From the NCBI RefSeq assembly GCF_004375085.3, contig NZ_SNAQ03000017.1, positions 1 through 64,000 on the forward strand: a DNA stretch of 64,000 bases. Direction: 5' to 3'. The notes under the pieces were generated by a model. That model saw only the letters and a list, made by a program, of their open reading frames with translations. It searched no databases and had not been told where the DNA came from. The translations under genes and the position numbers were made by a program. Below, piece after piece: positions 1-64,000 of this stretch. Every line of letters begins with the position of its first letter. The first letter of the stretch is position 1. The DNA is from Lewinella sp. W8. Lineage in GTDB: Bacteria > Bacteroidota > Bacteroidia > Chitinophagales > Saprospiraceae.

Positions 1-49
1 TGATAACTTTCCATTGGCTGTTGGTCAGCGGAGCATAACGCCTCTGCAT
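1..49 (-). CDS. IS5-family transposase, N-terminal fragment
   Basis: Only the first 16 codons are inside the window. They read MQRRYAPLTNSQWKVI on the minus strand. The pattern Y-x-x-L-T-x-x-Q-W-x-x-I is typical of the DUF4096 helical N-terminus that precedes the DDE domain in IS5-family (IS427/IS1031-like) transposases. The ATG sits 77 bp inside the terminal inverted repeat, a normal position. Whether the full gene is intact cannot be judged. Too little sequence is present for a subgroup call, but the 3-bp TTA duplications at related MITEs agree with the TNA target of the IS1031-type groups. Confidence 0.6.
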   Translation of the reverse strand, partial: MQRRYAPLTNSQWKVI

Positions 50-126
50 GTTTTAATCGGTTTAGTCACCTCATAAAACAGGCCAACAGCTGATTTTGTG
101 TCCCAATAAAATTCCCAAACAAGCTC
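1..126 (-). mobile_element. End of an IS5-family insertion sequence (cut by window edge)
   Basis: The minus strand begins at 126 with the terminal sequence GAGCTTGTTTGGG, preceded outside the element by TTA at 127-129. Seventy-seven bases in, an ATG (49-47) opens a reading frame with an IS5/DUF4096-type transposase N-terminus. The same 13-bp terminus and the same TTA flank recur at the MITEs at 20692-20852 and 47704-47863, so this is probably the autonomous relative of those elements. The rest of the IS lies left of the window, so its length and other end are not visible. Confidence 0.7.
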
Positions 127-129
127 TTA

Positions 130-450
130 GTCTTCATAGATAGATAACGCACAAAGAATAGAATTACTTGGAAATATGGTTGAAAATATAGTTATCATTA
201 CCAATGATATTTCTGAGGTAAAGAAAATAGAATGGATACAGAGGAAAGCGAGTTTGTAGCATTTAGCCTTGAATGCTGTAATTAATTAGCGGTATCTGGC
301 AGGTTAATTATTTTCGATCTTGTGAATGAAATGAACTTGACGAACTTAAAAAGCCAGCTCTATGACATTACTCGTAAAATACATGAATGATCCAATAATT
401 GTATTAGCCAAGAGGCTAGATTATATTTACACCTTCAAATTTAAATCATA
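130..450. other. A+T-rich intergenic stretch, nothing recognised
   Basis: About 320 bases separate the IS end from the first gene. No open frame of note, tRNA or strong hairpin is visible. Its base composition matches the low-GC island to the right rather than the GC-rich chromosome, so it is probably part of the same insertion. Confidence 0.6.
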
Positions 451-1428
451 ATGATGAAATTTAGTGATAAGTACAGTGCTTTTAGAAACGGATTAGTCGC
501 GTCGGCTAAAATAACTGGTATAATTGCTTTGATTTCCTTAATGGTAAACTACCTGCTTAATGTTTCTAATGGTAGCAACTTAATAATAAGTTTGTGTATA
601 TCTCTATTTACATTTTCTATATCTTTAATAATTGCCATTCTTGATAGAATTTTAAAAAATCTGAATGAATTTGGTCTTAACTTGAGATTTCAAGCGAATA
701 ATATCAAAGATAGAATATCTATAAGTCAGATAAATAGTAATTTAAAATCTCTGAATGAATACATCAACGATGATAGAAGAAATGAACTTACAAAGAGTAG
801 TTTGCTAGAATTAACAAGCCAGTACTTTAAGAGGTTGGAAATTCAAAATGACTCTTTTTTGATTCAGGGAGAGCAAACTATCCTGAACGCTTATTCCCTC
901 TTTTGGGAAAATATGATTATTGAGCAGAAGAGGAGAAAAAAATTAAAAAAGGATCCACTAATTGCTAGAATTACCCATTCGAATAGTTTACGAGTTTGGA
1001 GCGATAATGGTCCGGATCAAACTAAGGATTTATACAAATTGCAAAAAGAGTTTATTGACTATGGTGGAAGGGTTATACGATTTATAGGGATATCAAAAGC
1101 AAATCTTACACCTGATGAAAACACTAAGCACGTACTTTCTAAAATGGATGCTCATGATATTTGTGCATACTATGTACCAGCAAAAAAGGATTACTTAGAA
1201 TATGATTACCTTTATTTATACGATGAAAAACTAATCTTGAGGTGGTACACTACTTCGGGAGGTACTCATATCGCAAGAATGGAAGTTGTTGAAAATGCAA
1301 CAACAGAAGATCCTGCTTACGAATCCTGGAGTGATTTGTGGTATTTATGTATTGAATTACATGGAAATGCAGCGAAGGAAAGGCTGAACGGGATCATACC
1401 AGATAACCGACAATTCTCGAAAAGATAA
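451..1428 (+). CDS. Membrane-anchored protein of unknown function (island gene)
   Basis: This 325-residue protein is not recognised. Two hydrophobic segments near residues 20-37 and 43-65 should form a membrane hairpin. They are followed by a charged, probably helical stretch (70-165, rich in K, E, N) and a soluble C-terminal domain (about 170-310) with alternating strands and motifs such as GGRVIRFIGIS and LILRWYTTSGG. The layout (two N-terminal helices plus a cytosolic domain) is common among effectors and sensors of bacterial conflict systems, but no catalytic motif is visible and no function is assigned. Codon use is strongly A+T-rich, unlike the genes after 4.6 kb, which points to acquisition by transfer. 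It is separated from the next island gene by a group II intron remnant. Confidence 0.75.
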   Translation: MMKFSDKYSAFRNGLVASAKITGIIALISLMVNYLLNVSNGSNLIISLCISLFTFSISLIIAILDRILKNLNEFGLNLRFQANNIKDRISISQINSNLKSLNEYINDDRRNELTKSSLLELTSQYFKRLEIQNDSFLIQGEQTILNAYSLFWENMIIEQKRRKKLKKDPLIARITHSNSLRVWSDNGPDQTKDLYKLQKEFIDYGGRVIRFIGISKANLTPDENTKHVLSKMDAHDICAYYVPAKKDYLEYDYLYLYDEKLILRWYTTSGGTHIARMEVVENATTEDPAYESWSDLWYLCIELHGNAAKERLNGIIPDNRQFSKR

Positions 1429-1445
1429 AAAATATTATTCGCGGA

Positions 1446-1551
1446 ATCGAGTAGGGTAAGGAGCCACCCGATAGTGCCAACTTATCCCTCTCATATTTAC
1501 CCGACTAAGGAGGCGGGCCACCGTACGTACGGTTCTCGTATACGGCGGTTC
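1446..1551 (-). mobile_element. Group II intron 3' end (domains V and VI), ORF-less
   Basis: Read on the minus strand, 1551-1518 is a 34-nt hairpin with the shape of group II intron domain V. The lower stem is CCGCCGTA/TACGGTGG, a 2-nt bulge (CG) lies on the 3' strand, and the short upper stem is TACG/CGTA over an AGAAC loop. Downstream comes a domain VI-like stem (GGGT...ACCC) and the ending CCCTACTCGAT, which resembles the 3' ends of bacterial group II introns. Other stems lie upstream on the same strand, for example CTATCCG...CGGATAG at about 1635-1670. No reverse-transcriptase frame is present, so this is an ORF-less intron or a deletion remnant. Its 5' boundary could not be fixed and may lie near 1900-1980. 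The assignment rests on remembered consensus, not on a covariance search. Confidence 0.55.
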
Positions 1552-1982
1552 ATGAACCATGAAAAAATTGTTCGTAATATTTGGTGACCGACCGGTAAAC
1601 CACGTTTTCCCCTCACCCGAACATCCCAGTGGCTAAACTTCTATCCGCCGTTCCTGCTCCCTCGGCCGGATAGTGTTCTGCTACGTGAATGATCGTGTGC
1701 ATGCTTTGCGGTCCTTGATCAGAAAGCTTTTTTGACGTTTGATTTTTTAGGACTAAAAACCTACCTTAAGGCTGAAAAGACACCTCAACTGATCACCTCA
1801 TCAACCCTGTTCCAACCATTGCATCCCCATAGAAAGTCAGCTTCGTTCAACGACCAGGTGGAGCCGGGTAACCACGTTGTGCGTAGGGGTAGAATACCTA
1901 GGTTGATGTTTGGCACAAAAAATAACACAAAATATGTTCATCGCATAATCATAAATTCGCATCTCGCGCCAACACATTTTCA

Positions 1983-2900
1983 ATGACGATTAATACCGAT
2001 GATTGGATTCCTAGACGGTCGAATAATCCTACTTTTAATGAAATCCTATTTCAGAAGTGTAAAAGAATAGATTCTGAACTTATACAATTTGTAGAAAATG
2101 AAACAAAGTTTAATCTTCATAATTTTGACACTGGTCTTGAAATAGAAAATCAAGTTGCTAAATATTTAGAAGACATTCTACCTAAACGATACTGTATTGG
2201 AAAAGGGATAGTTTGTGACCGCAGCGGACAGAACTCGGGCGAAAATGACATTGTAATTTTTAATGAGTATTGGTTTCCGAAACTAACCGGAGGTAGAAAA
2301 AATGATAGCATTAAATCATTTTATCCTATTGAGGGTGTTTTTGCATTAGGGGAAATTAAGCAAACCTTAACTCCAAAAACATTGATTGATGCCTATGAAA
2401 AGTTAGTCATTTCGAGTAGACTGAGCAGGCCAACTACTTCTGACAGTAGGATATCTGAAAACCGTACACTAGGAAAAGGAATCGGCACATCGAATCCATT
2501 ATTTAAATTTATAGTGGCAATCAATTTAGATGACAAATATACTGTCGATGACATGTATACTGACTTCGTCAAAATAAGTCAAGATGTTGGTAGGTCTAAT
2601 TGTGTTAATTTTATTGGCGTCATATCTAGTCATTCAATACACTGGGTAACTGATAGCGACATTAACGCTAATAAGGATAATGCAAAATTTAATGATTTAG
2701 AAAATCACAAGATATATTACCCTGCACTTAGACCTGTCCGCCAAGCATCTTCTTGCTTTTATGATTTATTATTGCTCCTATACAATTCAATGAATAATTC
2801 TATTTTAGGCTCAGAAGACATCGTAGTAGCTTATGGCAACCAGAATGGCGATTTACAGATTCCTGATAGTGACGAATACTACATTCTCCCTATAGAATGA
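1983..2900 (+). CDS. DUF6602-like protein, probable PD-(D/E)xK nuclease fold
   Basis: This 305-residue soluble protein contains the core of a restriction-endonuclease-like fold. Residues 72-92 read as a GKG-IVCDR turn followed by GENDIVIF, where D89 would be a metal ligand. After a strand at 113-121 comes GEIK (E124, K126), the ExK half of the motif; E54 may be the N-terminal helix acid. This matches the DUF6602 family as I remember it, which occurs in accessory and defence loci. The ATG lies just downstream of the intron-like region and no Shine-Dalgarno sequence is obvious, as is usual in Bacteroidota. The gene is A+T-rich and runs in the same direction as tcmP 70 bp downstream. Nuclease activity is inferred from the motif only. 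Confidence 0.7.
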   Translation: MTINTDDWIPRRSNNPTFNEILFQKCKRIDSELIQFVENETKFNLHNFDTGLEIENQVAKYLEDILPKRYCIGKGIVCDRSGQNSGENDIVIFNEYWFPKLTGGRKNDSIKSFYPIEGVFALGEIKQTLTPKTLIDAYEKLVISSRLSRPTTSDSRISENRTLGKGIGTSNPLFKFIVAINLDDKYTVDDMYTDFVKISQDVGRSNCVNFIGVISSHSIHWVTDSDINANKDNAKFNDLENHKIYYPALRPVRQASSCFYDLLLLLYNSMNNSILGSEDIVVAYGNQNGDLQIPDSDEYYILPIE

Positions 2901-2970
2901 AGGGCATAGGAACTTTACATTTTTTAAGTGTTTTTACAGCTTTGATTTTGTTTACATTAAATAAAAACTA

Positions 2971-3816
2971 ATGAGTAAGTTTGATCCAATTATTGATGTG
3001 GAAGAAGATGGCCTTCTGACGCCCACTGTGAGAAGATGGTCCGAAGAGAAGTATAGTTTACTTGGCTCATATGCTAATATTTTTACGACTTCCATGTGCA
3101 AAAAATGGAACCAGTTGGTATATCTGGATTTGTTTGCAGGTGCTGGATATGCTAGAATAAAATCTACAAACAGATTAGTGATGTCTTCATCTCTAATTGC
3201 ATTGTCACTACCTGTACCTTTTACCAAATATATCCTTTGTGAGGAAAACAAAGAAAAATTTGATGCACTGAAAACTAGAGTATCTAGAGACTTTCCAGCT
3301 GCTGATGTTACTTTAATCCATGGTGATGTAAATAAAAAAGTTTGGGAAGTAAAGAGATCGATTCCTCGATATGGAAAAGGGAATACTTTATTATCTTTTT
3401 CATTTGTAGATCCATTTTCGTTGAACTTAGATTTTAATACTATTAAAGTATTAGGAAGCAGGATGAATATGGATTTTCTAATACTATTAGCGTTGGGCAT
3501 GGATGCTAATCGTAACTTCAAAAGCTATTTACTAAATAATAGCTCTAAAGTTGCCAAGTTTATAGATGATGACTTTTGGACAAAAAAAACAGAAAACTTA
3601 ATCAATTCCAGTGATTTTATGCGATTCTTGTCATCCACCTACGATGACAATATGCTAAAGTTAGGATATAAAGAAGCCGCAGACAAACAAATTGTTAGGA
3701 GTCATGTAAAAAACCTATCTTTGTATCATCTCGCTTTTTATTCTAAACATGATTTAGGCAACCAGTTCTGGAATGATATGAGAAAGTATACTGATAAACA
3801 GATTTCACTTTTTTAA
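2971..3816 (+). CDS. tcmP: Three-Cys-motif partner protein TcmP
   Basis: The 281-residue product matches the TcmP family: an N-terminal segment ending in RRWSEEKYSLLGSY, then YLDLFAGAGYA (about residues 51-61), which looks like the glycine-rich SAM-binding motif I of a Rossmann methyltransferase fold, and later FVDPFSLNLDF. TcmP is known only as a gene-neighbourhood partner of proteins with a three-cysteine motif, and its biochemical role is unknown as far as I know. Here the partner follows 20 bp downstream on the same strand, so the pair should be co-transcribed. The gene shares the A+T-rich composition of the island. A methyltransferase-like role on a nucleic acid or on the partner protein is inference. 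Confidence 0.85.
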   Translation: MSKFDPIIDVEEDGLLTPTVRRWSEEKYSLLGSYANIFTTSMCKKWNQLVYLDLFAGAGYARIKSTNRLVMSSSLIALSLPVPFTKYILCEENKEKFDALKTRVSRDFPAADVTLIHGDVNKKVWEVKRSIPRYGKGNTLLSFSFVDPFSLNLDFNTIKVLGSRMNMDFLILLALGMDANRNFKSYLLNNSSKVAKFIDDDFWTKKTENLINSSDFMRFLSSTYDDNMLKLGYKEAADKQIVRSHVKNLSLYHLAFYSKHDLGNQFWNDMRKYTDKQISLF

Positions 3817-3836
3817 TATAGCTTAGTAAGCACACT

Positions 3837-4556
3837 ATGGCACAATCATCTATTGAGTGGACTGAACTGACTTGGAATCCAACTACAGGATGTACAAAAG
3901 TTTCATCAGGTTGCAAAAATTGTTACGCAGAGATTATGACTAGAAGGCTCAAAGCAATGGGAGTTGAAAAATATAGTCAAGGGTTCAAGAAAGTAATTAC
4001 CCACGAAGACACATTACACATCCCTTACAGTTGGAAGTCACCGAAAATTGTATTTGTAAACTCTATGAGTGATTTATTTCATAAGGATGTCCCACTTGAT
4101 TTCATTAAGAAGGTTTTTAAAGTAATGAACGAAAATCCTCAACATGTTTTTCAAGTATTGACTAAGAGATCAGGACGTCTATTAGAGCTACATAATGAAT
4201 TTAAATGGACACAGAATATTTGGATGGGAACTTCTGTAGAAGATAAAAAAACATTGTTTAGAATAGAGGATCTAAGAAAAACAAAGGCTAAAGTCAAATT
4301 CTTGAGTTGTGAGCCCCTACTCGAAGATTTAGGGAAAATCAAGCTTAAAAAAATTGACTGGGTTATTGTTGGAGGAGAAAGTGGTCCACATGCTAGAATA
4401 ATGGAGACAGATTGGGTATTAAATATTCAAGATAGATGTACTGAAAATTGTATTCCGTTCTTTTTTAAGCAATGGGGAGGAACAAGAAAGAAGAAAGCTG
4501 GAAGACTACTTAATGGTAAAACATATGATGAAATGCCTAAAATAAAACACCCTTAA
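3837..4556 (+). CDS. Three-Cys-motif protein (phage Gp37/Gp68-type, DUF5131)
   Basis: The 239-residue protein starts with SIEWTELTWNPTTGC and carries the family hallmark of three cysteines, C19, C26 and C29 (Cx6Cx2C), suited to an iron-sulfur cluster as in radical-SAM-like proteins. Further conserved-looking stretches are FVNSMSDLFHKDVP, VFQVLTKRSGR, NIWMGTSVED, FLSCEPLLEDL, WVIVGGESGPHAR and PFFFKQWGG, all typical of the Gp37/Gp68 (DUF5131) family. It lies directly after tcmP, the defining arrangement of the pair. The family occurs on phages and mobile elements; the chemistry is unproven. It is the last gene of the low-GC island; composition changes abruptly after the stop codon. Confidence 0.85.
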   Translation: MAQSSIEWTELTWNPTTGCTKVSSGCKNCYAEIMTRRLKAMGVEKYSQGFKKVITHEDTLHIPYSWKSPKIVFVNSMSDLFHKDVPLDFIKKVFKVMNENPQHVFQVLTKRSGRLLELHNEFKWTQNIWMGTSVEDKKTLFRIEDLRKTKAKVKFLSCEPLLEDLGKIKLKKIDWVIVGGESGPHARIMETDWVLNIQDRCTENCIPFFFKQWGGTRKKKAGRLLNGKTYDEMPKIKHP

Positions 4557-4640
4557 AAATGTAGCCTTCCCCAAAAAGCACACCCACTCAAAACCATAAA
4601 ATTTCAGCCGACCACTCAACCTCAAACCCCAACCAATCAC

Positions 4641-5975
4641 CTACGAAGCCAACCACCGCCCCAACCGCTCCGTCGCCACCGCCAAATAGTCCTGCGGAAT
4701 ACCGGAATACACCATCCGGAACCAGCCGCGCCGGGGCGCGGCCATGCCGTCGGGGGCGGTGAGGAGCAGGCCGGTGTCCGCGAAGATGCCGCGCCAGAGG
4801 GTCTGCTCGGCTGCGTCGGTGTCGTCCGTGAGGAAGCGGGAGCAGTCGAACCAGACGAAGAGGCTGCCGGCGGCGGGGGCGTAGTTGATGTCGTGTTGCT
4901 TGAGGGTAGCAATGACCGTGGCGTAGGCGGTGGTTAAGCGCTGACGGTTGCGGAACTGGTACTTGGCCACCCAGTCGTGGTCCTGGAGCAGTTCGGAGAG
5001 CAGCCACTGGACGTAGTTGGAGGTGATGGACGGCGCCCCGGAATTACCCCAGGCCTCCAGCAGGGCGGTATTGTGGGTGTAGATCAGGCCTACCCGGAGT
5101 CCGGAGATGCCGAAGTCCTTGGAAAAGGAGTACCACCAGTGGAGGTAGGGGCTGTCTCGTTCCACGAGGAGGGGAAGCACCGAAGTGTATTCCGGAACGT
5201 CATCATAATCTGAGGCAATCGCGGACGCCCGCTGATCGATGAGGGAGAGGGCGTATATCTCGTTGACCACCAGGTGGATCTTATGGTCGATGCACCAGTC
5301 GGCCAGCTCGCGGAGTTGCTCCGGTGCGTAGATTTGACCGGTGGGGTTATTGGGCGTGGTGAGGATGAGCATCCGGAAGCGGTCGCCGAGTTCGGCGTGG
5401 GCGCGCTCCAGGTCGGCCACCCGCAGGCGGGACACCGTAGCCGGTGCCACGGGGTCTTCATCCGCGGGGTGGAGATCGTAGCGCTGCATCCCCGCCCGGT
5501 TACCGATGTCTCCGGAGTACACCGCGTAGGCCGGGGCGGGGATGACGGCCACGTCGCCGGGATCGCCCAGCAGAAAGGCCGTCATTTCGATGGTGGCGGT
5601 GGCCCCGGCGGAGACGGCAAACCGCTCCGGTGACAACTCCGCCCCAGCGATGTGCTTACCCACGAAACCCGCCACCGCTTCCCGGAATGCCGGGGCCCCG
5701 AGGATGCTGGTGTAGCTGGCCACCCAGTCCGGGGTGGGCCCCGCCGCGGCGATGCCGCGGAGTTTGGCTTCCATCTCCTCCCAGTTCAGGAGGTTCTCCG
5801 CGATGCAAAGGGGCAGACAGCCCTCGGGATTGTCTTCCGGATGGTAATGGTTGTCCATCGCTTCGGCGAAGAGGTCAAAATCCGCGCGGAGGGGGTGACT
5901 GGCGGCCCGACGGCCGCGGCGGGAGAGGGAGCTTTCAGGGGATTGCATTTGCCAAAGGTGGCAATTTTTATCCAT
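4641..5975 (-). CDS. PLP-dependent aminotransferase, ACC-synthase-like (fold type I)
   Basis: The 444-residue protein is a class I/II aminotransferase-fold enzyme closest in look to 1-aminocyclopropane-1-carboxylate synthases: CIAENLLNWE near the N-terminus, TTPNNPTGQIY (206-216), and YSFSKDFGISGLRVG, in which K286 is the Schiff-base lysine. Family similarity begins around residue 16, so the internal ATG (codon 10, near 5948) is an alternative start. The acid that contacts the pyridine nitrogen (Asp in the DExY motif) is Asn238 here (VNEIYALS), confirmed in the DNA as codon AAC. That makes the reaction uncertain: it may be an ACC synthase-like lyase, an aminotransferase or an impaired paralogue. 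It is divergent from the sulfatase and borders the low-GC island. Confidence 0.8.
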   Translation of the reverse strand: MDKNCHLWQMQSPESSLSRRGRRAASHPLRADFDLFAEAMDNHYHPEDNPEGCLPLCIAENLLNWEEMEAKLRGIAAAGPTPDWVASYTSILGAPAFREAVAGFVGKHIAGAELSPERFAVSAGATATIEMTAFLLGDPGDVAVIPAPAYAVYSGDIGNRAGMQRYDLHPADEDPVAPATVSRLRVADLERAHAELGDRFRMLILTTPNNPTGQIYAPEQLRELADWCIDHKIHLVVNEIYALSLIDQRASAIASDYDDVPEYTSVLPLLVERDSPYLHWWYSFSKDFGISGLRVGLIYTHNTALLEAWGNSGAPSITSNYVQWLLSELLQDHDWVAKYQFRNRQRLTTAYATVIATLKQHDINYAPAAGSLFVWFDCSRFLTDDTDAAEQTLWRGIFADTGLLLTAPDGMAAPRRGWFRMVYSGIPQDYLAVATERLGRWLAS

Positions 5976-6060
5976 GATTTGTTTCGAACCAGTAGCTTAA
6001 TTTCACTACTTAGGAGACCTGATCCCCCCAGTTCGCTCCGTGATCGGACCTTGCTCCCCG

Positions 6061-6243
6061 AAGGCTGTTCCGTGAGGTTTCATCAGCGATTCCGCAGGAA
6101 TCGCGGTCGCTCAGTAGGGTGCATAGTAGCGGCAGAAAATTTTCTGCCGCTACTCCAGGTAGGCTGTTCCGTGAGGCCTTATCAGCATCGCGTTTGTTCG
6201 ATAGGGCCAACGGTAGCGGCAGGAAATTTCCTGCCGCTACCGT
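6061..6243. repeat. Two palindrome-bearing repeat modules between divergent genes
   Basis: Two related modules lie in the shared upstream region of the aminotransferase and sulfatase genes. Each starts with AGGCTGTTCCGTGAGG (about 6060-6076 and 6160-6176) and ends in a perfect palindrome: 30 bp at 6125-6154 (arms AGTAGCGGCAGAAAA) and 34 bp at 6210-6243 (arms ACGGTAGCGGCAGGAAA). The palindromes share the core GTAGCGGCAG/CTGCCGCTAC. They could be mobile palindromic units, protein-binding sites or bidirectional hairpins. The stretch holds no convincing gene; frames running through it are by-products of the palindromes. Confidence 0.8.
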
Positions 6244-6298
6244 AAATTTCAGGGGCTTGATCGTCAACCTAATAAATCACGTGACAACCTCTCTCTCC

Positions 6299-7861
6299 AT
6301 GCATCCCCCGGGCGGTAATCAATTCCATTTCCCATTTTCTGGAATACTCCTCCTGCTACTGGCCATGACCAGTTGCGGGGACGCGCCCGACGCCCCCCCG
6401 GATACTCCCCCCCGCCCCAACATCCTCTTCCTCTTCACGGACGACCAGACCTACCACTCGCTGGCCGCACTGGGGAATAAAGAAATCCACACCCCGAACC
6501 TCGACCGTCTGGTGGGCCGCGGTACCACCTTCACCCACACCTTCAACATGGGCGGCTGGAACGGCGCCATCTGCCTGGCCTCCCGGGCGATGATCAACTC
6601 GGGGCGGGCCGTCTGGGGCGCCCGGGCACATTCCGAATCCTGGAGAGCGGGCGATAGCCTGGCGCTGGAACAGAGCTGGGGACGACTGATGCAGGGAGCC
6701 GGTTACGCCACCTACTTCACGGGGAAATGGCACGTCAGCGCCCCGCCCCAGGCGGTGTTTGAGACCGTAGGTACAGTCCGGGGAGGAATGCCGCCGGACG
6801 GCTATCCCTTCGGAGACATTACGGCACTGTTTCAGCGTCATGATGGCGATCCTCCCCGGGATTCGCTGGTGGCGCTGCTACCGCCCGGGTACAACCGGCC
6901 GTTGTCTCCCGATGACCGGAGCTGGTCGCCGACGGACAGCCTGCGCGGTGGCTTCTGGCAGGGGGGGAAGCACTGGTCCGAGGTGGTGGCCGACGAGGGC
7001 ATCGAATATTTACGGGATGCCGCCGATGATGATCGGCCGTTCTTTCTGTACCTGGCCTTCAACGCCCCCCATGATCCCCGTCAGGCACCCCGGGAGTTCG
7101 TAGATCGGTATCCGGTTACGGCGGTGGACGTCCCGGCGAACTTCCTGCCCGACTACCCCTACGCGCGGGAGGTGGGTAACGGTCCGGGTCTGCGGGACGA
7201 AGACCTGGCGCCCTTTCCGCGCACGGAGCTCAGCGTGCGCACCCACCGGGCGGAGTATTATGCCCTCATTACCCACCTGGACGCGCAGCTGGGCCGTGTA
7301 CTCGCGGCCCTGGAGGCTACCGGTCAGGCGGACAACACCCTGATCATGTTCACGGCCGACCACGGGCTGGCCGTAGGCCAGCATGGCTTCATCGGGAAGC
7401 AGAATCTCTACGATCACAGCGTGCGGGTCCCGCTGGTGCTGGCCGGTCCCGGAGTACCCGCCGGCAAACGGGTAGACGCTCCGGTCTACCTGCAGGACGT
7501 CATGCCCACCGCACTGGAGCTGGCCGACGTCCCGGTGCCCGACTACGTATTCTTCCATTCCCTCCTGCCCCTGATGGAGGGAGCGCCGTCGCCCTACCCC
7601 GCCATTTACGGAGCGTACCGGCACGTCCAACGGATGATTCGTGAGGATGGGCACAAATTGCTGGTCTATCCCGGAGTACCCACCCTGAGGCTTTACGATC
7701 TGGTGGCGGACCCGCTGGAAACGGAAGATTTGGCCGGGAAGCCCGCCCACCGGGAACGGATACAGTCGATGTTGCGCTCCCTGCGGGCGCAGCAACAACT
7801 GATGGGCGATACCCTTTCGTTGGCGGAAGCCGAGCAGTGGATTCCCGACCCGATGCGGTAG
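6299..7861 (+). CDS. Lipoprotein sulfatase (type I, formylglycine-dependent)
   Basis: The ATG at 6299 is chosen because a lipoprotein signal follows at once (hydrophobic stretch, then MTSC with C26); upstream codons of the open frame run through the palindromic repeats. The 520-residue protein has the alkaline-phosphatase-superfamily sulfatase fold: FTDDQ (D48, D49 metal ligands), the signature CLASR with C92 as the residue converted to formylglycine and R96, FTGKWHV, and the C-terminal metal site TADHG followed by IGKQNLYDHSVRVP. It should hydrolyse sulfate esters in the periplasm or at the outer membrane, plausibly from algal polysaccharides or other sulfated glycans, or choline sulfate. 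An anaerobic-type maturase or FGE is not in the window. Substrate is not deducible. Confidence 0.88.
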   Translation: MHPPGGNQFHFPFSGILLLLLAMTSCGDAPDAPPDTPPRPNILFLFTDDQTYHSLAALGNKEIHTPNLDRLVGRGTTFTHTFNMGGWNGAICLASRAMINSGRAVWGARAHSESWRAGDSLALEQSWGRLMQGAGYATYFTGKWHVSAPPQAVFETVGTVRGGMPPDGYPFGDITALFQRHDGDPPRDSLVALLPPGYNRPLSPDDRSWSPTDSLRGGFWQGGKHWSEVVADEGIEYLRDAADDDRPFFLYLAFNAPHDPRQAPREFVDRYPVTAVDVPANFLPDYPYAREVGNGPGLRDEDLAPFPRTELSVRTHRAEYYALITHLDAQLGRVLAALEATGQADNTLIMFTADHGLAVGQHGFIGKQNLYDHSVRVPLVLAGPGVPAGKRVDAPVYLQDVMPTALELADVPVPDYVFFHSLLPLMEGAPSPYPAIYGAYRHVQRMIREDGHKLLVYPGVPTLRLYDLVADPLETEDLAGKPAHRERIQSMLRSLRAQQQLMGDTLSLAEAEQWIPDPMR

Positions 7862-7940
7862 GCATCCTACCGTTTACTAATTCCATTTCCGCAAAACATT
7901 GCACCTGCGCGCCGTCGCCCCCTGCCTTACCTTAGACCCG

Positions 7941-9728
7941 ATGTTCGACGCCTTACGCCACTTTAACGTCGCCCACAACATCCTGATGGGTTACGTAGAT
8001 TATTACTACCGCTTCAAGCTGATCACGAAGCGGGCCCGGATCCGCTTTGAAAACCGCGACTGGCACGGCACCCAGGCCGACGCCCGCAGCCGGATTTCGC
8101 TGTACCGCGAGGACGTGGGCAAAACCACCGAGCGCATCGAAAAATTACTGGACGGCCAGCGTCCGGGACCGGAATTCTGGGCCGAAGCGAAGGCCGCCTA
8201 CGCCGAAGAAATCGCCCATTTTGACACCCGGAACATCGCCGAGACCTTCTATAATTCGGTCTACCGCCACTTCCACCAGATTGGCGCCAACCGCGACCTC
8301 ATGTTCGTGGCCCGCACGGGCAGCTACCGGGAGTATCAGGGAAGGACGGCCATCAGCCACGATTATCAGCTGGGCAAGAAGGACCTGGCGGACATCGTGC
8401 GGGACCTGCTCCATCACTTTCCCTTCCGGGCCGCATGGGACGACCAGGAGCGGGACATCCAACTCGTGGCGGATCGCTGGCAAAGCATGATCGATCACCA
8501 CGGCGGGCGCCGGACTGAGGACCGGCTCCAGGTCCTGCGGTCGGTGTTTTACCGCAACAAATCGGCCTACATCGTCGGGCGCTTCTTCCACCAGGACGAC
8601 ATCTACCCCTTCATCCTCCCCCTGCTCCACCCCGACGGCCGGGGCATCATGATCGACGCCCTGCTGCTGGCCAGCGACCAGGTAACCTCCATTTTCAGCT
8701 ACCATCGCTCCTACTTTTTGGCCGACATTACCGTGCCCAGCGACATGGTCGATTTCCTCCAAACCTGCATGCCCAGCAAGCAAATCAGCGAGCTCTACAA
8801 CGCCATCGGGTTTGAAAAGCACGGAAAAACGGTCTTTTACCGGGAACTCATCCGGCACTTCCGGCAGACCAGTGGAGCCGGGGATGACGATGATTTGGCG
8901 CGGACGCAGGATGCCAGCGCTACCCCTAAGGAGCCCAGTGACCCCTTCATTACCGCCCCCGGCATCGCCGGGATGGTGATGTACGTGTTCACCACCCCCA
9001 GCCTGAACATGGTCTTCAAGGTGATCCGGGATAAGTTCGCCCCCCCGAAGCAGGTAAGCGCCGCCCACGTGAAGGAGCGGTACGAACTGGTGAAGCACCA
9101 CGACCGCGTCGGCCGGATGGCCGACAGCTACCTCTTCGAGCAACTCGCCCTGCCCGAGGAGCGCTTCCACCCGGATTGCCTCCGGGAACTGCTGGAAACG
9201 GCACCGTCCAAGGTCAACATCGAGGACGGGAAAGTGCACATTTCCCACGTGTACATCGAAAAGAAAATGGTGCCCCTCAACCTGTTCCTGCAGGACGCCG
9301 ACGAGGAGATGGCCCAGAAAGCACTCCGGGATTACGGCCGGGCCATCAAGCAGCTGGCCGCCGCCAATATTTTTCCGGGAGACCTGCTGCTGAAAAACTT
9401 CGGGGTGACGCGCATCAAGCGGGTCGTTTTCTATGACTACGACGAAATCGAACTGGTCACGGACTGTAATTTCCGCCACATCCCCGAGCCCCAGACCTAC
9501 GAGCAGGAAATGGCCAGTCAGCCCTGGTACTACGTCGGTCCCCACGACATTTTCCCCGAAGAATTCCCCGGTTTCCTCATGCGGGCGGGCCCGCACCTGA
9601 CCTACCTCCGGCAGGTGCACGGCGACATCTTCGACGCCGACTTCTGGAACGACGTCAAGGCCCGCTTACTGGCCGGGGAGATCATGGACGTTTTCCCCTA
9701 CCGGTCGGACCAGCGGTTTCTGCAGTAA
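7941..9728 (+). CDS. aceK: Isocitrate dehydrogenase kinase/phosphatase
   Basis: The product matches AceK along its length. AceK phosphorylates and dephosphorylates isocitrate dehydrogenase and so controls flux between the TCA cycle and the glyoxylate shunt. The start at 7941 (MFDALRHF) gives 595 residues, near the roughly 580 of the E. coli enzyme, and fits better than an upstream frame start at 7899. Visible signatures are the N-terminal regulatory region (RFENRDWHGTQADARSRISLY), the nucleotide-binding APGIAGMV (339-346) with FKVIRDKF (359-366), and the catalytic GDLLLKNFG (480-488) with YDYDE (498-502). In enterobacteria aceK follows aceB and aceA; here neither is adjacent. AceK is familiar from Proteobacteria and unexpected in this phylum, so transfer is possible, though composition matches the neighbours. 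Confidence 0.9.
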   Translation: MFDALRHFNVAHNILMGYVDYYYRFKLITKRARIRFENRDWHGTQADARSRISLYREDVGKTTERIEKLLDGQRPGPEFWAEAKAAYAEEIAHFDTRNIAETFYNSVYRHFHQIGANRDLMFVARTGSYREYQGRTAISHDYQLGKKDLADIVRDLLHHFPFRAAWDDQERDIQLVADRWQSMIDHHGGRRTEDRLQVLRSVFYRNKSAYIVGRFFHQDDIYPFILPLLHPDGRGIMIDALLLASDQVTSIFSYHRSYFLADITVPSDMVDFLQTCMPSKQISELYNAIGFEKHGKTVFYRELIRHFRQTSGAGDDDDLARTQDASATPKEPSDPFITAPGIAGMVMYVFTTPSLNMVFKVIRDKFAPPKQVSAAHVKERYELVKHHDRVGRMADSYLFEQLALPEERFHPDCLRELLETAPSKVNIEDGKVHISHVYIEKKMVPLNLFLQDADEEMAQKALRDYGRAIKQLAAANIFPGDLLLKNFGVTRIKRVVFYDYDEIELVTDCNFRHIPEPQTYEQEMASQPWYYVGPHDIFPEEFPGFLMRAGPHLTYLRQVHGDIFDADFWNDVKARLLAGEIMDVFPYRSDQRFLQ

Positions 9729-9861
9729 CCTCAGGTTGGGGGTTGATTGCGTCCTCGAAGAGTCCGAAAAATAACAGATTTTGAGGTCCTTTGAGGGTCG
9801 CCAGGGCAAAGCAAAACCCTAGTATTCTGCCGAGAGGCCAACCTCTCCTCGCTCCAGGAGA

Positions 9862-11436
9862 TTACTGCCCGAACAACTTAAACGACAGGCTGAAAAAGTA
9901 TCCCAGCTCGTAGCGGCTGGTGGTGGGCAGCACCCCGTCCAGGTTGGAGAAGGGGTCGCCGACCTCCAGACCGGCGCCCAGTCGTTGCACCCGCCCGCCG
10001 ATCAGTCCGGCGCTGAGGTATACTTTGTCCCGGCTGCCGAGCACCAGGCTCGGCCCCAGCAGGAAGGTCGCCGACTGGGCGGCATCCGTGCCGGTGAGGG
10101 GCAGCCCGACCCCCAGAGCGCCCCCCAGGCTGGCCTTTCCGTTGGAATAAGGATGGAAGTGAAAAAAGGTGTTGACGATGGGCAGGAAGCGGTCCTTGTC
10201 CGCACCGACGACAACACCCTCCCGCACCAGATAATCCTGCGGCGCGGAGAAGTACTGTCCGAGGCTTAGCCCAACGCTGGAACTGATCCGGAGGCCACCC
10301 CGAACCCCCACCCGAACGGGCGTCAGCTTGACCGCCGCGGCCCCGGTGCGGTTGCCGGCCGTGTCCAGGGCGTACAGGGAGGGGTTGAGCCGAAAGGCTC
10401 CACCATCCGCCGCAAATCGCTCCGTGTAGGTAAAGGTCGCACTGCGGATTTGCTCGATCTCGTACCGCAACTCAATGAGGCTGCGGGTGTAGGCCATCTG
10501 GTTGGTATTGACGATCGTTTCCACGCTGGCCTGGTTCTTGGCGAGGTTTTCTTCCACTTTAAGCGACGCGGTGTGCACCTCTCCGATGGAGTTATCGAGC
10601 TCCTGTACCAGCTCGTTCCCCGGGGGTACGCCCATCAGGTACAACTCTTCCCGCATCTCGTTCAGGGTCTGCGTCTGCTGGTGATATTGCCCCCGTAGTT
10701 TTTCCAGTTTCGCCAGGTCAGTCCGGAGAGATTTAGCCTGCTCCTCGGCGATGGACAACATATCAAAATCATCCGGTTTGTTCCCGATGGCGTTTTTAAT
10801 GAACTCTTCCGCGATGGTGGTAATCTGCTGCGGCTTCAGGTTGGGATAGTGCTTCAGGTACTTTATTTCTCGCCGCGCCAACTCCACTTTATCCCGCTGT
10901 GCCATGGTGGCCCTGAGGGTAGTATTCAGCTTTTGCATTTTACGCTCGGTGTCGTCCATTTCGAAGAGTAGGTCCTCAAAGCGGGTGCGAAATTCCAGCA
11001 GCGCGCCCTCAAACTCCGCACTGACCATACCCCGGACGGTTTCCTCCCCACTCCATTCATCGTAGGTTTCTCCCGCGTCCCCGCTGATGTCCTTCAGCGG
11101 GTCCACGCCTCCGGCCATCCCCCCGAAGGAGGGCAGTCCGCCCCCCGGCACGAGATTCTGCAGAAAGGGTAAACCACCACCGGTGCCCTCTGCGGGCACC
11201 TCTTCGGTCTTGGTGACTTCCACCCCGTAGCGGAAGGTGTTCAGGTCCGTGAGGTGCAGATAAACCTCCTCGCGGTTTTTCACCACCGCCTGATCGAGGG
11301 TGTCGCCCCCGCACACGTAAGTCGGCTGCTGGGTGAGCACATTATAGTAAATATGCAGGGGTTGGGCCATCACGGAAGTACCACAAAACAGTAGGCCAAT
11401 GCCCCCGAGGAGGAGGCGTATGCGGAGGGACATCAT
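9862..11436 (-). CDS. Exported coiled-coil protein with C-terminal barrel-like domain
   Basis: A 524-residue protein of unknown function. It has a signal peptide (first 24 residues, ending VMAQ), a short N-terminal domain beginning LHIYYNVLTQQPTYVC, and a Gly/Pro-rich linker (85-110). A long helical coiled-coil part follows (about 135-330, many K/E/L heptads), then a C-terminal region (370-524) with alternating hydrophobic strands ending in SLSFKLFGQ, the pattern of an outer-membrane beta-barrel closing on a terminal aromatic strand. It is divergent from the caspase-TPR gene at 11637, and its N-terminal LHIYYN echoes LHVIYN of the caspase-like protein at 14188. That suggests it belongs to the same cluster, perhaps as the outer-membrane component. 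The role is inferred only from context. Confidence 0.7.
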   Translation of the reverse strand: MMSLRIRLLLGGIGLLFCGTSVMAQPLHIYYNVLTQQPTYVCGGDTLDQAVVKNREEVYLHLTDLNTFRYGVEVTKTEEVPAEGTGGGLPFLQNLVPGGGLPSFGGMAGGVDPLKDISGDAGETYDEWSGEETVRGMVSAEFEGALLEFRTRFEDLLFEMDDTERKMQKLNTTLRATMAQRDKVELARREIKYLKHYPNLKPQQITTIAEEFIKNAIGNKPDDFDMLSIAEEQAKSLRTDLAKLEKLRGQYHQQTQTLNEMREELYLMGVPPGNELVQELDNSIGEVHTASLKVEENLAKNQASVETIVNTNQMAYTRSLIELRYEIEQIRSATFTYTERFAADGGAFRLNPSLYALDTAGNRTGAAAVKLTPVRVGVRGGLRISSSVGLSLGQYFSAPQDYLVREGVVVGADKDRFLPIVNTFFHFHPYSNGKASLGGALGVGLPLTGTDAAQSATFLLGPSLVLGSRDKVYLSAGLIGGRVQRLGAGLEVGDPFSNLDGVLPTTSRYELGYFFSLSFKLFGQ

Positions 11437-11636
11437 GTTGTTTCTTTTTCGGAAAGATAGCGGAACAATTACCCTAATCAGTAGGTAGTTCTACCTATTT
11501 CACCCCACGACACTTCCAGGTTCTTCGCTCCAACCTTAAGTTGTTTTCCGAAACCATCCCTCGGAAAACAAGGGCTTGTCCCACAAAAGGTTAAATTTAT
11601 CACCCCGGGCCAGCCTTTTCCATCTAAGCATCCCTT

Positions 11637-14060
11637 TTGCTGCAAAACTGTGCACATAAAACCGTGATTCTGGCTTGTTTGAGCTGGTGCTTCACTACGG
11701 CCATCCTGGCACAGGGTTTTACTCCCCAGGAGGAAAACGGTAACGTCCTGGCGGTGGTCATCGGCATTTCTGACTACCAGGATGCGGCCATCGATGATCT
11801 CCGCTTCGCGCACCGCGACGCCCTGGCGTTTGCCGACTTTCTCTTCTCCCCGGAAGGCGGTGGCCTCGGCCCGGATCAGGTCCGCTTGCTGCTGGATGAA
11901 GAAGCGACGCTGGCCAGCATTCAGTCCGCACTGGCCTGGCAGTTAAAGGGCGCGAGCGCAGGTGCCAGGGTAATTCTGTACTTCGCCGGGCACGGTGACG
12001 TGGAAACTGGTGAGCAGAATACTCAGGGATATCTCCTGGCCCACGATACCCCCAAGAACAACTACAACCTACTGGCGCTCGGTATTGGGTACCTCAATCA
12101 GCATTTGGCGGCCCTTTCCGCCCGGGGAGCCTCCACCGTGGTCATCTCCGACGCCTGCCACGCCGGCACCCTGGCCGGCAACGATAACGACGGCCGCATC
12201 ATCACGGCCACCCAGCTGGCCCGTCGGCAGCAAAACGAAATTAAAATCCTGTCCTGTCAACCCTACGAGCTGGCCAAAGAGGGCACCCGCTGGGGAGAAG
12301 GGCGGGGCGCCTTTTCCTATTACCTAATTGAGGCCCTGCGCGGAACGGCCGATACGGACAAGAACCGGGAAATCGACCTCTACGAGCTCGAGCGATTCCT
12401 CCAGGACCGCGTCCGGGGGGCCACCGAGCGGAGTCAGCACCCGGAAGTCGTCGGGGGGCGCAAGAGCATCCCCTTCTTCCGCGTGGACGCCGACGCTGCC
12501 GCCCTTTCCCAGTCCCGTAACCGCCAACGGCTGACCAAGAGCTTCCTGGAAACCACCCTGGAAACCGCCTCCCGCAGCGTGCAACGGGATTACGTCCGCT
12601 TCGGACGCGCCCTGCAGCGCGGCAGATTGCTGTATCCGGAGGGGAAGTCAGCCTTTGCCTATTTCGAGCGCCTGCGGACCGACACCAGCCTGGCCCCGAT
12701 TCGCTACCTGCTTGAGGAGAAGATGACGGTGGCCCTGCTGGATTCCGTGCAGCAGGCCATCCGGGCCTACCTCAATACCGACGCCAATGAGCTCATGCAG
12801 CGGGAGCGCCTGGACGAGAAGTACCGAATTTTCCCCGAATACCTCGAACGAGCGGCCGGGATATTTGGCGAGCAGGATCCGCGATACCGCTCCACGGTGG
12901 CCAAAAAGCACTATTTCCGCGGACTGGTCCTACGCCTGGAAGGAGAAAGGAGCCAACGACCGGATTCCCTCTACCAACTGGCGCTACGGGAGCAACTTGC
13001 GGCCCTGGAGCTGGAAGACCAGGCGGCTTACCTGTTCAACGAACTGGGGCTCCTCCATTTACGGACCCGCAACAACGAAGCGGCTTCCCAGGCTTTCGCC
13101 CGGGCGATGACCATTGCCCCCACCTGGGCATTGCCCTACAACAATATTGCCAGCCTTTACAAGAGCATCAGTCCTAAAGACTACTACGAATACATCAAGG
13201 CGCAGTACGAAACGGCCATTGCCCTGAAACCCGACTTTGCCACGGCCTACATGAACTACGGCAACTTTCTGGTGGCCAACCTGCAACAAGCGGAAGCGGA
13301 GCCCTACCTCCGCAAGGCACTGAGTCTCGGCCCCGATTACGTCGACGCCTACTATAACCTTGGCATCACCATTTACCCCCAGAAGACCCAGGAAGCCATT
13401 GGGCTGTTCCGGGAAGCGCTGCGCCGGAACCCGGCCTACCGGGATGCCCACCTCGGCCTGGGCCTGGCCCAGGACCATCTCGGTCTTCAGGATTCTGCCT
13501 TCCAGCATTACCGGACCGCCATCCTCGCGGGCGTTTCCTACCCCCACGCCTTCGGGCGTTTGCGGGAGCTCGGGACCCAGCTGGGTCGGCAGCAGGAAGT
13601 AATGGAAACCCTGGAGTCTTCCCTGCACCACAACGCTTACCGGGTGGAGGCCTTTGTCCACCTAGGACTACTGGATACCCTATCTCCCCACTGGCAACGA
13701 ACGTTGAGCACCGAACACCCGGGGCTTCCGGAGCGAGCGGATATGGCCAAATTAATTGGGTATGGCTTCTTCAACCAGGGCAATCCAGCACTGGCGGAAC
13801 GTGCCTTTCAGTTGGCCATTACCTGGCAGGAAGACGCTCCACAGTACTACGTAGACCTTACGGGATTTTACACGGTCCGTAAGGAGTACCGGGAAGCCCT
13901 CCGGACCATGAAAAAATGCTACCAAAAGGCCCGCAAGCAGGAAGTCCTGGAAACCTATTGCAAGAACTTTCGGGAGGGTGGCCTTTATGCTCCCCTGCGG
14001 GAAACCTCCGACTTCCAAAAAATCACCAAAAAGTACTGTGGGGCTTTTAGCTCTCCCTGA
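11637..14060 (+). CDS. Exported caspase-fold protease with TPR repeats
   Basis: The 807-residue protein has a signal peptide (ending AILAQ), then a peptidase C14 domain (about 35-285): VVIGISDYQD, YFAGHGD with catalytic H119, and ISDACHAG with catalytic C174. The C-terminal two thirds (about 330-800) is a solenoid of TPR-like helical pairs, for example AYLFNELGLLHLRTRNNEAA and AYYNLGIT. A stop codon lies at 11625 in frame, so translation starts at the TTG at 11637 or the GTG at 11664; both keep the signal peptide. Caspase-like proteins with TPRs are common in multicellular or complex bacteria; substrates are largely unknown. It is the first gene of a plus-strand series running to 20573. A copy of the GCACCTGCGC motif (11956-11965) lies inside the protease domain without breaking it. 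Confidence 0.85.
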   Translation: MLQNCAHKTVILACLSWCFTTAILAQGFTPQEENGNVLAVVIGISDYQDAAIDDLRFAHRDALAFADFLFSPEGGGLGPDQVRLLLDEEATLASIQSALAWQLKGASAGARVILYFAGHGDVETGEQNTQGYLLAHDTPKNNYNLLALGIGYLNQHLAALSARGASTVVISDACHAGTLAGNDNDGRIITATQLARRQQNEIKILSCQPYELAKEGTRWGEGRGAFSYYLIEALRGTADTDKNREIDLYELERFLQDRVRGATERSQHPEVVGGRKSIPFFRVDADAAALSQSRNRQRLTKSFLETTLETASRSVQRDYVRFGRALQRGRLLYPEGKSAFAYFERLRTDTSLAPIRYLLEEKMTVALLDSVQQAIRAYLNTDANELMQRERLDEKYRIFPEYLERAAGIFGEQDPRYRSTVAKKHYFRGLVLRLEGERSQRPDSLYQLALREQLAALELEDQAAYLFNELGLLHLRTRNNEAASQAFARAMTIAPTWALPYNNIASLYKSISPKDYYEYIKAQYETAIALKPDFATAYMNYGNFLVANLQQAEAEPYLRKALSLGPDYVDAYYNLGITIYPQKTQEAIGLFREALRRNPAYRDAHLGLGLAQDHLGLQDSAFQHYRTAILAGVSYPHAFGRLRELGTQLGRQQEVMETLESSLHHNAYRVEAFVHLGLLDTLSPHWQRTLSTEHPGLPERADMAKLIGYGFFNQGNPALAERAFQLAITWQEDAPQYYVDLTGFYTVRKEYREALRTMKKCYQKARKQEVLETYCKNFREGGLYAPLRETSDFQKITKKYCGAFSSP

Positions 14061-14187
14061 ATGACGGCGGTCCGGTCGGTTTCCTGCCGAACCTGATCCC
14101 GCCCACCACTACCCGCCAAAGCGATAATCGTTATCTTCCAATCAGTTAGACGCTTCGGCCATCACCTTCAACTAAACGAATCAGCAC

Positions 14188-15429
14188 ATGCGTCATCCCT
14201 CATTTTCCCTCTTCATCCTGCTCCTGTTCGCCGCCGGGGGCCTGCTGGGCCAGGCGAAGACCCTGCACGTCATCTACAACATCAATGACCACCAACAAGA
14301 CGGCATTTTCCAGGGTTGCCAGCAAGACCGTACCAATTCGGAAGAACTCTTTTCTACCATCGGGCAACTCGCCCGGGAGATGGATATGGGCATTCAGGTA
14401 AAAGAACATCCCGTCCAGTTTAACAAGGCCAGCATCACCGATTTCCTGACCAACCTTGACCCGGGAATGGACGATGCCATCGTCTTCCTCTTCTCCGGGC
14501 ACGGGATGATCAGCGACAACCGGTCTCGGTGGCCACTCATGTACTACTGCCAGGAAGCCGAATTCGAGAACTTCAACGCCGAAAACTGTACGCTTTCGCT
14601 CAAGTGGGTTCACGACCAACTCAAAGCCATGAACATCCGCATGTCCATGGCCATCAGCAGCAGCTGTAATAACGACCCCTTCACCGACGGGAACGTCGAA
14701 CAACTGCGCCGGGAGATGCGGGAACATTCTTCCGGAACCACGGAAGGTGGTGAGGGTCACTACAATTTTGACCTCTTCACCCAGTTCAACGGCCACATTC
14801 TGGCGTCGGGCGCTTCGCCCGGGGAGGTTGCTTACCTGAACGATGACCTCGGCTCCTACTACATCAATGCCTTCCTCAACGTCATGATTGACGGTTTGAT
14901 CTCCGACAAGGCCACCACCTGGGCCAGCATCTTCAAGAAGACCAACACGACGGTCAACAACATCAAACCGGACCAAAAACCGCAATTCCTCATTTTCCGG
15001 GATAACCGCAACAGCTACTCCGGCGAACTTACCGGGAAGTACGATGACGATGACGCTGAGCTCTTCGGCTTCGACGAAGCTGACTTTAGTAAGGAATGGG
15101 AGACGGCCTTCGAGATCGAAGAGGCCCTCGAAATGCTGCCCTATATCCTGGTTAAGGCCCTGATTGACCAGGTTTCGATGGAGGACACCGAAAACTTCGA
15201 TTTTCAGGCCGAAAGGATCATTGCCTTCTACGACCAGGAGGTGCTGACGCCCTATTATTTTGATTATGCCGCCGAAGACGGGTTGGCCCAATACTACTGT
15301 GAAGAAACCGTCTTGAGCATTCAGGATAAATACTTCAACGAAGATTTTGAACTCGCCATGGAGCTGTTCCCTCTGCTCCCCGAGGCGCTCCGTCGTCGGG
15401 TTGCCGCTTTTGTCGACACCCTCCGGTAA
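14188..15429 (+). CDS. Exported caspase-like (C14) protein
   Basis: The 413-residue protein has a signal peptide (to about residue 21, LLGQ) and a metacaspase-like domain: LHVIYNINDH as first strand, IVFLFSGHGM with H105 and MAISSSCNND with C160 as the presumed catalytic pair. A later segment GHILASGASPGEVAY matches the substrate-loop region of caspase folds. The remainder (about 290-413) is acidic and helical without a recognised domain. It follows the caspase-TPR gene by 127 bp on the same strand, so two exported caspases are produced side by side and could form a cascade or an active/regulatory pair. Activity is likely, since both catalytic residues are present. Confidence 0.78.
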   Translation: MRHPSFSLFILLLFAAGGLLGQAKTLHVIYNINDHQQDGIFQGCQQDRTNSEELFSTIGQLAREMDMGIQVKEHPVQFNKASITDFLTNLDPGMDDAIVFLFSGHGMISDNRSRWPLMYYCQEAEFENFNAENCTLSLKWVHDQLKAMNIRMSMAISSSCNNDPFTDGNVEQLRREMREHSSGTTEGGEGHYNFDLFTQFNGHILASGASPGEVAYLNDDLGSYYINAFLNVMIDGLISDKATTWASIFKKTNTTVNNIKPDQKPQFLIFRDNRNSYSGELTGKYDDDDAELFGFDEADFSKEWETAFEIEEALEMLPYILVKALIDQVSMEDTENFDFQAERIIAFYDQEVLTPYYFDYAAEDGLAQYYCEETVLSIQDKYFNEDFELAMELFPLLPEALRRRVAAFVDTLR

Positions 15430-15498
15430 CCGCACTCCTCACTACCCTCATCACACTGGTACCCCTTGTCGGTGTCCCGTGTACAAACTACCTGTTTT

Positions 15499-16476
15499 AT
15501 GAAATACTATCTATTTACCCTTTGCCTAGCCCTTTCCCTCGGGCTGATGGCACAAACCGCTCCCTCCACGAGTAACCCGCCCGCCACCACGCCTCCCCCC
15601 ACGGCCGTCAGCACCGGGGCTTCGACGGGCTCCGGGACAAGTACGACCTTCAATACCGGGACAAATACCACCACTACGACCCCTCCCCCCACCAACGACC
15701 GCACCATGGGCCTCGGCGCTCGCCTGCGCGCCGGCCTCGCCAACAACGCCAATGTAGCCGCAGCGGTGGATAACGGTACTCGCCGTGCCGTTCCGCCCAC
15801 CCCCCGGCCAAGCACTGACGTGGTGGAGGACACTCCCACCATGGACGATACTCCGGTGATGGATGAGGACGTCACGATGGACGAGGAGGTGGATTACTTC
15901 ACCGAGTACCTTTCCCAGGCCGTACTGGCCTACGAAGATTCGGATTACGAAACTGCCGGCCTTTACGTCGAATTCGCCGCCGATGAGTTAGACATCACCA
16001 ATGAGGATGACGTTCTCCTGTTCTTTGAAGCTGCCGCCTCCGTCGCCTACTCCCTGAACTACGAGGAAGGAGACACGGAAGCCGCCAATAAGCTGCTGAC
16101 GATTGGCAACACGAAACTGGCCGCCTACACCGAGCTTTATCCCGCCACGGAAGACAACGCACACCTGTACGACCAGGCCGGCTACGTCTACTACGAGCTC
16201 GACTTTAACGACGATGCCCTGCGGTTTTTCTACGCCTCCATTCAGGCGGTTCCCGACGACGCCAATATCGCCTACATGATCGCCAGTACGGCGGCCCTGA
16301 CCGGGCAGCACGAAGCGGCCCTCAGCTACCTCGAGTACGCCCTGCAGTTGGGCTACTACGATAATATTCTGGCCGACGAGGATCTGGACGACGACTACAT
16401 CAGCACCGACAGTGATTTGGAATCCCTGACGAAGTACCCGAAATATCAGGAGTTGAAGGAAACCTACGGCTTCTAA
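15499..16476 (+). CDS. Exported acidic TPR protein
   Basis: Translation probably starts at the ATG at 15499, where a signal peptide begins (MKYYLFTLCLALSLGLMAQ). The mature protein opens with a Thr/Ser/Pro-rich low-complexity segment (about 20-75), followed by an acidic linker with repeated TMDD/VMDED units and then TPR-like helices (about 150-300): AVLAYEDSDYETAGLYVEFA, AYVYYELDFNDDALRFFYAS-like pairs. No enzyme motif is visible. The flexible stalk plus TPR head suggests a periplasmic or surface adaptor. It lies between the second caspase and the CHASE2 sensor with short gaps (16 bp to the next start), as expected for an operon. Confidence 0.75.
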   Translation: MKYYLFTLCLALSLGLMAQTAPSTSNPPATTPPPTAVSTGASTGSGTSTTFNTGTNTTTTTPPPTNDRTMGLGARLRAGLANNANVAAAVDNGTRRAVPPTPRPSTDVVEDTPTMDDTPVMDEDVTMDEEVDYFTEYLSQAVLAYEDSDYETAGLYVEFAADELDITNEDDVLLFFEAAASVAYSLNYEEGDTEAANKLLTIGNTKLAAYTELYPATEDNAHLYDQAGYVYYELDFNDDALRFFYASIQAVPDDANIAYMIASTAALTGQHEAALSYLEYALQLGYYDNILADEDLDDDYISTDSDLESLTKYPKYQELKETYGF

Positions 16477-16492
16477 ACCGTAATTTCCCACG

Positions 16493-17701
16493 ATGAATAA
16501 CCGGTTTTTCCATATTCACGGATTGGCGATCACCCTGATCATCTTTCTCTTTATCGGTCTGGTCAAGCTGGTTACTTTCCAATCTCATTACTTCGACCCC
16601 TTCAACAACGGGATGAAGGACTATGAGGTGACGGACATCATCTACTCCCAACTGCGGGACAAGGAACGCGTGAAACGGGAAACGCGAATTGCCCTGGTCC
16701 ACGTGGAGAAGCCCACCCGGGAAGAACTGGCCGCGGTGCTCGAACGCATCGCGGCCTTTTCCCCGGCCGTCATCGGAGTGGACATCCTGCTGCGGGGAGA
16801 AAAGGACAGCCTCGGGGATCATGAATTGCGGAGGGTCCTTGACAGTATCCCCAACGTTGTCCTCGCCGCCAACCTGGCTCCCTACGTGGATTCCCTGAAG
16901 GGCATTCCCGAGATGATCGTTTCGGATTCGGCCTTTTCAGGGAGGGTCACCTCCGCCTACACCAACTTCCTGGCGGGAGAAGACAAGACCGTCCGGATGT
17001 TTACCCCACGCTTGTCTACCCTGGACGGCCAGACGCACGACGCCTTTGGCGTTGCCCTGGTCCGGCAGTACGACGACGCCAGCGTACGCCGCCTGCTGCG
17101 CCGGAACAATCCGGCCGAACGAATCGACTACCTGGGGGAATACCGCAGCTTCCTGCGCAAAAACGGCAGTGATGTTCTGGAGGCCTCCGAGGAAGAACTT
17201 TCTGTCCTGTTCCGCGACCGCATCGTAATGGTTGGCTTTGCGGACAGTCGGGATCCCGATGCCCCCATTGAAGACCGATACTTCACGCCCCTCAATCCCG
17301 TGTACACGGGCAGAAGCATTCCCGACATGTACGGCATGGTGATTCACGCCAACATCGTTTCCATGATTCTGGATGGTCGCTTCATTTATGAACTGCCCGC
17401 ATGGGTCCGGACGCTGCTGATCATTGCCTTTACCTACTTCAACGTCCAGATCATCCACCGCATCTACCACTGGCTGCCCGACACCTTCCACGGCATCACC
17501 CGGATCATGCAGCTGATTGAGTTGCTTATTTTCTTTTTCTTTGTTGCCTTTCTGTTTAATGAATTCCGGATCAAAATCGATTTCTCTACGGGCTTTCTGG
17601 CCCTCATCCTGGCCTACGACGTGGTGATGATCTACGAAAGCCTCATTCGGAAAAGAATCCCCTTTTTAAATAACGTGAACTATGAAGATGAAAATGAATA
17701 A
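16493..17701 (+). CDS. CHASE2-domain membrane sensor without output domain
   Basis: The 402-residue protein has one N-terminal transmembrane helix (about 10-28), an extracytoplasmic CHASE2 domain (about 35-300) and three C-terminal hydrophobic segments (about 306-323, 337-355, 362-378). CHASE2 is an extracellular sensory domain normally followed by three helices and a kinase or cyclase. Here the chain ends shortly after the helices, so no signalling output is fused. Visible CHASE2-like stretches are IALVHVEKPTREELAAVLE, AVIGVDILLRGE and FRDRIVMVGFADSRDPDA. It overlaps the next gene by 20 bp, a strong sign of translational coupling with the FecR-like protein. It could pass a signal to that partner or to the exported proteases. 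Confidence 0.85.
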   Translation: MNNRFFHIHGLAITLIIFLFIGLVKLVTFQSHYFDPFNNGMKDYEVTDIIYSQLRDKERVKRETRIALVHVEKPTREELAAVLERIAAFSPAVIGVDILLRGEKDSLGDHELRRVLDSIPNVVLAANLAPYVDSLKGIPEMIVSDSAFSGRVTSAYTNFLAGEDKTVRMFTPRLSTLDGQTHDAFGVALVRQYDDASVRRLLRRNNPAERIDYLGEYRSFLRKNGSDVLEASEEELSVLFRDRIVMVGFADSRDPDAPIEDRYFTPLNPVYTGRSIPDMYGMVIHANIVSMILDGRFIYELPAWVRTLLIIAFTYFNVQIIHRIYHWLPDTFHGITRIMQLIELLIFFFFVAFLFNEFRIKIDFSTGFLALILAYDVVMIYESLIRKRIPFLNNVNYEDENE

Positions 17702-18833
17702 GTCGCAATCTATCCTGGTGCCTTCCGGGTTCGGGAGTAGCGCTCAGGGTACGGAAGAATTGTTTGGGCGCTTGCGCGCAGGTGCCTGGCCCTTTAGAAA
17801 GCGCACGGCTGCTCCGCTCCGTCGCCCCAATGCCCTGCTCATACTGCTTGCTTTTTTCCTACTCGGGCAAGGTATTCAAGCCCAGGATACCCGGCCGCCC
17901 CTGGTCATGTTTGCCGAGGGAGAGGTCCGCTTCGCCAAGCCGGACGGTAAATCGGAGCGCGTCTTTACCGGCATGTACCTCAGTGAACAGGGCAGCATCG
18001 TACTGAAAAAAAATAGTCGGGTAGAACTGATCTACAACGACAAATTTGTGGAACTCAAAGAACCGGGCACCGTCACCTTCGATAAAATATTCGGGACCGC
18101 CCCCCAGCGAAAAAGTTTCATCCAACGCTTCTCCAACTTCGTGGGCCGTGGCCTGGACCAGTCCAGTTCCGCCCGCAGCATCGAAAAGGCCTACATGGCC
18201 AACCAGAGTAACGCCCAGGGCAATATCCGCGGATTTGGTGACCGGGGTCTGCTGGACGTTTTCCCCTTCGGCGGCATGGTCTCCCCCACCGAAATTACCT
18301 TCAGCTGGCCGGAGGAATCCGGTAAATCCTCCTACCAGTTCCGACTGGTGGACAGCCTCTCCGAACAGGTCGTACTGGAAGTAAAAACTTCCCGCCCCGC
18401 GATTACCCTCAACCTCGAGGAGTTACTGCTTCAGGACGGAAACCTCTACTACTGGGAGGCCGGCCCGGCCGTCCAGTCCCCAGCGACTTCGGGTCCCAAG
18501 CGACTCAGTCGCCGCAGTCAGCCGACCACGGATTACGACCGCTACACCTTCACCTACGTCGCCAGAGATCACGCAGAAGTACTGACCGACATTCGCTCCG
18601 ACGAATTCTACGTGAAATACTCCCGTCCGGAACAGCAGATGCTCATCGAGGCCATGCTGCTGGAGGACGCCGGTTTCCTGGCCGCCGCCTACGATGCCTA
18701 CCAACGGGGACTGGAAGTGGCCCCCAAGGACATCATCCTCAACCGCAATTATGCGGCCTTCCTCGGCCGCTGGAACCTGCGGACCCAGGCTAAGGAAATC
18801 GTCGAAATGACCAGTAAACTTCCCCGGGAATAG
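17682..18833 (+). CDS. FecR-like exported or membrane-anchored protein with TPR tail
   Basis: The 383-residue protein begins inside the CHASE2 gene (20-bp overlap). An unusually long basic N-terminus of about 50 residues precedes the hydrophobic signal/anchor segment (ALLILLAFFLLGQGIQAQ, 51-68). Next comes a FecR-like beta domain (about 72-130): MFAEGEVRFAKPDGK, GMYLSEQGSIVLKKNSRVEL, KFVELKEPGTVTF. A beta-rich middle with FSWPEESGKSSYQFRLVD resembles FN3/Big-type folds, and a TPR-like pair closes the C-terminus. The long N-terminus contains the GCGCAGGTGC motif at 17776-17785, which may have been acquired secondarily. FecR-like domains usually act as periplasmic regulators. Pairing with CHASE2 suggests signal relay; this is inference. 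Confidence 0.72.
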   Translation: MKMKMNKSQSILVPSGFGSSAQGTEELFGRLRAGAWPFRKRTAAPLRRPNALLILLAFFLLGQGIQAQDTRPPLVMFAEGEVRFAKPDGKSERVFTGMYLSEQGSIVLKKNSRVELIYNDKFVELKEPGTVTFDKIFGTAPQRKSFIQRFSNFVGRGLDQSSSARSIEKAYMANQSNAQGNIRGFGDRGLLDVFPFGGMVSPTEITFSWPEESGKSSYQFRLVDSLSEQVVLEVKTSRPAITLNLEELLLQDGNLYYWEAGPAVQSPATSGPKRLSRRSQPTTDYDRYTFTYVARDHAEVLTDIRSDEFYVKYSRPEQQMLIEAMLLEDAGFLAAAYDAYQRGLEVAPKDIILNRNYAAFLGRWNLRTQAKEIVEMTSKLPRE

Positions 18834-18905
18834 GGGCCGTGGGGGCTGCCTACCCTTGTCCGGAGGCGGCCCCCGGCCTCCCCAACCTCCTCAAAGCCCA
18901 TTGCC

Positions 18906-20573
18906 ATGAAACCCATCTTTATACTGTTAGCCCTATGCTCCTCCTTGCTGGTAAGTGCTGGGGCCCTTCCCTCCAGCGACACCGCGGATAAGGAAGCGGC
19001 CGCCCGGGCCATTTTTGAGCAGCTGGTGCGGGCGCGAGGAGATCAGAGAATGCCCCCTCCGGAATTCATCTTCACCACCCAGAAGGCCAACGGTGCGCGG
19101 GCGGAGGACGGCAAGGTCATCCTCGAAGAACTCGCCTACGACGTGTGTAGCGGGCTGGGCGAAGACGGAGAAACCGCCCTGGCGGGTTTACTGGGACACG
19201 AGTTGATCCATTACTACGAAAAGCACGAGTGGGAAGGCGGCTTCATCAGCGTTGTTCGGGGAGAGGACGCCGAAGGCTCGCGCGCGCTCACGCGCGCGGT
19301 CAAGGAAAACCTCTTCGCCCTGAAGAAGGACGAAATTGAAGCCGACTACCTCGGGGGCTTCCTGGCCCATCTGGCCGGATACCCCAGTACCGACGTCATG
19401 CCACGGGTACTTGAGGGCATCTATGCGGCCTACGAGCTCGAGGAGGAGCAGGCCAAGTACCCCACCCTGTCGGAAAGAAAGCTGATCGCCACGGAAACCC
19501 ACCGGGAGTTGACCGGGCTGATCAACGTGTTCACCATGGGTAACGCCCTGACGACCCTGCAGCGCTACCCCGATGCCCTGACGTATTACGAGCACGTGCT
19601 GGACCACTTCCAGAGTCGCGAGATCTACAATAACCTCGGCGTCGTCTACGTGCAGGCGGCCCTGCCGATGTTCAAAGCCGCCACGGTGAAGTACCTCTAT
19701 CCCGTAGAACTGGACCTCGATTCCCGGCTGGACGGGCAGACCCGCAACGTGGGGGTGGACCGGGAAACCCGGGAATACTACCTCCGGCAGGCCATCCGCA
19801 ATTTCCAGCGGGCGCAACTTCTGGACGATCAGTACGCCGTGGCTCAGCTGAATCAGGCCTGCGTACATGCCCTGTTGGCGCAGTCGATGCAGGAGGCTCC
19901 GGCTCCGCCGGAGCAGGCGGAGCTGGCCCGGGATCACCTGCTGGAAGCCGGCATCCGGGCGCGGGCGGCCATCCGCCGGGCGGAGGCCCGGGGTCTGGCC
20001 CAAACGGCGGCCAACGGCCACCTCCTGCTGGGGATCGTTGCCGCGCTGGAGGGCCGTCCCGCAGCGGTGGGCGCGGCCTGGGGCCGCGCGGGGGCCAGCC
20101 CCCTGACCGCCCTTAACCAATCCATCCACGACACCGGCAACCTACCCCCAAAGAAGGAACGCCCCGCCGATGACTTCGCGATGGAAGAAACCCTCGATGA
20201 CCGTAGCATCACCGACGTACGCGACGAACTCCCCGAATGGCAGGAAGAACTGATGATCATGCGTAGGCCGGACCGGATTCGGCTGCAGTCCTACCGGGAT
20301 GACGCCAGTGCTACGGCGCTGTTGCGCCATGAGGTCAACGGCGGACGGGAAGCACTACTGATTTTCCAGCCTACCGAGAATTATGCCGGGGAAACCGCCC
20401 TGGAGTTGTCCCTCGGTGCCCGCCGTGAAGCCATCATCGAGGAATATGACCAGCCCGACTACTTCGTCCCTACCGCCGGTGGTCTCACCCTGGTCTACGA
20501 GCAGAGCGGTATTGTTTTTGTGCTTCGGGACGACGTGCTGGTGAGCTGGTGGTTGTTCTCCGCGACGGAGTGA
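18906..20573 (+). CDS. Exported M48-like zinc metalloprotease with TPR region
   Basis: The 555-residue protein has a signal peptide (about 1-20) and a zinc-protease domain (about 25-190) with GHELIHYYEKHEW, giving zinc ligands H98 and H102 and catalytic E99. The third ligand is in DEIEADYLGG (E143 of the ExxAD motif). This matches M48/BepA-like proteases, although the domain is compact. TPR-like helices follow (about 200-390), as in BepA, which combines M48 and TPR in outer-membrane quality control. The C-terminal 150 residues are unassigned. It closes the plus-strand series of exported caspases, TPR, CHASE2 and FecR-like proteins and may process envelope proteins or the zymogens of the cluster. 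Confidence 0.78.
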   Translation: MKPIFILLALCSSLLVSAGALPSSDTADKEAAARAIFEQLVRARGDQRMPPPEFIFTTQKANGARAEDGKVILEELAYDVCSGLGEDGETALAGLLGHELIHYYEKHEWEGGFISVVRGEDAEGSRALTRAVKENLFALKKDEIEADYLGGFLAHLAGYPSTDVMPRVLEGIYAAYELEEEQAKYPTLSERKLIATETHRELTGLINVFTMGNALTTLQRYPDALTYYEHVLDHFQSREIYNNLGVVYVQAALPMFKAATVKYLYPVELDLDSRLDGQTRNVGVDRETREYYLRQAIRNFQRAQLLDDQYAVAQLNQACVHALLAQSMQEAPAPPEQAELARDHLLEAGIRARAAIRRAEARGLAQTAANGHLLLGIVAALEGRPAAVGAAWGRAGASPLTALNQSIHDTGNLPPKKERPADDFAMEETLDDRSITDVRDELPEWQEELMIMRRPDRIRLQSYRDDASATALLRHEVNGGREALLIFQPTENYAGETALELSLGARREAIIEEYDQPDYFVPTAGGLTLVYEQSGIVFVLRDDVLVSWWLFSATE

Positions 20574-20691
20574 GGATTATATCGACGCTTGGACAAAACC
20601 CTTCCCGCTCCGTTTATCCGTTAAGGTGATCGTGGGGAGCAGAAACTTCAAAAACCACTTTGCATAACTTCTTATGCAGAATAACATTTTA

Positions 20692-20852
20692 GAGCTTGTT
20701 TGGGATTTAATAATCGACCTTAGTTTGGCCTTATTTCGCACTAGCGTCGTTGGGAAAATCCTCATTTAGCGCTGCTAAACTCCGGTTTTCCCGCCTTGCT
20801 ATCACCAAATAATGCTCAAACCCGGTCAGATGACCAAAACCCAAACAAGCTC
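20692..20852. mobile_element. MITE, family A, copy 1 (IS5-type)
   Basis: A 161-bp gene-less element has terminal inverted repeats GAGCTTGTTTGGG and is flanked on both sides by TTA (20689-20691 and 20853-20855). It matches the element at 47704-47863 over its whole length in inverted orientation, with scattered substitutions. The termini equal the IS5-type end at 1-126, so that IS family probably mobilised it. It fills most of the 400-bp gap between the M48-like gene and the PLDc_N gene. Confidence 0.82.
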
Positions 20853-20970
20853 TTAATTTTCTTATTACGTTCTTCCGAAGAAAGCCCGAGAACGAATCAC
20901 TAAGGACGCATCCCTTCACGTTCTATCTTTAAGCGCGTACAATACCTCAATTACTGAACCTACCCCACCT

Positions 20971-21276
20971 ATGGCATCCATCTTCCTCCTCTTGATTATG
21001 TTCCTGGCCTTAGCCAGCCTGGTGGCCACCATCTGGGCGGCCTATGATATCGCCACCAAACCCTTCGTCAAGGAAGGGGACAAGGTACTGTGGCTGATCA
21101 TCGTGCTTTTGCTCGGGGGCATTGGCCCGATCATCTACCTTACCCAGCGGAAAAATTTACTGGCGGAATACGCTCAACCCAAATACGACCATGATGACGT
21201 GCTGGACCTGAATGCTCCCCGCCCCCAGGTGCGGGAGCGGGGGAATGCGTCGGGGGAGGATGATTATCTGGTGTAA
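20971..21276 (+). CDS. Small membrane protein, PLDc_N domain
   Basis: The 101-residue protein has two transmembrane helices (about 4-25 and 39-58) with AAYDIATKPF between them and LWLIIVLLLGGIGPIIYLTQRKN, the pattern of the phospholipase D-nuclease N-terminal (PLDc_N) family. In larger proteins this domain anchors cardiolipin synthases; free-standing copies are common in Bacteroidota and have no established function. The hydrophilic C-terminus (about 70-101) is acidic. It is convergent with rpoC and separated from it by a shared hairpin terminator. Confidence 0.8.
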   Translation: MASIFLLLIMFLALASLVATIWAAYDIATKPFVKEGDKVLWLIIVLLLGGIGPIIYLTQRKNLLAEYAQPKYDHDDVLDLNAPRPQVRERGNASGEDDYLV

Positions 21277-21318
21277 GTTGTCTGCTTCAGAAAACATCCC
21301 GAAGAAAACCGAATAAAA

Positions 21319-21348
21319 ACGCCCCGCCAGCAACAGCTGACGGGGCGT
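21319..21348. terminator. Bidirectional hairpin terminator between PLDc_N gene and rpoC
   Basis: Arms ACGCCCCG and CGGGGCGT enclose an inner CAGC/GCTG stem. A-rich sequence lies on the left (T-run on the minus strand, behind rpoC) and TCTTTC on the right. Its position between convergent genes fits a terminator for both. Confidence 0.75.
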
Positions 21349-21386
21349 AATCTTTCAATTATGTTCGGTCGGAACCGAAGAGCGAT

Positions 21387-24300
21387 TTACTCCGCGTTTT
21401 CGACTTCAGCACCGGGAGCGCTGGCTTCCTCCGCGGCCTTGGCTGCGGCTTCTTCCTCAGCGAAGGCAGCCTGACGGGCCTCCCACTGATCCTGTGCTTC
21501 CTGCGTGGTCACGAAGAGGCGGTCATAGCGACGCATACCCGTACCGGCGGGGATCCGCTTACCAACGATAACGTTCTCCTTCAGACCCTTTAGGTAATCG
21601 CGCTTGGCACCGATGGCGGCCGTAGAGAGTACCTTGGTCGTCTCCTGGAAGGAGGCAGCACTGATCCAGCTTGGCGTACCGAGGCTGGACTTGGTGATAC
21701 CCTGCAGCAGCGGGAAGGAGGTGGCGGCCTGAGCGTCGCGGAAGGTCACGGTTTTCATGTCTTCCCGCTTCAGGCGGCTGTTTTCCTCACGCACCTGGCG
21801 CATAGTAACAATCTTACCCGCCCGCAGCGTTTCACTGTCTCCGGCGTCGGTGATGACCTTCTTGTCAAAGATCCAGTCGTTCTGCTCGAAGAATTCGTAA
21901 CGCTCCACGGCTTCACCTTCCAGGAAGGTCGTGTCACCCGGATCAACGATCTGCACCCGGCGCATCATCTGACGGACGATGGTTTCGATGTGCTTGTTGT
22001 TGATCGTGATACCCTGGCTACGGTAAACCTCCTGTACACCGTTCACGAGGTGCGTCTGTACGGCGAAGGGTCCCTTCACATTCAGGATGTCGCGGGGTGC
22101 GATGGCACCGTCGGAGAGCGGCATACCGGCCCGAACAAAGTCCTGGTCCTGGACCAGGATGTGCTTACTCAGGTTGATGAGGTACTTCTTACGCTGTCCG
22201 TCCTTCGCTTCGACGATCAGTTCGCGGTTACCGCGCTTGATCTTCTTGCTGAAGGTGACCACACCGTCGATCTCACTGACCACGGCGGGGTTGCTGGGGT
22301 TACGGGCCTCGAAGAGCTCCGTTACCCGGGGCAGACCACCGGTGATATCCGCTATCTTACCGAGCTTCCGGGGAATCTTGACGATCTTCTGTCCGGACTT
22401 CACCTCCGCACCGTCTTCGATGCTGATGTAGGCACCTACCGGCAGGTTGTAGCTCCGTAGTTCGGCACCGTCCTTGTCCAGAATGGTGATGGTAGGAATC
22501 TTCTTACGGTCACGCGTTTCGATTACGACCTTCTCCTCGAAGCCGGTCTGGTCGTCACGCTCAGTCCGGAAGGTTACCCCTTCATCGATGTCGCTGAATC
22601 GGGCAATACCGTTGAATTCGGAGACAATCACGGCGTTGTAGGGATCCCACTCCACGATGATTTCTCCCTTCTTGATGGTCTGGCCATCCTTCACGAAGAG
22701 CGTACCACCGTAGGGAATGTAGTGCGTCACGAACTGCTTGCCGGATTCCGCGTCTACGATCCGGATTTCACCGGAACGGGAAAGCACGATTTCCTGCACT
22801 TCTCCCATATCGTTTTCGGCTTCTACCGTACGGATGCCGTCAAAGACGATCTTACCGTTGAACTTGGAGGCCAGTTCGCTTTCCACCCGCGTAACGGAGG
22901 CCGTACCCCCTACGTGGAAGGTACGCAGCGTCAGCTGGGTTCCCGGTTCACCGATGGACTGAGCGGCAATGATACCTACGGCGTCACCCTGCTCGGCGCG
23001 GCGGCCGGTCGCCAGGTTCTTACCGTAACACTTGGCACACACCCCACGCTTCGTCTCACAGGTGAGTACGGAACGAATGGTTACTTCCTCGATGCCTTCC
23101 TGCTCAATGTAGGCGGCGGTTTTATCGTCGATGTAGCCATCGGCCTTGACGATCACTTCGTCGGTCACGGGGTGCAGGATATCCTCCAGGGCAAAACGAC
23201 CCGCAATACGACTCGTCAGGCTTTCGATAACCTTATCATTTTCCTTGAGGGAAGTCGTATCGATACCCCGAAGCGTACCACAGTCATCTTCCATGACAAC
23301 TACGTCCTGGGCAACGTCGACCAGTCGACGCGTCAGGTAACCGGCGTCGGCGGTCTTCAGGGCCGTATCGGCCAGACCCTTCCGGGCACCGTGCGTGGAG
23401 ATAAAGTACTCCAGTACGGAAAGACCGTCCACGAAGTTGGAGAGGATCGGGTTCTCGATAACCGCCGGTCCGGAGTCGTTACTCTTCTTCGGCTTGGCCA
23501 TCAGACCACGCAGACCACACAGCTGCTTAATCTGCTGCTGGCTACCCCGGGCACCGGAGTGCAGCATCATGTATACGGAGTTGAAACCCTGCTTGTGCTC
23601 GGCCAACTCCTCCATGAGGGTATTGGTGATCTTGTTATCCGCGTAGGTCCACTTGTCAATGATCTGGTTGTACCGTTCATTGTTCGTGATCAGACCCATG
23701 TTGTAGTTATCCATCACCTCCTCCACGTCAGCGCGGGCCTCGGTGAGGACTTGCTGCTTAACGGAAGGGGTAATCAGGTCACCAAGGTTGAACGACAGTC
23801 CACCCTTGAAGGCCCAACGGAAGCCCATGTCCTTGATCTTGTCCAGGAATCCGGCCGTAACGGCGAAGCTGGTCCGATCAATGATGTCACCGATAACCTT
23901 CTTCAGGTTTTTCTTGGTGAGCAGCACGTTGACGAAGGGCACGCCCTCGGGAACGGACAGGTTGAAAATTACCCGACCGGTGGTGGTCTCGGTAAGTTTC
24001 AGCACCAGGTCACCGTTTTCGTCCTCAACGGGAACGCGAACGTGAATCTTGGCGTGAAGGTCCAGCTTGCCTTCGTTGTAGGCGATCATGACCTCTTCCG
24101 GGCTGTAGAACTTGCGGCCCTCACCCTCTACCTTGATCTCCTCGGTGCTCGTACGCTCCTTGGTGATGTAGTACAGTCCGAGTACCATATCCTGTGAAGG
24201 CAGGGTTACCGGCGTACCGTTTTGGGGGTTGAGCATGTTGTGGCTGGACAGCATCAGTACCTGAGCTTCCAGGATCGCGCCCTGGCTCAGGGGGACGTGT

Positions 24301-25748
24301 ACGGCCATCTGGTCACCGTCGAAGTCGGCGTTGAAGGCCGAACATACCAGCGGGTGCAGCTGGATGGCCTTACCCTCGATCAGTTTGGGCTGGAAAGCCT
24401 GGATCGACAGACGGTGCAGCGTCGGTGCCCGGTTGAGCAGTACGGGGTGCCCCTTCAGAATGTTTTCCAGGATTTCCCAGATCACGGGTTCCTTACGGTC
24501 GACCAGCTTCTTGGCGCTCTTTACCGTCTTCACGATGCCGCGCTCGATGAGCTTACGGATCACGAAGGGCTTGAACAGCTCGGCGGCCATCCCCTTCGGC
24601 AGACCACATTCGTGGAGCTTCAGCGTAGGACCTACTACGATCACGGAACGACCGGAGTAGTCAACCCGCTTACCGAGGAGGTTCTGGCGGAAACGTCCCT
24701 GCTTACCCTTGAGGATATCGGACAGCGACTTCAGTGCCCGGCCACCTTCGGCCTTCACGGCGTTGCTCTTGCGGCTGTTGTCGAAGAGGCTGTCTACGGC
24801 CTCCTGCAGCATCCGCTTCTCGTTACGCAGGATCACTTCGGGAGCCTTGATTTCCAGCAGGCGCTTCAGACGGTTGTTCCGGATGATGACGCGGCGGTAG
24901 AGATCATTCAGGTCAGAGCTGGCGAAACGGCCACCGTCCAGGGGTACCAGCGGACGCAGTTCGGGGGGAACGACGGGCAGGTACTGAATGATGGTCCATT
25001 CGGGCTTATTGGTGCAGTTTTCCTGGGCGTCCCGGAAAGACTCCACCACGCGCAGACGCTTAAGTGCCTCGCTCTTCCGCTGCTGGCTGGTTTCGGTGTT
25101 CGCCTGGTGACGAAGCTGATCGGACAGCTCGTCCAGTTGCAGGCCTTCCAGGAGGTCCCGCACGGCGTCGGCACCCATCTTGGCCACGAACTTATCGGGG
25201 TGACCGTCTTCCAGCTGCTGGTTCTCGGGGGGCAGGGTTTCGAGAATGTCGAGGTACTGCTCCTCGGTAATCAGCGTTTTATGCTGCAGCTCGTCGCTTT
25301 CCCGGATACCGGGATTGATCACGACGTAGCGTTCGTAATAAATAATGCTCTCCAGGTTCTTGGAGCTAAAGCCGAGCAGGTAAGCAATCTTGTTCGGCAG
25401 GCTCTTGAAGAACCAGATGTGGACGACGGGAACCACCAGGCGAATGTGCCCCATGCGCTCGCGACGAACCTTCTTCTCGGTCACCTCAACGCCACAACGG
25501 TCACAGACAATCCCCTTATAGCGGATCCGCTTATACTTGCCACAATAACATTCATAGTCCTTTACGGGACCAAAAATCCGTTCACAGAACAGGCCGTCAC
25601 GCTCCGGCTTATAGCTCCGGTAGTTGATGGTCTCCGGCTTGAGTACCTCACCGTAGCTGCGATCCAGGATCTCGTCCGGGCTCGACAGGCTGATGGTGAT
25701 GGCGTCAAAATCCTGCTTCTGGATACTGTTACTCTTCTTGAATGCCAT
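21387..25748 (-). CDS. rpoC: RNA polymerase subunit beta'
   Basis: The 1453-residue product is the large catalytic subunit of RNA polymerase. Visible hallmarks are the N-terminal zinc-binding site with C67, C69, C82 and C85, and the catalytic magnesium loop NADFDGDQ (473-480). The second zinc site is near [15 protein letters not shown], and the trigger-loop region follows as [19 protein letters not shown]. Length fits Bacteroidota RpoC. The C-terminal 25 residues are an Ala/Glu-rich tail. It is the last gene of the rplK-rpoC series; the gap to rpoB is 242 bp, long for this pair, and contains a large inverted repeat. Confidence 0.99.
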
Positions 25749-25839
25749 ATTGATATTTATAAGGAGGACTTTAGTGAGGGCGGCGGTCCCGAGTTCCGTT
25801 TGCTCGTCGGGATCACCGATTCTTTACAGAATGCGGCGG

Positions 25840-25906
25840 AGCGCAGGTGCCGGGTCAATCCGTCCGGCCGTGGTTGCTCTTTCGAAACAACCCTGGCACC
25901 TGCGCT
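25840..25906. repeat. Inverted repeat hairpin in the rpoB-rpoC gap
   Basis: The arms AGCGCAGGTGCC (25840-25851) and GGCACCTGCGCT (25895-25906) are perfect inverted copies and contain two of the ten GCACCTGCGC motifs of the window. Pairing continues inward with GGGT/ACCC after a one-base bulge and with GGTTG/CAACC, so the transcript can form a long hairpin. The minus-strand side is not followed by a clear T-run, so it is more likely an RNA stability, processing or attenuation element, or an inserted repeat, than a full terminator. Confidence 0.75.
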
Positions 25907-25990
25907 TGCGCCCTCATCAAAGTTTACTTTTCAAAAAATGATTTCCGACGGCTCGGAAACCTGGGGGTGGGATTACAAAATTTTGTAATC

Positions 25991-28900
25991 CTAGTCGAAC
26001 TTGACGTCCAGGGCCAGACCACGGAGTTCGTGGACCAGTACGTTGAAGGACTCCGGAATATTGGGTTCCGGGAGGTTGTCCCCCTTGACGATGGCTTCGT
26101 AGGCCTTCGCACGTCCCTGAATGTCGTCCGACTTGATGGTAAGCAGCTCCTGCAGGATATTGGAAGCACCGAAGGCTTCCAGGGCCCACACCTCCATCTC
26201 ACCGAAGCGCTGGCCACCGAACTGGGCCTTACCGCCCAGCGGCTGCTGGGTAATGAGGCTGTAGGGGCCAATGGAGCGAGCGTGCATCTTGTCGTCCACC
26301 ATGTGGCTGAGCTTGAGCATGTAGATCACCCCTACCGTAGCTTGCTGGTGGAAGCGGTCTCCCGTTTCACCGTCAAAGAGGTAAGTCTGACCCAGGCTCG
26401 GCAGGTTCGCCTGCTGGATGTACTCTTCGATTTCATCCTGGCTGGCACCGTCGAAGATGGGCGTACCAAACTTCATGCCCAGTTTCTCACCGGCCCATCC
26501 CAGAACGGTCTCGAAAATCTGTCCGAGGTTCATCCGGGAAGGTACCCCCAGTGGGTTGAGGATGATGTCTACCGGAGTACCATCTTCCAGGAAGGGCATG
26601 TCTTCATCACGCACGATCCGGGATACGATACCCTTGTTACCGTGACGACCGGCCAGCTTGTCCCCTACCTTCAGCTTACGCTTCTTGGCCAGGTAAACTT
26701 TAGCCAGCTTCAGTACACCGGCGGGGAGTTCGTCACCCACGCTGATGTTGAAGGTTTCCCGCTTGAAGCGACCAACCTCCTCGTTCACCTTGATGCTGTA
26801 ATTGTGCAGCAGTCGGGCGATGAGGCCGTTCAGGTCGTCGCTGGTCGTCCAGTTACTGTAGTCGATGGTCGTGTAGTCCAGGTCACGGAGCAGTGACTGG
26901 GTGAATTTCTCTCCCTTGGGTACTACCGCTTCGCCGTAGATGGTGCTTACGCCCTGGCTGGCGCGACCGCGGACCAACTTGTCCAGCTTGTCGACGAGGA
27001 TCGTCTTGAGCTTGTTGAGGTTGATCTTGTGCTCGTCCTCCAGCTTCTGCAGCTTGATCTTTTCGGCATCCTTCTGCGTCTGATCTTTCTTCTGGCGGCT
27101 GAAGAGGTCCTTTCCGATCACTACGCCCTTCAGGGAGGGGCTGGCCTTCAGGGAAGCATCCTTCACGTCGCCGGCCTTGTCACCAAAGATGGCGCGCAGC
27201 AGCTTTTCTTCCGGCGTCGGATCGCTTTCGCCTTTGGGCGTAATCTTACCGATCAGGATGTCACCTTCCTTCACCCAGGCACCGACGCGGATGATACCGT
27301 TCTCGTCAAGGTCCTTGGTGGCTTCCTCACTTACGTTCGGAATGTCGTTGGTCAGTTCTTCCTGGCCGAGTTTGGTGTCCCGGACGTCCAGTTCGAAGTG
27401 CTCAATGTGCAGCGAGGTGAAGATATCTTCCCGAACTACGCGCTCACTGAGTACGATGGCATCCTCGAAGTTGTACCCTTTCCAGGGCATGAAGGCCACC
27501 TTCAGGTTCTGTCCGAGGGCCAGTTCGCCCTTCTCGGTAGCGTAACCGTCACAAAGGATCTGCCCTTTGGTCACCTTCTGTCCGCGACGGACGATGGGCT
27601 TCAGGTTCACGCAGGTTCCCTGGTTGGTCCGCAGGAACTTGGTCAGTCGGTAAGTCTTACGGTCGTCGTCGAAGGATACGAGACGGTCTTCGTCGGTACG
27701 CTCGTAGCGAACGATTACCTCCTTGGCGTCGACGTATTCGATGACCCCGTCGCCTTCGGCGTTGATCAGCATGCGGCTGTCGCGGGCGACCTTTCCTTCC
27801 AGGCCGGTACCCACAATGGGGCTGCTGGGACGCAGCAGGGGAACGGCCTGACGCTGCATGTTGGATCCCATCAGGGCCCGGTTGGCATCGTCGTTTTCGA
27901 GGAAGGGAATCAGGGAAGCAGACACCCCAACGATCTGGTTGGGAGCTACGTCCATGAACTCCAGTTCATGCGGTTCGAGTACGGGGAAGTCACCGTGGTC
28001 ACGGGCCTTTACCCGGTCTTCCACGAAGGCGCCTTTCTCGTTGATTTCGGCGTTGGCCTGGGCGATCTTCTTAAAGTCTTCGCCCTCAGCGCTGAGGTAG
28101 ATCGGATCACCGTCCATCACCACCTTGGAGTCCGCAACGGCGCGGTAGGGGGTTTCTAGGAAGCCCATCTTGTTCACTTTAGCGTGCACACAGAGGGTGG
28201 AGATCAGACCAATGTTGGGGCCCTCCGGCGTCTCGATCGTACACAGGCGGCCGTAGTGGCTGTAGTGAACGTCACGCACCTCGAAGCCCGCCCGCTCCCG
28301 GCTCAGACCACCGGGGCCGAGTGCGGAAATCCGGCGCTTGTGGGTGATTTCGGAGAGGGGGTTCGTTTGGTCGAGGAACTGAGACAGTTGGCTGGTACCG
28401 AAGAAGCTGTTGATTACGCTCGAAAGGGTACGGGCGTTGATCAGGTCAATGGGGGTGAATACCTCATTGTCCCGCACGTTCATCCGCTCCCGGATGGTGC
28501 GGGCCATCCGCGCAAGGCCTACGCCAAACTGTGCGTAGAGCTGCTCCCCTACCGTGCGTACACGACGGTTGCTGAGGTGATCGATATCGTCGATCTCCGC
28601 GCGCTGGTTCATCAGGGCAACCAGGTACTTTACGATGGCGATGATGTCCTCCTTGGTCAGTACCAGGGTTTCGTCGTCGGTACCGGCGTTCAGCTTACGG
28701 TTGATCTTGTAGCGACCGACTTCACCGAGGTTGTAGCGCTTGTCGCTGAAGAACAGCTTGTCGATGATACCACGAGCGGTTTCTTCGTCCGGTGGATCAC
28801 TGCCGCGAAGCTGGCGGTAGATGTACTGAACCGCTTCGATTTCGGAGCTGGAAGGATCTTTTTGCAGCGTATTGTAGATGATGCTGTAATCCATGCCCAC

Positions 28901-29815
28901 GTCTTCCTTCTGCAGGATGACGTTCTCGATGCCGTCGGCGGCCAGGATGTCTTCGATGTTCTCCTCGGTAAGGACGGTATCCCGCTCGAGGATAATTTCG
29001 TTACGCTCGAGGATTACGAGTTCTCCCGTGTCTTCGTCAACGAAGTCTTCCGTCCAGGCGCGCAGTACCCGGGCGGCGAGTTTCCGTCCGACGGCTCCCG
29101 TGAGGGCTTCGCGGGTGTTGGGCACTTCATCGGCCAGGTCGAAGAGGTCCAGGATGGACTTATCGCTGTCGTAACCGATGGCGCGCAGCAGCGTCGTTAC
29201 GGGGAATTTTTTCTTACGGTCGATGTAGGCGTACATCACCGTGTTGATGTCGGTAGCAAATTCCATCCAGGCGCCCTTGAAGGGGATTACCCGGGCGGAG
29301 TAGATGGCCGTACCGTTGGGGTGGAAGTTCTGACCAAAGAATACTCCGGGGCTGCGGTGCAGCTGGGAGACAATGACGCGCTCGGCGCCGTTGATCACAA
29401 ACGTACCCTTGGGCGTCATGTAGGGGATGTTCCCCAGGAAGACGTCCTGTACGATGGTCTTGAAATCCACGTGTTCTTCGTCATTACAGGAAAGACGAAG
29501 CTTGGCCTTCAGCGGAACGCTGTAGGTGAGTCCACGCTGCATACACTCAGGAATGGTGTAGCGAGGGGGATCGACAAAGTAGTCGAGAAACTCCAGGTTG
29601 AAAATGTTCCGCGTATCGGAGATCGGGAAATTTTCCTGAAATACCCGATAGAGACCTTCCAACGCCCGGTTTTCGGGAGTGGTCTCTAACTGGAAGAATT
29701 CCTGGAATGATTTTAATTGAATTTCTAGAAGGTCGGGGGAATGATCGGTTAGCTTGATCTTACCGAAGCTGACCCGTTGTTCTTCGGCATTAAGGATCTG
29801 GCCGTTTGACGTCAT
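25991..29815 (-). CDS. rpoB: RNA polymerase subunit beta
   Basis: The 1274-residue product is the beta subunit of RNA polymerase. The rifampicin-region sequences [25 protein letters not shown] and [21 protein letters not shown] are intact, showing the wild-type Q, D, H and R positions. Other hallmarks are [19 protein letters not shown] and the C-terminal [21 protein letters not shown]. It lies downstream of rplL and is separated from it by a strong hairpin, so some of its transcription may come from a promoter in the 29816-30060 gap. Confidence 0.99.
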
Positions 29816-30066
29816 TAGCAGTTTTCCTTTATATTTGGCCCAGGTACCAGACTTCCGCGGTGACTAGTAGCCGGGGGGATGTTATATGGACCGGGCGCGT
29901 TTGCCCGGGCGGGGATTAGGGAGTGCGAATTAGGTAAACAGCAGCTCCCCGAATAAAGTTTTGCCTATCCGACAATTCTCTATACGACGATAGCTTAGCC
30001 GGACAATACCGCCCGCTAAGCCGTCCAAAGGCCCCAAAAGACCTTTTTCAGTGTAAAAGAAGTAGC

Positions 30067-30094
30067 GGGGGCAATTACCGGGGTAATTGCCCCC
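30067..30094 (-). terminator. Strong hairpin after rplL (terminator or attenuator)
   Basis: Arms GGGGGCAATTACC and GGTAATTGCCCCC are perfect and 13 bp long with a minimal loop; outer TAGC/GCTA pairing extends the stem. On the minus strand it is followed by TACTTCTTTTAC, a T-rich tract, just past the rplL stop. It should limit read-through from rplJL into rpoBC, serving the usual excess of L12 over RNA polymerase. The remaining 29816-30060 stretch has no recognised feature. Confidence 0.75.
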
Positions 30095-30121
30095 AGCTAT
30101 TTCTTCAGACAGGAGGCTGAA

Positions 30122-30499
30122 TTACTTCAGCTCAACCGTAGCACCTGCTTCTTCGAGAGCAGCCTTGATGCTTTCGGCCTCTTCCTTAGCAACGCCTTCC
30201 TTGATCGTAGCAGGAGCGCCGTCCACCAGTTCCTTAGCTTCTTTGAGGCCAAGTCCCAGGAGGTTCTTCACTTCTTTTACAACCTTGAGTTTGCTACCAC
30301 CAGCGGATTCGAGTACGATGTCGAAGTCCGTCTTAGCGGCGGCACCAGCGTCGCCACCATCACCGGCGGGGCCAGCAACGGCTACCGCAGCAGCGGCGGG
30401 CTCGATGCCGTACTCGTCTTTCATGATGGTTACGAGCTCGGTTACCTCTTTGATGGTAAGTTCTACGAGCTGTTCGGCGAGGGCTTTTACGTCTGCCAT
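30122..30499 (-). CDS. rplL: Ribosomal protein bL12 (L7/L12)
   Basis: The 125-residue product has the L12 layout: helical N-terminal dimerisation domain ([22 protein letters not shown]), an Ala/Gly-rich hinge (about 35-55), and the compact C-terminal factor-binding domain with [20 protein letters not shown] and [10 protein letters not shown]. It forms the stalk that recruits elongation factors. It follows rplJ by 113 bp and precedes a strong hairpin. Confidence 0.98.
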
Positions 30500-30612
30500 A
30501 ATATAAAGTATTTAAAAGTGATGTACGATAGAGTATCGCGTATCAGCTTGGAAGCCAAAAAATTAATTAAGCGGCAATTGGGTACTCATTAAAAAGTACT
30601 CGTTCACCAGGT

Positions 30613-31140
30613 TTACGCCTCACGCTCTTCGAGCGCCTTGAGGAGGTTGGCGACATTGCTGCCACCGCTTTGCAGGGCACCAAGCAGGTTTTGCATGGGG
30701 CTTTGCAGCAGGGTAAGCAGGTCGCTGATCATTTCCTCGCGAGACTTCAACTTGGACAGTGCGTCCAGTTGCTCGTCGCCGGAGTATACGGCACTGGCAA
30801 TGTAGGCGGCCTTCAGGATGGGGCGTTCGCCGTCTCCACGAAACTCCTTGATTACCTTGGCGGGGGCGTTGGCAACTTCGGCGAACATCAGGGCGGTGGG
30901 GCCCTTCAGCGCGTCAAAAACTGCACTGTAGTTGTTTTCTTCGGGGAAGGTTTCCAGGGCCTTACGGGCCAGGGTGTTCTTCACCACCTGCATGGATACG
31001 CCTTTTTCAAAGCACATTCCGCGCAGCTTATTGGTTTGCTCGACGGTCAGCGTCGAGGCGTCGGCGATGTAGAAGTACTCGTTATTTTCGAAGCGCTCCT
31101 TTAGCTGCTCGATGGCCGCCGCTTTTTCGTTCTTAGTCAT
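30613..31140 (-). CDS. rplJ: Ribosomal protein uL10
   Basis: The 175-residue product is L10, the stalk base that binds 23S rRNA and carries L12 dimers. Recognised stretches are the N-terminal KNEKAAAIEQLKERFENNEYF, the RGMCFEKGVSMQVVKNTLARKA core and the GPTALMFAE strand; the C-terminal helix (ALQSGGSNVANLLKALEER) is the L12-binding part. Only 23 bp separate it from rplA, so no room exists for the long L10 autoregulatory leader seen in E. coli. Confidence 0.98.
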   Translation of the reverse strand: MTKNEKAAAIEQLKERFENNEYFYIADASTLTVEQTNKLRGMCFEKGVSMQVVKNTLARKALETFPEENNYSAVFDALKGPTALMFAEVANAPAKVIKEFRGDGERPILKAAYIASAVYSGDEQLDALSKLKSREEMISDLLTLLQSPMQNLLGALQSGGSNVANLLKALEEREA

Positions 31141-31163
31141 AGTTAACTTACTTTAAGTGACGG

Positions 31164-31856
31164 TTAAGCAATGGATTTCGGGTCTACCTTGATACCGGGG
31201 CTCATGGTAGAGGCCACGGTAACGGATTTGACGTAGGTGCCTTTGGCGCTGGAGGGCTTCATGCGGAGCACCGTTCCCAGCAGTTCATTGGCGTTGTCTT
31301 TCAGTTGGTCGGGGGTGAAACCGACACGACCTACGCTGGAGTGGATGATACCGAATTTGTCAACCCGGAAGGCAATCTTACCGCCCTTAACGTCGGTGAT
31401 GGCCTGGGCAACGTCCATCGTTACCGTTCCGGATTTGGGGTTGGGCATCAGGCCACGGGGGCCGAGTACACGACCGAGACGACCAACTTTAGCCATCGTC
31501 TGTGGCATGGCCACAACAACGTCAAAGTCGGTCCAGCCTTCAGACACCTTGGTGACCATGTCGTCGAGTCCGACGAAGTCGGCACCGGCTTCTTTGGCAG
31601 CCTGTTCCTTATCCGGAGTTACAAAAGCGAGTACGCGCTTGGTCTTACCCGTACCGTGAGGGAGCGTCACCGTGCCACGGAGGGCCTGGTCAGCTTTACG
31701 GGGGTCGATGCCAAGACGCACGTGTACGTCAACCGAAGCGTCGAACTTGGCAGTATTTACTTCCTTCACGAGGGCCATGGCCTCCGCGAGGGTGTACTGC
31801 TTTTCGGCGTCGATTTTCTCAGCGGCGGCCTTGCGGGCCTTACTAAGTTTAGCCAT
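31164..31856 (-). CDS. rplA: Ribosomal protein uL1
   Basis: The start is set at 31856 ([14 protein letters not shown]), giving 230 residues, the normal L1 length; the frame extends 13 codons further upstream without family similarity. Signatures are [32 protein letters not shown] and [15 protein letters not shown]1 binds 23S rRNA at the E-site stalk and often represses its own operon by binding mRNA. Confidence 0.98.
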
Positions 31857-31959
31857 TAGTATAGAAATTTGAGGTGAAGCGCATGCCGGAGGCATGCTCC
31901 CTACATTGATTACAAGATTAGATGAATGCCCGGGAATAGATTACCCGAACGGGGCAGCC

Positions 31960-32403
31960 TTAGGCTTCCCAGGGAGGAGTTCCGTCCACAACGATACCCA
32001 TGGAGCGGGCCGTTCCGGCCACCATTTTCATGCCGCTCTCTACGGTAAAGCAGTTGAGGTCAGACATTTTGTCCTCGGCGATGGCGCGCACCTGGTCCCA
32101 GCTTACCTTGGCAACCTTGTCCCGGTTGGGCTCCTTGGATCCGCTCTTGATCTTTGCGGCTTCCAGCAGCTGAACGGCCGCGGGAGGCGTCTTGATGACA
32201 AAGTCAAAGGACTTATCCTTGTAAACGGTGATGACTACCGGAAGTACTTTTCCGGGGCGGTCCTGCGTAGCGGCGTTAAAGCGCTTACAGAACTCCATGA
32301 TATTGACCCCCTTGGCACCCAGTGCGGGACCTACCGGAGGAGCAGGGTTTGCGGCTCCACCGCGTACCTGTAGTTTGATAAAACCTTCTGCTTCTTTAGC
32401 CAT
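31960..32403 (-). CDS. rplK: Ribosomal protein uL11
   Basis: The 147-residue product has the L11 signatures [20 protein letters not shown] at the N-terminus, [26 protein letters not shown] and the C-terminal [12 protein letters not shown]. It binds the GTPase-associated 23S rRNA region. It lies between nusG and rplA in the conserved order. Confidence 0.98.
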
Positions 32404-32473
32404 TTTAGCTTATTTGCGTCGTACGAGCGAAAACCACGGGGGAATTCTCCGACTATGTTCCAGATGATTGGGG

Positions 32474-33019
32474 TTACGACTGCTTTTCGACCTGCATGAA
32501 GTTGAGTTCCACTTCGGTGCCGCGGCCAAAAATCTTGACGATAACTTTGAGTTTCTTCTTTTCCTCGTTGACTTCCTGAATATCCCCGACAAATTCGTTG
32601 AACGGACCGTCGATGATTTTCACCGTCTCTCCCTCGATGAAGGGTTCGATCATGGTATCATCAGCCTCCAGGTTTTCGTCAACCTTACCGAGCAGGCGGT
32701 TAGCTTCGCTGTCCCGCATCGGGATCGGCTCCGCTTTACCCAGGAAGTGAATAACGTTGGGAAGGCTGGTAATGGCATCCACCAATTCGGCGTTGAGGGC
32801 ATAGGGATCTGCCTCCACCAGGATGTAGCCGGGAAGGATGTTTCGGTCTGAGATAACCTTCTTACCACCGCGAATCTTGTATACCTTCTCGGTGGGTACA
32901 ACGATCTTGGTCACGTGGTTTTCCCAGTTGTTCCGAGCGATCTCCTTCTCGATCCGCTCCTTGATTTTTTTCTCCTTACCGGAGATGACCCGCAATGAAT
33001 ACCATTTGGTGACTGCCAT
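32474..33019 (-). CDS. nusG: Transcription antitermination/termination factor NusG
   Basis: The 181-residue protein has the NGN domain (KWYSLRVISGKEKKIKERIE, then LPGYILVEAD) and a C-terminal KOW domain (GETVKIIDGPFNEFVGDIQE, KLKVIVKIFGRGTEVELNF). It couples RNA polymerase to Rho or ribosomes. It follows secE by 9 bp, the standard secE-nusG pair. Confidence 0.98.
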   Translation of the reverse strand: MAVTKWYSLRVISGKEKKIKERIEKEIARNNWENHVTKIVVPTEKVYKIRGGKKVISDRNILPGYILVEADPYALNAELVDAITSLPNVIHFLGKAEPIPMRDSEANRLLGKVDENLEADDTMIEPFIEGETVKIIDGPFNEFVGDIQEVNEEKKKLKVIVKIFGRGTEVELNFMQVEKQS

Positions 33020-33028
33020 GGAACTTAA

Positions 33029-33220
33029 TTAGACGGCGCCGTAGATAAGGTCTACAACATTTTTCCAAACAAAGTCCATTACCATAATCAGCAGCGCAAA
33101 GATTACGGAGCCGATCAGTACCAGAATGGTGTTGGTCTGAAGCGTGGAGAAGCTGGGCCAGGTCACGTTGTGCACCAGCTCATTGTAGCTTTCCCGCAGG
33201 TAAAGTCCGATTTTGTTCAT
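33029..33220 (-). CDS. secE: Preprotein translocase subunit SecE
   Basis: The start at 33220 gives MNKIGLYLRESYNELVHNVTW, 63 residues, the short single-span SecE form. The conserved amphipathic helix with E-L-x-x-V-x-W-P-S and one transmembrane helix (about 28-50) are visible. The frame extends 16 codons upstream without support. It lies between tRNA-Trp and nusG as in most bacteria. Confidence 0.95.
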   Translation of the reverse strand: MNKIGLYLRESYNELVHNVTWPSFSTLQTNTILVLIGSVIFALLIMVMDFVWKNVVDLIYGAV

Positions 33221-33266
33221 CAGAGGATTATTATGTACGACCAACCGAAGTTGACCGTAATGAGGC

Positions 33267-33407
33267 ACGGGTAGAGAGATTACGTCCGACTAGCGTCAGG
33301 CCGTGAGACCGCTTCGCTAAGTTCGAACTCCCAGCCCCTGGTTTGCCTACGGCGCTGCTTCGCGGTCGCTTGCTATGCGCGGACTGCTGGCGGCGGTTGG
33401 AGACCTG
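33267..33407 (-). pseudogene. Degenerate tRNA-Trp copy L2 (3' part, T-loop and anticodon-loop insertions)
   Basis: On the minus strand the copy runs from GGTCTCCAA (anticodon CCA) through an insertion of about 50 nt, then AACCAGGGGCTGGGAGTTCGA. A second insertion of about 40 nt follows in the T-loop, then the acceptor end CTCTCTACCCGT. The 5' half (acceptor and D arm) is absent. It is the copy farthest downstream of the intact tRNA, just upstream of secE. Confidence 0.75.
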
Positions 33408-33618
33408 AGGCTCGGAGAGAATCTTTCCATCCGAAGTTCTGCACGGGTAGAGAGACTCGAACTCCCAGCCCCTGGTTTCGTTTGCTACGCGGCACGGCTG
33501 CCTGCGGCGGTTGGAGACCTGAAGCTCGGAGAGAATCTTTCCATCCGAAGTTCTGCACGGGTAGAGAGACTCGAACTCCCAGCCCCTGGTTTTGGAGACC
33601 AGTGCTCTACCAATTGAG
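33391..33618 (-). repeat. 114-bp tandem units with tRNA-Trp 3' halves
   Basis: The sequence CGGCGGTTGGAGACCTGA..GCTCGGAGAGAATC.. starts at 33391 and again at 33505, a 114-bp period, and the second unit runs into the intact tRNA-Trp gene. Within the unit the leader GAGAATCTTTCCATCCGAAG and the tRNA 3' half are nearly identical; the insert in the anticodon loop differs between copies. The arrangement looks like tandem duplication that included the 3' half of tRNA-Trp. Confidence 0.8.
33443..33517 (-). pseudogene. Degenerate tRNA-Trp copy L1 (3' half, anticodon-loop insertion)
   Basis: The minus strand reads CAGGTCTCCAA, then about 32 inserted bases, then AAACCAGGGGCTGGGAG and an intact T arm and acceptor end. 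The insertion falls between the positions equivalent to tRNA 37 and 38. The 5' half is absent. Confidence 0.78.
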
Positions 33619-33628
33619 CTATACCCGT
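33556..33628 (-). tRNA. tRNA-Trp (anticodon CCA)
   Basis: A complete cloverleaf: acceptor ACGGGTA/TACCCGT, D arm AGCTC..GAGC, anticodon stem CTGGT/ACCAG with loop CTCCAAA, T arm GGGAG/CTCTC with TTCGAGT, and discriminator G. CCA is not encoded. It is the only intact copy inside the repeat field and sits between tuf and secE as expected. Confidence 0.97.
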
Positions 33629-33666
33629 GTATGGTTATTTCAAAGAGTGCACCTTGCGTTCAAGGT

Positions 33667-33773
33667 GGGTATGGGAACAGCCCCTGGTTGGCCTGCGGCG
33701 CTACCTAAAGGTGGTTGGAGACCAGTGCTCTACCACCACGAAGTAGTCGCGAAGCGCATTGAGCTATACCCGT
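33667..33773 (-). pseudogene. tRNA-Trp-like copy R1 with D-loop and anticodon-loop insertions
   Basis: The minus strand keeps the 5' acceptor ACGGGTA, AGCTCAAT, GGTAGAGC, the anticodon stem and CCA anticodon, and ends in TACCC. It carries about 23 extra bases in the D-loop and about 25 after position 37 of the anticodon loop. The T arm is lost. Confidence 0.8.
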
Positions 33774-33811
33774 GTATGGTTATTTCAAAGAATACACCTT
33801 GCGTTCAAGGT

Positions 33812-33918
33812 GGGTGCGGGGACAGCCCCTGGTTGGCCTGCGCGGCTACCTAAAGGTGGTTGGAGACCAGTGCTCTGCCACCACGAAGTAGTCGCGAAGC
33901 GCATTGAGCTATACCCGT
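33812..33918 (-). pseudogene. tRNA-Trp-like copy R2
   Basis: Same layout as R1, one 145-bp period away: D-loop insert, anticodon-loop insert after position 37, no T arm. The anticodon-loop insert differs from R1 at its GC-rich end (GCCGCG instead of GCGCCG), and the acceptor 3' end has decayed to TGCCC. Confidence 0.8.
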
Positions 33919-33956
33919 GTATGGTTATTTCAAAGAGTGCACCTTGCGTTCAAGGT

Positions 33957-34063
33957 GGGTATGGGAACAGCCCCTGGTTTCGCTGCGCGGCTACCTAAAG
34001 GTGGTTGGAGACCAGTGCTCTGCCACCACGAAGTAGTCGCGAAGCGCATTGAGCTATACCCGT
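33957..34063 (-). pseudogene. tRNA-Trp-like copy R3
   Basis: Same layout as R1 and R2. The end of the anticodon-loop insert reads GCAGCGAAACCAG, different again from the other copies, while the D-loop insert is unchanged. Confidence 0.8.
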
Positions 34064-34206
34064 GTATGGTTATTTCAAAGAGTGCACCTTGCGTTCAAGG
34101 TGTAAAAGACGGCAACGGATTCACCCTGCTTTCAGGGTAAGGTTGCACCTGCGCTTGTCGCAAAAACCGTGCCAAAGGAGGCGAGGAGATGCAGGCAGGT
34201 AAGAAA

Positions 34207-34246
34207 GTGAAAGTTAAGCACCCACCAGAGGGTACTTAACTTTCAC
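34207..34246 (-). terminator. Hairpin terminator downstream of tuf
   Basis: Arms GTGAAAGTTAAG and CTTAACTTTCAC form a 12-bp stem with an inner CCC/GGG pairing; on the minus strand TTTCTTACC follows. A second hairpin (AAGGAATC...GATTCCTT, about 34255-34288) overlaps the tuf stop. Together they should separate tuf from the tRNA-Trp region. Confidence 0.75.
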
Positions 34247-34287
34247 ATCTTTATCAAGGAATCGGGCGGACGCCCGACGTAGATTCC

Positions 34288-35490
34288 TTAAGCGTCGAGT
34301 ACTTCGGTAACCTGACCGGCACCTACCGTACGGCCACCTTCGCGGATAGCGAAGCGAAGACCTTTTTCCATGGCGATCTCGGCGAGCAGCTTAACCTCGA
34401 GGGTTACGTTATCACCGGGCATTACCATTTCCACGTTCTCGGGGAGAGTTACATCACCCGTTACGTCCGTGGTACGGAAGTAGAACTGAGGACGGTAGCC
34501 GTTGAAGAACGGGGTGTGACGACCACCTTCTTCTTTAGACAGTACGTAAACCTCACACTTGAAGTGCTTGTGGGGCTTTACGGAACCTGGCTTACAGATT
34601 ACCATACCACGCTTGATGGCTTCCTTCTCAATACCGCGAAGCAGCAGACCGGCGTTGTCACCAGCTTCACCGCGATCGAGAAGCTTACGGAACATTTCTA
34701 CACCCGTGATGGTGGAGGTCAGTGCCTTCTCACCTTCTTTCTGCATACCCAGGATCTCAACGGGGTCACCAACGTTGATGACACCACGCTCGATACGACC
34801 GGTAGCAACTGTACCACGACCCGTGATGGAGAATACGTCCTCTACGGGCATCAGGAAGGGAAGGTCAACCAGACGCTCGGGCTCGGGAATGTCACTGTCA
34901 ACGGCGGCCATCAGGTCCATGATCTGCTGCTTACCGTCAGCGTCTCCTTCGAGTGCTTTCAGGGCAGAACCGATGATGATGCTTGCGTTGTCGCCGTCGT
35001 ACTCGTACTGGCTCAGCAGTTCGCGTACTTCCATTTCAACGAGTTCCAGCATCTCTTCGTCATCAACAAGGTCGGCCTTGTTCATGAATACTACGATATT
35101 GGGTACACCTACCTGACGAGCCAGGAGGATGTGCTCACGCGTCTGGGGCATGGGGCCGTCCGTAGCAGCAACTACGAGGATAGCTCCGTCCATCTGAGCG
35201 GCACCCGTAACCATGTTCTTTACGTAGTCAGCGTGGCCGGGGCAGTCAACGTGAGCGTAGTGACGGTTCGCGGTTTCGTACTCAACGTGAGCAGTGTTAA
35301 TCGTGATACCGCGCTCTTTTTCTTCGGGAGCGGAGTCGATGCTGTCGTAGGACATAACGTTACCGCCACCAGCAGCTTCGGCCAGTACGGTCGTGATCGC
35401 AGCGGTCAGGGTGGTCTTACCGTGGTCAACGTGACCGATAGTACCGATGTTGACGTGCGGCTTATCTCTATTGAATGTTTCCTTAGCCAT
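34288..35490 (-). CDS. tuf: Elongation factor Tu
   Basis: The 400-residue product delivers aminoacyl-tRNA to the ribosome. GTPase motifs are [11 protein letters not shown] (G1), the RGITI switch I, DCPGHADY (G3), NKAD (G4) and SALKAL (G5). Domain 2 and 3 hallmarks such as [13 protein letters not shown] and [10 protein letters not shown] end the chain. It lies behind four tRNA genes, the same order as the tufB locus of many bacteria. Confidence 0.99.
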
Positions 35491-35644
35491 TACAGGATAA
35501 GATTTAAGGGGATTAAAAAACTAGTTTGGTCAGGGTGCGAACCGCACCCCGGCCGCCCCTATCTGCCGGAAAATCCGGAGACTTTTTGTGACTTGCGGAC
35601 CAAGCCCGCAAATCTGAAATAAAACCTGAATTTCATTCCAAATG

Positions 35645-35716
<72 letters not shown>

Positions 35717-35807
35717 AAATTTCAAGTAGCGGCAACCATCGTTATGGTCGCCCAGTGAAAGCACGCAAGACCAATTTAATGGTCCATCAATACCTCCACC
35801 GTAGTGG

Positions 35808-35880
35808 AGCGGAAGACGAGACTCGAACCCGCGACCCTCAGCTTGGAAGGCTGATGCTCTACCAACTGAGCTACTTCCGC
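35808..35880 (-). tRNA. tRNA-Gly (anticodon TCC)
   Basis: Acceptor GCGGAAG/CTTCCGC, anticodon stem TCAGC/GCTGA with loop CTTCCAA, T-loop TTCGAGT. All arms are intact. Confidence 0.96.
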
Positions 35881-35890
35881 AAGTGATGTT

Positions 35891-35911
35891 TGAGATTTGA
35901 GATTTGAGATT
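35891..35911. repeat. Heptamer tandem repeat TGAGATT x3
   Basis: Three perfect TGAGATT copies followed by a diverged fourth (TGATGTT) lie in the spacer between tRNA-Gly and tRNA-Tyr. The 7-bp unit matches the period of the rpsI-rpsB repeat. Confidence 0.85.
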
Positions 35912-35998
35912 TGATGTTGTTGGGTGCTCACTCTTTCAAGAAAAGCATTTCCCTCAACATCATACGTCAAACGTCGCGTATCAAATATCAAGATAATG

Positions 35999-36080
35999 TG
36001 GGGGTGGTAGGATTCGAACCTACTCAGCCGAAACACTGGATTTACAGTCCAGCCCACCTCTCCAACTGTGGCGCACCCCC
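35999..36080 (-). tRNA. tRNA-Tyr (anticodon GTA)
   Basis: An 82-nt class II tRNA with a long variable arm. Acceptor GGGGGTG/CACCCCC, anticodon stem CTGGA/TCCAG with loop CTGTAAA, discriminator A. Confidence 0.96.
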
Positions 36081-36131
36081 GGTGGTTTCTAGATCACGAC
36101 CAATTTCCCCGGAAGGAAAATGACAATTTTG

Positions 36132-36204
36132 AGCCGATAGACGGACTCGAACCGCCGACCAGCTGATTACAAATCAGCTGCTCTACCAACTGAGCTATAT
36201 CGGC
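36132..36204 (-). tRNA. tRNA-Thr (anticodon TGT)
   Basis: Acceptor GCCGATA/TATCGGC, anticodon stem GCTGA/TCAGC with loop TTTGTAA, T-loop TTCGAGT. First gene of the Thr-Tyr-Gly-Thr-tuf series. Confidence 0.96.
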
Positions 36205-36268
36205 TGATGAGCCGGTGATCTAGGCTATTTTTTCAAGTCAACTCTTGGACGTTTTCCAAAAGCGATTG

Positions 36269-36299
36269 CAAAGGTAAGTCCTTTCTCACAATTGGCAAA
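36269..36299 (-). promoter_or_regulatory. Predicted Bacteroidota promoter of the tRNA-tuf operon
   Basis: The minus strand has TACCTTTG at 36276-36269, matching the TAnnTTTG -7 element, and TTTTG at 36299-36295 in the -33 position, 18 nt upstream. It lies 65 bp before tRNA-Thr. No experimental support. Confidence 0.55.
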
Positions 36300-36310
36300 A
36301 CACCACGAAA

Positions 36311-37240
36311 TTATTTTTTAGTTCCTTTTTTATTCTCTTTTTCGCCGCCGCCTTCCGGGTGCGCCTGTTGGTAGATTTCCCGCAGTCTTCTTACGTTGTT
36401 GTGGGTGTAAAGCTGCGTCGCCGCCAGATTGGCGTGGCCCAGTAACTCCTTGACCGCATTGAGGTCCGCCCCGCCCTCCAGCAAATGGGTGGCAAAGGTG
36501 TGCCGTAGCACGTGGGGACTTTTCTTGTCCTCGGTCGTAAAGGCTTCCAGATATTGCTTTACCCGGTTGTAAACATACTTGGGATACATGGGCTTCCCAC
36601 GATCCGTCAGTAGCAGTTCCGTGATCTCGGGGGCGGCCACCACCTGCTGACGCAAGTGTGCATAATACTCAATCAGCTCCGCCAGGGCCGGACCGAAGGG
36701 AACCAGACGCTCTTTATTTCCCTTTCCGCGAACCGTCAGGCGGCGGCGGTCCATGTCCACGTCCGATTCCCGCAGCCCGATTAATTCGGCCCTCCTCAGT
36801 CCGCAACTATATAATATGGTCAGGAGCAGCTGGTCCCTCAGGGTGGAGAAATCCTGGTTATGGGTGGGGTCCGGGAAAGCGTTGAACAGTCTTTTCATCT
36901 CCCCTCCCCCCACGGCGGTGGGTAAACGACGCCCCACCTTGGGGGTGGGAATCCGTAGCGTGGGATTATCCTTTTGTTGCCCCCTGGCCTGACGATACTT
37001 ATAATAGGCCTTGAGGGCAGACAACTTCCGTCGAATGGTCGTCGCCGCCATCCCCTCTTCCACCATCTGGGCCAGCCAGCTTTTCACCATCGCCCGGTTC
37101 ACCTCCCTGGCCTGGCTTACTTCGTACTGAAGTTCGCAGTAGCGGGCAAACTGCCGCAAATCTCCCTCGTAGGCCAACAGGGTGTGGTCACTTAGTCGCC
37201 GCTGATGGCGCAGGTGGGCCAGAAATTCGATAAACTGCAC
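36311..37240 (-). CDS. Tyrosine recombinase of the XerC/XerD type
   Basis: The 309-residue protein has an N-terminal SAM-like core-binding domain (FIEFLAHLRHQRRLSDHTLL) and the catalytic domain with all expected residues: R in CGLRRAEL, K in GKGNKERLVPFG, H-x-x-R in SPHVLRHTFATHLL, H in LGHANLAATQLY, and the nucleophilic Y of QLYTHNN. The length equals that of chromosomal Xer proteins that resolve dimers at dif. No dif site was recognised in the window. XerC and XerD cannot be told apart here. The lysine-rich C-terminal tail is unremarkable. Confidence 0.9.
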   Translation of the reverse strand: MQFIEFLAHLRHQRRLSDHTLLAYEGDLRQFARYCELQYEVSQAREVNRAMVKSWLAQMVEEGMAATTIRRKLSALKAYYKYRQARGQQKDNPTLRIPTPKVGRRLPTAVGGGEMKRLFNAFPDPTHNQDFSTLRDQLLLTILYSCGLRRAELIGLRESDVDMDRRRLTVRGKGNKERLVPFGPALAELIEYYAHLRQQVVAAPEITELLLTDRGKPMYPKYVYNRVKQYLEAFTTEDKKSPHVLRHTFATHLLEGGADLNAVKELLGHANLAATQLYTHNNVRRLREIYQQAHPEGGGEKENKKGTKK

Positions 37241-37260
37241 GGGAGCGGTGATTCAATGAT

Positions 37261-37448
37261 GTGTGATGAAAATCCACTGGTCTGACCAGACACTCCTTGC
37301 CCCCCGATAGCTATCGGGGGGCAACGTCATGTACCGTTCAGACCAGGGTTTAACCGTGGTCGGCGCTGTTTCGCGAAGGCGTAACCGAGTGAAACGGCGT
37401 CCGAACACTTTTAGACTCAGCATCCCAGGCGCGAAATTTTTGTCACCC
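37261..37448. mobile_element. MITE-like element, family B, copy 1
   Basis: A 188-bp gene-less segment with imperfect terminal inverted repeats (GTGTGATGAAAATCCAC at the left; GGGTGACAAAAATTTCG read inward from the right). About 76 bp at its right end match the left end of the element at 42057-42248 in inverted orientation with roughly 90 percent identity. The middle holds palindromes (TGGTCTGACCA, CCCCGATAGCTATCGGGG). No clear target duplication was seen. Confidence 0.7.
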
Positions 37449-37490
37449 CAGATTCTTTGAGTAACCCAACAAAGCTACGGCTCAATTCTG

Positions 37491-38507
37491 CTACTGGCCA
37501 CCGATGCGGGCCATCCCCTGCTGGGCCAGCTCGTAGTCGGGGGCAAAACGCAGGGCCGTTTCGTAGTCCCGCCGTGCCTTCGCCGTATCTCCCAATACTT
37601 CGCTGGCGTACCCCCGGAAGAAAAATCCCCGGATGTGGACGGGGTCATTCTGGATCACGAGGTTAAACTCCTCGTAGGCACGGGCCGCGCTGTCTAATTC
37701 CATCAAAAGTAAGCCGGCGTTAAAGTGCCCGGCCACGTACTGCCGGTCCGCCAGGCTGGCCTGCCGGTAGGTTTCGATGGCCTCGGGCAGCTTCCCAATA
37801 TCCCGGAGATAGTCCGCCTTGGCGTGCAGGGCATAAACGTCCTCGGGGTCAATGGCCACCGCCGCATCAAAGTACTGTTCGGCCCGCGGCAGTCCCTTCG
37901 CAAACAGCAGTTGCCCCAGGGTGATGTAGGCGTCAATCATGTCGGGATCAATCTGCGTGGCCTCCTCGGCCGCCTTGATCGCGCGGGCCGTATCCCCCGT
38001 TTCTTCGAACACCTGACTGAGGAGCAGGTAGGCATCCGGATTACGGGGATCAATCCGGGTGGCCTCATTCAGGGAGCCAATGGCATCTTCATATTGCTTT
38101 AACTGTAGCTGGGTTTCCGCCAGTCGTAGCTGGGTTTCCACAAGATCGGGGTCCAGGGCCGCCGCTCGTTCCAGCGTCCGGAGGGCCAGGCGACTCCGGT
38201 AATACTCCATGTATACGTCGCTCAGGTTGTAGTGATAGGGAATATTGGTGCTGTCGATGGACAGCGCTACCCCCAGGTCGGCAATGGCCGCCTCGTAGTT
38301 CCGCTTGTCGTAATGCATGGTCGCCCGCTGGGCGTAGAGGTCCGCATTTTCGGGGTTCTGGGCAATGGCCTCCGTCAGGCGGGCAATCCCCGGATCACTG
38401 CTGACGGGTACTTCCGCCCCGGCTGTTTCGGTAGCGGGTTGATCCGGCTCACAGGCAGCCAGTAAGAAAAGGAAGCAAAACAAAGTGCAATAAAGGAGTC
38501 GATTCAT
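37491..38507 (-). CDS. TPR lipoprotein
   Basis: The start at 38507 places a lipoprotein signal at the N-terminus (MNRLLYCTLFCFLFLLAAC, lipobox LAAC). The mature part (about 338 residues in all) is an array of about seven to eight TPR units, for example AIADLGVALSIDSTNIPYHY, NPDAYLLLSQVFEETGDTAR and AYITLGQLLFAKGLPRAEQY. It should be a lipid-anchored periplasmic scaffold. No enzymatic domain is present. An upstream -7-like TACCTTTG lies 23 bp before the start. The family is too general for a functional call. Confidence 0.85.
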   Translation of the reverse strand: MNRLLYCTLFCFLFLLAACEPDQPATETAGAEVPVSSDPGIARLTEAIAQNPENADLYAQRATMHYDKRNYEAAIADLGVALSIDSTNIPYHYNLSDVYMEYYRSRLALRTLERAAALDPDLVETQLRLAETQLQLKQYEDAIGSLNEATRIDPRNPDAYLLLSQVFEETGDTARAIKAAEEATQIDPDMIDAYITLGQLLFAKGLPRAEQYFDAAVAIDPEDVYALHAKADYLRDIGKLPEAIETYRQASLADRQYVAGHFNAGLLLMELDSAARAYEEFNLVIQNDPVHIRGFFFRGYASEVLGDTAKARRDYETALRFAPDYELAQQGMARIGGQ

Positions 38508-38529
38508 CCGGAGGAAAGTATTTTCGCCG

Positions 38530-38537
38530 CAAAGGTA
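38530..38537 (-). promoter_or_regulatory. Predicted -7 promoter element for the TPR lipoprotein
   Basis: TACCTTTG on the minus strand matches TAnnTTTG and is 23 bp before the ATG at 38507. A convincing -33 element was not found because the region overlaps the divergent gene. Confidence 0.35.
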
Positions 38538-38564
38538 GTTAACGTCCATTCCTATCCTTTTCCT

Positions 38565-39560
38565 ATGTCAAAAAGTCATCCCATCGTCGAATGTATCGCC
38601 CAGGTTTCCGTAGGAAGGGATTCAGAGAACCTCCGGGGACTGGCGGCGGCCCTCTCCTCCATCCCGGATTGCTACCTTTTGCGTCAGGACACCCACCCTG
38701 ACACTCAGCAAGCGGTTCTCACCCTTGCCGGTCAGCCGGATGCCGTTTTCGCGGGGGCGTATCAGTTATACGCCTACGCTGCGCTTCATCCCGACCCGCA
38801 GCAAGATCAGGCAGACGACTCCAGAATTGATGCCGTGACCGTGTGCCAGTTTGTTCCCATTTCCGGCGTGAAGGAGAAGGATTTGATGGCGCAAGCGCAG
38901 GTGCTGGCCCAACGGGTAGCGCAAGATTTTCACTTGCCGGTCTTTCTCGATGTCCAGTCCGCAGCCTCTCCGGATCAGAAAGTCCTTGCCGACATCCGCC
39001 GCGGAGCATACCAGGGCCTTGCCGAAAAGCTCCGGGGTTCCGTCGCACAGCCCGACTACGGCCCCGCCCTTCCCCACCCCCAACTGGGCGCCACCGTGAT
39101 AGCCGTGCACCCCTTCCATATTGCCTGGAACATCAACCTGGCCCCCGGGGCCAGCCCGGAGCAGGCCCACACCCTGGCGGCAAAGCTCTCCGGCAACGGC
39201 CCCGAGGGAACACCGGGGCTTTTCCCTGGATTGATGGCCACCGGCGAACGTACGGCTCCCAACGATCGCTGGCAGATATCCTGCGACCTAATTAACCCGG
39301 ACAAGACCGACCTCGCCCGGGTTTACCTGACGGCCGTCAACCTCGCCACGGGGCTCGGCACCCGGGTCACCGGCTCCGAGCTCCTCGGCCTGATCCCCGA
39401 AAAGTACCTACGGAAAGCCGGCAAATCCTTCAGCTTCGACGGCGATCGGGAGGGAGAAATCGAGGCCGCCGTTACCATCCTAGGCCTCGGGGATCTGGCC
39501 CCCTTTAACTGGCGGGAACGGGTGCTGGAGGAAGTGCTGCGAAGTGCTTCCGCTGATTAA
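38565..39560 (+). CDS. Glutamate formiminotransferase-like protein, probable loss of catalytic His
   Basis: The 331-residue protein aligns by eye with the formiminotransferase domain of FTCD over its whole length: VECIAQVSVGRD in place of ECVPNFSEGR, CQFVPISGV, FHIAWNINL and GSELLGLIPEKYL near the C-terminus. FTCD transfers the formimino group of formiminoglutamate to tetrahydrofolate in histidine breakdown. The normal HPRxGA motif with the catalytic histidine is DDSRIDA here (Asp85 in place of His), so the usual reaction is doubtful. The protein may bind folate for another purpose or be a divergent paralogue. Its stop codon overlaps that of the convergent PurA-like gene. No other histidine-utilisation gene is nearby. 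Confidence 0.75.
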   Translation: MSKSHPIVECIAQVSVGRDSENLRGLAAALSSIPDCYLLRQDTHPDTQQAVLTLAGQPDAVFAGAYQLYAYAALHPDPQQDQADDSRIDAVTVCQFVPISGVKEKDLMAQAQVLAQRVAQDFHLPVFLDVQSAASPDQKVLADIRRGAYQGLAEKLRGSVAQPDYGPALPHPQLGATVIAVHPFHIAWNINLAPGASPEQAHTLAAKLSGNGPEGTPGLFPGLMATGERTAPNDRWQISCDLINPDKTDLARVYLTAVNLATGLGTRVTGSELLGLIPEKYLRKAGKSFSFDGDREGEIEAAVTILGLGDLAPFNWRERVLEEVLRSASAD

Positions 39561-40723
39561 GCCACCTCGAAGGAGTCCACTAATTTTTTCAAATCTCCCA
39601 CCTGCCCATAATTACCCCACACGTCCTGAAATCCCCCTAGGCTCCGGCCCAGATACGCCAGGGACGGAAGGGTGATGACGTCCTTTCCTTCGGTGGCCCG
39701 CCAGGGGGGCGTCAGTTGATCCAGGCAGGTGACGACCAGGGCCCGGGGAAGTCCCGCAGCGTAGTGGGCGTCCGCCCGTAGGGCGAAGCGGAGTTGGCCG
39801 AGATCGAGCAGGGACCGGCGCTGTGCTCCCTGCCAGGGGTTGGTGGTGTTGGTTTCGTAGGGAGTAGGTGTTAATTCCGGACCGGGTAAGTCTTCGTTCT
39901 TCAGGGGACCATTGCCGTGACGGGTCTGGTAGGCCCGGGTCACGTAATAGATGCAGGGGTCCGGCAATTGGTTGCGTTGGATCATCTCCAGCGCCTGCCG
40001 GCTCGTTACGTGCGCGCGGGTGACGTGGGGGAAGTAGCCAAATTCCTGATCGAGTAAGATGCCCTGACTTCCCTCAAAAATGATGGCATCGAAGTCGGAG
40101 CACGCGCTCCGGAAAAAACCCCGCTCGGAAACAATCCGCAGATTCCTTCGTACCGTGTCCACCGCAAGGTGAAAGGACTCCAGGGCTTCCTCCAGACTTT
40201 CGGCCGCAAATTCAACTCCCCGACCGGCGTAGTAATCGGCCACGGAACGAAGTTTTGCCGTGAGGACGAACTCGTCCAGCAGGTCCATCACGTGCAACTT
40301 GTGGGGACCTTCGTGGCGGGCAACGGTGCTGCCGAAGCCCACGCCACAACTGCCGTGGCGCAGTTCGCTTTCCCGACGCCGGTTAGCCAGCACGTCGTAG
40401 GGCGTAGTTACCGGGCACCGACCGTCCACGAACAGTTCCGGCTCTATGCCCTTATCCCGCAGGGCCTCCAGTTCGTTCCGGTAAGCGACGGGGTAAAAGG
40501 TGCAGTAGCGGCTCCAAAAGGTGGGGGCACCGGCCAGGGTGCCCGCTCCGAAGGAGCTGAAGACGTGGTGCACGCCTTCGGGGCTGCGGACGGTATGTCC
40601 CGCCTGGTGCCCCCCACTAAAGCGCACCACGAGGGGACGCACGGCCTGGCGGCACAGATAATCCGTCGTAACGCCCTTGCCTTCGTCGCCATAACCGAGG
40701 CCGAGAATAATGGAAGTTTTCAT
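39557..40723 (-). CDS. Divergent adenylosuccinate synthetase-like protein
   Basis: The 388-residue protein belongs to the PurA superfamily: GLGYGDEGKG with D13 and K16, SGGHQAGHT with H43 (equivalent to the catalytic His), and IIFEGSQGILLDQEFGYFPHVT, matching the EGAQG..LD..GTYPxVT region. It is about 40 residues shorter than normal PurA. The aspartate-binding loop TTGRxRRCGW is absent; in its place is TNPWQGAQRRSLLDL. A different amino donor or nucleotide is therefore plausible. The catalytic Asp is kept, unlike in the phage PurZ proteins I know of. The gene runs in the same direction as the VWA gene upstream and converges with the formiminotransferase-like gene. Confidence 0.75.
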   Translation of the reverse strand: MKTSIILGLGYGDEGKGVTTDYLCRQAVRPLVVRFSGGHQAGHTVRSPEGVHHVFSSFGAGTLAGAPTFWSRYCTFYPVAYRNELEALRDKGIEPELFVDGRCPVTTPYDVLANRRRESELRHGSCGVGFGSTVARHEGPHKLHVMDLLDEFVLTAKLRSVADYYAGRGVEFAAESLEEALESFHLAVDTVRRNLRIVSERGFFRSACSDFDAIIFEGSQGILLDQEFGYFPHVTRAHVTSRQALEMIQRNQLPDPCIYYVTRAYQTRHGNGPLKNEDLPGPELTPTPYETNTTNPWQGAQRRSLLDLGQLRFALRADAHYAAGLPRALVVTCLDQLTPPWRATEGKDVITLPSLAYLGRSLGGFQDVWGNYGQVGDLKKLVDSFEVA

Positions 40724-40809
40724 GGGGTGATGATTTTATGGGTGAGGGAGGGATTGGTTATTTAGGGTGGTCTCGAAGTGTTGATCGTGAAGAGTCATTC
40801 CAGGCAAGA

Positions 40810-40911
40810 TTGCTGGTTCGGGTTACGGCTCGACCTGGAAGGTCTCGACCGGGGGGAAGATTGGTGGCTCGGGCAAGGGCTCAACCTGGGAGGTCTCGAC
40901 CGGGGGGGAGG
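40810..40911. repeat. Two-copy 51-bp tandem repeat
   Basis: Units at 40810-40860 and 40861-40911 share GGTCTCGACCGGGGGG and flanking blocks (about 80 percent identity). They lie in the gap between the VWA and PurA-like genes, 100 bp upstream of the latter. The palindrome GGTCTCGACC in each could be a binding site or part of a hairpin. Confidence 0.7.
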
Positions 40912-40980
40912 AAGACCGCAAGTCATGGCCGATACCCGATCAGTTGGCACCTGCGGTCCCCGCCCAAAACATTTGTTCGA

Positions 40981-41847
40981 CTAGAGGACGCTCTCCAGTG
41001 CGCGGTGAACGCTTTCATCTTCGAGCTGAGCGATGGCCCCGCTCGCAGGACGCGTATGCATGGCCACGATCATGGCGATCAGCAGGCCGAGCTTTTTGTA
41101 GTCGTCCAGTACGATGAAGTGCTTGCCGAGCAGGTCACTCCAGTAATTCATCACGCGGGGGTTGCCCTGACGCCCTCCCCGGCCCACGTGAATGTGGAAG
41201 ACGTGGTAGCGCTCCTGGGCCTCGGCCAGGAGCGCCCGGGCGTTAACGGCCTGAGCGTGATCGTAGCCGAAGAGTTGCAGCTGCGACTGGGCCTCAAAAA
41301 CATCGTGGCTGGTATCGTCGCCCACCGTGAAGAGGAATCCCTTCTGCCGGCGCTTTTCCCAGCAATCGATGCTCGTGTGGCGGGCCACGGCGTGCCAGGC
41401 CAGGAAGTAGCTTTCCGGGGCATCTCCTCCCCCACCCTCCAGAAACAAGCGGGTAAGCCCGTCGTTGATGAGCTGGGTGGAGGACTCAAATTGTCCAAAT
41501 TGCAGGGGCGCCTTATCGCAGCGGTGGTCACCCACGGCACTGAACATCAGTTGCGGGTCCTTTACTTCGTGGTCGAGCAGGGTGTCCATCACACTCCCCA
41601 GTTGGTTGCTCACCATGTCGTGCGGGATGTGCCCCATCGAGCCCGTGACGTCCAGAAACATGGCAATTGCCAGGCTTTCGGGGTGCTCGGCGGAGTCCCG
41701 GCTCTCGCGCATCCCTACCCGAAAGGGGTCGAGCTTGGGGTCGATGCGACGGTGTTTGTTGGCGGTGAAAATTTCGTCCCGGCCCTTGCGCGCATAACTG
41801 CGGCGATAACCGGCGTACTCAGAGGAAGACCATTTTCCGTATCCCAT
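40981..41847 (-). CDS. Cytosolic VWA-domain protein
   Basis: The 288-residue protein has no signal peptide. A basic N-terminus (residues 1-45) leads into a von Willebrand A domain with AMFLDVTGSMG (D66, T68, S70), the first part of a metal-ion-dependent adhesion site in DxTxS form. FSAVGDHRCDKAPLQ and LEGGGGDAPESYFLAWHAV supply the later MIDAS loops. It is related to bacterial VWA proteins that have an extended GGGGDxPES motif. Such proteins often work beside MoxR-type ATPases, but none is present; the next gene is the PurA-like one. Function unknown. Confidence 0.8.
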   Translation of the reverse strand: MGYGKWSSSEYAGYRRSYARKGRDEIFTANKHRRIDPKLDPFRVGMRESRDSAEHPESLAIAMFLDVTGSMGHIPHDMVSNQLGSVMDTLLDHEVKDPQLMFSAVGDHRCDKAPLQFGQFESSTQLINDGLTRLFLEGGGGDAPESYFLAWHAVARHTSIDCWEKRRQKGFLFTVGDDTSHDVFEAQSQLQLFGYDHAQAVNARALLAEAQERYHVFHIHVGRGGRQGNPRVMNYWSDLLGKHFIVLDDYKKLGLLIAMIVAMHTRPASGAIAQLEDESVHRALESVL

Positions 41848-41924
41848 AGGGCAGTGATTTTAGGTGGCCAGAAAGTTGGCCATAAAAAATACTTAGTTTT
41901 GAAATTAAACTAAGTTGAACGACA

Positions 41925-41955
41925 CAAAAATAGGGCTACTTTACTTAAAAAACAA
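41925..41955 (-). promoter_or_regulatory. Predicted Bacteroidota promoter of the VWA gene
   Basis: TATTTTTG at 41932-41925 fits TAnnTTTG, with TTG at 41955-41953, 20 nt upstream. It is 78 bp before the ATG of the VWA gene. Confidence 0.5.
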
Positions 41956-42056
41956 GTAAAGTGGAAAATCTTTTCTTCTTTCTCATCGATTTCACCCCTG
42001 CCCGGTGGCTACCAGACAGGTAAAATGGTGCTGTAGCGCCGGATTCATCCGGCGTA

Positions 42057-42248
42057 GGGTGATAAAAATTTCGCGCTTGGAATGTTGAGTCCAAAAGTGG
42101 TCGGACGCCGTTTCACTCGGCTACGCCTTCGCAACAAAATAATCAGGGTCCTGTACGCTTGTGTGAGAAATGATCAACACTACGATAAAAAATTTCACCA
42201 ACGACTTGCGTAGACTATAGTAATCAGAACAGTGGATTTTCATCACCC
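42057..42248. mobile_element. MITE-like element, family B, copy 2 (TA duplication)
   Basis: A 192-bp gene-less element starts GGGTGATAAAAATTTCG and, read inward from the other end, GGGTGATGAAAATCCAC. It is flanked on both sides by TA, and the flanking DNA is a CATCCGGCG repeat split by the insertion. The TA duplication and short inverted repeats fit a Tc1/mariner-IS630 type MITE. It is inverted relative to copy 1. The rest of the 41848-42411 gap holds palindromes (GCCGGATTCATCCGGC, ACGGCTGAAGCCGT) but no gene. Confidence 0.75.
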
Positions 42249-42411
42249 TACATCCGGCGAATACTCAAGGTCAACGGCTGAAGCCGTCGCTACGGAAGAC
42301 TTTAATGATGGCTACTCCAAAATGAAAGCACCGGACCATACCATGATCCGTCTTTAATTAAAGTACACGTAATTGCCAACGGCACTATACAATCGTTAGC
42401 CCCATTACCCC

Positions 42412-43701
42412 CTACCCCAAAGATGTCCGGTACGCATCGCCCAGCAGCTTGTTGGCTTTCCGGTCGTTGGTGATCCGCTCTTTCTCGGGGTCCCAGATGA
42501 TGGGCTTCCCGGTCCGGTAGGCGATGTTGGTCAGCGTACAGACGCTGGCGGAGCGGTGCCCGGTCTCCGCCGGGCAAAGTACCGGGGTGCCTTCCCGGAT
42601 GGCGGTGAACCAATCCCGCAAGTGGCGAACATTGGTGTGGATCTCCTCCCCGGAAGCCATCGGCTTCGGAGGGATCAAGCCCGGAATGGTGCTGTCCAGG
42701 AAACCCCGACTTACTTCGATGGCTCCTTCACTGCCCACAAAGCGGATGGCGTTCCCCCGACCGAAGCGGCGATGGTCCACCCGGAACCCATTCTTGTACA
42801 CCATGGTGAGTCCTTCCTGGGGTGCCTCCCCCATGGGCGGAAAGAACTTTTCCGGACCACTGTCGTCCATGCCCAGGGCCCACTGCACGATGTCAAACAT
42901 GTGTGCTCCCCAGTCCGTAACCATCCCACCGCCGTATTCCGCGTAGTCGCGCCACTTGGCCCAGATGCGCTGACCGGGATCGGGCGCCAGGAGTTGGTTG
43001 TAGGGGCGCATCACCGAATTGCCCACCCAGGCCTCCCAGTTGAGTCCTTCCGGTACCGGCTGCGCGGCCAGATCGAATACCTTCGGCGGTGGACCGATAC
43101 TCACGACCGCGTGGCGGAGTTCACCAATTTTACCGGCTTGAATCAGCTCCACGGCTTTAGAAAAGTTGTACATCGAGCGCTGCATACTGCCGGTTTGCAG
43201 CACCTTCCCGCTGGCCTTTACCGCCGCGACAATGGCCCGGCCTTCCTCGATGGTGTGCGCCAGTGGTTTCTCGCAGTACACGTGCAACCCGCGGTTGAGG
43301 GCCTCGACGCACATACGGCCGTGCTGGTGGTCCGGGGTGACGATCAGGACGGCGTCCAGTCCGTCATGCTGCAGCAATTCCCGGTAATCGGCGTATTGCC
43401 GAATGTCTTGCTCGTTGAAGTCATCCTGTCCCAGCGTGGCCGCTCGTGCAGTGAGGCGCCCCAGAAGGTAGGCCATCTTCCCGGCGTAGACGTCACAAAT
43501 GGCGACCAGCTGGGCCTCTTCCATACCCGCCAGGTGGTTGGCCAGGCCCACGGCCTGGCGCCCGCAACCAATGATGCCCACCTGAAGGCGGGCGTTGGGG
43601 CTGGGCCGGCGGATGCCACCACGCAGTAGGTAGGGGAAAAACAGGGCGGTACTGGTGGCCGCTGAGGTCCGGAGGAATTGACGACGGGAAGCAGTGGACA
43701 T
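42412..43701 (-). CDS. Tat-exported Gfo/Idh/MocA-family oxidoreductase
   Basis: The start at 43701 gives a twin-arginine signal right at the N-terminus (SRRQFLRTSAATSTALFFP). The mature protein has the NAD(P)-binding Rossmann motif GIIGCGRQA, a DVYAGK stretch, and EKPLAHTIEEGRAI, in which the Lys of the EKP motif is the conserved catalytic residue. The C-terminal alpha/beta domain includes WGAHMFDIVQWALGMD. Tat-exported members with this layout are abundant in Bacteroidota and Planctomycetes and are thought to act on sugars or their oxidised derivatives. The substrate is unknown. Confidence 0.87.
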   Translation of the reverse strand: MSTASRRQFLRTSAATSTALFFPYLLRGGIRRPSPNARLQVGIIGCGRQAVGLANHLAGMEEAQLVAICDVYAGKMAYLLGRLTARAATLGQDDFNEQDIRQYADYRELLQHDGLDAVLIVTPDHQHGRMCVEALNRGLHVYCEKPLAHTIEEGRAIVAAVKASGKVLQTGSMQRSMYNFSKAVELIQAGKIGELRHAVVSIGPPPKVFDLAAQPVPEGLNWEAWVGNSVMRPYNQLLAPDPGQRIWAKWRDYAEYGGGMVTDWGAHMFDIVQWALGMDDSGPEKFFPPMGEAPQEGLTMVYKNGFRVDHRRFGRGNAIRFVGSEGAIEVSRGFLDSTIPGLIPPKPMASGEEIHTNVRHLRDWFTAIREGTPVLCPAETGHRSASVCTLTNIAYRTGKPIIWDPEKERITNDRKANKLLGDAYRTSLG

Positions 43702-43820
43702 GATTAGGTATTGAGGTTCCCCCAAAAGACGCATGAGCAGGGGTGCACCACTAAAAATTCACCCTACCTTATGGAAACTTCTCTTCTTCACCGTCCCTAG
43801 GGCAAACAATCACTCCAGAC

Positions 43821-44177
43821 ATGCGTACTTTCTTCCTTCTCCTCTTCGTCGCCATGGGTTTCAGTGCACAAGCACAAATTGACGATTCTCTTCCCCCCTG
43901 GTTCAAGGCTGACTTACTGCTGGACCGGCTGGATGACCGGCTGACGGATCTCCGTTCAGGGCAGATGAGCAGCATCGAAAACGCCCTGAATCAACTGCTG
44001 CGCAGTGCCCCCCGCAATCCGACCAAGCAGCAGAAAATGCAGGCCAAGAAGCGTATTCGTCGCGCCATCACTCAGTACCTGGACCCCAAGCAAATTGAGC
44101 AGCTCAAGGCCATGCGCCGCACCGGCGACAAGGATGCCCTGGACCGCATCATCGATAAGTCGAGCCCGAACCGATGA
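43821..44177 (+). CDS. Small exported basic protein, unknown
   Basis: The 118-residue protein has a clear signal peptide (MRTFFLLLFVAMGFSAQAQ). The mature part is helical and charged, with LLLDRLDDRLTDLRSG and KQQKMQAKKRIRRAITQYLD. No known domain was recognised. It is divergent from the oxidoreductase gene. The clear signal peptide and normal codon use support a real gene. Confidence 0.65.
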   Translation: MRTFFLLLFVAMGFSAQAQIDDSLPPWFKADLLLDRLDDRLTDLRSGQMSSIENALNQLLRSAPRNPTKQQKMQAKKRIRRAITQYLDPKQIEQLKAMRRTGDKDALDRIIDKSSPNR

Positions 44178-44279
44178 TCGAAAAAGACTGGGTTTTCGGA
44201 TGAACTCATCTGACCGGGTGGTGACTAGCGGCCGCCCGACGTATGCCATGACTTGCCCGAAGAACACCCTTCGGGTGAG

Positions 44280-45659
44280 TCACTTTTGTTGTGGCATCGG
44301 CGGGGGAAGATCCACCAGTGGAATGGTCCAGGCCGCTCCGGGATGAGCGGCCATGGGCATTTCCGTACCACCACCTATCTCGAAAATGATGGCCCGCTCG
44401 GTAATCTCCGCGCCCCGCCGGGCCATCTCGGAGAAAGTATCGATGCCCTCGTTGGGGAAGTTCTGGCGGGTCCGGTGGATGTTGAACCGTTCGGCGAACG
44501 TTCTCCCGAAGGCGGTTTCTACCCCCTCTTTGCCCAGTAGAAAACCCAGCAGGCCACCCCAGGTGGCCGTGGGGTTATCACTGTCCCAGCCGCAGAGCGT
44601 ACCAATCTTGATGGTTTCCTTCAGGTCCCCTTCCCCGTAGAATAGGCTCACCAAACTGGCGGCAAAGTTGATGCCCGCCGCAAAGCAGCCGTTGCAGTAC
44701 AGGTTTTGTGCGGTGATGTCGTAGCCATCGGCACTCTCCACCTGATACCGTTGGTACACTTCATCCCGGGCCTGCTCCCAGGGGATCCCGGCGGCATGAC
44801 GATCGCGGACGAAATCGTACATCCTGGCGGGGTATCGGGAATCGGTGAGGTGCTGGCGGGCGCTGTCGGCCATCCAGCGCACCAATTCCGTCAAATCCAC
44901 GGGTTCCTCCGCCTCCTCGCCCTTTTCAATCGCCAGCGCGTGGGCCGCCAGGGCGTGCATGATGACGTAGAACTCCGCGATCTCCTGGGCCTCATACCTT
45001 GCGGTGGTCTGAATCGGCAGCCGGGCCATCTTCAGCGCCACGTCGGGGCGCCCCGGAGCAAAAAGTCCGAATATTTCCGTGGTCAGTTGGGCGTCGATCA
45101 TGGCGTAGTGTTCGTTCAGGCTCGAATCGCCCGTCATCGGCGGCAAAACGCCTTTCCCCATCAGGTCCAGCGCCCGCTGGTTGGATACCCAGAGGTAGTT
45201 TTCTTCCTCCTGACGGATGTGCCGTAGCCAGCCATCGCGAATCTGCTCGGGCGTCAGCGTGCTCGTTTCGTGGGTATACAACAGGTGCTGATACAGGTAC
45301 TCAATGTCCGTGTCGTCGTCGGCTCCCCACAGGCTGTCCGGGTCCGCAAAAACGAAATCGATGGTCGGCGAAATGTCGCTGATGTCGTCGCCGGACCAGA
45401 TGTTAGGTTGGTCCGGTCCGCCCCAATCATCCCGGGTGTAAAAGTCGCCGGTCTGCACTTCTCCCACATTACCCACCTTATCCATTTCGGTGACGAGGCC
45501 CGTCCAGTTAGCGATGCACTGTCCCAGCCAAAATCCGTAGAGGTGGTCTTCGTATTCCGCTGGACTGATGGTTATCGTGGTGGTGATCACCTCTACATTG
45601 GGCGGCGGCGCGCAGGTGCAGAGAACAAGGGTAAGGGAGCAAAGAATAACGTAGCGCAT
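44280..45659 (-). CDS. Exported ADP-ribosylglycohydrolase-family protein
   Basis: The 459-residue protein has an N-terminal lipoprotein-like signal (LVLCTC, C16) and the ADP-ribosylglycohydrolase (DraG/ARH) fold. YGFWLGQCIANWTG corresponds to the GxxxGDAxG start, DDDTDIEYL to the TDDT metal motif, and GWDSDNPTATWGGLLGFLLG to the GGDxDTxAAxxGAxxG motif with its Asp ligands. ARH enzymes remove ADP-ribose from proteins or nucleic acids inside cells. An exported member is odd, and the family also contains hydrolases acting on other N-glycosidic bonds, so a role on extracellular ribosides is possible. Confidence 0.82.
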   Translation of the reverse strand: MRYVILCSLTLVLCTCAPPPNVEVITTTITISPAEYEDHLYGFWLGQCIANWTGLVTEMDKVGNVGEVQTGDFYTRDDWGGPDQPNIWSGDDISDISPTIDFVFADPDSLWGADDDTDIEYLYQHLLYTHETSTLTPEQIRDGWLRHIRQEEENYLWVSNQRALDLMGKGVLPPMTGDSSLNEHYAMIDAQLTTEIFGLFAPGRPDVALKMARLPIQTTARYEAQEIAEFYVIMHALAAHALAIEKGEEAEEPVDLTELVRWMADSARQHLTDSRYPARMYDFVRDRHAAGIPWEQARDEVYQRYQVESADGYDITAQNLYCNGCFAAGINFAASLVSLFYGEGDLKETIKIGTLCGWDSDNPTATWGGLLGFLLGKEGVETAFGRTFAERFNIHRTRQNFPNEGIDTFSEMARRGAEITERAIIFEIGGGTEMPMAAHPGAAWTIPLVDLPPPMPQQK

Positions 45660-45678
45660 ACCCGAAAAATACGTCCTT

Positions 45679-45876
45679 TTACGGACGCCCCTCCTTTATT
45701 TGGCGTTGTCGGTTGCTTCGGAAGTACACCGTTAAGATGAGCACGGCATTCAGTAAGAACAACCCTGCCTTGAGATAGTCATTCAGTACGTAAACCTCCG
45801 CCACATCAAGCAGTAACAGGATGATGATGGAAAACAGTCCGAGCGCCAATAATCCGTCTACCAGTTTTTTCTTCAT
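45679..45876 (-). CDS. Small two-helix membrane protein, unknown
   Basis: The start at 45876 gives a 65-residue protein beginning MKKKLVDGLLALG, with two hydrophobic helices (about 7-25 and 32-52) and a basic C-terminus. The frame continues upstream through the overlapping-frame region of the next gene, so the internal ATG is preferred. It starts 4 bp after the stop of the 45881-46096 gene, suggesting co-transcription. Family not recognised. Confidence 0.55.
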   Translation of the reverse strand: MKKKLVDGLLALGLFSIIILLLLDVAEVYVLNDYLKAGLFLLNAVLILTVYFRSNRQRQIKEGRP

Positions 45877-45880
45877 CACA

Positions 45881-46096
45881 CTAGGTATTGTCGGGGACCA
45901 TAATGGGTCGGCGAAAAGTAAGTACGATACCGCTGGTTTTTCCGTGATCCCAGAGATTGTGGGCCACCGCGGTGGTACTGACCAGTTCCCAGCCTTTTTC
46001 GGCCGCCGAATTGATATTCTTATCCAGGTGAACGAGATCAGCATCATCCCGAAATTTACCGGACACGATGATGGATTTATATTCGAAATTGGGCAT
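45881..46096 (-). CDS. Small DUF4177-like protein
   Basis: The preferred ATG at 46096 gives a 71-residue protein (MPNFEYKSIIVSGK). The pattern YKSIIV..., a middle helix NSAAEKGWELVST and a final strand IVLTFRRP resembles the small DUF4177-type fold seen in many bacteria (YE-K-V ... G-x-E-GWELV). No function is known for that family. It precedes the small membrane protein. Confidence 0.6.
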   Translation of the reverse strand: MPNFEYKSIIVSGKFRDDADLVHLDKNINSAAEKGWELVSTTAVAHNLWDHGKTSGIVLTFRRPIMVPDNT

Positions 46097-46182
46097 GACA
46101 GCATTTTGCTTCAATATCGTATGCCGGTCGCTGGTGGACAAACCTCCTCGATCAACCAGGGACGAAATCCGACCAATAGAAA

Positions 46183-46211
46183 GGGGGCAAAAGCCTCAGA
46201 CTTTTGCCCCC
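46183..46211 (-). terminator. Intrinsic terminator after the redoxin lipoprotein gene
   Basis: Perfect 11-bp arms GGGGGCAAAAG and CTTTTGCCCCC with a 7-nt loop; on the minus strand TTTCTATTGG follows. It lies 30 bp past the stop of the redoxin gene. Confidence 0.85.
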
Positions 46212-46241
46212 TCTTTCCTGGTTTTTCCGATAGTTATCGGT

Positions 46242-46919
46242 TTACTTGGCCTTGATGGAACAACCGATGGCTTTGACCTCGGTGGGCTCCGGCATTTGGC
46301 CGGCTTCGAGGGCCGCCACGGCCATTTCCACGTAGCGCTCGGTCACACCTTCGGCGTCCTGGGCACTGTCGTCGATGGCACCGTGGTACTGCAGCACGCG
46401 GTTAGCGTCCAGCAGGTAAATTTCGGGCGTCTTGGTGGCGCCGTACTGGGGGAAGATGGTCTGTTCGGCATCCAGCAGGTAGGCAAAGCCAAAGCCTTTT
46501 TCGGCAGCGCGGGCCTGCATGGCCTCCATGTTATCGCCGGGCTTGATCGTAACGTCGTTGGGCTGAATGGCCACGACGGGGTATCCCATGGGGGACATCT
46601 TTTCGTGGAGGGCCACCAGGCGTTCTTCGTAGCCCTTGGCGTAGGGGCAGGTATTGCAGGTGAAGGTCACGATGTAGCCCTTGGGGGTTTCACCGTTGGC
46701 GTCCATGGTGGAGGCCAGGCTGTGCATTTCGCCGTCGATGCCCTCCAGCAAGAAGTCGGGGGCTACGTCACCGATCTGCAGTCCGCTGACGGCGGGCTCT
46801 TCGGCTACGGGGGCTACTTCCGTTTCGGTTTCGGTCGCTTCCGCGGTGGCGGTTTCTCCGCCGCAGGCCACGAGCAGTACGGACAGCGAAAGTAAAAGGG
46901 ATAGTGAAAGGATTTTCAT
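46242..46919 (-). CDS. Thioredoxin-fold (AhpC/TSA-type) lipoprotein
   Basis: The 225-residue protein has a lipoprotein signal (LLVACGG, C19), an acidic Thr/Glu-rich linker, then a redoxin domain (about 47-215): GDVAPDFLLEGIDGEMHSL, FTCNTCPYAKGYEERL with a CNTC pair, and KTPEIYLLDANRVLQYHGAID. The family includes peroxiredoxin-like proteins with FTCNTCPY, common in Bacteroidota. The CxxC could support periplasmic disulfide or peroxide chemistry. It has its own terminator. Confidence 0.82.
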   Translation of the reverse strand: MKILSLSLLLSLSVLLVACGGETATAEATETETEVAPVAEEPAVSGLQIGDVAPDFLLEGIDGEMHSLASTMDANGETPKGYIVTFTCNTCPYAKGYEERLVALHEKMSPMGYPVVAIQPNDVTIKPGDNMEAMQARAAEKGFGFAYLLDAEQTIFPQYGATKTPEIYLLDANRVLQYHGAIDDSAQDAEGVTERYVEMAVAALEAGQMPEPTEVKAIGCSIKAK

Positions 46920-47004
46920 TGTGGTTGGTTTAATGGTTGTTTCTTGCTACAGCGGCAAGCGTTTGATCCGGTTTCCAAACGTTCAAGTGTGGAGGCTAAT
47001 TGTT

Positions 47005-47577
47005 TTACCGTAATTCAGCAACGGCATCCCGCAATTCTTCGTAGGAGGCAAATTTCTCGCCGTGGAATTTCCGGTCGGCGTTGCGGTAGATGACCGTTGC
47101 CGGGATGGCACCACTCCATTCCGGACTCACGCGGTCGATGAAGGAGTTGTAATCACTGTCGGCCAGCGCGACGACGGGGAGGTCCAGCTCCCGCTTTTCA
47201 ACGAAGGTTTTCAGCTTCGTGCGGATGTCCCGCCGAAAGTCCAGGCTGACCATGATAACCTCGGTATCGGTTTCGTCGGCGAGTTGCTCGAAGTAGGGCA
47301 TTTCGGCCACACAGGGGGCGCACCAGGTGGCCCAGAAGTTGATCACGTAGGTCCGGCCATCCTCCTGCCGCAGCAGGGCGTCAATTTCGTCGTAAGTTTC
47401 GTAGACGGGGTAGGTCAGGCCATCTTCGTTGGGGGTCAGCAGGGCCTCCACGGTGGCGTTGGGGCCGCTGGGGGCGGGGGGTTCCGTGGCACCGTTGGTT
47501 CCCCCACCGCCACTGGGCTGTTGGGCGCAGGCGGTGAGCAGGAGGAGGGGTAAGGCCAGAACAAGGAGGCGATGCAT
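47005..47577 (-). CDS. TlpA-like thioredoxin lipoprotein
   Basis: The 190-residue protein has a lipoprotein signal (LLLLTACAQ), a Gly/Pro-rich linker (20-45) and a thioredoxin domain with FWATWCAPCVAEMP (WCAPC active site) and the cis-proline region GAIPATVIY. Such TlpA/ResA-like proteins reduce disulfides in the periplasm, for example in cytochrome c maturation. It lies 85 bp upstream of the redoxin lipoprotein on the same strand, so the two may be expressed together. Confidence 0.85.
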   Translation of the reverse strand: MHRLLVLALPLLLLTACAQQPSGGGGTNGATEPPAPSGPNATVEALLTPNEDGLTYPVYETYDEIDALLRQEDGRTYVINFWATWCAPCVAEMPYFEQLADETDTEVIMVSLDFRRDIRTKLKTFVEKRELDLPVVALADSDYNSFIDRVSPEWSGAIPATVIYRNADRKFHGEKFASYEELRDAVAELR

Positions 47578-47641
47578 GGGTGTATAATTTATTGGGGTTT
47601 AACGCAAAAGGGGTGGTGTTGGATTGCACCCGACGAAAAAA

Positions 47642-47668
47642 GGGGACGCAACATTTCGCCGCGTCCCC
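47642..47668 (-). terminator. Intrinsic terminator, probably of the nrdBA operon
   Basis: Arms GGGGACGC and GCGTCCCC; the minus strand continues with TTTTTTCG, a good T-run. The nearest minus-strand gene upstream is nrdA, from which it is now separated by the 160-bp MITE. Confidence 0.8.
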
Positions 47669-47703
47669 CTCCATCATAGGAAAAATGACAATCTTACGTC
47701 TTA

Positions 47704-47863
47704 GGGCTTGTTTGGATTTTGGTCGTCTGGCCGAATTTGAGATTTTTTGGTAATAGCAAGGCGGGAAAACCGGAGTTTAGCAGCGCTAAATGAGGATTTT
47801 TCCAACGCGGCTAGTGCCAAAAAAGGCCAAATGGAGGTCGATTACTAAAGTTCAAACAAGCAC
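47704..47863. mobile_element. MITE, family A, copy 2, at the nrdA stop codon
   Basis: A 160-bp element matches the copy at 20692-20852 in inverted orientation and is flanked by TTA at 47701-47703 and 47864-47866. The right-hand TTA is also the reverse complement of the nrdA stop codon, so the insertion occurred exactly at the stop and duplicated it. The internal conserved block includes CGGGAAAACCGGAGTTTAGC in both copies. Confidence 0.85.
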
Positions 47864-50401
47864 TTAAGCGCTACAGGCGATGCAGTCCGGATCATCCAGG
47901 CTGCAGGCCTTGCCTACGGCGGCGGTTTGTTCGGCGCTGAGCTCCTCGAAGCCATTGGCGTCAACGGGCTTGGCGGCGGTTTTTTCCTTCACTTCGGGTA
48001 CGGCCACGGCGGCCTCGGGCGCACTGCTCTGCTCGGGATTTCCCTGCACCTGCGCGTCTGCGCCCTCACGCTTCGTCTGCGTACGTGCGCCCTGCTTGAC
48101 CTGACCGTCGCCCTGATCGCCGGCCTTCTGGAGGGCGTTCTTGTCTAGGGTAAACTTGATCGCGTCCCGGGCGGCTTTGGTGCGGAGGTAGTACATGCCC
48201 GTCTTGAGGCCCTTGCTCCAGGCGTAGAAGTGCATGCTGCTCAGCTTGCCAAAGTTGACGTTCTCCACGAAGAGGTTCATGCTCTGGCTCTGGCAGATGT
48301 AGGCTCCGCGGTCGGCGGCCATGTCGATGACGACCTTCTGGCTGATCTCCCAGACCGTCTTGTAGAGGTCCCGCAGGTGCTGGGGCACGTCGTCAAAGGC
48401 CTGGATGGAGCCGTTGGCGGCCATCAGGCGGTTGCGCATGCTGTTGTCCCACAGTCCGAGCCCGATGAGGTCGTGCAGCAGGTGCTTGTTCACCACGATG
48501 AACTCTCCGGAAAGCGTGCGGCGGGTGTACAGGTTCGAGCTGTAGGGCTCGAAACATTCATTGTTGCCCAGAATCTGGCTGGTACTGGCGGTGGGCATCG
48601 GAGCGACCAGCAGGGAGTTTCGCAGTCCGTGCTTAGCCATTTCCTTTTTCAGGCCCTTCCAGTCCCAACGATCGCTGGGGGTCACGCCCCACATGTCGTA
48701 CTGCAGGGTACCCTCACTGGCGGGGCTCCCCGGGTAGCTTTCGTAGTGCCCATCTTCCTTGGCCAGCTGGATACTCTCCTTGAGGGCCGCGTAGTAGATG
48801 GTCTCGAAGATGTCCTTGTTGAGTTGCTTCGCTTCGGGGCTGTCGAAGGCGTAGCGCATCATGATGAAGGCGTCGGCCAGGCCCTGCACGCCGAGCCCGA
48901 TGGGACGGTGGCGCATGTTCGAGTTCCGGGCCTGCTCAATCGGGTAGTAGTTCCGGTCGATGACCTTATTTAGGTTACGGGTCACCACGCGGGTGATTTC
49001 GTAGAGCTTATCGAAGTCGTAGGTCCGGTCTTCCTTGACGTACTTGGGCAGCGCCAGACTGGCCAGGTTACACACGGCCACTTCGTCGGGACTGGTGTAC
49101 TCGATGATCTCCGTGCAGAGGTTGCTGCTGCGGATGGTTCCCAGGTTCTGCTGGTTGCTCTTTTTGTTGGCCGCATCCTTGTACAGGATGTAGGGCGTTC
49201 CGGTTTCCACCTGGCTTTCGAGCACGGCGTTCCACAGGTCACGGGCCTTGATGGTCTTGCGGGCCTTGCCTTCCTCCTCGTACTGGTGGTACAGCGCCTC
49301 AAATTCTCCGGAGTGTGCGTCGAAGAGACCGGAGGCTTCGTTGGGATCGAAGAGGCTCCATTCGGCGTCGGCCTTCACGCGTTCCATGAACAGGTCGTTC
49401 ACCCACAGGGCGTAGAACAGGTCGCGGGCGCGGAGTTCTTCCTTGCCGTGATTCTTTTTCAGTTCCAGGAATTCGAAGATGTCGGCGTGCCAGGGTTCCA
49501 GGTAAACGGCGAAGGCGCCCTTGCGCTTGCCACCGCCCTGGTCCACGTAGCGGGCCGTATCGTTGAACACCTTCAGCATCGGTACGATACCATTACTGGT
49601 GCCGCCGGTACCCTTGATGTAGGACCCCGTGGCCCGGATGTTGTGGATGCTCAGGCCAATACCGCCGGCACTCTGGCTGATGCGCGCACAACGACGGAGG
49701 GTTTCGAAGATGCCTTCAATGCTGTCCTCAGTCATGCTGAGCAGGAAGCAGCTCGACATTTGTGGCTTGGGCGTGCCGGAGTTGAACAGCGTGGGCGTAG
49801 CGTGGATGAACCACTTTTCGCTCATCAACTGGTAGGTCTGGATCGCGCTTTCGATGTCTTCCCCGTGAATACCCACCGACACGCGCATGAGCATGTGCTG
49901 CGGGCGCTCCACGACGGCACCGTCCATCCGCATCAGGTAGCTGCGCTCCAGGGTTTTGTAACCAAAGTAATCGAACTCAAAGTCGCGGTCGTAGATGATG
50001 GCTGCATCCAGGCGATTGGCGTGCTCCCGGATTACGGCCATGGTATCGTCGCCGATCAGACCGGCGGGTTCGTCGGTCTTGGGGTCGAGATAGTTGTAGA
50101 GCCCTTCCATCGTCTCGCTGAAGGACTTGTTGGTTTCCTTATGCAAATTGGAAATGGCGATCCGGGCGGCCAGTTGGGCGTAGTCCGGGTGTACGGTGCT
50201 CATGGACGCGGCCGTTTCGGCCGCCAGGTTGTCCAGCTCTACCGTAGTAACGCCGTCGTAGAGCCCCTGGATGACTTTTTTGGAAACGGTAATGTGGTCG
50301 ACAAAATTCTCGTCCAGTCCGTAACACAGTTTTTTAATACGGGCGGTGATCTTATCAAAGGAGACGTCCTCGCGGCGTCCGGAACGTTTGATTACTTGCA
50401 T
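47864..50401 (-). CDS. nrdA: Ribonucleoside-diphosphate reductase alpha subunit (class I)
   Basis: The 845-residue protein has an N-terminal ATP cone ([20 protein letters not shown]), the barrel-domain hallmarks [27 protein letters not shown] and [15 protein letters not shown], and a C-terminal cysteine pair (CIAC) that receives electrons from thioredoxin or glutaredoxin. It reduces ribonucleotides to deoxyribonucleotides with the radical supplied by NrdB. A low-complexity linker (about 775-830, Gln/Lys/Glu/Ala-rich) precedes the tail and contains a GCACCTGCGC motif in its DNA (48046-48055). The stop codon coincides with a MITE boundary. Confidence 0.98.
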
Positions 50402-50599
50402 AGGATGGAATATTTAAGGCGCGATATTAAACCGGAGGGAAATGTGGGTGCCCAGCAGGAAGGTGTTCGCGTGGATTTTAATGACTGGTGAATACAGGAG
50501 GGCTCCGAGCGAGATGTGCGACAATACTATTAAGCCGGGAGCCTGAATCGGTGACGATCCCATGTGGGAATAAGCGGCGGCAGTGAAGCGAGTATGGTA

Positions 50600-50636
50600 A
50601 CCGTACCGACGCCCCACTGCCGGGCGCCGGTACGGT
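50600..50636 (-). promoter_or_regulatory. Hairpin between nrdB and nrdA
   Basis: Arms ACCGTACCG and CGGTACGGT with inner GCCC/GGGC pairing begin 5 bp after the nrdB stop. There is no T-run on the minus strand. It may act as an attenuator or an mRNA-stability element that sets the NrdB:NrdA ratio. Confidence 0.5.
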
Positions 50637-50641
50637 ACGAG

Positions 50642-51619
50642 TTAAAAGTCTTCGTCCAGCGAAAAGGACTGCTTTTCGCGGTCGCTGGTTACCCCAGCTT
50701 TCTGGTATTCCCCTACCCGCTTCTCGAAGAAGTTGGTTTTACCCTGGAGGTTGATCATGTCCATCCAGGGGAAGGGGTTCTCTACGTTCCAAATCTTGGG
50801 CTGCCCGAGTTCCGCCAGGAGACGGTCGGCGACAAACTCAATGTACTGGCACATCATGTCGGAGTTCATGCCGATCAGGTTCACCGGCAAGGCGTCCGAA
50901 ACAAATTCTTTCTCGATGGCCACGGCATCGGCGATGATGTCGCGCACTACCTGGGGATCCAGCTTGTGCTGGATGTGCTCGTTGTAGAGCAGACAGGCGA
51001 AGTCGCAGTGCATGCCCTCGTCCCGGCTGATCAGTTCGTTACTGAAGGTCAGTCCGGGCATCAGGCCGCGCTTCTTCAACCAGAAAATGGAGCAGAAGGA
51101 ACCACTGAAGAAAATACCCTCTACGGCGGCGAAGGCCACGATGCGCTCGGCAAAGTTGCCGTTCTCGATCCAGCGCAGGGCCCAGTCGGCCTTTTTCTTC
51201 ACGCAGTCCATCGTTTCGATGGCGTTGAAGAGGTAATCCTTTTCCTTGGGGTCATTGATGTAGGTATCAATGAGCAGGGAGTAGGTTTCCGAATGGATGT
51301 TTTCCATCATGATCTGGAAACCGTAGAAGAATTTGGCTTCCGTATACTGTACCTCGGAAACGAAGTTTTCGGCCAGGTTCTCGTTTACGATACCGTCAGA
51401 AGCGGCGAAGAAGGCCAGGACGTGCTTGATGAAGTGGCGCTCGTTGTCGTTGAGTTTATTGGCCCAGTCGTTCAGATCAGCACTCAGGTCAATTTCTTCT
51501 GCCGTCCAGAAACAGGCTTCCTGAAGCTTGTAGAATTGCCAGATATCGTCGTGCTCGATGGGGAAAAGCACGAAGCGGTTGGGATTGTCAACTAAGATCG
51601 GTTCGATCGGTGCGGTCAT
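50642..51619 (-). CDS. nrdB: Ribonucleoside-diphosphate reductase beta subunit (class Ia-type)
   Basis: The 325-residue protein houses the di-iron tyrosyl-radical cofactor. By spacing to E. coli R2, D75, E106 and H109 are iron ligands and Y113 (in [10 protein letters not shown]) is the radical tyrosine. The second half supplies EGIFFSGSF and [12 protein letters not shown] with the other Glu/His ligands. The order nrdB-nrdA is reversed relative to E. coli. The upstream gap holds a dense group of DnaA boxes, and DnaA is known to control nrdAB in E. coli. Confidence 0.97.
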
Positions 51620-51932
51620 GATGACGATTTAATAAGGTGCGAAAGAGGGTTAATGCACTGTGAAATAAATGCCGAGGTTTTCCCGCACTCTTCCGGGCGG
51701 ACAGCACCCTGAAAGAGCAGATAGTAAAACCCTGGTCGTTGTTCGTGAGTAGGTTCAAGGACTACCGGAGCCCTTGCTTTCGGGCCTAGTTAAGGCGGCA
51801 CCTCAAGGAAGATGCCGCCTTAGCCCAAGTGGTATCAGTAAGTCCGTTACGGGATGAAAACCACTAACAATTCGTTGTTTTCTCTCGTGCTCAGGCTAAG
51901 ATATGCTTTCCGGGCACCTATTTCACCATTTT

Positions 51933-52073
51933 TTATCCACAGCCTGTGGAAATTAATTTGTATCCAATTATAAAACAGCTACTTAGGCCATAAATGAAAT
52001 TTATCAACAATGTGGATAATGTTATCAACATGTGGAAAACCTCAAAAATTTGTGGATAAAAACCCTTTCCACA
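51933..52073. promoter_or_regulatory. DnaA-box cluster (replication-origin candidate or nrdB control region)
   Basis: Within 141 bp there are three perfect TTATCCACA boxes (51933-51941 plus; 52011-52019 and 52051-52059 minus), two TTATCAACA (52001-52009, 52022-52030), one TTTTCCACA (52031-52039 minus), and near matches at 51945-51953 and 52065-52073. The spacer between the first and the rest (51950-52000) is A+T-rich. The 51620-52169 gap is otherwise free of genes. The density exceeds what a simple promoter needs and resembles an oriC. Confidence 0.65.
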
Positions 52074-52098
52074 CTCTTGTCAGGTCAATAAACGCGAA

Positions 52099-52119
52099 AG
52101 GCGCCGGAATCCGGCGCCT
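52099..52119 (-). terminator. Hairpin terminator after the WD40-caspase gene
   Basis: Arms AGGCGCCGG and CCGGCGCCT with loop AAT. On the minus strand TTCGCGTTTATTG follows, a weak T-tract. It lies 50 bp past the stop codon; on the plus strand an A+T-rich tract with TTTTTT follows at about 52130, so it may work in both directions. Confidence 0.65.
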
Positions 52120-52169
52120 CGCATTATATAATTTTTTGTTGTATAAATTTTCCTCTCCTGGAATGGCCG

Positions 52170-55100
52170 CTAATGCACACTCAACGGAAAATCCTGCCCG
52201 AACCCGAAGCTGGCCGGATACTGCGGTACGCCGTTCGTCCGCTGGGTCAGTTCCGGCACTTCGGCGTCCAGATAAGCCTTGAGTTCGTTGACGCTCACCC
52301 GCCGGTCGCTGCCGGCGGCCTTGCCGGATAATCCCTGCAGCAGTACGAAGGTGAAGGCTCCGTGGCCCAGCTCATCGAATTCGGACGCAAACTGCGTACT
52401 TCCCGAAGCCGTCAGCCAGTGGGTTCCCGTGCTGCGGGCCAGTTGGGCGATGGCGCGCTCCTCCGCCGCCCCGCGGCGGGCGAAGCTGCTGGCCAGGCCG
52501 GCACTCTGACAGGCATCCAGGATATACAGCTGCTTCTGGGCGGGAATGGCGGCGGCCAGGGTGCGCAGCTCCGTAGCCGAAATCCCGCGCTGGGCCAGGC
52601 CCGTTTCGTTGCCGTAAATCTGGGTAACATCGTGGGGTACCAGGAAGAAATCGGGCTCGGCACCTTCGGACATGGTACCGTGGCCAGCGTAGTAGAAAAC
52701 GAATACGTCCTGGGGCTTTGCGGCGGCCGTCACCTGTTGCAGGGCCGTCAGAATATCTTCCCGTTTAGCCGCCTGGTTCCGGACGCTGTACACCTTCGTT
52801 TGTCCCACGATGCCCCCCATGCCCGACAGGAGGGCCGCCTCCAGTCCGGCGGCATCCGCTTCGGCGTAGTTGAGGTTGTAGCGGGGGTTCTTGTACTGGT
52901 TGATGCCCACCGTGAGCAGGTGTAGGGTGATGACGTCTTCCGCGGCGGGGCCGGCGGCGGGTTTTGGGGGCTGAAAGCTCACGATCAGTTCCGCCGGCGC
53001 ACTTTCGGTGCCCTGTCCGTTGATGGCTACGGCCCGAAAATGGTTCTCTCCCGCCAGCAGCTGGAGGCGGTAATCCCGCTCCAAATCAGCCTCGCTATCC
53101 GACTCTACGATCAGATTGCGGGCACCACTTCCCACGAGCTTCCCGTTGTGGTACAACCGCAGATCGGCCACACCACCACCGTTGCCCACGGCCGAAAGGG
53201 TCAGCACGGCATCCTGCGCCTGCGCCAAAACTTTGGTTATTTCTTCCGTTTGATCATCCTCTACGATCAGGTTACGGGTGCCCGAGGAATAGCGGATGGA
53301 GACCGAAGGCGGATTCTCCACCTGCCCGATGCTGAGGGGACGGACCGGCCCTTCACTACGACTCAGGACGGCCCCGAGTAATCCCGGCGTAAAGAAGCCC
53401 GCGTACAACTGTTCCAGCGGCAGGATTTCCTTCCCCAGCGTGTAGTACATGTACTTCATGGCCTCCGGTGTAGCGTCGAAGCGACCGTCGGGGGTAATGA
53501 TCACCCAGTCGCCACGGTCATCGAAGAAAAACAACTTGGCGGCCTCCCGCCCGGAGCGCAAATCCCACAGGCGAACGGTGTTGTCAAAGCCCGCCGAGAG
53601 GAGAAAATCTCCGTCCAGGAAACCGGTTGCGTTCACCGTGCCCTGGTGCCCCGCGAGGCGCTGTTCAATCTGCCCACTGGCGGCCCCGACCACCGTAATC
53701 GTTTCGTCCGTACTTCCTTCGGTGGGGCGCTCCTGCCCCGTAAGCTTATCCCCCGCCGCGTTGAAGGCCGCCTCGAAGTGCGTCCCGTCCCGACGGGTGT
53801 ACGTCCTGATCACCTTACCATCGCGGGCGTTGATGGTGACCACGTCCTTGAGGAAACTACCACCGATGACGGTCTTGCCGTCCGGCCGGTACTGAAAGGT
53901 CCCGCAAGGGATACGGGACCGCCATTGTACCTTCCCCTGGCGGGTATCGTAGGCGGTAAGTACCGTGGCCTGGCCCGGGTTATCAACCTCCACAAAATCG
54001 TTGCTGAGTACCTGACGTCCATCGGGGGAAAAGGCTACGAACCAATGCTCGGCAAAAGCCTTGGGGTAATCGTTGCCCTTCACCGTCCAGCTGGCCCGGG
54101 TGCTTCCCGCGGGATAGTAGGCCACGCCTCCCGGACTGGCAACCAGCATATTCCCCTGCTCATCCAGGCCGACGGCCCGGGGTTCCGGATACGCGAGGGT
54201 CACCATGACCGTACTGCCGGTTTGGGCATCACTCCAGCTCACCCGGCCATCGGGATGACTGGAGGCCACGTACCGCCCCCCCCTGCTGATCGCCAGATGT
54301 TCCGATTTTCCCACCGGGGAAATAATCGCCTGGCGGGGCCCGCGATCCGTCAGGCGAACGTGCCGGATTTCTCCGGAGCGGCTGCCCATCGCAAACTGAA
54401 GTCCATCGGGGGTGGTGCGCAGGTCGCTGACGGAAAGCAGGGGGGCACCAAAATGGCGGAATACCTGACCGTTTCTTGCTTCCGCAATCCGGTTAGGGTC
54501 CCGGTTGGTGACGAGCAATTTGCCCGACCGGTACAACTGCAGCACGCTGTTGGAGCTGCCGCCCGGTTTGGTCACGTAGGCTACGCCCGCACCGGTCCGG
54601 TAATTTCCGCTGATCATCCCCTCCCCTTCCAGCCCGTAGTAGAAGGTTTCCTGCCCCGCATCGGCGACAAAGTTCTGGTATAGCTTTCCGAGCTTTTTGA
54701 TGTCTGGATGGGTGATTCTTTTCCTCCAGACCAGCTGTCCGTCCGTCTTAGCGACCGTCAGGGTGATGGCACCATCCTGACGATCTTCGTACAGGAAGTT
54801 GCCGTCGGGCAGTATTGCCTGCCCGCCGGGGAGTGCGCTGGCCGTAGCGGCGTAAATGTCCACAATGGACGCTTCCCGACGGGCCAGGTAGGTGACCAGT
54901 AATTGACGTCCATCGGGCGTAAAGCTCAGCCGCTTGGCGGGACTCGGCTCCTCCCCCGGGTAGGTGTACTTGGTATTCGTAAACAGGGCCCGTTCCCCGA
55001 TTTTATACATCGCAATCTGGCATTCCTTTCCGCCGGCGAGAAAGAAGTAAAACTCATTTCGGCTCGGATGGGCCGTCACGTCCCCCAGAAAGCGGGTCCG

Positions 55101-55466
55101 GTCCAACTTTGCGGGATAAATTTCCCGTTGGTCCACTACCGCCATGTCCGCCACCGACAGCAGGCTGAAGGTGTTCTCACTAACCGCCGCCAGGTATTGC
55201 CCGTCGTTACTAAAGGCCAGGTGGTTGATGTTGTCGGTGAAGACCGACCCGTTAGGAATGCGCAGCGTACGCAGTAGCTTACCCGACGCATAATCCCAAA
55301 AGCGCACCTGAGCCCCGGAAGAGGATACCACCAGTTGTCCGTCAGGACTTACCTCCACGTCCCGGATCTGGTAGGGAGGGTTGCCGGGAATAACCAGTTC
55401 CGGCGACTGGGCCGGGAGGGTAAATCCCATAAAAAGCAGGCAGAGTAGGAGAAGGGAGCGAGTCAT
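52170..55466 (-). CDS. Exported WD40-propeller/caspase (C14) fusion protein
   Basis: The 1098-residue protein has a signal peptide (ending LPAQ), then one or two beta-propellers with WD40-like repeats (about 25-680), for example IRDVEVSPDGQLVVSSSGAQ, VNATGFLDGDFLLSAGFDNT and VRLWDLRSG. A linker with two copies of RNLIVE(S/D)D follows (about 715-800). The C-terminal caspase domain (about 850-1098) has LLTVGINQYKNPRYNLNYAE, YYAGHG with H929 and YILDACQSAG with C986, both catalytic residues intact. WD40-caspase proteins of cyanobacteria and myxobacteria have the same plan. It should act in the periplasm or at the surface. It follows the C1-protease gene by 13 bp on the same strand. Confidence 0.9.
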   Translation of the reverse strand: MTRSLLLLCLLFMGFTLPAQSPELVIPGNPPYQIRDVEVSPDGQLVVSSSGAQVRFWDYASGKLLRTLRIPNGSVFTDNINHLAFSNDGQYLAAVSENTFSLLSVADMAVVDQREIYPAKLDRTRFLGDVTAHPSRNEFYFFLAGGKECQIAMYKIGERALFTNTKYTYPGEEPSPAKRLSFTPDGRQLLVTYLARREASIVDIYAATASALPGGQAILPDGNFLYEDRQDGAITLTVAKTDGQLVWRKRITHPDIKKLGKLYQNFVADAGQETFYYGLEGEGMISGNYRTGAGVAYVTKPGGSSNSVLQLYRSGKLLVTNRDPNRIAEARNGQVFRHFGAPLLSVSDLRTTPDGLQFAMGSRSGEIRHVRLTDRGPRQAIISPVGKSEHLAISRGGRYVASSHPDGRVSWSDAQTGSTVMVTLAYPEPRAVGLDEQGNMLVASPGGVAYYPAGSTRASWTVKGNDYPKAFAEHWFVAFSPDGRQVLSNDFVEVDNPGQATVLTAYDTRQGKVQWRSRIPCGTFQYRPDGKTVIGGSFLKDVVTINARDGKVIRTYTRRDGTHFEAAFNAAGDKLTGQERPTEGSTDETITVVGAASGQIEQRLAGHQGTVNATGFLDGDFLLSAGFDNTVRLWDLRSGREAAKLFFFDDRGDWVIITPDGRFDATPEAMKYMYYTLGKEILPLEQLYAGFFTPGLLGAVLSRSEGPVRPLSIGQVENPPSVSIRYSSGTRNLIVEDDQTEEITKVLAQAQDAVLTLSAVGNGGGVADLRLYHNGKLVGSGARNLIVESDSEADLERDYRLQLLAGENHFRAVAINGQGTESAPAELIVSFQPPKPAAGPAAEDVITLHLLTVGINQYKNPRYNLNYAEADAAGLEAALLSGMGGIVGQTKVYSVRNQAAKREDILTALQQVTAAAKPQDVFVFYYAGHGTMSEGAEPDFFLVPHDVTQIYGNETGLAQRGISATELRTLAAAIPAQKQLYILDACQSAGLASSFARRGAAEERAIAQLARSTGTHWLTASGSTQFASEFDELGHGAFTFVLLQGLSGKAAGSDRRVSVNELKAYLDAEVPELTQRTNGVPQYPASFGFGQDFPLSVH

Positions 55467-55479
55467 GCTTTAATTCGTT

Positions 55480-57045
55480 TTACAGGTGTTCAATGGCCAC
55501 CATCAGGGGCACCACGGTTCCGGTAGCGCCGGTCCGCACCCGGAAGCCCGCCCGGCCGGCCTCATACTGAACCTGGCCCGGATCGACGAGGGCCTTTCCC
55601 AGTACTTTACCCAGTCGCTCGGTCAAACCACCCGACAGGGCGTCCATGTCTCGTTTGATGGCCGGTAAGTCCAGGGCCTGTTGGCTGAAGAGGACCAGCA
55701 GGTAATCCGTGCCCGCCTGGTTATCCATCCGGATGACCTTATCGTCCGCCGGAAAGGCGATAACGGAGCTGCTACCCACCAAGGGAGATACGCCGGGGGC
55801 GTAGGGAAAAATCTGATTGATCTTTCCGGACAAATCGGTGGCCAGTGCGTAGACGTAACCCTCCGTTTCCGTGTTGAGGTAGAAGCGGAAGCGGGTACCA
55901 CTGGGGTAAGCCGTTTGCATCCGGTAGGTGCTCACCGGCACGACATCATCTTCCACGATCAGATTACGCGTGCTGACCCGGCTGACGGGCATGGCTTCTC
56001 CGCTGCGCAGGACAAAATCCAGGCTACCGGCGGGAAGGGATGCCGCTACCGGGGGCGGGGGTGGCGGGGCCGGAGCGGGAGCAGGGGTGGGCGCAGGCGC
56101 AGGTGCCGGGGCGGGCACGGGAGCGGGCGCCGGTGGCGCCTGCGGAGCAAAGGGAAAGGCCTGGTAGGCTCCGTAGCAGAGTTTACCGGTGGTAGCGTAG
56201 GGCACCCAGATGAATCCGTTGTCTCCCCAGTTGCTTCCCCAGGAGTTCATGTACCGAAAGGCACCCCCGTACTTATCGTCGTCAAAGCCGACGATGACCA
56301 TGGCGTGGCTTCCGTGGCGGTCGCTGGCCTGATCCTCTCCGGCCTGGGTGTACCACACCTCTTCGGCGCTGTGAAAGCTGTCGTAGAGGGTATGACTGAT
56401 CAATACCGGGTAGCCTTCCGCGAGCACCTTCTTGATCGCCTGGATTTTCTCCTGAGGGTCTACCCCCTCCTTGGCCAGAAAAAGGATTTGCAGGTCCCGG
56501 ATTCTCGCCCGGGCCGCTTCCTCCATCAGCGGGTCCAACTGGGAAAAACGCTCCTGCTGGCTACCCGCTAAACAGGTAAAGGGCAGGCTGCTGTAGGAGG
56601 GGACGCCCAGCTCCTTGAATACTAATAGGGTTTTAGCCGTCATCAGGCCGCCACCGCAGGAATTATCGTCTTCGGACTTCAGGATTTCGTAGACCCAGGT
56701 GGGACTGAAGGTAAGTTTATCAATTTGGGTCCGGTCGGTAATTCCGCGTTGTTTGGCTTCAATGATGGTACGGAAGTGGTAGGCCGAGCTCCACGCCGAG
56801 CACGTCATAAAGGCTCCCTGATCGCCGGGGGTCGGAGTGTATTGCTCCAGACTTACCCGGGGGGGCAAAATGCTTCGGGTGCTCACTTTGGCCTTAAGCG
56901 GCAGAGCATTATAGACCTCGGCGTCGAAGACCTCTCCGGTCGGGTATCGTTGCGCCTCCAGCGTCGTATAGCTCAAGAACAGGCACAGCAGCGTCATCAG
57001 GCTTACCGGGCAAATGGCCCGGCACCGTGGAAAAACAACAGACAT
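55480..57045 (-). CDS. Exported papain-like (C1) protease with DUF4384-like tail
   Basis: The 521-residue protein has a signal peptide (about 1-32), a papain-type domain (about 60-305) with Q76 (oxyanion), C82 in TCSAW, H247 in GSHAMVIVGFDDD and N267 in MNSWGSNWGDNGF, giving the full catalytic set. A Pro/Ala-rich linker (about 305-340) follows. The C-terminal domain (about 360-521) reads RMQTAYPSGTRFRFYLNTET, GYVYALATDLSGKINQIFP, like DUF4384, a domain often fused to bacterial caspases. RNLIVEDD (about 366-373) is shared with the WD40-caspase next door. There is no obvious pro-domain. It could activate, or be activated by, the caspase. Confidence 0.87.
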   Translation of the reverse strand: MSVVFPRCRAICPVSLMTLLCLFLSYTTLEAQRYPTGEVFDAEVYNALPLKAKVSTRSILPPRVSLEQYTPTPGDQGAFMTCSAWSSAYHFRTIIEAKQRGITDRTQIDKLTFSPTWVYEILKSEDDNSCGGGLMTAKTLLVFKELGVPSYSSLPFTCLAGSQQERFSQLDPLMEEAARARIRDLQILFLAKEGVDPQEKIQAIKKVLAEGYPVLISHTLYDSFHSAEEVWYTQAGEDQASDRHGSHAMVIVGFDDDKYGGAFRYMNSWGSNWGDNGFIWVPYATTGKLCYGAYQAFPFAPQAPPAPAPVPAPAPAPAPTPAPAPAPPPPPPVAASLPAGSLDFVLRSGEAMPVSRVSTRNLIVEDDVVPVSTYRMQTAYPSGTRFRFYLNTETEGYVYALATDLSGKINQIFPYAPGVSPLVGSSSVIAFPADDKVIRMDNQAGTDYLLVLFSQQALDLPAIKRDMDALSGGLTERLGKVLGKALVDPGQVQYEAGRAGFRVRTGATGTVVPLMVAIEHL

Positions 57046-57057
57046 ATTGAAACATAT

Positions 57058-57729
57058 TTAAGGGATGAGTCCGGCGTCTCGACCCCGAGCCACCGCCATG
57101 GTTTTATTGTTTACCCGCAGTTTCCGGTACACATTTTCGACGTGCTTTCTTACCGTCCCCTCACTCAGGTGAAGGTTTTTGGCGACCTCCCGATACTTCA
57201 GGCCCACCGCCAGTTGCTGCAGCACCTCGGTCTCCCGTTCGGAGAGCGGCTCCACCTCCCTGGCCTCCGTTCCCGATTCCCTTGCCCCCTCAACGGAAGA
57301 CCGCAGGAAGAGCAGAGACTTTCTGGCCATCAAGGGAGAAAGCGGAGCGCCGCCGTTGAGTGCTTCCTGAATGGCCCGTTCCAACTCCTCCGGGGTTGCT
57401 CCCTTGAGGAGGTAGCCATCGGCACCGGACCTGATCGCCCGGAACAAATGCTCCTCATCTTCGAAAACCGTAAGCATGAGGATACGAATCTGGGGGAACC
57501 TGGTCTTGATTTGCCGCGTGGCCTCCACGCCATCCAATTCGGGCATGTCGATGTCCATAAAGATGAGATCGGGCAGATTGTCCAGGGCCTGGATACCTTC
57601 CACAACGGCCCGGCCGGTACGGTAATCCCCTACGAGTCTGACGTTGTCCACCAGCGCCAGGTCAGCGCGCAGGGCCGCCGCAATGCGGCCCTTATCCTCG
57701 GCAATGGCAACGTGAATCACTGGGATCAT
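57058..57729 (-). CDS. NarL/FixJ-type response regulator
   Basis: The 223-residue protein has a receiver domain (HVAIAEDKGRIAAAL, phospho-acceptor D59 in FMDID, K109-type lysine in GADGYLLKGA) and a LuxR helix-turn-helix (LSERETEVLQQLAVGLKYREVAKNLHLSEG). It lies downstream of the histidine kinase and 12 bp upstream of the C1-protease gene, so it is probably the cognate regulator of this operon. Confidence 0.93.
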   Translation of the reverse strand: MIPVIHVAIAEDKGRIAAALRADLALVDNVRLVGDYRTGRAVVEGIQALDNLPDLIFMDIDMPELDGVEATRQIKTRFPQIRILMLTVFEDEEHLFRAIRSGADGYLLKGATPEELERAIQEALNGGAPLSPLMARKSLLFLRSSVEGARESGTEAREVEPLSERETEVLQQLAVGLKYREVAKNLHLSEGTVRKHVENVYRKLRVNNKTMAVARGRDAGLIP

Positions 57730-57855
57730 TTTATCGAAAATAAAGTGTAAAAGCGGGGGGAAACCCTCTCGGGCCCAACTGTCCCCCCGCTCCAGAAACT
57801 ATGGTCCAAAGTTCCCATGCGGGACGGGCAGGGACAATACGATGAACTGCGTATT

Positions 57856-59562
57856 TCATCGGGGGGATACTTTCCGCCAGCGTAATTCCACCCGGGTGCC
57901 GCCGCCCTTCCGGGAAGTTAGGGAAAAGTCCGCGCCCAGCTGCTCCGCGCGCTCCCGGAGGGAATGCAGCCCAAAGCCGGCCACCGTCCCTTCGGGGTCG
58001 AAGCCGTGGCCATCATCAAGGATACACAGGCCATTTTCGTCTGCTTCTACGCGAATGATTCCGGCCCCGGCGTGGCGCACCGCATTACGAATGGCCTCCT
58101 GGCCAAAACGGTACAACTCCAGCACCTCCAGCGGCGTCAGGGACACATCCCTGGCCGCTTCGGCGAGGAAGAATTGTACGTTGGGGTGCGACAACTTGGC
58201 GGAAAATTCCCGTAAGCGGGCAAACAGATCGGCCCAGGTAGCGGCCTCTAAGCGCACCGCCCAGATGGTTTCCCGCATTTGTTCCATGGCGAAGCGTACC
58301 TGTCCGGTTACTTTATCCAGGGCCGGCGCCGAGGGCTGCCGGGCCAGTCGGCCCAGGTCCGAGGCGATAATTCCCAATTCCGCCCCCAGGTGATCGTGGA
58401 GGTCACGGGAAATTCGCAGACGGTCTTCCCGTAGCTGGACGGCGGCCTGACGGCGCAGCGCCTGACGGCGTTGTCGCTGCCGTCGAACCAGGGCCACGAG
58501 GATGAACAACAACAGCAGGAAGCCCAGGGAAGCAGCGACCAGCCAGGCCGTACGCTGACGAAGCTGTGCCCGCTGACCCGCTAATTCCAGGGCACGTTTC
58601 TCGGCTTCGTATTTTTCCTGCATCTCCGCGATGCGCGTGGTGGTGCTCACGGAATACAGACTGTCCTTCAGACTGGCGGACGCCCGTTGTAGCTTCAGAG
58701 CACGCCCCAGTTGCCCTTCAGCGGCGTAGGCTTCCGCCAGTAAACCCATCGTCCATTGCTGTAAATCCGTAAAACCTACTTGCCGACTGAGCGTGAGGCT
58801 CTTCGTCAGGTAGGGAATGGCGGCCGAGGTATCTCCGGCCGTCAGGTAGGCTTCTCCCTGGTTATTGATGGCGATGGCCTCCCCCTGCCGGTCGTCAAGC
58901 TGGCGCCGCAGCTGAATACTTTGCTCAAACAGCGCGATGGCCTCAGCCGTAGCGCCGCGGCCGGCGGCCAGGGTCGCCAGGTTATCGTAAACGTAACCCA
59001 GGCCTACGGAATCCTGAATGGCCAGGCGAATCTTCAATACTACCTGCCACAGGCTGTCGGCTTTTTTCAGTTGCTGCTGGTCCCGGGCCAGAATCCCCCG
59101 CAGGTCCAGACTCGTGGCGTAAAGGGTGCTGTCACTGGCCCGGAGGGCCAGCTCGCCCGCGCGGGTGAACATGGCCAGGGCCCGGTCGCGCTCCTCCCGC
59201 TTGCGAAAGAAGTTGCCCATTTCGTTGAGCACTGCCGCCTGCCCCGCGGGGTCATCCAGGGCTTCGTAGGCGGAAAGGGATTCCTGGTAGTGCTCCAGGG
59301 CCGCGGGGTACCGCCCGCTGAGGTAATTGACCACCCCCAGGAATTTCAGGGAGGTCGCCCGATCACGCTCCCGCCCGAGGGACTCGGCCGTAGCCACCGC
59401 CCACCGGAACAGGCTGTCGGCCGTGTCAAAGTCCGCGCTGTAGTACTCGTAGGCGTGTTCGAGGACGTGGGCCAACCGCTCTTCGTCGGACCCGGAGATG
59501 TCTTGTCCCGCCACGGAGACGGTCATTATCAGGAAAGGGAGTGTCCAGCCAAGCTTTCTCAT
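57856..59562 (-). CDS. TPR-sensor histidine kinase (HisKA_3 type)
   Basis: The 568-residue protein has a signal peptide or N-terminal helix (1-20), a periplasmic TPR array (about 30-300), a coiled coil (310-335), one transmembrane helix (340-359), a HisKA_3 dimerisation domain with H389 in RISRDLHDHLGAELG, and a HATPase_c domain (FGQEAIRNAVRHAGA, GLCILDDGHGFDP, GFGLHSLRERAEQL). Such kinases pair with NarL-type regulators; its partner is the next gene. The TPR sensor may detect a protein or peptide in the periplasm, which would suit control of exported proteases. Confidence 0.92.
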   Translation of the reverse strand: MRKLGWTLPFLIMTVSVAGQDISGSDEERLAHVLEHAYEYYSADFDTADSLFRWAVATAESLGRERDRATSLKFLGVVNYLSGRYPAALEHYQESLSAYEALDDPAGQAAVLNEMGNFFRKREERDRALAMFTRAGELALRASDSTLYATSLDLRGILARDQQQLKKADSLWQVVLKIRLAIQDSVGLGYVYDNLATLAAGRGATAEAIALFEQSIQLRRQLDDRQGEAIAINNQGEAYLTAGDTSAAIPYLTKSLTLSRQVGFTDLQQWTMGLLAEAYAAEGQLGRALKLQRASASLKDSLYSVSTTTRIAEMQEKYEAEKRALELAGQRAQLRQRTAWLVAASLGFLLLLFILVALVRRQRQRRQALRRQAAVQLREDRLRISRDLHDHLGAELGIIASDLGRLARQPSAPALDKVTGQVRFAMEQMRETIWAVRLEAATWADLFARLREFSAKLSHPNVQFFLAEAARDVSLTPLEVLELYRFGQEAIRNAVRHAGAGIIRVEADENGLCILDDGHGFDPEGTVAGFGLHSLRERAEQLGADFSLTSRKGGGTRVELRWRKVSPR

Positions 59563-59633
59563 GCGGTGCTAAAGGTAATGGATATTCCCACCACTTATCC
59601 CGGACCTTAATCGGGTCCTCCGTAAACAAAAAT

Positions 59634-59659
59634 CCCCCGCCGTGACGTCACGGCGGGGG
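59634..59659. terminator. Terminator downstream of tsf (perfect palindrome)
   Basis: A perfect 26-bp palindrome (arms CCCCCGCCGTGAC/GTCACGGCGGGGG) lies 29 bp past the tsf stop. On the minus strand ATTTTTG follows. It also separates tsf from the histidine kinase gene. Confidence 0.85.
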
Positions 59660-59687
59660 AAAATCTGTAGTTTGAATCTCTGGCGGA

Positions 59688-60518
59688 TTAGCCGAGGGTT
59701 ACGTGCTTGAAGCCCGTAGCGGCCAGTCCCTTCTCCGTATCGTTGAGGTACTGCTTAACGGTCTTCTTGTTGTCCTTCACGAACTGCTGGTTTACCAGCG
59801 TATTCTCCTTGAAGAACTTGTTCAGGCGGCCCATGGCAATTTTGTCGAGCATGGCTTCGGGCTTACCCTCCTGACGGGCCAGTTCCTTGGCGATCTCCAC
59901 CTCTTTGTCCTGCGTCTCCTGATCGATATCGTCCTTGTCCAGAGCAACGGGCTTCATGGCCGCTACCTGCATGGCCACGTCGCGGCCGGCATTGTAGGCA
60001 TCATCGCTGTTCTGCGACAGGCCAACCAGTACACCAGCACGGTTACCGGAGTGGATGTACTCGGCTACCAGTGGAGCTTCGATTTGCTCGTAGGCGGTCA
60101 GGTTGATCTTTTCGTTGATCTTACCCACCATCTCGGTTACTTTGTCTTCGATGGTCAGGTCTCCTTCCATGGGGAGAGCCAGGAGGGCCTCCAGGCTGGC
60201 GGGGCGGTTTTCCAGCGCGATATCGGCAACTTTCTGAGTAAAGGCAACGAAGTCATCGTTTTTAGCCACAAAGTCGGTCTCGCTGCTCAGGCGAACGACA
60301 ACACCGTAGGTCTTGTCATCATTGATCTTAGCGATAACGGCACCTTCGTTGGCGTCGCGGTCACCACGCTTGGCGGCAACCTTCTCACCACGCTTACGCA
60401 GGATTTCAATGGCCTTGTCAAAGTCACCACCGGCTTCGGTAAGCGCTTTTTTACAATCCATCATACCGGAACCCGTCATGTCCCGGAGTTTTTTTACGTC
60501 ACTGGCAGAAATGGCCAT
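59688..60518 (-). CDS. tsf: Elongation factor Ts
   Basis: The 276-residue product recharges EF-Tu by nucleotide exchange. The N-terminal UBA-like domain (KKLRDMTGSGMMDCKKALTEAGGDFDKAIE), the TDFVAKND core contact and DVAMQVAAMKP are typical. It follows rpsB by 149 bp; a TATCTTTG sequence on the minus strand at 60598-60591 could be a -7 element for separate transcription. Confidence 0.98.
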   Translation of the reverse strand: MAISASDVKKLRDMTGSGMMDCKKALTEAGGDFDKAIEILRKRGEKVAAKRGDRDANEGAVIAKINDDKTYGVVVRLSSETDFVAKNDDFVAFTQKVADIALENRPASLEALLALPMEGDLTIEDKVTEMVGKINEKINLTAYEQIEAPLVAEYIHSGNRAGVLVGLSQNSDDAYNAGRDVAMQVAAMKPVALDKDDIDQETQDKEVEIAKELARQEGKPEAMLDKIAMGRLNKFFKENTLVNQQFVKDNKKTVKQYLNDTEKGLAATGFKHVTLG

Positions 60519-60667
60519 AGTGGGGGTATATTTTGGGAAAATTCTGAATTAGGTTGGGCTGGCATACCAGCAACGGGTACGCCAAAGCCGCAAAGATAAT
60601 TTTGCGACTTTAAGCGAAGGTTAGGTTTTCAGCCTCCCAGTGTATGGCAGGCTGAAGCACTACTCCT

Positions 60668-61414
60668 TTACTCGGCGGCAGCGGCAGTAGCCTCACCACT
60701 GCTCTCCTTGGCGTCCTTTTCTTCGTTCCGCTCGGAGAGTCCCTGCTTGATGCAGTCGATGAGGTAGTCCACGGTAATCTTGATGGCCTTGCTGGCGTCA
60801 TCGTTACCGGGGATGGGGTAGTCAACGCTGGTGGGGTCGGCGTTGGTGTCTACGATACCGAAAGTCCGCATGTTTAGCTTCTTGGCTTCCGCTACGGCAA
60901 GGTGCTCGTGTACGATGTCCACTACGAAGATGGCGTTGGGGATACGACCCATATCGGCGATACCACCGAGTACTTTGCGCATCTTCTCGTGCTCACGCGT
61001 GATGTCCAGACGCTCCTTCTTGGTTACGCTGTCCAGGGTGCCATCGTTCAGCATCCGTTCGAAGTTCTGCATCTTACGGATGGAACGACGAATGGTGTTG
61101 AAGTTGGTCAGCATACCTCCTTGCCAACGGTCCGTTACGTAAGGCATGCCAACTTCAGTAGCGGACTTGGTCACGATGTCCCGCGCCTGCTTCTTGGTGG
61201 CCACGAAAAGGATCTTCTTACCGGCACGAGCAATCTGCCGCATGGCGTTTCCGGCACGGTCCAGCGATTCGATGGTCCGGTTCAGGTCGATGAGGTGAAT
61301 ACCGTTCTTTTCGCCGAAGATGTTGCTCGACATTTTAGGATTCCACTTACGACGCAGGTGTCCGAAGTGAACACCGGCTTCAAGTAGCTCCTGGTGGGTG
61401 GGCTTAGTAGCCAT
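60668..61414 (-). CDS. rpsB: Ribosomal protein uS2
   Basis: The 248-residue product has S2 signatures at both ends: LLEAGVHFGHLRRKWNPKM, IHLIDLNRTIESLDRA, VTDRWQGGMLTNFNTIRRSI and FGIVDTNADPTSVDYPIPGNDDA-type strand near residue 190. The Ala/Glu-rich tail is typical. It precedes tsf in the conserved order. Confidence 0.98.
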   Translation of the reverse strand: MATKPTHQELLEAGVHFGHLRRKWNPKMSSNIFGEKNGIHLIDLNRTIESLDRAGNAMRQIARAGKKILFVATKKQARDIVTKSATEVGMPYVTDRWQGGMLTNFNTIRRSIRKMQNFERMLNDGTLDSVTKKERLDITREHEKMRKVLGGIADMGRIPNAIFVVDIVHEHLAVAEAKKLNMRTFGIVDTNADPTSVDYPIPGNDDASKAIKITVDYLIDCIKQGLSERNEEKDAKESSGEATAAAAE

Positions 61415-61480
61415 TTGATTCTTTATTAATTGTCTTTAGCCCGCGGGCTGTTGACGTTGATGAATGGAATACTGGTGCTA

Positions 61481-61508
61481 GTTGCTGGTTGCTGGTTGCT
61501 GGTTGCTG
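61481..61508. repeat. Heptamer tandem repeat GTTGCTG x4
   Basis: Four perfect GTTGCTG copies with a degenerate fifth lie in the rpsI-rpsB spacer, about 70 bp upstream of rpsB. The copy number could vary by slippage and alter the leader of the rpsB-tsf transcript. Confidence 0.9.
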
Positions 61509-61539
61509 GTTGTGCAATTAAGCAGCCAGGCCATAAATA

Positions 61540-61929
61540 CTAGCGCTTAGAGAACTGGAAGCTCTTACGGGCCTTGGGCTTACCGTACTTCTTACGTTCT
61601 ACGACGCGGGCGTCACGCGTAAGCATTTTCTGTGCTTTCAGGGGTACCCGGAAGTCTTCGTTGAGCTTCACCAGGGCCCGGCTGATGGCCATGCGAATGG
61701 CTTCGGCCTGTCCTTTGATCCCTCCGCCAGACACGTTCACCTTCAGGTCGTAGATGGCGTTGTCCACCTCGATGATGTTGAACGGCTGGGTCACCTTCAG
61801 CTGAATGTGGTGCTGAGGAAAGTATTCCTTGTAGTCCTTCCCGTTAACGGTAATGTTACCCTTACCCTGGGAGAGATAGACGCGGGCCACGGAGGCTTTA
61901 CGTCGTCCGATGGCATTAATCTGTTCCAT
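61540..61929 (-). CDS. rpsI: Ribosomal protein uS9
   Basis: The 129-residue product has the S9 pattern: NAIGRRKASVARVYL at the N-terminus, VSGGGIKGQAEAIRMAISRAL in the middle and the basic C-terminal tail GKPKARKSFQFSKR, whose last residues reach the P-site tRNA. It follows rplM, the universal L13-S9 pair. Confidence 0.98.
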   Translation of the reverse strand: MEQINAIGRRKASVARVYLSQGKGNITVNGKDYKEYFPQHHIQLKVTQPFNIIEVDNAIYDLKVNVSGGGIKGQAEAIRMAISRALVKLNEDFRVPLKAQKMLTRDARVVERKKYGKPKARKSFQFSKR

Positions 61930-62009
61930 GCGGATATTTTATTTTGGCGCGGACGCAGGTGCAGGGATTGTAATAAAGGCAATGAATCCCGGCGGCCTCC
62001 GCTGATGAT

Positions 62010-62450
62010 TTACTTGAGTTCTTCTGGTTTCTGAGCGGCGTGGGGGTGCTCAGGTCCTACGTAGAGGTGCAGTTTCTTGATCTGCGCCCGGCCGAGCTTG
62101 GTCTTGGGAAGCATGCCCTTGATGGCGTTCTCCAGTACGCGCTCCGGCTTCTTGTCCAGGAGGTCACGGGGAGTGGCCTTACGCTGTCCGCCCGGGTATC
62201 CGGTGTGACGGAGGTACTCCTTCTTGGTGAGCTTATCACCCGTGAAGCGAACCTTCTCTACGTTTACAATAATGACGTGATCGCCGTTGTCAAAGTGCGG
62301 CGTGAAGTCCGGCTTGTGCTTACCGCGCAGGATAGCAGCCACGCGGCTCGCCAGACGACCAACAACTTCGCCGTCGGCATCAATAACGTGCCACTTACGC
62401 TCTACCGATGCTGCGTTGGCAGACTTCGTTTTGTAGGATAGTGTATTCAC
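62010..62450 (-). CDS. rplM: Ribosomal protein uL13
   Basis: The 146-residue product shows L13 signatures: [45 protein letters not shown] and [20 protein letters not shown]. It is the first gene of the rplM-rpsI-rpsB-tsf series, with a promoter-like site 75 bp upstream. Confidence 0.98.
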
Positions 62451-62523
62451 TTAAGATACGATTTTACAAGATTAATGGCCCCGGTATTTCCGCCCCTACG
62501 GGGCCCCTTCACCAAAGCGGACG

Positions 62524-62554
62524 CAAAGGTACGCTCATTAATATTTGAAAACAA
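62524..62554 (-). promoter_or_regulatory. Predicted Bacteroidota promoter of the rplM operon
   Basis: TACCTTTG at 62531-62524 matches TAnnTTTG; TTG at 62554-62552 is 20 nt upstream. It lies 75 bp before the rplM ATG. The remaining 62451-62776 gap shows no other feature. Confidence 0.55.
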
Positions 62555-62776
62555 GCCTTTTGCCCTATATTTTCCACCACCTACCTTCATAACTCCCTGA
62601 AAAACAGTAAAAATTTCGCACGCTTTAACATTTACCCCCAAAGAAGTGAGCGGCATCAGCCCCTTTCCGGCGCAGATTTTCTTGCCCGCCGGTGGAGAAC
62701 GTATGGAAATGTCGGCAAGTTCCTCGACTGATTATTTTCTGCCGGTGTTTGCCCACTGAATCCCCAACCAGCATTC

Positions 62777-63841
62777 ATGAACCACCACTCCGTCATTATC
62801 ATCGGCGCCGGCCTCACCGGCCTTACCCTCGCCTATCGATTACAACGGGCGGGTACGAAAGCCCTGGTTCTCGAAGGACGACCCCGACCGGGCGGACGAA
62901 TTTTCACCCACTATGCACCGGGAAAGGCACCGGTAGAAATGGGCGCTACCTGGCTCGGACTCAAGCACCGCCACCTGGTCGGCCTGTTACGGGAGCTCGA
63001 AATCCCGCTCTTCCAGCAGCAATTGGGGCAGCTTGCCATGTATGACCCGGGCCCGGAACGTCCCGCCGAAAAAATTCCTTTCCCACCAGATCAAGAGCCA
63101 AGCTTTCGCATTACCGGAGGGAGCTCCGCGCTCATCCAGACCCTGATGGATCGCCTCGCGGAGGAGCAGATCATTTTCGATCAGCCCGTTGAAACATTGG
63201 ATTTCACCGGCAAGGAGGCCTTGGTCAGGACCCGTACGGAGACCTACCGGGCGGATCGCGTAGTCAGCACCCTACCCCCGAACCTGATGATTGACGCCCT
63301 TCGGTTCACCCCGGCGCTTCCTCCGGCACTGGAGCAACTCGCCCGCCAAACCCATACCTGGATGGGGGAGTCCATTAAGGCCGGACTTCGTTTCCAAAGC
63401 CCCTTTTGGCGAACGGGCCATCAGTCCGGCACCCTGTTCAGCAACGCCGGGCCCCTGACGGAAGCCTACGAACACGCCGACGCCAAGGACGAATACTTCG
63501 CCCTCAAGGGCTTTCTTCATCCGGGACTGGTACGGGAATCTCCCATCGTTCGGGAACGGATGGTCCGAGAACAACTACAACGGGTGTATGAGTCGTACAC
63601 CGTCTCCGACGGAGAATATCTGGAATACCCCTGGGCCGAAGACCCCTTCACCTATGTTCCCTACCCTCAACCGGTGGGGGCCCACCAACACAATGGGCAC
63701 CCCGCCTTCCGGCAGTCACAGTTCGGAGGAAAGTTCCTGATGGCCGGCTCGGAGACGGCCAAGGCCTTCCCCGGCTACATGGATGGTGCCGTGGAAAGTG
63801 CCGAGCTGACGGCAAAACAGTTGCTGAACGGTAATCATTAA
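62777..63841 (+). CDS. FAD-dependent amine-oxidase-like protein
   Basis: The 354-residue protein begins with the dinucleotide-binding motif IIGAGLTGLTLAYRLQRAG and the second FAD contact GRPRPGGRIFT. EMGATWLG follows, then GGSSALIQTLMDRL, VVSTLPPNLMI and a C-terminal FAD-contact block FLMAGSETAKAFPGYMDGAVES. This is the flavin-containing amine oxidase/protoporphyrinogen-oxidase superfamily. At 354 residues it is about 100 shorter than typical monoamine oxidases, with a reduced substrate domain. Substrate unknown. Confidence 0.85.
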   Translation: MNHHSVIIIGAGLTGLTLAYRLQRAGTKALVLEGRPRPGGRIFTHYAPGKAPVEMGATWLGLKHRHLVGLLRELEIPLFQQQLGQLAMYDPGPERPAEKIPFPPDQEPSFRITGGSSALIQTLMDRLAEEQIIFDQPVETLDFTGKEALVRTRTETYRADRVVSTLPPNLMIDALRFTPALPPALEQLARQTHTWMGESIKAGLRFQSPFWRTGHQSGTLFSNAGPLTEAYEHADAKDEYFALKGFLHPGLVRESPIVRERMVREQLQRVYESYTVSDGEYLEYPWAEDPFTYVPYPQPVGAHQHNGHPAFRQSQFGGKFLMAGSETAKAFPGYMDGAVESAELTAKQLLNGNH

Positions 63842-63849
63842 CCGCTACC

Positions 63850-64000
63850 CTAGCCGAGCAACCGATCTACGTTGAGTTTATATTGCTTACCGATCGGAAT
63901 GAGTTGCTCCCCGATTCTGATCCGGTTGCCCTCCACACTTTCGATGTGGCGCGTGGCCACCACGAAGGATTTATGCACCCGCAGGAAATCTTCCTGCTCC
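63850..64000 (-). CDS. LytTR DNA-binding protein, C-terminal fragment
   Basis: The last 49 codons of a minus-strand gene lie at the window edge: EQEDFLRVHKSFVVATRHIE, then SVEGNRIRIGEQLIPIGKQY and KLNVDRLLG followed by TAG. The pattern (F-x-R-x-H-K-S-F-x-V, I-x-x-I, then L-P-I-G-x-x-Y) is the end of a LytTR DNA-binding domain. In Bacteroidota most are response regulators with an N-terminal receiver paired to a LytS-type kinase; that part lies outside the window. Confidence 0.85.
   Translation of the reverse strand, partial: EQEDFLRVHKSFVVATRHIESVEGNRIRIGEQLIPIGKQYKLNVDRLLG

Follow-up and report, generated by a model that had tools for sequence, protein, structure and literature searches.

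Interrupted partial copies of tRNA-Trp and a dispersed 22–24 bp element in the genus Neolewinella

A bacterial tRNA-Trp gene that is surrounded by incomplete copies of itself, each interrupted in the anticodon loop, raises the question of whether the inserts are introns, parts of functional RNAs or mobile DNA. The locus lies in a stretch of 64,000 nucleotides from Lewinella sp. W8 (contig NZ_SNAQ03000017.1, positions 1–64,000; here called the window) and had been singled out in an earlier note made from the sequence alone. The genome of the window, G000 below, is one of 21 genomes of Neolewinella (Lewinellaceae, Bacteroidota) that were compared. The partial copies have probably arisen by tandem duplication within the gene, followed by insertion of a 22–24 bp Neolewinella element into the dispensable copies, and this element looks like mobile DNA and not like a tRNA intron.

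The tRNA-Trp locus and its partial copies

Read along the minus strand, the genes run tRNA-Thr, tRNA-Tyr, tRNA-Gly, tRNA-Thr, tuf, an array, tRNA-Trp, an array, secE and nusG, with the following features around the tRNA-Trp gene.

33029–33220, minus strand: secE, the downstream neighbour (translation and tblastn match, ends set by hand)
33266–33428, minus strand: outer 3'-half copy of tRNA-Trp on the downstream (secE) side, ends approximate; anticodon-loop insert 33344–33396, T-loop insert 33280–33322
33442–33542, minus strand: inner 3'-half copy of tRNA-Trp on the downstream (secE) side, ends approximate; anticodon-loop insert 33478–33510
33556–33628, minus strand: intact tRNA-Trp (cca), the sole uninterrupted copy at the locus (ARAGORN and Rfam, 71.2 bits)
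33650–33667, also 33795–33812, 33940–33957 and 34085–34102, minus strand: leader hairpin CACCTTG-AACG-CAAGGTG before each unit
33668–33773, minus strand: 5'-partial copy 1 of tRNA-Trp on the upstream (tuf) side, T-arm lost; D-loop insert 33736–33757, anticodon-loop insert 33690–33714
33813–33918, minus strand: upstream 5'-partial copy 2; D-loop insert 33881–33902, anticodon-loop insert 33835–33859
33958–34063, minus strand: upstream 5'-partial copy 3; D-loop insert 34026–34047, anticodon-loop insert 33980–34004
34288–35490, minus strand: tuf (EF-Tu), the upstream neighbour (translation, ends set by hand, and tblastn)

The description in the earlier note of one intact tRNA-Trp at 33556–33628 among at least five degenerate copies was borne out by ARAGORN, Rfam, TRF and the mapping of remnants, all on the minus strand; ARAGORN and Rfam call the start of the intact gene at 33555 or 33556 and its end at 33628. 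The 'exact 145-bp tandem array' was recovered by TRF as an array of that period (33613–34102, 3.4 copies, 95% matches) but is not exact, its copies showing 95–96% identity to the reference copy, while the two 3'-half copies reported at a spacing of 114 bp correspond to a direct repeat of 97% at 33384–33478 and 33498–33592. Each 145-bp upstream unit consists of a leader hairpin and the 5' part of tRNA-Trp with inserts in the D loop and the anticodon loop, and since the T-arm is missing the upstream copies are not whole tRNAs. The placement of inserts in the D and T loops, and in the anticodon loop of every copy, was also as described: the anticodon-loop insert separates GGTCTCCAA from AACCAGG in all five copies of the window, the D-loop insert is present in all three upstream copies and a T-loop insert of 43 nt occurs in the outer downstream copy.

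The tip of the leader hairpin reads TG-AACG-CA, and by eye such hairpins precede trnW units in several relatives, with stems that differ yet pair; no further TG-AACG-CA hairpin with at least five pairs was found in the 367,746 bases of the window's own genome that were scanned. Directly after tuf, positions 34200–34253 form a long, terminator-like inverted repeat of 17 pairs with a T-rich tail, and sequences resembling it were seen by eye to follow tuf in many relatives.

We compared 30 tuf–trnW–secE loci, 21 in Neolewinella and nine outside it, reading the spacers by eye. The gene order is kept wherever the contig reaches, L011 lacking tuf and L015 lacking secE at contig ends. Partial trnW copies are present in 14 of the 21 genus genomes (L001–L003, L006, L010–L012, L015, L016, with a remnant only, L017–L020 and L023), so that comparison of the same locus in relatives, proposed in the earlier note, shows the array to be more than chance. 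No partial copies were found at the seven loci L004, L005, L007, L008, L009, L013 and L014, nor in the spacers of any of the nine loci outside the genus. At the genus loci the intact trnW is flanked by 5'-partial copies upstream and by 3'-partial copies downstream, an arrangement that would follow from tandem duplication with a break within the gene and retention of a single intact copy. The 3'-half copies occur in seven genomes, all of one clade in the tuf–secE–nusG tree, and upstream copies are found on either side of this tree, also in the branch closest to the outgroup; the upstream copies may either have arisen once, long ago, and been lost several times, or have arisen repeatedly. Bases 6–7 (TA, TG or CG) match those of the own genome in 23 of the 24 upstream copies that fit a loose 5'-end pattern and were scored, the exception being in L015; this agreement suggests that gene conversion or renewed duplication has been at work. 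By eye, the element described below is missing from some copies: the two upstream copies of L018 contain a D-loop insert only, and the three upstream copies of L023 bear near the D arm a perfect palindrome, TCCCGATAGCTATCGGGA, in its place.

The 43-nt T-loop insert of the window falls outside the 22–24 bp element family. A stretch of 24 nt from it (33299–33322) is identical in three of the 21 genomes at four places, all at trnW, the matches being G002:C24:75729–75752 and G006:C33:36092–36115 and 36273–36296, and the surrounding spacers differ. With these first 24 nt of the insert confined to four trnW places, its interpretation as a second dispersed family was rejected.

A dispersed 22–24 bp element and its insertion sites

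The element exists in a long form of 24 bp (CCNCCGNAGGNAGCNNCGNAGNNN) and a short form of 22 bp, and is made up of two adjacent mini-hairpins with GNA triloops. Searches with a long-form pattern derived from the anticodon-loop inserts, CCNCCGNAGGNAGCNNCGNAGNNNA, found it with at most one mismatch in all 21 genus genomes, with 3–74 matches in each against 0–2 per genome for the backward control. The element is numerous in G002, G005, G006 and G014 and sparse in G011 and G013. When no mismatch was allowed, 19 of the 21 genus genomes contained the long form as against one of the 377 others of the family (backward control, one of 398), and the stems of the lone match outside the genus lack proper pairing by eye. 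The 22-bp short-form pattern, CCNCGNAGNAGCNNCGNAGNNNA, was found without mismatch in 18 of 21 genomes, up to 51 times in each, the backward control giving one match in total. In the own genome of the window the 71 long-form matches obtained at up to two mismatches are near chance (54 in the backward control), 15 of the 71 having no mismatch, and a loose single-hairpin pattern run over some 286 kb of own sequence proved too unspecific.

Because the patterns put no constraint on the variable paired positions, pairing is a fair test there, and the G and A of the loops are largely fixed by the patterns themselves. Among 108 distinct long-form sequences, taken like the short-form ones from the places that came first in the searches and so not a random sample (187 contexts with at most one mismatch), positions 3:11 pair in 94 (53.6 expected from the margins), 15:23 in 92 (40.9 expected) and 16:22 in 89 (75.0 expected). 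The 25 distinct short-form sequences (29 contexts) show pairing in 23, 25 and 24 cases against 9.0, 6.6 and 9.6 expected, and the N of the short-form loop takes all four bases. At L106, L081, L160 and L165 the element appears by eye to lie within reading frames, which its 24 bp would preserve.

The 21 trnW spacers contain 25 element matches (long form with at most two mismatches, short form with at most one). On the sense strand there are 16, of which 15 directly follow the CTCCAA of the anticodon loop and one is nested; the nine on the antisense strand are all of the short form and lie in the D loop after CA. The D-loop and anticodon-loop inserts are thus of one kind, an element that lies in the two loops in opposite orientations. 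In the window the D-loop elements, whose GNA strand is antisense to the tRNA, are placed as follows.

33736–33757, likewise 33881–33902 and 34026–34047, plus strand: short-form (22-bp) element in the D loop (short-form pattern, one mismatch, three of three copies)

The anticodon-loop insert of the inner downstream copy (33478–33510) is a long-form match with two mismatches, and that of the outer downstream copy (33344–33396) holds a short-form element nested inside it, without mismatch. The three upstream anticodon-loop inserts of the window have a first loop of 4 nt and give no match to the strict pattern at two mismatches; we assign them to the element by eye and with a loose pattern, as the D-loop inserts of L012, L015 and L019 were assigned by eye. 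The inserts had been thought to differ from copy to copy. Most of them are instead related, as one element in two orientations with one nested case, and when sought elsewhere in the genomes most proved to belong to an element dispersed across the genus, so that the suggestion of an element inserting into tRNA loops largely stands.

The same pattern is found at other tRNA genes, where interrupted tRNAs were located via the element patterns only. On one contig of G002 (C50, L121) five 3'-partial copies of 80 bp stand in tandem after tRNA-Asn and a single 3'-partial copy stands after tRNA-Asp, each with the element in its T loop. A second tRNA cluster of G015 (C10, L102) contains a whole tRNA-Ser(tga) and a whole tRNA-Met(cat), both interrupted in the T loop by the element; ARAGORN recognises the two solely when the element is left out, and Rfam detects the tRNA-Met weakly (29.8 bits). 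Elsewhere in G015 there is a further tRNA-Ser(tga), and the anticodon CAT is found in three more genes, so that the two interrupted genes are redundant, and these spare genes rule out that they are sole copies in G015. Additional groups of tRNA genes, unusual and in part degenerate, were observed in G015 (C10, L102) and in G000 (C11:160455–161251, L058). One tRNA gene is present three times in tandem with equal scores at G000:C11:199483–200037 (L059) and at G015:C15:54215–54654 (L309), the triplicated gene of G015 being tRNA-Glu (ttc).

Filled and empty sites suggest a clean insertion with no visible target duplication, whether trnW is compared with its copies, units with and without the element are compared in the tandem array of L080, or the comparison is made at tRNA-Asn and tRNA-Asp. 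When 170 contexts (at most two mismatches) were grouped into 66 clusters, 55 of these had an A at −1 and 63 had one at +1. In tRNA sequence the targets lie between A37 and A38 in the anticodon loop; for insertions on the opposite strand they are T16/T17 in the D loop and T54/T55 in the T loop. A larger hairpin repeat, dispersed in G000 and reading GCACCTGCGC...GATCCCGACGAG...AACTCGGGACC, carries near its apex all 15 zero-mismatch long-form copies of that genome, 13 in one orientation and two in the other. This larger repeat has 15 filled and five empty copies (four of them aligned), which differ at the junction by one further base, and one of the empty copies is in the window.

25785–25811, minus strand: empty copy of the larger dispersed hairpin repeat, without the element at its apex

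The element is found in addition in spacers, other repeats, tandem octamers and apparently coding sequence; because many copies are carried by larger repeats peculiar to one species or lie in tandem octamers, independent insertions are fewer than copies.

The junction lies inside a loop closed by a stem of at least five pairs in nine of the 66 clusters, against 2.33 expected from shifted positions (P 0.0005). With the seven tRNA-derived clusters removed the figures are seven of 59 against 2.02 (P 0.0018), and for a wider loop range ten of 66 against 2.8. Compared with other A/A sites in the flanks, a test that left out clusters with no A/A site or with fewer than five control sites, seven of 54 junctions lie in hairpin loops (2.03 expected, P 0.003), or five of 47 after removal of the tRNA loci (1.55 expected, P 0.014). 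This modest excess may partly reflect the carriers, as some of the hairpins are themselves dispersed repeats, and the majority of contexts are not clear hairpins, many being tandem octamers or spacers. All six tRNA sites (two in trnW and one each in trnN, trnD, trnS and trnM, thus five genes) are in loops, with P 0.00024 under uniform placement and P 0.045 given an AA/TT target. Positions of AA/TT largely account for the loop placement in tRNAs. The loop targeting proposed earlier therefore stands in that six of six tRNA sites are in loops and is weaker than claimed once AA/TT is required, and targeting in a strict sense is weakened by the AA/TT-matched nulls.

Origin of the array

In archaea and eukaryotes tRNA introns usually lie at position 37, and the anticodon-loop inserts follow this position. 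Intron-like spacers would be removed from the RNA, and the copies would either give functional tRNA-Trp or be relics of intron-bearing tRNAs. However, the intact trnW has no insert, the upstream copies are without a T-arm and the downstream copies without a 5' half, while the same element is found in D and T loops and in the many places outside tRNAs given above. None of the seven Rfam matches up to E 1 in the interval 30000–38000 is an intron, group I and group II included. An intron of archaeal or eukaryotic type was rejected, since an uninterrupted trnW stands beside the partial copies and the interrupted complete genes of G015 are redundant; the intron-like spacers put forward in the earlier note are thus very improbable. 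That the array is an artefact of assembly is scarcely credible: tandem repeats do misassemble easily, but 14 of 21 separately assembled genomes have an array at this place with copy numbers and spacers of their own, and most inserts match a dispersed family.

In a functional RNA array, conserved and structured long hairpins made of half a tRNA would act as decoys, processing signals or regulators in the tuf–secE operon. Two upstream units have a fold z of −2.35 and −3.57 and a downstream copy one of −2.38, the units of several species are by eye preceded by a leader hairpin whose stem varies but stays paired, and the 24-nt stretch of the T-loop insert does not differ between three species; the persistence of the trnW copies through much of the genus, together with their good folds, could indicate a function. 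The intact tRNA-Trp itself, however, has a z of −2.06, and good folds with unit hairpins are expected without selection where copies of one element in opposite orientation provide complementary inserts. The array is also missing from seven of 21 genomes, ranges from one to six copies and differs between clades in the sequence after the anticodon arm. No promoter-like site was found in 33000–34400, and the two terminator-like sites, one of them a leader hairpin, are no excess over the 1.6 in shuffles, so that the separate transcription units and tRNA-derived small RNAs suggested earlier are not upheld. We consider a functional array quite improbable.

A mover of a known type is offered by the possibility that the 22–24 bp unit is a REPIN-like element, a REP variant moved by a Y1 (RAYT-type) transposase. 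Genes for Y1_Tnp are present in 20 of the 21 genomes, one such gene in G000 has an empty larger repeat some 200 bp downstream of it (C91, L278 about 2220) and an element copy lies near one of the 20 Y1 loci inspected among 70 matches. The numbers of Y1_Tnp genes, however, do not follow the element copy number in the 21 genomes (rho 0.20, P 0.38): G018 has three element matches and no Y1_Tnp match, and G006, with the most element matches (74), has two Y1 matches. The element moreover has two short GNA hairpins rather than one stem of 5–13 bp with an unpaired GTAG tag. With no correlation of counts, and an element near one of the 20 inspected loci, Y1/RAYT is an improbable mover, and a REPIN-like origin is unlikely.

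The preferred explanation is duplication within the gene followed by insertion. Tandem duplications with one breakpoint lying in trnW would have left the intact gene with 5'-partial copies upstream and 3'-partial copies downstream, and gene conversion would keep the tRNA parts of the copies like the intact gene. In a second step the 22–24 bp element would insert into the dispensable copies, precisely and mostly between two A's, presumably moving in the form of a folded single strand, by means of an enzyme that is provided in trans. The partial trnW copies would then be by-products and not functional RNAs. GNA triloops, as in the d(GCGNAGC) fold, are exceptionally stable in DNA, and this stability together with the enriched hairpin contexts favours single-stranded DNA, so that the moving strand is more likely to be DNA than RNA; a literature search on the term GNA triloop found nothing. 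A more specific proposal can be made tentatively and is, on balance, doubtful, namely that a unit of single-stranded DNA is recognised by its two GNA-triloop mini-hairpins and moved in trans into A/A sites, preferably in loops of folded strands, redundant tRNA genes serving as landing pads across the genus. If this single-strand proposal were correct, and with the same reserve, the 22–24 bp unit would rank among the smallest transposable units known.

Relation to known small repeats and significance

A length of 22–24 bp is much less than that of RPE-1. The closest kind of repeat is the small dispersed repeats (SDR) of Nostoc, which Elhai and colleagues reportedly described in 2008 as units of 21–27 nt with a structure showing compensatory changes and a restricted host group, and which are said to lodge in tandem short repeats and to show nested insertion. 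The Neolewinella element resembles these SDR in size, covarying structure, restricted hosts and precise insertion, and it too is nested in places and sits within short tandem repeats. In the terms that define SDR, it is a sharp-ended dispersed unit of about 21–27 nt, has a structure supported by compensatory changes and is confined to one taxonomic group (19 of 21 against one of 377, within the family). It differs, as far as a comparison by description goes, in its Bacteroidota host, its double GNA-triloop mini-hairpin, its A/A target and its presence in tRNA-derived loops. For SDR5, precise insertion inside HIP1 is described in the accessible part of PMC4390886.

REP sequences, as given in Table 1 of PMC3733652, have a single stem of 5–13 bp (GTAG) or 8–9 bp (CGTC) and an unpaired tetranucleotide tag. 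In the portions available of PMC3116915 and PMC3733652, REP/REPIN–RAYT systems share with the Neolewinella element short dispersed hairpin repeats, partly in doublets, and Y1 genes are present in the genus; the element differs in its two stems of 2–3 bp with GNA triloops, in having no conserved unpaired tetranucleotide tag and in the lack of a correlation with Y1 counts. Membership of REP/REPIN was rejected on stem and tag, as these are defined in the same portions. Mitochondrial double-hairpin and repetitive hairpin-forming elements are likewise potentially mobile and present in spacers and sometimes inside genes, according to the part of PMC2800124 available; these belong to organelles of other lineages and, in that part, conserve their stems and change in their loops, whereas covarying stems belong to the Neolewinella element. 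The Rickettsia palindromic elements, as treated in the accessible part of PMC3733652, are palindromic and also insert into genes, the Neolewinella element having 22–24 bp. A precedent for palindromes as landing sites is provided by insertion sequences that target palindromic repeats (PMC1525189, in the part available).

In the literature searched, with partial coverage of journals, no earlier description was found of this repeat or of such a tRNA array in Lewinella or Neolewinella. The wider question is by what route units that have no room for any coding sequence spread in bacterial genomes. The element has sharp ends, a target dinucleotide and two size classes; occupied and unoccupied sites coexist in one genome, copy numbers range from a few to dozens and, within the family sample, the element is restricted to one genus. 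These traits make its movement and the enzyme responsible directly testable. For tRNA genes, the locus indicates that intron-like inserts in loops can come from mobile-looking DNA entering redundant copies.
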